This document shows, piece by piece, positions 1 through 12,642 of a stretch of 12,642 bases of DNA. Made by a program: the position numbers and the translations under genes. Numbering within the stretch: the first letter of the stretch is position 1; each line of letters opens with the position of its first letter. The notes under the pieces were generated by a model. It saw only the letters and a list, made by a program, of their open reading frames with translations. It was not told the origin of the DNA and ran no database searches. Origin of the DNA: Sulfurimonas sp. (GTDB lineage: Bacteria; Campylobacterota; Campylobacteria; Campylobacterales; Sulfurimonadaceae); contig DAOVJL010000014.1 of assembly GCA_030673275.1 (NCBI GenBank), positions 1 to 12,642 on the forward strand. The letters are read 5' to 3'.

Positions 1-2
1 AA

Positions 3-953
3 GAGGCTCTAAATATTTTAGATACTCAAAGAATTGACTTAATTCTGATGGATTTAATGATGCCGGTTATGGATGGATATGAAGCTACAAGTATCATAAA
101 AAATGATGACAGGTTTTCAACCATTCCCCTTATAATTATTTCGGCCCTCTCAGACAAAGAAGCTATTACCAAGGGGCTCAAACTTGGTGCAAATGAGTAT
201 TTAACAAAGCCTTATGACATAATTGAATTTGGCCTTAGAGTTAAAAATGCCATTAAACTCGGAGCGTATCAAAATATGCTCAAAGATCACAAAAAGATTT
301 TAGAATTAGAGGTTTCTAAAAAAACAAAAGAGCTTCAAGTTGCACTTGTTGAAGTCCAAAAAAGTGAACGAGACATTGTCTCTATACTAGGTAAAATTGC
401 TGAATTTAGAGACAATGAAACCTCAAAACACACGGTCAGGGTTGGTGAAATGGCAGCTTTAATAGCCAAAAAATTCGGATGGAGTGTTGATGATGTAGAA
501 CTTATGAGACTTGCTGCCCCTATGCATGATGTGGGGAAAATAGGCATTCCTGATAATATACTTCTAAAGCAAGGTAAACATGATGGTGAAGAATCTAAAA
601 TAATGAGACAACACTCCTCTATAGGCTACTCTATACTATCTCAAAAAGAAACACCTCTTTTAAAACTTGCAGCTGAAATAGCGCATACACATCATGAAAA
701 ATACAACGGCTTAGGCTATCCAAACTCTCTAAAAGCTGATGATATACCAATTAGCGGTGCAATTGTTGCAATTGTTGATGTTTTTGATGCTCTACTTAGT
801 GAGAGACCTTATAAAAAAGCCTTTACACTTGAAAAAACTATTGAAATCATAAAAAGTTATTCAGGCTCATATTTTTATCCTGAGGTAGTTGAACTGTTTA
901 TTGATTCTCTTGATGAAATATTAGAGATAAGAGCAAGATTAAAAGATGTTTGA
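3..953 (+). CDS. Response regulator with HD-GYP c-di-GMP phosphodiesterase output, 5' truncated
   Basis: The reading frame is open from the window edge, so the true start lies upstream; residues here are numbered from the first full codon at position 3. The N-terminal part is a receiver (REC) domain: phospho-acceptor Asp17 in LILMDLMMPVMDG and the conserved Lys69 in YLTKPYD are present, while the first strand with the acidic pocket is cut off. A helical linker (about 85-125) leads to an HD-GYP domain with His143, His175-Asp176 (HDVGKIGIP), His204, HTHHE at 228-232, GLGYP at 236-240 and Asp259 in the DVFDAL segment. This is a complete metal-binding set, so the protein should hydrolyse cyclic di-GMP in the cytoplasm when phosphorylated. 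It overlaps the following kinase gene by 8 bases, implying translational coupling and a cognate pair. The output (c-di-GMP breakdown) is known for the family; the signal is unknown. Confidence 0.93.
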   Translation, partial: EALNILDTQRIDLILMDLMMPVMDGYEATSIIKNDDRFSTIPLIIISALSDKEAITKGLKLGANEYLTKPYDIIEFGLRVKNAIKLGAYQNMLKDHKKILELEVSKKTKELQVALVEVQKSERDIVSILGKIAEFRDNETSKHTVRVGEMAALIAKKFGWSVDDVELMRLAAPMHDVGKIGIPDNILLKQGKHDGEESKIMRQHSSIGYSILSQKETPLLKLAAEIAHTHHEKYNGLGYPNSLKADDIPISGAIVAIVDVFDALLSERPYKKAFTLEKTIEIIKSYSGSYFYPEVVELFIDSLDEILEIRARLKDV

Positions 954-2985
954 TTTTTTTAAAACATCACTACGCAATAAACTTCTATTTATTTTTATAA
1001 GTATTGGCTTTTTACCATTTCTTACACTTTTAATATATACACTTTTTTTAAGTGAATCAAAAATGGTGAACAGGACTATAGTTGAACAGCTTGACAGAAC
1101 CAATGTGGTTATAAAATTAATTGACAATCATTTAGACGGTTTAAACAAAGAAGTTAAATTTCTAAGCTCTCTTGATTTAATGGATGACCTCTTAGCAGAA
1201 GATATTGACAAAAGGATTTCAAGACTTTTAACTCAAAAAGCAGATGATTTAAATTTAGATATCTCTTTTATGGCAGTTACTTTAGACTCTACAATAGTCG
1301 CTTCATCAAATAAAGATAATTTACTCAAAAATTGTAATTTAAATAAGTTCAATTTAAAAGACCATGGAACTTATATAATGGATAATAACTTATATATATA
1401 TTCACAAATTACCGCTTCATTTGATAAAACAAAACAGCTGGGATTTTTGGTTTTACGCTACAATTTAAATAATTTAGATTCATACTTAACACATACCGAC
1501 ACAATACACTCATTTATAATAAATCCGAAAAACTCTTATATTATAGGTGAAAATGTACCTTTAAGTATTGATTTTAACTATTCAAGAAATAGTCTAATAG
1601 ACGATAACCATGTTGCTGTATACAAAAAATTATCACCTATTTTAGATGGTTTTCATATTGTATATGTGGTGGATAAAGATGTTGCTTTTGAATTTTTATA
1701 TGATTTTATAAGTTTTCTACTCTACATGTCACTTGTTGTTTTTATGTTAATAATCTATATATCCATTAAACAATCAAAAGAGATAGTAAAACCTATTGAA
1801 GAGCTAACAGCTACAACTGATTACATAACTCAGACACACAACTATTCGACACAATTAGAGATAAGTTCACAAGATGAGATAGCTACATTAACACACTCTT
1901 TTAATGATATGCTTAAAACAACCTCTTCTGCGCTTGAAAAACTCGAAAAAGAAAATAGACTAAGACTAAGAAGGTTTACTCAGTTAATCAACGTATTTAA
2001 TACTATTATTCAAACTAAAAATGAAAATGAGTGTATAGATATTTCAATGCAAGAGATAAAAAAATTAACACATAATAATAAATTATATTTTAAAAAAGAG
2101 CAAGATATAGCTCCAGATAAAGAGAGTACAAATATCTATGTTACAGATTTTGAAAATAATAATAAAATTTACTTTGGTTCTATCGAATTAGACATAGATA
2201 AATTTGAAGATAAAAATGAGAAAGATTTTTATAACTCTATTACTTCCATGATAACATTGCAGCTTGACAGGATTAGACTAATTGAGAGAACGGCAGGTGC
2301 TTCAAAAGCAAAATCTGCCTTTATATCTAACATGTCACATGAGCTTAGGACTCCACTAAATGCTATTATTGGTTTTGCACAATATATGATTGAGTATGAA
2401 GAGTTAAATGAAGAGCAAAAAGATATAGTTGAAAATATTGAATCCTCTGCTCAATATCTGCTAAGCATGATAAATGAAATTTTGGACATTGCTAAGATTG
2501 AAGCCGGTAAAATGGAAGCAAATATTGAGAGTGTTAATATTTTAGATATACTTCAAAGCAGCTACAATATGCTCCTCCCTTTAGCAAAAGATAAAAATAT
2601 TAAATTTGATTTTATTTTTGATGATTTCAATAACAGAACCTATCAAACCGATCCTAAAATGTTCAAACAAATTATAATAAATCTTATCTCAAACGCTATT
2701 AAGTTCACTCAAAAAGGAAATATACTATTAGAGCTCTACAGTAGCAATGAACATGTATATGTAAAAGTAAAAGATAGTGGCATAGGAATATCTAAAGATG
2801 ATCTTTCACATCTGTTTAATGATTTTACTCAAGTAGAAAATCTTATGCAAAAGAGCCATAAAGGGACAGGTTTAGGATTATCTCTAAGTAGAAAAATGGC
2901 AAGAATATTAGGTGGAGATATTATACTTGAGAGCAAAGGTGTCGGGCATGGTACCACATCTATATTTTCACTGCATAATCAATAA
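946..2985 (+). CDS. Membrane sensor histidine kinase (dCache-like sensor, HAMP, HisKA, HATPase)
   Basis: A 679-residue sensor kinase. Membrane segments are visible at about 12-35 and 252-273, enclosing an extracytoplasmic sensor of about 215 residues that fits a Cache/PAS-like fold by size and position only. A HAMP domain (about 274-326, KPIEELTATTDYI onward) and a coiled stretch follow. Residues 343-447 may be a degenerate GAF-like domain. HisKA carries the phospho-acceptor His465 (NMSHELRTPLN). The ATPase domain has an N box with Asn583, a G1 box DSGIGIS at 610-616 and a G2 box GTGLGLS at 640-646. There is no receiver domain, so it must pass phosphate to a separate regulator; the HD-GYP regulator directly upstream, overlapping by the ATGTTTGA sequence, is the obvious partner. 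ATG at 946 is chosen because the hydrophobic N-terminus begins just after it. The gene ends in tandem stops TAATAA. The ligand is unknown. Confidence 0.93.
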   Translation: MFDFFKTSLRNKLLFIFISIGFLPFLTLLIYTLFLSESKMVNRTIVEQLDRTNVVIKLIDNHLDGLNKEVKFLSSLDLMDDLLAEDIDKRISRLLTQKADDLNLDISFMAVTLDSTIVASSNKDNLLKNCNLNKFNLKDHGTYIMDNNLYIYSQITASFDKTKQLGFLVLRYNLNNLDSYLTHTDTIHSFIINPKNSYIIGENVPLSIDFNYSRNSLIDDNHVAVYKKLSPILDGFHIVYVVDKDVAFEFLYDFISFLLYMSLVVFMLIIYISIKQSKEIVKPIEELTATTDYITQTHNYSTQLEISSQDEIATLTHSFNDMLKTTSSALEKLEKENRLRLRRFTQLINVFNTIIQTKNENECIDISMQEIKKLTHNNKLYFKKEQDIAPDKESTNIYVTDFENNNKIYFGSIELDIDKFEDKNEKDFYNSITSMITLQLDRIRLIERTAGASKAKSAFISNMSHELRTPLNAIIGFAQYMIEYEELNEEQKDIVENIESSAQYLLSMINEILDIAKIEAGKMEANIESVNILDILQSSYNMLLPLAKDKNIKFDFIFDDFNNRTYQTDPKMFKQIIINLISNAIKFTQKGNILLELYSSNEHVYVKVKDSGIGISKDDLSHLFNDFTQVENLMQKSHKGTGLGLSLSRKMARILGGDIILESKGVGHGTTSIFSLHNQ

Positions 2986-3003
2986 TAAAAAACTATGAAT
3001 CAG

Positions 3004-5118
3004 TTAAGATAAATATTTTTTTAACTCTATATACAATGCATCCTCATCTATAGGTTTTCCAATAAACCCATCCATTCCTAAATCAAGAAATTTTTCTCGG
3101 TCACCCTCCATTGTATTTGCTGTTATAACAATTATAGGAACAATATCTGAATGATTTAGTCGTATTATCTGCATAGCTTCAGTTCCGCTCATATTTGGCA
3201 TATTTTCATCCATTAATACAAGATCATACTTTTGATTGCCATACATTTTTACAGCTTCCAAGCCATCATTTGCAACTTCACATGTCAAACCATACTCTTC
3301 AAGCATTATTTTCATCAACATTTGATTTGTTATATTATCTTCTACTACGAGAATATGTCCGGATAACTCTTGTCTATCCTCACTATCTATATCCTGTTCC
3401 TTCCTGATTTGTTTTTTATCATCACTAATACTCTCTATTGGAAGTGTCAATTTAAATGTTGAGCCCTCCCCTAAAGTACTTTTCAGAGTTAATTTACCAC
3501 CCATCATTTGTGCTAATTGAAGTGATATACTTAATCCAAGACCTGTTCCGCCATACTCCCTAGTAGTTGAACTGTCAGCTTGTTCAAAAGCTTTAAATAT
3601 ACGATTTTGAGCATCCTCACTTAATCCAATTCCATTATCTTTAACACAACATGTAAACGTAGCGTTCTCATAACTTGCTGCTACTGTTATACTTCCACCA
3701 TCAGGAGTAAATTTCACAGCATTAGACATTAAGTTCATTATTATTTGAGATATACGCTGCCAATCACCATTTAATCCCAAATCACTCTTTATTAGAAGGT
3801 CATAATTATATGAGATACTTTTTTTATTACACTCAAGTTCAAATGGTTTTAGAATCTGTAGTAAGTTTTCATGAATAAAAAATGGATGTTTAGAGATAGA
3901 AAATTTACCACCTTCTATTTTTGAAATATCTAATATATTATTAATCAACTCTAGTAGTATATTAGAACTTTCAAGTGATGTTTTTAAATATTTATGTATC
4001 TCTTCATTGTCTGTTTTTTTATCTGCCAACTTAGTAAACCCTATTATTGAGTTTAGCGGTGTTCTTAATTCATGGCTCATATTTGCTACAAAATTATCTT
4101 TTGCTTTTTGAGCTAGTATTGCTTTTTCCTTAGCTTCAACCAACTCTGTTACATCATATCGTACTCCGATATACTCTTCTATCTCATTATCTACATTTAA
4201 AATTGGAATTACTGTTGAATCAGCATAATATGCTTCTCCATTTTTCTTTTTATTTTTAATCAATGCCCTGAAAATCTTTTTAGACTTAATTGTTTCCCAC
4301 ATAGACTTAAATGCCTTAGAAGGCATATCCGGATGACGAATTATATTGTGTGGCTTGCCGATTAACTCCTCTTTTGTATATCCGCTCAGTTCACAAAATC
4401 TTTCGTTAGCATACGTAATCCTGCCTTTGAGATCCGTTTTTGTAATAATATTACTCTCATTAAGTGCTGATGCGAACTGCTCAGACTCTTTAGCAAGTTT
4501 TTTATTAAGTTTAATCTCCTCTTTTAACTTATATTCTGATTCAACAAGTGAGAGATGATTTTTAATTTGGATTCTTATAATATATACTAGTATTGCTCCT
4601 TCTATTATTGCAAATATAGAGTGTAAAATTACAATATCCCAACCACATCCGTAATTAAATATCTGAATCGGCATATCAAAAATATATATATTATTTGTCT
4701 GAAGATAGTTAAATAACATATGATGTACAGCTGTTGCTAGAGTTGCAATGACTACAGGATATATATCTTTATATAGTGTTAGAAGTGCCAGTACGATAAA
4801 TACATGAAAATGCATCTCTATTCGACCAAGATGTTGCTGTATAAAAATTGAAGAGAATAGCATTAAACTTATAGCGATAGAGTAGCGTAAAACAGGCTGC
4901 CCTCTATAATACCTATATAGGATTGCATTGGCGGTAAATATAATACCACCATTAATAAAGCCATACAAATATGTACCATACTCATAAGATGTCACAAATA
5001 CAGCCACCATCCAATGAAAAAAGAGTAGATATAACATAAATTTATCAGCTTTTTCAAAATCCCTATGAAATGCTGATTTAACATATGCAGATATATTATT
5101 AAAATTAAATATACTCAT
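3004..5118 (-). CDS. Hybrid sensor histidine kinase: 6-TM sensor, Aer-like PAS, HisKA, HATPase, REC
   Basis: A 704-residue hybrid kinase. Residues about 25-182 hold roughly six membrane helices with histidines at 35, 96, 103, 105, 132, 133 and 166; the segment HLGRIEMHFHVF resembles a membrane sensor module seen in other bacterial chemoreceptors and kinases (recalled, not searched). A PAS domain follows (about 216-325); its NIIRHPDMPSKAF stretch closely resembles the FAD-binding PAS of the energy taxis receptor Aer, suggesting redox sensing. HisKA has His349 (NMSHELRTPLN), the ATPase has Asn466 (LMSNAVKF), DNGIGLS at 494-500 and GTGLGLS at 524-530, and the C-terminal receiver has Asp637, Thr666 and Lys688. 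No Hpt domain or partner regulator is nearby, so the phosphate target is not evident. The gene converges on the upstream kinase gene with 18 bases between stops, and diverges from the SCO-like gene. No strong Shine-Dalgarno precedes the ATG. Confidence 0.92.
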   Translation of the reverse strand: MSIFNFNNISAYVKSAFHRDFEKADKFMLYLLFFHWMVAVFVTSYEYGTYLYGFINGGIIFTANAILYRYYRGQPVLRYSIAISLMLFSSIFIQQHLGRIEMHFHVFIVLALLTLYKDIYPVVIATLATAVHHMLFNYLQTNNIYIFDMPIQIFNYGCGWDIVILHSIFAIIEGAILVYIIRIQIKNHLSLVESEYKLKEEIKLNKKLAKESEQFASALNESNIITKTDLKGRITYANERFCELSGYTKEELIGKPHNIIRHPDMPSKAFKSMWETIKSKKIFRALIKNKKKNGEAYYADSTVIPILNVDNEIEEYIGVRYDVTELVEAKEKAILAQKAKDNFVANMSHELRTPLNSIIGFTKLADKKTDNEEIHKYLKTSLESSNILLELINNILDISKIEGGKFSISKHPFFIHENLLQILKPFELECNKKSISYNYDLLIKSDLGLNGDWQRISQIIMNLMSNAVKFTPDGGSITVAASYENATFTCCVKDNGIGLSEDAQNRIFKAFEQADSSTTREYGGTGLGLSISLQLAQMMGGKLTLKSTLGEGSTFKLTLPIESISDDKKQIRKEQDIDSEDRQELSGHILVVEDNITNQMLMKIMLEEYGLTCEVANDGLEAVKMYGNQKYDLVLMDENMPNMSGTEAMQIIRLNHSDIVPIIVITANTMEGDREKFLDLGMDGFIGKPIDEDALYIELKKYLS

Positions 5119-5167
5119 TTTTTCTTTTCACAACCACCTAGTTTATTATTCTCAATGATAGTTAAAT

Positions 5168-5176
5168 TGCTATAAA
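5168..5176 (+). promoter_or_regulatory. Candidate extended -10 promoter for the SCO-like gene
   Basis: TGC followed by TATAAA matches the extended -10 form common in Campylobacterota. Transcription would start near 5183 and give a leader of about 45 bases that contains the palindrome at 5189-5210. No -35 box is evident. For the divergent kinase gene the best minus-strand hexamer is TATCAT (plus 5155-5160), which is weaker. Confidence 0.4.
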
Positions 5177-5188
5177 TAGTCGCTTAAT

Positions 5189-5210
5189 TTTGTGATTTAA
5201 TTATCACAAA
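5189..5210. promoter_or_regulatory. CRP/FNR-like palindromic operator in a divergent spacer
   Basis: Perfect 8-base arms TTTGTGAT and ATCACAAA flank a 6-base centre TTAATT. The half site TGTGA is the one used by CRP-family regulators, though the gap between TGTGA and TCACA is 8 rather than the usual 6 bases. It lies in the 110-base spacer between the divergent hybrid kinase (start 5118) and the SCO-like gene (start 5229). If the -10 box at 5168-5176 is used, the site is downstream of it, which fits repression of the SCO-like gene. It could also form a short RNA hairpin in the leader. Confidence 0.5.
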
Positions 5211-5228
5211 TATAAAAAATGTAATAAA

Positions 5229-5780
5229 ATGTTAAAATGCTCCATGCTAAAGAATATAATTGGAATTATTGCCATTATAACTGCTATCGTATTATTACCG
5301 TTTATCAGCAGTTATTTTTCACAAAAAGAGTATGTTGAAATAAATAGAGAGATTAGATCAACACTCTTTGATTCCTATGATAATAAAAATCTTTTAATAT
5401 TTTTTGGTTATGTTGGATGTGCAGATATTTGTACACCAAGATTATATGAGCTATCATTAATATACGAAAAACTAAAAGATACTAAAATAGATGTCCAAGT
5501 ACTTTTCATAAATCTTACCAAACTAGAAGATCCAGAAGTGGCTAACCTATTTGCTAAATCCTTCAATAAAGACTTCAAAGGTATATATCTTCAAAAACCT
5601 GAACTTGAGAGTTTAAAAAGAGAATTTAACGTATATAGTGCCCCCGCACTAGGAGATCCTGATGAAGTTGACCATACTACATTTTTATATCTACTTAAAA
5701 AGGTTGACTCTAAATACTATCTAAAAAAGATTTACACAAAAACCCCATTTCTTATATCAATAGATGGTAATGATTTATAA
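5229..5780 (+). CDS. SCO1/SenC-family membrane-anchored thioredoxin-fold protein
   Basis: A 183-residue protein with one N-terminal membrane segment (about 8-30) and a soluble domain facing the periplasm. The family signature is the CxxxC in FFGYVGCADICTPRL (Cys64 and Cys68) plus a distant histidine, His149 in DHTTFLYLL, which together bind copper in SCO1. SCO1/SenC proteins deliver copper to, or reduce thiols of, cytochrome oxidase CuA sites; in this lineage related proteins are also linked to nitrous oxide reductase, but no oxidase or reductase gene is in view. The proline usually found after the first Cys is alanine here, and the usual Asp-rich segment after the third strand is FINLTKLEDPE, so the protein is a divergent member. 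The start may be ATG 5229 or ATG 5244 (Met6); neither has a strong ribosome binding site. The gene probably has its own promoter behind the palindrome at 5189-5210. Confidence 0.82.
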   Translation: MLKCSMLKNIIGIIAIITAIVLLPFISSYFSQKEYVEINREIRSTLFDSYDNKNLLIFFGYVGCADICTPRLYELSLIYEKLKDTKIDVQVLFINLTKLEDPEVANLFAKSFNKDFKGIYLQKPELESLKREFNVYSAPALGDPDEVDHTTFLYLLKKVDSKYYLKKIYTKTPFLISIDGNDL

Positions 5781-5820
5781 TTAATTTTTTTACATTTAAA
5801 TCATAATTTAACTCTTTAAA

Positions 5821-5849
5821 TGCTAAAATCTCTATAATTAAAAATGGAG
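5821..5849 (+). promoter_or_regulatory. Promoter and ribosome binding site of dnaX
   Basis: TGC-TAAAAT at 5821-5829 is an extended -10 box; a second hexamer, TATAAT, is at 5833-5838. GGAG at 5846-5849 lies 7 bases before the GTG at 5857 and decides that start. A start site near 5835 leaves a leader of about 20 bases. Confidence 0.5.
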
Positions 5850-5856
5850 TGTATTT

Positions 5857-7620
5857 GTGAAAGAGTCTTCTGAAGTATTAGCACGAAAATATAGACCTAT
5901 AAACTTTGATGAGCTTATAGGTCAAGAAACTATCTCCCAAACTCTTTCCCTTGCCCTTGATTCCAACAGACTCTCTCATGCATACCTTTTTTCAGGACTT
6001 CGTGGAAGTGGTAAAACTTCGACTGCCCGTATTTTCGCCAAGGCTCTTATATGCGAACAGGGCATGAGTCATCAGCCTTGCGGAAGTTGTCAAAACTGCA
6101 TATTGGCACTAGAGAACCGTCATATGGATATAGTAGAGATGGATGCTGCTTCATCTAGAAAGATAGATGATATCAGGGACTTAATCGAACAGACAAAATA
6201 CAAACCGGCAACTGCAAGATTTAAAATCTTTATAATAGATGAAGTTCACATGTTAACAAAAGAGGCTTTTAATGCTCTTCTTAAAACTCTTGAAGAACCG
6301 CCTCCATATGTAAAATTTATCTTAGCTACAACAGATCCGCTTAAACTCCCAGCAACTATTTTAAGCCGTACTCAGCATTTTAGATTTAAATCTATTGCTA
6401 CAAATAAAATCATAGACCATCTTGCACATATACTGAATCTTGAAGGTATCCAATATGAAGCAGATGCATTAGAGATACTTGCAAGAAGCGGAAGCGGAAG
6501 TTTAAGAGACACCTTAACTCTACTTGACCAAGCGATAATCTACTCTAAAAATCATGTTGATGTTAGAACTGTAACAGATATGCTTGGACTTGTTGACCCT
6601 AAGTTTATAGCTGAACTTTTTTCTGCTGTTTTTGCAAAAGATTATGCAAGGCTGGTAGAGCTTACAAAAGTTTTAGAAGATTATGAAGCAGACATGGTTG
6701 TAGATGAACTTATAGCCTATCTAAAAGAGAGAATGTACGCTTCAGATGCTCTATTTTCTACCCTTGTTTTAGATAGATTCTTTAGAATACTTAGTGATTC
6801 AAAATATCTCTTTAGTATAAATGCTGATGGCTCTTTTGTATTATCTCTTATATTTTTCAAGATGATTGAGGCTCTTCGTATAAAAGAGGTTGACCAGATG
6901 ATAGAGTCTCTGCAAAAAGAGATTCACAGACCGCCAATTGCTCAATCTATGCCAGAACATACTCAGCCTATAGCAACTTCAGAATCTGTTAAAATACCCA
7001 TGCAGGATGAAACTCCAATTATACATGTAAATCCAGAGTCTTCGAATGAATCTAACCAAAGCACAAAAGTTAATAAACTCGAAAAGTCTTCAAACGAATC
7101 TAACCAAAGTACAGAAGTTAATAGACTCGAAGAGTCTAAACCTACTATAGTACCTAAAATAAATGAAAAATTTAAAGAACTTGTAGCAAAAATAAAAGAC
7201 AGAAACTCAGATCTCGGGGAGTGCTTTGAGAAAAGTATCAGTTTTATATCATATGAAGATTCTACTCTAACTTGGGAAAGTTGTGCAAACGAAGAGTGTA
7301 AAAAATCTTTAACACACGGTTACTCAGCCATAAAGCAACTAGTAAGAGAAGTCTTTGGATTTGGGACAAAAATAAAGCATCAAGCCTGCACGAAAGCCAT
7401 TGAAGAAAAAATAAAACAACCGACGATGCAATACACTCAATCTACTTCTATGGTAGAAGATGCAGAGATTGGTGGAAGTGCGAGCTGTGTAACTAACTGC
7501 GAAAATAGTGACGAATCTTCAAAAGAGATAGACGGAGTGGAGATCAAAGATGAACCTATGGTTCAAAAAGCCGTAGAACTATTTGAAGCTAAAAAGATGA
7601 CTATTCAGTCAAAAATCTAA
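5857..7620 (+). CDS. dnaX: DNA polymerase III subunit gamma/tau
   Basis: Clamp-loader ATPase of the replisome, which loads the beta sliding clamp. The AAA+ domain is complete: Walker A GLRGSGKT at 47-54 (Lys53), a zinc module with Cys66, Cys75, Cys78 and Cys81, Walker B IFIIDEVH at 124-131, sensor 1 ATTD at 157-160 and sensor 2 GSGSLRD at 212-218. The arginine-finger motif reads SRT (170-172) instead of the usual SRC, as I recall for related Campylobacterota. Domain III follows to about 350, then a low-complexity linker with a 16-residue tandem duplication, then a C-terminal domain to residue 587. Translation starts at GTG 5857, supported by GGAG 7 bases upstream and the conserved LARKYRP start. 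I saw no convincing A-AAA-AAG slippage signal for making a short gamma form. The stop overlaps that of the convergent kinase gene (CTAA). Confidence 0.96.
   Translation: MKESSEVLARKYRPINFDELIGQETISQTLSLALDSNRLSHAYLFSGLRGSGKTSTARIFAKALICEQGMSHQPCGSCQNCILALENRHMDIVEMDAASSRKIDDIRDLIEQTKYKPATARFKIFIIDEVHMLTKEAFNALLKTLEEPPPYVKFILATTDPLKLPATILSRTQHFRFKSIATNKIIDHLAHILNLEGIQYEADALEILARSGSGSLRDTLTLLDQAIIYSKNHVDVRTVTDMLGLVDPKFIAELFSAVFAKDYARLVELTKVLEDYEADMVVDELIAYLKERMYASDALFSTLVLDRFFRILSDSKYLFSINADGSFVLSLIFFKMIEALRIKEVDQMIESLQKEIHRPPIAQSMPEHTQPIATSESVKIPMQDETPIIHVNPESSNESNQSTKVNKLEKSSNESNQSTEVNRLEESKPTIVPKINEKFKELVAKIKDRNSDLGECFEKSISFISYEDSTLTWESCANEECKKSLTHGYSAIKQLVREVFGFGTKIKHQACTKAIEEKIKQPTMQYTQSTSMVEDAEIGGSASCVTNCENSDESSKEIDGVEIKDEPMVQKAVELFEAKKMTIQSKI
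7039..7134 (+). repeat. Two 48-base tandem repeats inside the dnaX linker
   Basis: Units 7039-7086 and 7087-7134 differ at about 6 of 48 bases. They encode SSNESNQSTKVNKLEK and SSNESNQSTEVNRLEE, a polar linker that keeps frame, so copy number could vary without harming the ATPase. Confidence 0.9.
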
Positions 7621-9011
7621 CTTTTAAGCATCTCATTTACACTAAAACTAAATACTGAACCTTTGCCAAATTCAGACTCTATCTCTAGTGAAGAGTCTAA
7701 TGATTTGAGTATATAACTGACCATAGCTAAACCTATTCCCATAGAGTTATCCCAACTGTTTTTATCTACCCTGTAAAACTTTGTAGTCACCTTATCTAAA
7801 TCTTCTTCTTTAATCCCGATTCCATTATCTTCAACTAAAAGCCTATTATCTTTAAAGATAATTTTCACATCACCATTAGAGTATTTTAGTGCATTATCAA
7901 CTAAGTTAATCAGAACTAATTCCAGCATTGTTTTATCAGTAAACAGTACTACATCATCTACTTCAATAATTATCTCTCTATCTCTATGTTTAAGAGCTAA
8001 ATTAGATGCTACTTCATTACATAAACTATTAATGTTAAACTCACTTGTCTTGATATTCAAATCGCCATTATCAAGTTTTACAGACATAGCCAATCTATCT
8101 AACATCTTAGAAATCTTATCACCGTTAGAACTAATCTTAGCTAAAAATTTATTACGTATATTTTCTGGCATATCTGCATCTTCTTGGATTGTTTGAGCAT
8201 AACCCATTATTGATGCTACAGGATTTTTAAACTCATGAGACAGAGCTGACAACATATCATTTCTCTGTTTGTTTATCAGCCTTAATTTAGCCATGTTTTT
8301 CATCTTTTTCTTCTCATTTTTACTAAGTTTTTTAACCAGATTTTTAAGTAAAAGTGAGATTTGCAAAAACTCATAAAAATATTTGGTTTTGACTACTGCT
8401 TTATAATTTTTATTGGATATTTCATCAAGATAAGAGGTTATTTGAGAAATATCATAAACTATTCTTTGACTCATAAGTTTTGAGACATAAGTCGCTATTA
8501 AAACTATTCCAATAAATACAAAAAACAGTTTTTGCCATAATGAGTAAAAATCATCCATTATCTGAGCTAGACTCATAGACAATCTTACATAGATTTCTTC
8601 ACCATTATAAGATAACTTTTTAGATACATATAAAAAATCAACTTTTAGTGTTTTTGAATATCTAGTGATATTGCCATATTTACTTCTATTTGCCTGCATT
8701 ATCTCATATCTTGTACCATGATTGTCCATACTGTTTTTATCTGTATTTGATTCAGCCAGAACAATCCCCTCGCTGCCAATAATAGTTACTCTAAGAGAAG
8801 TTTTTTTATTGACTTGCGATGCATACTCATCTAAGTTATGTATATTTTGCAACTCAATTTCCATAAGTTCTATAGCATTTTTCAGATGAGTTTTGTTGTG
8901 TTCAATAATTATAGATTTTAATGCTATATAGCTTATAAGTGATGTAACAAGCAAAGCACTTATGAAAAGCAGTAGAAATTTAAGTATAAATATTTGATGT
9001 ATTTTTAACAC
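7617..9011 (-). CDS. Sensor histidine kinase of an OmpR-type two-component system
   Basis: A 464-residue kinase with membrane segments at about 11-32 and 161-178 and a periplasmic sensor of about 125 residues between them. After a HAMP-like linker, HisKA carries His259 in SALSHEFKNPVASIMGY, a variant of the usual SHELRTPL box. The ATPase domain has Asn373 (LVDNALKYS), DNGIGI at 395-400 and a reduced G2 box GIGLAM at 425-430. It overlaps the upstream regulator gene by 7 bases (9005-9011), so the two are one operon and surely partners. ATG at 9011 is chosen for this overlap and the hydrophobic segment that follows. The sensor shows no recognised motif, so the signal is open. Its stop shares CTAA with the dnaX stop in a tail-to-tail arrangement. 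Confidence 0.92.
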   Translation of the reverse strand: MLKIHQIFILKFLLLFISALLVTSLISYIALKSIIIEHNKTHLKNAIELMEIELQNIHNLDEYASQVNKKTSLRVTIIGSEGIVLAESNTDKNSMDNHGTRYEIMQANRSKYGNITRYSKTLKVDFLYVSKKLSYNGEEIYVRLSMSLAQIMDDFYSLWQKLFFVFIGIVLIATYVSKLMSQRIVYDISQITSYLDEISNKNYKAVVKTKYFYEFLQISLLLKNLVKKLSKNEKKKMKNMAKLRLINKQRNDMLSALSHEFKNPVASIMGYAQTIQEDADMPENIRNKFLAKISSNGDKISKMLDRLAMSVKLDNGDLNIKTSEFNINSLCNEVASNLALKHRDREIIIEVDDVVLFTDKTMLELVLINLVDNALKYSNGDVKIIFKDNRLLVEDNGIGIKEEDLDKVTTKFYRVDKNSWDNSMGIGLAMVSYILKSLDSSLEIESEFGKGSVFSFSVNEMLKS

Positions 9012-9679
9012 AGTTTATATCCCACTCCCCTAACAGTTTGTATATAATCTTTAGTTTTATCAGGATCAATTTTCTCTTTTAGGCGGTTTATTGCGACATT
9101 AACCGTTCTATATTGATACTCTTCACCATCATTCCAAACATTTTCTAGAAGGTAGTCACGGTCAAGTACACTATTTTTATTTATAACGAATTCGCAAAGA
9201 AGATTAAACTCTAGTTTTGTAATATCTACATTCTTCCCATCAACACTTAAAGTTCTTGAACTCTTATCTAAAAGTAAATCTCTATATGATAAATTGCCAT
9301 CCTCAATTTTTTTAGTAGTTCTGCGTAAGATAGATTTGACCCTTAAAATCAGCTCTTTCATATTGAAAGGTTTTGTTAAATAATCATCTCCACCCCTCAT
9401 AAAGCCCTCTTCTATATCAGAGTCACTATTTTTGGCACTTAGATAAATTACAGGTGTTAGGATTCCATCTTTACGAAGCTCTTGAACAAATTCACTTCCT
9501 TCAACCCCTGGAAGATTTCTATCCATAATAAGTAAGTCTATATCTTCTTCTTCAAGTATTTGAGTTACAGTTCTAGTATTTAAAAAACCTATGACCTCAA
9601 AACCCTCTTTGCCTAGGTTATACTCAATAAGTTCCAATAAATCTTCTTCATCCTCTACCGCAACTATCTTTACACTCAT
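9005..9679 (-). CDS. OmpR/PhoB-family response regulator
   Basis: A 224-residue DNA-binding regulator. The receiver domain has the acidic pair Glu9/Asp10 (AVEDEED), phospho-acceptor Asp53 (LLIMDRNLP), Ser81 in place of the switch Thr, and Lys103 (YLTKPFN). The C-terminal winged helix (about 128-224) shows the family pattern: a beta strand reading LDKSSRTLSVDG, TKLEFNLLCEF, and a recognition region RTVNVAINRLKEKI ending in IQTVRGVGYKL. Length and domain order are standard. It is first in an operon with its kinase. A good ribosome binding site (AGGA, 7 bases before ATG) and an extended -10 box support the start. Targets cannot be read from the window. The architecture is that of PhoB-type regulators, but the stimulus is not known, so I give no symbol. 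Confidence 0.94.
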   Translation of the reverse strand: MSVKIVAVEDEEDLLELIEYNLGKEGFEVIGFLNTRTVTQILEEEDIDLLIMDRNLPGVEGSEFVQELRKDGILTPVIYLSAKNSDSDIEEGFMRGGDDYLTKPFNMKELILRVKSILRRTTKKIEDGNLSYRDLLLDKSSRTLSVDGKNVDITKLEFNLLCEFVINKNSVLDRDYLLENVWNDGEEYQYRTVNVAINRLKEKIDPDKTKDYIQTVRGVGYKLC

Positions 9680-9686
9680 ACAAAAA

Positions 9687-9717
9687 TCCTAGAGATATAT
9701 TTTTCATAATTGTAGCA
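9687..9717 (-). promoter_or_regulatory. Promoter and ribosome binding site of the OmpR-type operon
   Basis: On the minus strand, TGC-TACAAT (plus 9709-9717) is an extended -10 box, and AGGA (plus 9687-9690) lies 7 bases before the ATG at 9679. The leader would be about 23 bases. No -35 box is seen. Confidence 0.55.
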
Positions 9718-9787
9718 AAAAAAGGGTACATAAAATGCTTTAAAAAATTATAATTTTATATTTATAGTCTCTAAAGCTTATTTGATT

Positions 9788-9821
9788 TATAATTATAGTA
9801 AATAGCTAAGGAGGGGGGGAG
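9788..9821 (+). promoter_or_regulatory. -10 box and G-run ribosome binding site of the 151-residue gene
   Basis: TATAAT at 9788-9793 is a -10 box. AAGGAGG at 9808-9814 runs into seven G (9813-9819) followed by AG, so two ribosome-binding cores exist: AAGGAGG, 11 bases before ATG 9826, and GGAG at 9818-9821, 4 bases before it. A G7 run is striking in such AT-rich DNA. A change in its length would shift the spacing. Confidence 0.6.
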
Positions 9822-9825
9822 TATT

Positions 9826-10281
9826 ATGTTTATTTCAACTTACAATACATATATCAATACAAATACTTCCGAAAAATCTCATAAGCAAGCAGGGAGCAGA
9901 TTAAAAGATAAAGCAGAACCTTTTAATCTAGAACTCTCCAAAAATCCAGTTTTAAAATCAAATATAACTAAAAATTTACCTATAGACTATGTCTCTAACT
10001 ATAAATCTTTTAATACTCAGCAAAAACTGCAAGAACAGGCAAAAAGTCCAAATGAGATAAAATTTAATAAGATAAAAAATATGGATAGTGCCAAGGTTGC
10101 TTATGAAGAAGGTTCTAAAATGTTTCCACTCTTTAAAAAACCATCATCAGCCCTCTCTCAACCAATAAAAATGAGTAAAGAAGCACCTCAAAATATTCAA
10201 GATTTAAAAGAGGAAAACTTACGCCATGTTATGGTAAACACTTATATCGTAAATGATAAATACTACCAAATAACAGCCTAG
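9826..10281 (+). CDS. Unrecognised small Lys/Asn-rich cytoplasmic protein
   Basis: I do not recognise this 151-residue protein. It has no signal peptide, no membrane segment and no cysteine, is rich in Lys, Asn and Ser, and most of it (about 15-120) looks disordered with short Pro-containing stretches; the C-terminus (LRHVMVNTYIVNDKYYQITA) looks like a short beta structure. Coding status is supported by a -10 box, a very strong ribosome binding site, codon use like its neighbours, and a neat end on the shared CTAG with the convergent phosphoesterase gene. The N-terminus MFISTYNTYIN and the disordered body recall small flagellum- or secretion-associated proteins of this phylum, but this is only an impression. 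The G7 tract in its ribosome binding site suggests possible length-variable expression. It diverges from the OmpR-type operon with about 145 bases between them. Confidence 0.75.
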   Translation: MFISTYNTYINTNTSEKSHKQAGSRLKDKAEPFNLELSKNPVLKSNITKNLPIDYVSNYKSFNTQQKLQEQAKSPNEIKFNKIKNMDSAKVAYEEGSKMFPLFKKPSSALSQPIKMSKEAPQNIQDLKEENLRHVMVNTYIVNDKYYQITA

Positions 10282-11090
10282 TCCTTTTCAATCCAAGCAT
10301 CAGTTTTAAGTAGCTCTCCATCATCAAACTGTTTTAATTTAAAAGCTTTAGTACATTCGCCATTGCTAAAATCCATTATTACCATCTGAAGTATTTTTTT
10401 ACACTTTTTAGGAACATCAAAATGACCTTTCACTCCAGTCAAAAATTGTTTTAGAGGTACTTTCTCATCCATGCCTATAACATTGTCTCTACAACCGGTA
10501 AGTCCAATATCTGTTAAGTATGCTGTACCTTGTGTAATTTGAAAATCATCGGTAGAAACATGAGTATGTGTTCCAATAATTGAACTGACCTGCCCTTGAA
10601 GAAGCATCATCATAGCTCTTTTTTCACTTGTTGCTTCTGCATGAAAGTCTACAAAAATATTTTTTACCCCATCTGCATGTAGAGCTTCAACACTCTCTTT
10701 TGCTTTTCTAAAGGCATTGTCAGTAAAAGGCATAGAGTAATGACCCATTAGATTTAAAACTGCCAGTTTTTCACCAGCCACATCATAAACCTTACAACCA
10801 GTTCCAGCAACACCATCAGGATAATTATGCGGACGAAGTATCTCATGAGAATCAAACAGAGGTAAAATATCTTTCTTATCCCAAGAGTGATTACCGCCAG
10901 TCATACAGTCAACACCATAACTAACTATCTCATTGGCATTTTTTGGTGTCATCCCAAAACCGTGAGAGGCATTTTCATAGTTAGCAATAACAAAATCTAT
11001 TTTATACTCTTTTTTCATTTCTGGTAAATATTGTTTCAACATCTCACGACCGGGACGACCTACTATATCACCTATAAAAGCTATTCTCAT
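10278..11090 (-). CDS. ymdB: YmdB-family metallophosphoesterase (cyclic nucleotide phosphodiesterase-like)
   Basis: A 270-residue protein of the YmdB/TIGR00282 family, full length. The dinuclear metal site known from Bacillus subtilis YmdB is intact at the same residue numbers: Asp8 (GDIVGRPGR), Glu39-Asn40 (ANYENASHGFG), Asn67-His68 (GGNHSWD), His150 (DFHAEATSEK), His175 and His177 (GTHTHV). The Bacillus enzyme hydrolyses 2',3'-cyclic nucleotides and affects biofilm and colony behaviour; the role in this lineage is not established. ATG at 11090 is fixed by the conserved MRIAFIGD start. The gene converges on the 151-residue gene, sharing the palindromic CTAG so that each strand reads TAG. Its first codons and upstream DNA are copied at 11564-11704, see the remnant there. 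Confidence 0.93.
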   Translation of the reverse strand: MRIAFIGDIVGRPGREMLKQYLPEMKKEYKIDFVIANYENASHGFGMTPKNANEIVSYGVDCMTGGNHSWDKKDILPLFDSHEILRPHNYPDGVAGTGCKVYDVAGEKLAVLNLMGHYSMPFTDNAFRKAKESVEALHADGVKNIFVDFHAEATSEKRAMMMLLQGQVSSIIGTHTHVSTDDFQITQGTAYLTDIGLTGCRDNVIGMDEKVPLKQFLTGVKGHFDVPKKCKKILQMVIMDFSNGECTKAFKLKQFDDGELLKTDAWIEKD

Positions 11091-11126
11091 ATTTGTTCTT
11101 ATATTTTAATTTATTGAAATTATATC
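11034..11126. repeat. Direct repeat, copy 1: ymdB 5' end plus upstream DNA
   Basis: This stretch, spanning about 57 bases of ymdB coding DNA and about 36 bases upstream, matches 11612-11704 without gaps and with about 10 differences in 93 bases by eye. The constant offset is 578 bases. Confidence 0.88.
11119..11124 (-). promoter_or_regulatory. -10 box of the YmdB-family gene
   Basis: On the minus strand this reads TATAAT, giving a start near 11112 and a leader of about 20 bases. In the duplicated copy the same place reads TATTAT, so the promoter of the remnant has decayed. Another TATAAT lies at plus 11141-11146. Confidence 0.45.
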
Positions 11127-11183
11127 TAAGTTTATTGATAATTATAAAACCTGCTTTACCAATAAATATAAAGCAGTACAGTC

Positions 11184-11197
11184 TTGATATAAATCAA
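11184..11197. promoter_or_regulatory. Perfect FNR-type box upstream of peptide gene A
   Basis: TTGAT-ATAA-ATCAA matches the FNR consensus TTGAT-N4-ATCAA at every defined base, and the symmetry extends one more base on each side (C and G). Its centre is about 30-40 bases before weak -10 candidates TATATT (11216-11221) and TATAAC (11225-11230), close to the position used by class II activators. A bulged inverted repeat (AAGTATATT / AATATaACTT, 11213-11232) overlaps these -10 candidates. The box is identical in copy B. Confidence 0.65.
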
Positions 11198-11273
11198 GAT
11201 TATACTATTGATAAGTATATTAAATATAACTTAACAATAGTTGGTAGTTATAAATCAATAAGAAGCTTAAAAG

Positions 11274-11326
11274 TTAAATCGGATAAAATTACTCTGATTT
11301 AAAAATACTAGAGCGTAATGCGCTCT
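11274..11326 (+). promoter_or_regulatory. Structured leader with two hairpins, copy A
   Basis: Hairpin 1 pairs TTAAATCGGA (11274-11283) with TCTGATTTAA (11293-11302), ten pairs including one G-U, around a 9-base loop. Hairpin 2 pairs AGAGCG (11310-11315) with CGCTCT (11321-11326) around a 5-base loop. AAAGGA (11331-11336), 6 bases before ATG 11343, is the ribosome binding site and is not itself paired. All stems are unchanged in copy B. Confidence 0.55.
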
Positions 11327-11342
11327 TACCAAAGGATACAAA

Positions 11343-11480
11343 ATGAAAAAGATCATTTTACTAATCGCGTTAACACTAGGTGCTTTACAAGCTGAGAATG
11401 TAGTTCATTATGATACTAATGATACTGCTAAACCGCAGACAGATAAGCCTAACTACCCTAATAACGATATTCATCGTTAG
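11343..11480 (+). CDS. Small secreted peptide A (45 residues)
   Basis: A 45-residue precursor. Residues 1-17 (MKKIILLIALTLGALQA) are a textbook Sec signal peptide with an AxA-like LQA cleavage site, leaving a mature peptide of about 28 residues that starts ENVVHYD, is polar, Pro/Asn/Asp-rich and has no cysteine. Coding status is supported by AAAGGA 6 bases before the ATG, by the second copy at 12480, and by the change pattern between copies (signal part kept, mature part altered by replacements). The function is unknown; I do not recognise the family. An FNR-type box and a hairpin-rich leader suggest expression under low oxygen or another CRP/FNR-family signal. The tail ends IHR-stop; relative to copy B a 2-base indel changes the end. 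A 9-pair hairpin follows the stop. Confidence 0.8.
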   Translation: MKKIILLIALTLGALQAENVVHYDTNDTAKPQTDKPNYPNNDIHR

Positions 11481-11495
11481 ATAGGTTTTCTTATA

Positions 11496-11519
11496 CTTCC
11501 ACCTTCTCTTAGGTGGAAG
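11496..11519 (+). terminator. Hairpin after peptide gene A, probable terminator
   Basis: CTTCCACCT (11496-11504) and AGGTGGAAG (11511-11519) form a perfect 9-pair stem with a 6-base loop, 15 bases after the stop codon. The downstream DNA (ATATATTATTCC) is only moderately T-rich, so it may stabilise the 3' end of the message rather than act as a full intrinsic terminator. The left arm recurs at 12635-12642, where the window ends. Confidence 0.55.
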
Positions 11520-11563
11520 ATATATTATTCCTCACTAAAACCATATCATTAAGATTATAATTA

Positions 11564-11668
11564 CTACAACACTTTGGGTTTAGAGTTTTCCTTGATTTTA
11601 GAAAGACACTTCTTTAACATGTCACGACCGGGACTACCGACTATATCACCTATAAAAGCTATTCTCAT
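11564..11668 (-). pseudogene. 5' remnant of a second ymdB-like gene
   Basis: Read on the minus strand from ATG at 11668 this gives MRIAFIGDIVGSPGRDMLKK and then a poorly matching tail, stopping at TAG (11564-11566) after 34 codons. The first 19 residues match the YmdB-family protein with two changes (Arg12 to Ser, Glu16 to Asp), and similarity fades by about residue 30. It keeps Asp8 of the metal site but lacks all other ligands, so it cannot be an active enzyme. Its -10 box reads TATTAT rather than TATAAT. It is the scar of a duplication that copied the start of ymdB and adjacent DNA. The region between the hairpin at 11519 and the next gene otherwise shows nothing I can name. Confidence 0.85.
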
Positions 11669-11704
11669 ATCTATTCTTATTATTTAATTTATTGAAATAA
11701 TATC
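11612..11704. repeat. Direct repeat, copy 2: ymdB 5' end plus upstream DNA
   Basis: Second copy of 11034-11126. The match stops at about 11704, where DNA leading to the Sel1-repeat gene begins, whereas copy 1 runs on 43 bases to the peptide unit. Confidence 0.88.
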
Positions 11705-11753
11705 AAAATAAAAAAATTTAGATATACTGCCTGATTGTCTATAAAAAAGTAGC

Positions 11754-11759
11754 TATAAT
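11754..11759 (+). promoter_or_regulatory. TATAAT box abutting the start of the Sel1-repeat gene
   Basis: A perfect -10 hexamer preceded by AGC. Its last T is the first base of the TTG start codon at 11759, so normal initiation 6-7 bases downstream would fall inside codons 2-4. Either it is not the promoter of this gene or the gene has lost its leader. Confidence 0.4.
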
Positions 11760-12232
11760 TGAAAAAAATCCTATTAATATTAAGCATATTTTTTTGTGCT
11801 AACTTAAGTGCTAGCATAGAAACAGAGTTTATCAAAAATGCACACACAAAGTATGAAGAAAAAAAGTATAAAGAGGCAGTTGACATGTACAACAGAGGTT
11901 GCTACATGGGATTTGATGATGCTTGTATATCATTAGGAGCTATGTATCTTATTGGTGACAATGTAAAACAAAACATCAATAAAGCAAAAAGATATCTTGC
12001 CATGTCTTGTATAAAAGGCAATATAAGCTCTTGTAATTTACTGGAACAAGAAAAACAAAGACAAAAAGATATAATAAAAGCAAAGTTACAAGACGCTGAT
12101 TTTTTTATGCGAAAAAATATTTCATTTGACAAAGTTAAAAGATGGAAAGAAGCTGGTTTTACAGCAAAAGAAATCCGTCATTACATTAATAATAATATTA
12201 CTCTTAACAAAGCAAAAAACTTAAATAATTAA
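11759..12232 (+). CDS. Small secreted Sel1-repeat (HCP-like) protein, start uncertain
   Basis: A 157-residue protein with a Sec signal peptide (about 1-19, KKILLILSIFFCANLSAS) and two Sel1-like repeats (about 35-95). The cysteines pair as Cys48/Cys56 and Cys84/Cys92, 8 apart within a repeat and 36 between repeats, the pattern of Helicobacter cysteine-rich proteins (Hcp), which are exported and disulphide-stabilised. A Lys-rich helix follows, and the C-terminal 45 residues contain VKRWKEAGFTAKEIRHYINNNI, a Trp/Gly-Phe helical unit. Hcp proteins in Helicobacter bind or process cell-wall-like ligands or meet host cells; the role here is unknown. The start is odd: TTG with no Shine-Dalgarno and a -10 box touching it. 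No in-frame ATG lies before the repeats, yet the signal peptide argues that codon 1 is right. It may be a recently damaged gene. It sits between the ymdB-like remnant and peptide unit B. Confidence 0.72.
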   Translation: MKKILLILSIFFCANLSASIETEFIKNAHTKYEEKKYKEAVDMYNRGCYMGFDDACISLGAMYLIGDNVKQNINKAKRYLAMSCIKGNISSCNLLEQEKQRQKDIIKAKLQDADFFMRKNISFDKVKRWKEAGFTAKEIRHYINNNITLNKAKNLNN

Positions 12233-12306
12233 AGTACCTTCGGTTTGGAATTTCTTCCTTGTTCCACCTCTCCTGAGACTGTGAAAGATGGGACGAGATT
12301 ATTAGC
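12233..12306. other. Spacer with a possible decayed copy of the peptide-gene hairpin
   Basis: The segment around 12244-12292 (GGTTTGGAATTTC, then GTTCCACCTCTCC, then GTGAAAGAT) resembles, at perhaps 60-70% by eye, the DNA from 11484 to 11521 around the hairpin after peptide gene A. Its arms no longer pair well. This would be the footprint of an older unit, but the match is weak. Confidence 0.25.
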
Positions 12307-12320
12307 AAAGCAGTACATTC

Positions 12321-12334
12321 TTGATATAAATCAA
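12321..12334. promoter_or_regulatory. Perfect FNR-type box upstream of peptide gene B
   Basis: The same TTGAT-ATAA-ATCAA as in copy A, although bases just outside it have changed (G to T on the right flank), which suggests the box itself is under selection or the copies are young. Confidence 0.62.
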
Positions 12335-12410
12335 TATTATATAATTGATAAGTATATTAAATATAACTTAATAATAGTTGGTACTTATTAATCAATAAGA
12401 AGCTTAAAAG

Positions 12411-12463
12411 TTAAATCGGATAAAATTACTCTGATTTAAAAATACTAGAGCGTAAGGCGCTCT
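12411..12463 (+). promoter_or_regulatory. Structured leader with two hairpins, copy B
   Basis: Hairpin 1 (12411-12420 with 12430-12439) is identical to copy A. Hairpin 2 (12447-12452 with 12458-12463) keeps its stem, with one loop change (TAATG to TAAGG). That change strengthens an alternative pairing, GTAAG with CTTAC, across the same place. AAAGGA (12468-12473) is the ribosome binding site. Confidence 0.55.
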
Positions 12464-12479
12464 TACCAAAGGATACAAA

Positions 12480-12623
12480 ATGAAAAAAATCATTTTACTA
12501 ATCGCGTTAACACTAGGTGCTTTACAAGCTGAGAATATAGTTCATTATGATGCTATTGATACTGCTAATCCGCAGACAGCTAAGCCTAACTACCCTAATA
12601 ACGATATACACTTCGTTAGATAA
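12480..12623 (+). CDS. Small secreted peptide B (47 residues)
   Basis: Paralogue of peptide A. Residues 1-19 are identical in sequence, including the signal peptide MKKIILLIALTLGALQA with cleavage expected before Glu18; the mature part starts ENIVHYD and is about 30 residues. Between the copies the mature part has five replacements (Val20Ile, Thr25Ala, Asn26Ile, Lys30Asn, Asp34Ala, A to B), whereas the signal-coding part has one silent change. A 2-base indel makes this copy end IHFVR-stop instead of IHR-stop. The segment KPNYPNNDIH is kept in both and may be the functional core. The ribosome binding site, leader hairpins and FNR-type box are shared with copy A. Function unknown. Confidence 0.8.
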   Translation: MKKIILLIALTLGALQAENIVHYDAIDTANPQTAKPNYPNNDIHFVR

Positions 12624-12642
12624 GTTTTCTTATCCTTCCACC

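Follow-up and report, generated by a model that had tools for sequence, protein, structure and literature searches.

A duplicated small-peptide gene of Sulfurimonas and its probable place in an Fe–S/oxidative-stress regulon

Two very short open reading frames lie near the end of a 12,642-nucleotide contig stretch from Sulfurimonas sp. (hereafter the window), and they raise the question of whether such frames encode real peptides and, if so, under which conditions these are made. The initial annotation described a multi-copy family of coding small peptides, namely two frames of 45–47 residues with starts 1137 bases apart, situated in duplicated blocks and each preceded by a ribosome-binding site. 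This arrangement was confirmed, with 94% identity between the blocks and the motif AAAGGA in front of both frames. The features of the two units are as follows.

11170–11503: duplicated block, left copy, 94% identical to 12307–12642
12307–12642: duplicated block, right copy, partner of 11170–11503, reaching the contig end
11310–11326, plus strand: 5′UTR RNA hairpin AGAGCGTAATGCGCTCT, copy 1, with covariation (fold z −2.85)
12447–12463, plus strand: 5′UTR RNA hairpin, copy 2, with covariation (fold z −2.44)
11331–11336, plus strand: ribosome-binding site AAAGGA, copy 1, conserved among relatives
12468–12473, plus strand: ribosome-binding site AAAGGA, copy 2
11343–11480, plus strand: peptide gene copy 1 (ORF 1), 45-residue precursor, with homologues and conserved motifs
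12480–12623, plus strand: peptide gene copy 2 (ORF 2), 47-residue precursor, continuing on contig C214
11496–11519, plus strand: intrinsic-terminator-like hairpin after copy 1
11610–11704 against 11031–11126: second duplicated block, 90% identical, comprising the 5′ end and upstream region of a ymdB-like gene

The peptide gene is a stand-alone unit with its own predicted promoter, 5′UTR hairpin, reading frame and putative terminator. The parent of the second duplicated fragment is the neighbouring ymdB-like gene (PF13277, YmdB). At least four copies of the peptide gene are present in the genome of the window, which is 69% complete: two in the window, one on contig C74 and one on C201 truncated by the contig end. 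A fragment on C214 completes copy 2: positions 8–134 of C214 are exactly identical to the final 127 bases of the window.

Relatives of the peptide were found at E ≤ 0.01 in 49 of 100 Sulfurimonas genomes, including that of the window, and the reading frame is therefore not a chance occurrence. Their lengths range from 42 to 62 residues, and longer peptide forms are present in a second family. Copies 1 and 2 differ by approximately one synonymous and five non-synonymous changes over 43 codons, so that this pair by itself shows no constraint. Across the family, nucleotide differences fall mainly at third codon positions (3166, against 1495 at first and 756 at second positions), and pN/pS is approximately 0.23 over 212 pairs, which are not independent of one another. 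Homologues with a conserved frame and coding constraint, on which the initial annotation had made its proposal depend, were looked for and both were found; the 45- and 47-residue frames are real and coding. No model passed its cut-off in Pfam (24 members searched, best E 0.026) or NCBIfam (40 members searched, best E 0.034). Phylum-wide matches at E ≤ 0.01 outside families f1 and f11 were judged to be mostly signal-peptide matches within longer frames, as was the match in f4, and a match on contig C34 of genome G000 was rejected as a family member. No peptide was found at E ≤ 0.01 in 51 of the 100 genomes, some of which are incomplete; one of these negatives, G016, yielded a peptide in a later alignment search. 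The peptide is regarded as accessory because of these 51 genomes and because five genomes (G009, G030, G031, G047 and G054) carry the promoter palindrome described below and no peptide match.

The precursor begins with MKKIILLIALTLGALQA, which on visual inspection looks like a signal peptide. A basic n-region, a hydrophobic h-region and a small residue at the cleavage site, as expected for Sec export, were likewise recognized by eye, and the residues invariant among 24 aligned sequences (M1, L6, L10, L12 and L15-Q16-A17) support the signal-peptide-like start already noted in the initial annotation. Cleavage is predicted after A17 and would leave a mature peptide of 28 residues in copy 1 and 30 in copy 2; the peptide is apparently exported. 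In the AlphaFold2 model (mean pLDDT 69.6) residues 2–19 form a helix and the remainder is almost unstructured, with no confident fold for the mature part. Tyr, Asp, His, Asn and Pro are abundant in the mature peptide. The family varies in sequence in the middle of the peptide, and its conserved motifs are V-x-Y-D/N, a PN(H/Y)P type and I/L-Y/H. The triplet HYD occurs in only 68 of 81 loci, which weakens a strict metal-ligand reading. That the precursor is instead a RiPP modified by an adjacent radical-SAM protein is highly improbable: a presumed radical-SAM gene, read by eye, is the nearest upstream gene in ten of the 79 named loci, and weak matches to the cittilin RiPP model occur for three of 40 members (best E 0.15), but no RiPP model is reached at a convincing score, the export signal is of the Sec type and not a RiPP leader, and the radical-SAM gene is divergently transcribed, while in the window and at the other 69 named loci a different gene lies nearest upstream.

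The 5′UTR hairpin, located upstream of the ribosome-binding site, is strongly conserved and covarying. Its interpretation as a minus-strand terminator was rejected, as the frequent plus-strand G–U pairs become A–C mismatches on the other strand; an Rfam match to DapZ was also rejected, at 22.7 bits far below the threshold of 56. Together with the terminator-like hairpin, this element might suggest that the transcript is a regulatory RNA and the reading frame secondary. We consider this very unlikely given the third-position bias and the pN/pS of 0.23, and family f11 retains the frame where no such leader hairpin is seen by eye. Both hairpins, as well as the palindrome listed next, are absent from the initial annotation.

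11276–11300: 25 bp palindrome (11-3-11, imperfect), predicted Rrf2-type operator, copy 1
11284–11289: predicted −10 element TAAAAT, copy 1, overlapped by the palindrome
12413–12437: 25 bp palindrome, predicted Rrf2-type operator, copy 2

This palindrome is the predicted main control element of the peptide gene and had previously been missed. Allowing up to three mismatches, it is present at 79 of the 81 peptide loci, in most of them over the predicted −10 element. The window palindromes are imperfect, with GAGTAA instead of GACAA in the right half, two mismatches when read from the other strand. In many peptide promoters, including those of the window, the part of the core that overlaps the predicted −10 is GAT or GAG. 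Six of the eight f11 homologues read retain the palindrome (three mismatches or fewer) despite a diverged peptide. An RNA hairpin at this position was considered and rejected: 47 of 620 cells are unpaired, and the site is shifted or doubled at divergent loci. Five of ten pairs change on both sides at the divergent loci, which a symmetric DNA site would produce likewise.

A search pattern derived from the peptide promoters was scanned in 25 genomes, with the reversed pattern as a control. All 25 contained matches, with two to seven forward matches each against none to two for the control, and the same pattern lies upstream of nifS, mrp, tpx and the superoxide reductase gene (sor), which serve Fe–S assembly or the defence against peroxide and superoxide. 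Sites were classified in full for eight genomes (n = 46): 13 are at peptide genes and 24 are upstream of nifS, mrp, tpx or sor, while two are at other Fe–S genes, one is at a decayed peptide gene and six lie elsewhere. The genome of the window has pattern sites at nifS, sor and mrp, with the gene families assigned. At four divergent loci (L110, L114, L119 and L126) a small cytochrome c gene follows directly downstream on the same strand, and in another family the palindrome is flanked by a cytochrome c gene on one side and a di-haem peroxidase gene on the other. A search of full-text literature, judged at the level of titles and abstract openings, returned no such regulon in Campylobacterales. 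The grouping of the peptide with housekeeping Fe–S genes also speaks against a cell–cell signal (pheromone) or a bacteriocin-like peptide. Small size, an export signal, multiple copies and a variable middle would suit such a role; even so, it is distinctly unlikely, as no receptor, immunity or exporter gene is constantly adjacent (the neighbours fall into several unrelated groups) and matches to peptide families are sub-threshold, namely AimP (E 0.11) and Defensin_propep, the latter in nine of 24 members with a best E of 0.026 and, for the window peptide, a score of 15.2 bits where the cut-off is 23.6.

An Rrf2 protein is encoded in 25 of 25 genomes; five of them have exactly one, with three cysteines. 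Three-cysteine proteins were recognized in 18 genomes besides that of the window (C91, C98 and C106), where the rrf2 gene is not adjacent to Fe–S genes. Orthologues occur both in G137 (43% identity), which has the palindrome, and in G237 (45% identity), which has none at one mismatch. The window-genome protein scores 47.2 bits against the NCBIfam IscR equivalog (cut-off 207.55), and only the Rrf2 superfamily model passes. The 25 bp palindrome with GAC and GTC in these positions is also that of the type 1 sites of Escherichia coli IscR, an Fe–S-sensing Rrf2 repressor of Fe–S assembly, a role predicted here from sequence; the outer half-site letters differ from the E. coli consensus. For the Rrf2 protein of G108 the best PDB sequence match is 6y45 (1.3e-11), which, with 6hsd, we take to be RsrR of Streptomyces. 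Also close to the present system is RisR of Myxococcus xanthus, a three-cysteine Rrf2 protein that represses isc and suf through an AT-flanked palindrome with a GAC-N7-GTC core (PMC9973013). The RisR cysteines are C92, C102 and C108 and risR lies in the suf operon, unlike rrf2 here, and the passages of PMC9973013 consulted on RisR mention no small exported peptide. An 11-3-11 layout is given as characteristic of full-length Rrf2 sites, among them those of RsrR, in PMC5015018, where the RsrR class 1 targets, in contrast to those found here, concern NAD(P)H and glutamate metabolism. The 11-3-11, GAC-N7-GTC layout and the presence of a three-cysteine Rrf2 protein argue that the peptide gene very probably belongs to an IscR/RisR-like Fe–S/oxidative-stress regulon.

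The initial annotation had instead inferred an exported peptide system induced at low oxygen or by another CRP/FNR-family regulator, in view of the following boxes.

11184–11197: CRP/FNR-type box TTGATATAAATCAA, copy 1, 78 bp upstream of the palindrome
12321–12334: CRP/FNR-type box TTGATATAAATCAA, copy 2

With the pattern TTGAT-N4-ATCAA, relaxed to TTGAY-N4-RTCAA, boxes were found at 34 of the 81 loci, including both window copies, whereas base shuffling predicts 0.27. Of the 19 boxes just before a palindrome, 18 are exactly 14 bp away from it (about −41.5). Three CRP/FNR-family proteins were found in the genome of the window, all with the recognition helix PETLSR. The boxes thus stand, but low oxygen as the main switch is unlikely: the near-universal element is the palindrome, a scan of up to 260 bp of upstream sequence gave no FNR-like box at 47 of the 81 loci, and the window boxes lie at about −105 from the conserved promoter and not near −41.5, though they may serve a second promoter. 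FNR carries an N-terminal Fe–S cysteine cluster. No FNR-like cysteine cluster is present in the three proteins of this 69%-complete genome, one of which has a single cysteine at position 18, and the box therefore does not imply oxygen sensing.

The best overall explanation, which we hold with moderate confidence, is that the peptide gene belongs to a Campylobacterales regulon under an Rrf2-family repressor with three cysteines, akin to IscR, RisR and RsrR. When Fe–S clusters are plentiful, a cluster-loaded Rrf2 dimer would bind the palindrome over the −10 element and block RNA polymerase. Damage to the clusters or a shortage of them, owing to oxygen, peroxide, NO or iron limitation, would make Rrf2 release the site, so that the peptide is produced along with NifS, Mrp, Tpx and superoxide reductase. 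A CRP/FNR-family activator near −41.5 may impose a further requirement at some loci, and the 5′ hairpin probably governs mRNA stability or translation. The precursor would leave the cytoplasm via Sec, and signal peptidase I would cleave it after A17, setting an unstructured peptide free in the periplasm. The peptide is probably made under stress on Fe–S chemistry. Its role in the periplasm can be proposed only tentatively as the buffering of iron, haem or oxidants. A more specific version is doubtful: as the periplasmic output of an Fe–S sensor, a disordered Tyr/His/Asp peptide would act sacrificially and scavenge stray ferric iron, haem or oxidizing equivalents, perhaps in company with the small cytochrome c and a MauG-like di-haem peroxidase of the same regulon.

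These observations point to an Fe–S/oxidative-stress regulon in Campylobacterales that has a sharply delimited operator and for which an Rrf2 protein is the candidate regulator, and they connect an orphan family of micropeptides with this stress response, so that its function becomes testable. If the last proposal is true, a sacrificial peptide would guard the electron-transport chain of sulfur- and hydrogen-oxidizing Campylobacterales.

The two tiny ORFs that the initial annotation described as a duplicated gene for a small secreted precursor are present in the window, in the following setting.

11170–11503 and 12307–12642: duplicated block carrying the peptide ORFs, the two pieces matching at 94%
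11184–11197 and 12321–12334: CRP/FNR-type boxes
11276–11300 and 12413–12437: 25 bp palindrome (11-3-11), a predicted Rrf2-type operator
11310–11326 and 12447–12463: 5′UTR hairpins
11343–11480: peptide ORF 1, 45 residues
12480–12623: peptide ORF 2, 47 residues

A further, separate duplicated segment carries the 5′ end of a ymdB-like neighbouring gene. An ORF at 11759–12232, between the two peptide copies, starts with TTG; its N-terminus resembles a signal peptide, and its match to a Sel1 repeat falls below threshold (27.5 versus a cut-off of 30.7 bits). The genome contains at least four peptide copies: two in the window, one on contig C74 and one, truncated at the contig end, on C201. The last adjoins rpsU (named by reading the sequence) and carries a CRP/FNR-type box as well as a doubled palindrome. 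A fragment on contig C214 (locus L018) is the remainder of peptide copy 2, and this contig is probably the continuation of the window; after the peptide it holds a 996-residue ORF resembling Mfd (196–3186). Internal duplications occur in the mature peptide of the C201 copy and of loci L089 and L099.

The peptide family is real. Searched with the 45-residue sequence at E ≤ 0.01, the genus gives matches in 49 of 100 genomes, the window's own included (34 of the 61 that are ≥90% complete and ≤5% contaminated). Coding constraint is evident, with pS 0.50, pN 0.115 and most change at third codon positions among 212 equal-length, non-independent pairs. From 100 candidate stretches, 83 relatives were confirmed and 80 retained as named loci; 79 of these 80 (L122, whose start is off the contig, was excluded), together with both window copies, form a set of 81 precursors. 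All 81 contain a V-x-Y-D motif (accepting I in place of V, or N in place of D) and a PN(H/Y)P-type motif, which departs by a single letter in a few; HYD is found in 68, and 78 are free of cysteine. No Pfam or NCBIfam model scored above its cut-off. A profile search of the phylum matched 39/298 genomes at E ≤ 0.01, the matches beyond the genus and the same-family genome G258 being weak (E of 1.3e-5 or worse). A wider alignment search of the order gave 33/398 genomes at E ≤ 0.001, of which 20 belong to the same genus, two more to the same family and ten to one genus in another family (f11); one was judged spurious. The eight f11 proteins read have 64–69 residues, with two V-x-Y-like motifs.

The peptide genes share an upstream palindrome, AAATMRGAYAA-WWW-TTRTCYKATTT, which occurs within 260 bp at 79 of the 81 loci (up to three mismatches) and, judged by eye, in most overlaps TAAAAT, taken as the −10 element. 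At divergent loci it lies upstream, is doubled or falls within the 5′UTR, placements possible for a DNA operator. The 5′ hairpin shows standard pairs in 372/372 pair cells of 62 distinct leaders, with changes on both sides in 23 cells versus 3.4 in shuffles; three of its six pairs are invariant, and in another just one side varies. The pair count excludes 17 of 79 distinct leaders that fall outside the standard pattern, some of which have another short hairpin in the same place (by eye). Loci L124 and L040 share a similar stretch, perhaps an inserted element, directly upstream of the hairpin; in L124 the palindrome is farther upstream.

A pattern built from the peptide promoters alone matched all 25 genomes scanned, with 2–7 forward hits each versus 0–2 for a reversed control. 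All 46 sites with up to two mismatches were classified in eight genomes (G005, G009, G061, G085, G091, G108, G225 and G258), genes being named by family searches for examples and otherwise by reading the sequence. Thirteen are at peptide genes, 24 precede a NifS-type cysteine desulfurase, Mrp/ApbC, thiol peroxidase or superoxide reductase, two precede other Fe–S genes (ThiC and a ferredoxin-like protein), one is at a decayed peptide gene between rpsU and dnaG, and six lie elsewhere, four of them within genes. The decayed gene in the rpsU–dnaG gap of G005 (L222) retains a CRP/FNR-like box, palindrome, hairpin-like leader and terminator-like hairpin. Within the window's own genome, sites outside the peptide genes that have no more than one mismatch fall at nifS, superoxide reductase and mrp. 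The palindrome also marks a wider Fe–S and oxidative-stress regulon in further families of the Campylobacterales (L273–L292): it occurs at one mismatch in 13/15 genomes, and in 11 of 20 regions inspected, a subset of the sites in six of these genomes, it adjoins genes of this type (superoxide reductase and SufB twice each, Tpx, Mrp, a NifU-like protein, SufE, ThiC, an FmdE/NapA-like pair and a di-haem peroxidase with cytochrome c). In the remaining nine regions the neighbours are unclear or of another type, such as an acetyl-CoA-synthetase-like gene. In L290 (2502 and downstream; family f8) a different small secreted protein follows the palindrome, with a second palindrome 162 bases on.

The likely regulator of these sites is an Rrf2 protein with cysteines at 91, 98 and 106. 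Rrf2 proteins occur in 25/25 genomes; this subfamily was read in 18 of them and in the window's own genome, and is the only Rrf2 found in five. An orthologue is present in 18 of 19 genomes searched; G361 has neither orthologue nor palindrome, yet G237 has an orthologue (45%) and no palindrome. Among solved structures, the G108 protein is closest to a pair of Rrf2 entries, regarded as RsrR, followed by another BadM/Rrf2 protein; IscR ranks lower (1.5e-4). The candidate may work like IscR or RisR, and is called IscR/RisR-like rather than IscR because NCBIfam assigns it to the Rrf2 superfamily only. Published work describes 11-3-11 repeats as characteristic for Rrf2 sites of full length (PMC5015018), and RisR as a repressor of isc and suf that acts in its cluster-loaded form, with the site GAC-N7-GTC in AT-rich flanks (PMC9973013).

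The initial annotation had also proposed FNR boxes and induction at low oxygen or by another regulator of the CRP/FNR family. The boxes stand: TTGAY-N4-RTCAA occurs within 260 bp at 34/81 loci, the window copies included, versus 0.27 expected from base shuffles. Nineteen directly precede a palindrome, and in 18 of these cases the gap is 14 bp, a spacing that would put the box near −41.5 of the promoter; in both copies of the window and at four further loci, the box is instead 150–159 bases ahead of the start codon. The three CRP/FNR proteins found in the genome have PETLSR helices and no FNR-like cysteine cluster. From this spacing and these regulators, a second regulatory input is likely at some peptide loci, and oxygen as its signal is not supported.

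The neighbours of the 79 named loci, grouped by reading, include rpsU/dnaG, a radical SAM gene with a CorA-like gene, a nitrite/sulfite-reductase-like or NrdG-like gene with a two-component pair, and many single cases. Four divergent loci are followed immediately, on the same strand, by a small cytochrome c gene (family checked for one). No constant partner gene was seen beside these 79 loci, which suggests that the peptide works by itself or on a target encoded elsewhere. Its regulation and conserved Tyr/Asp/His/Asn/Pro motifs prompt the low-confidence suggestion that the mature peptide may have a periplasmic buffering role; for the peptide gene itself and its membership of the regulon, the computational case is strong.
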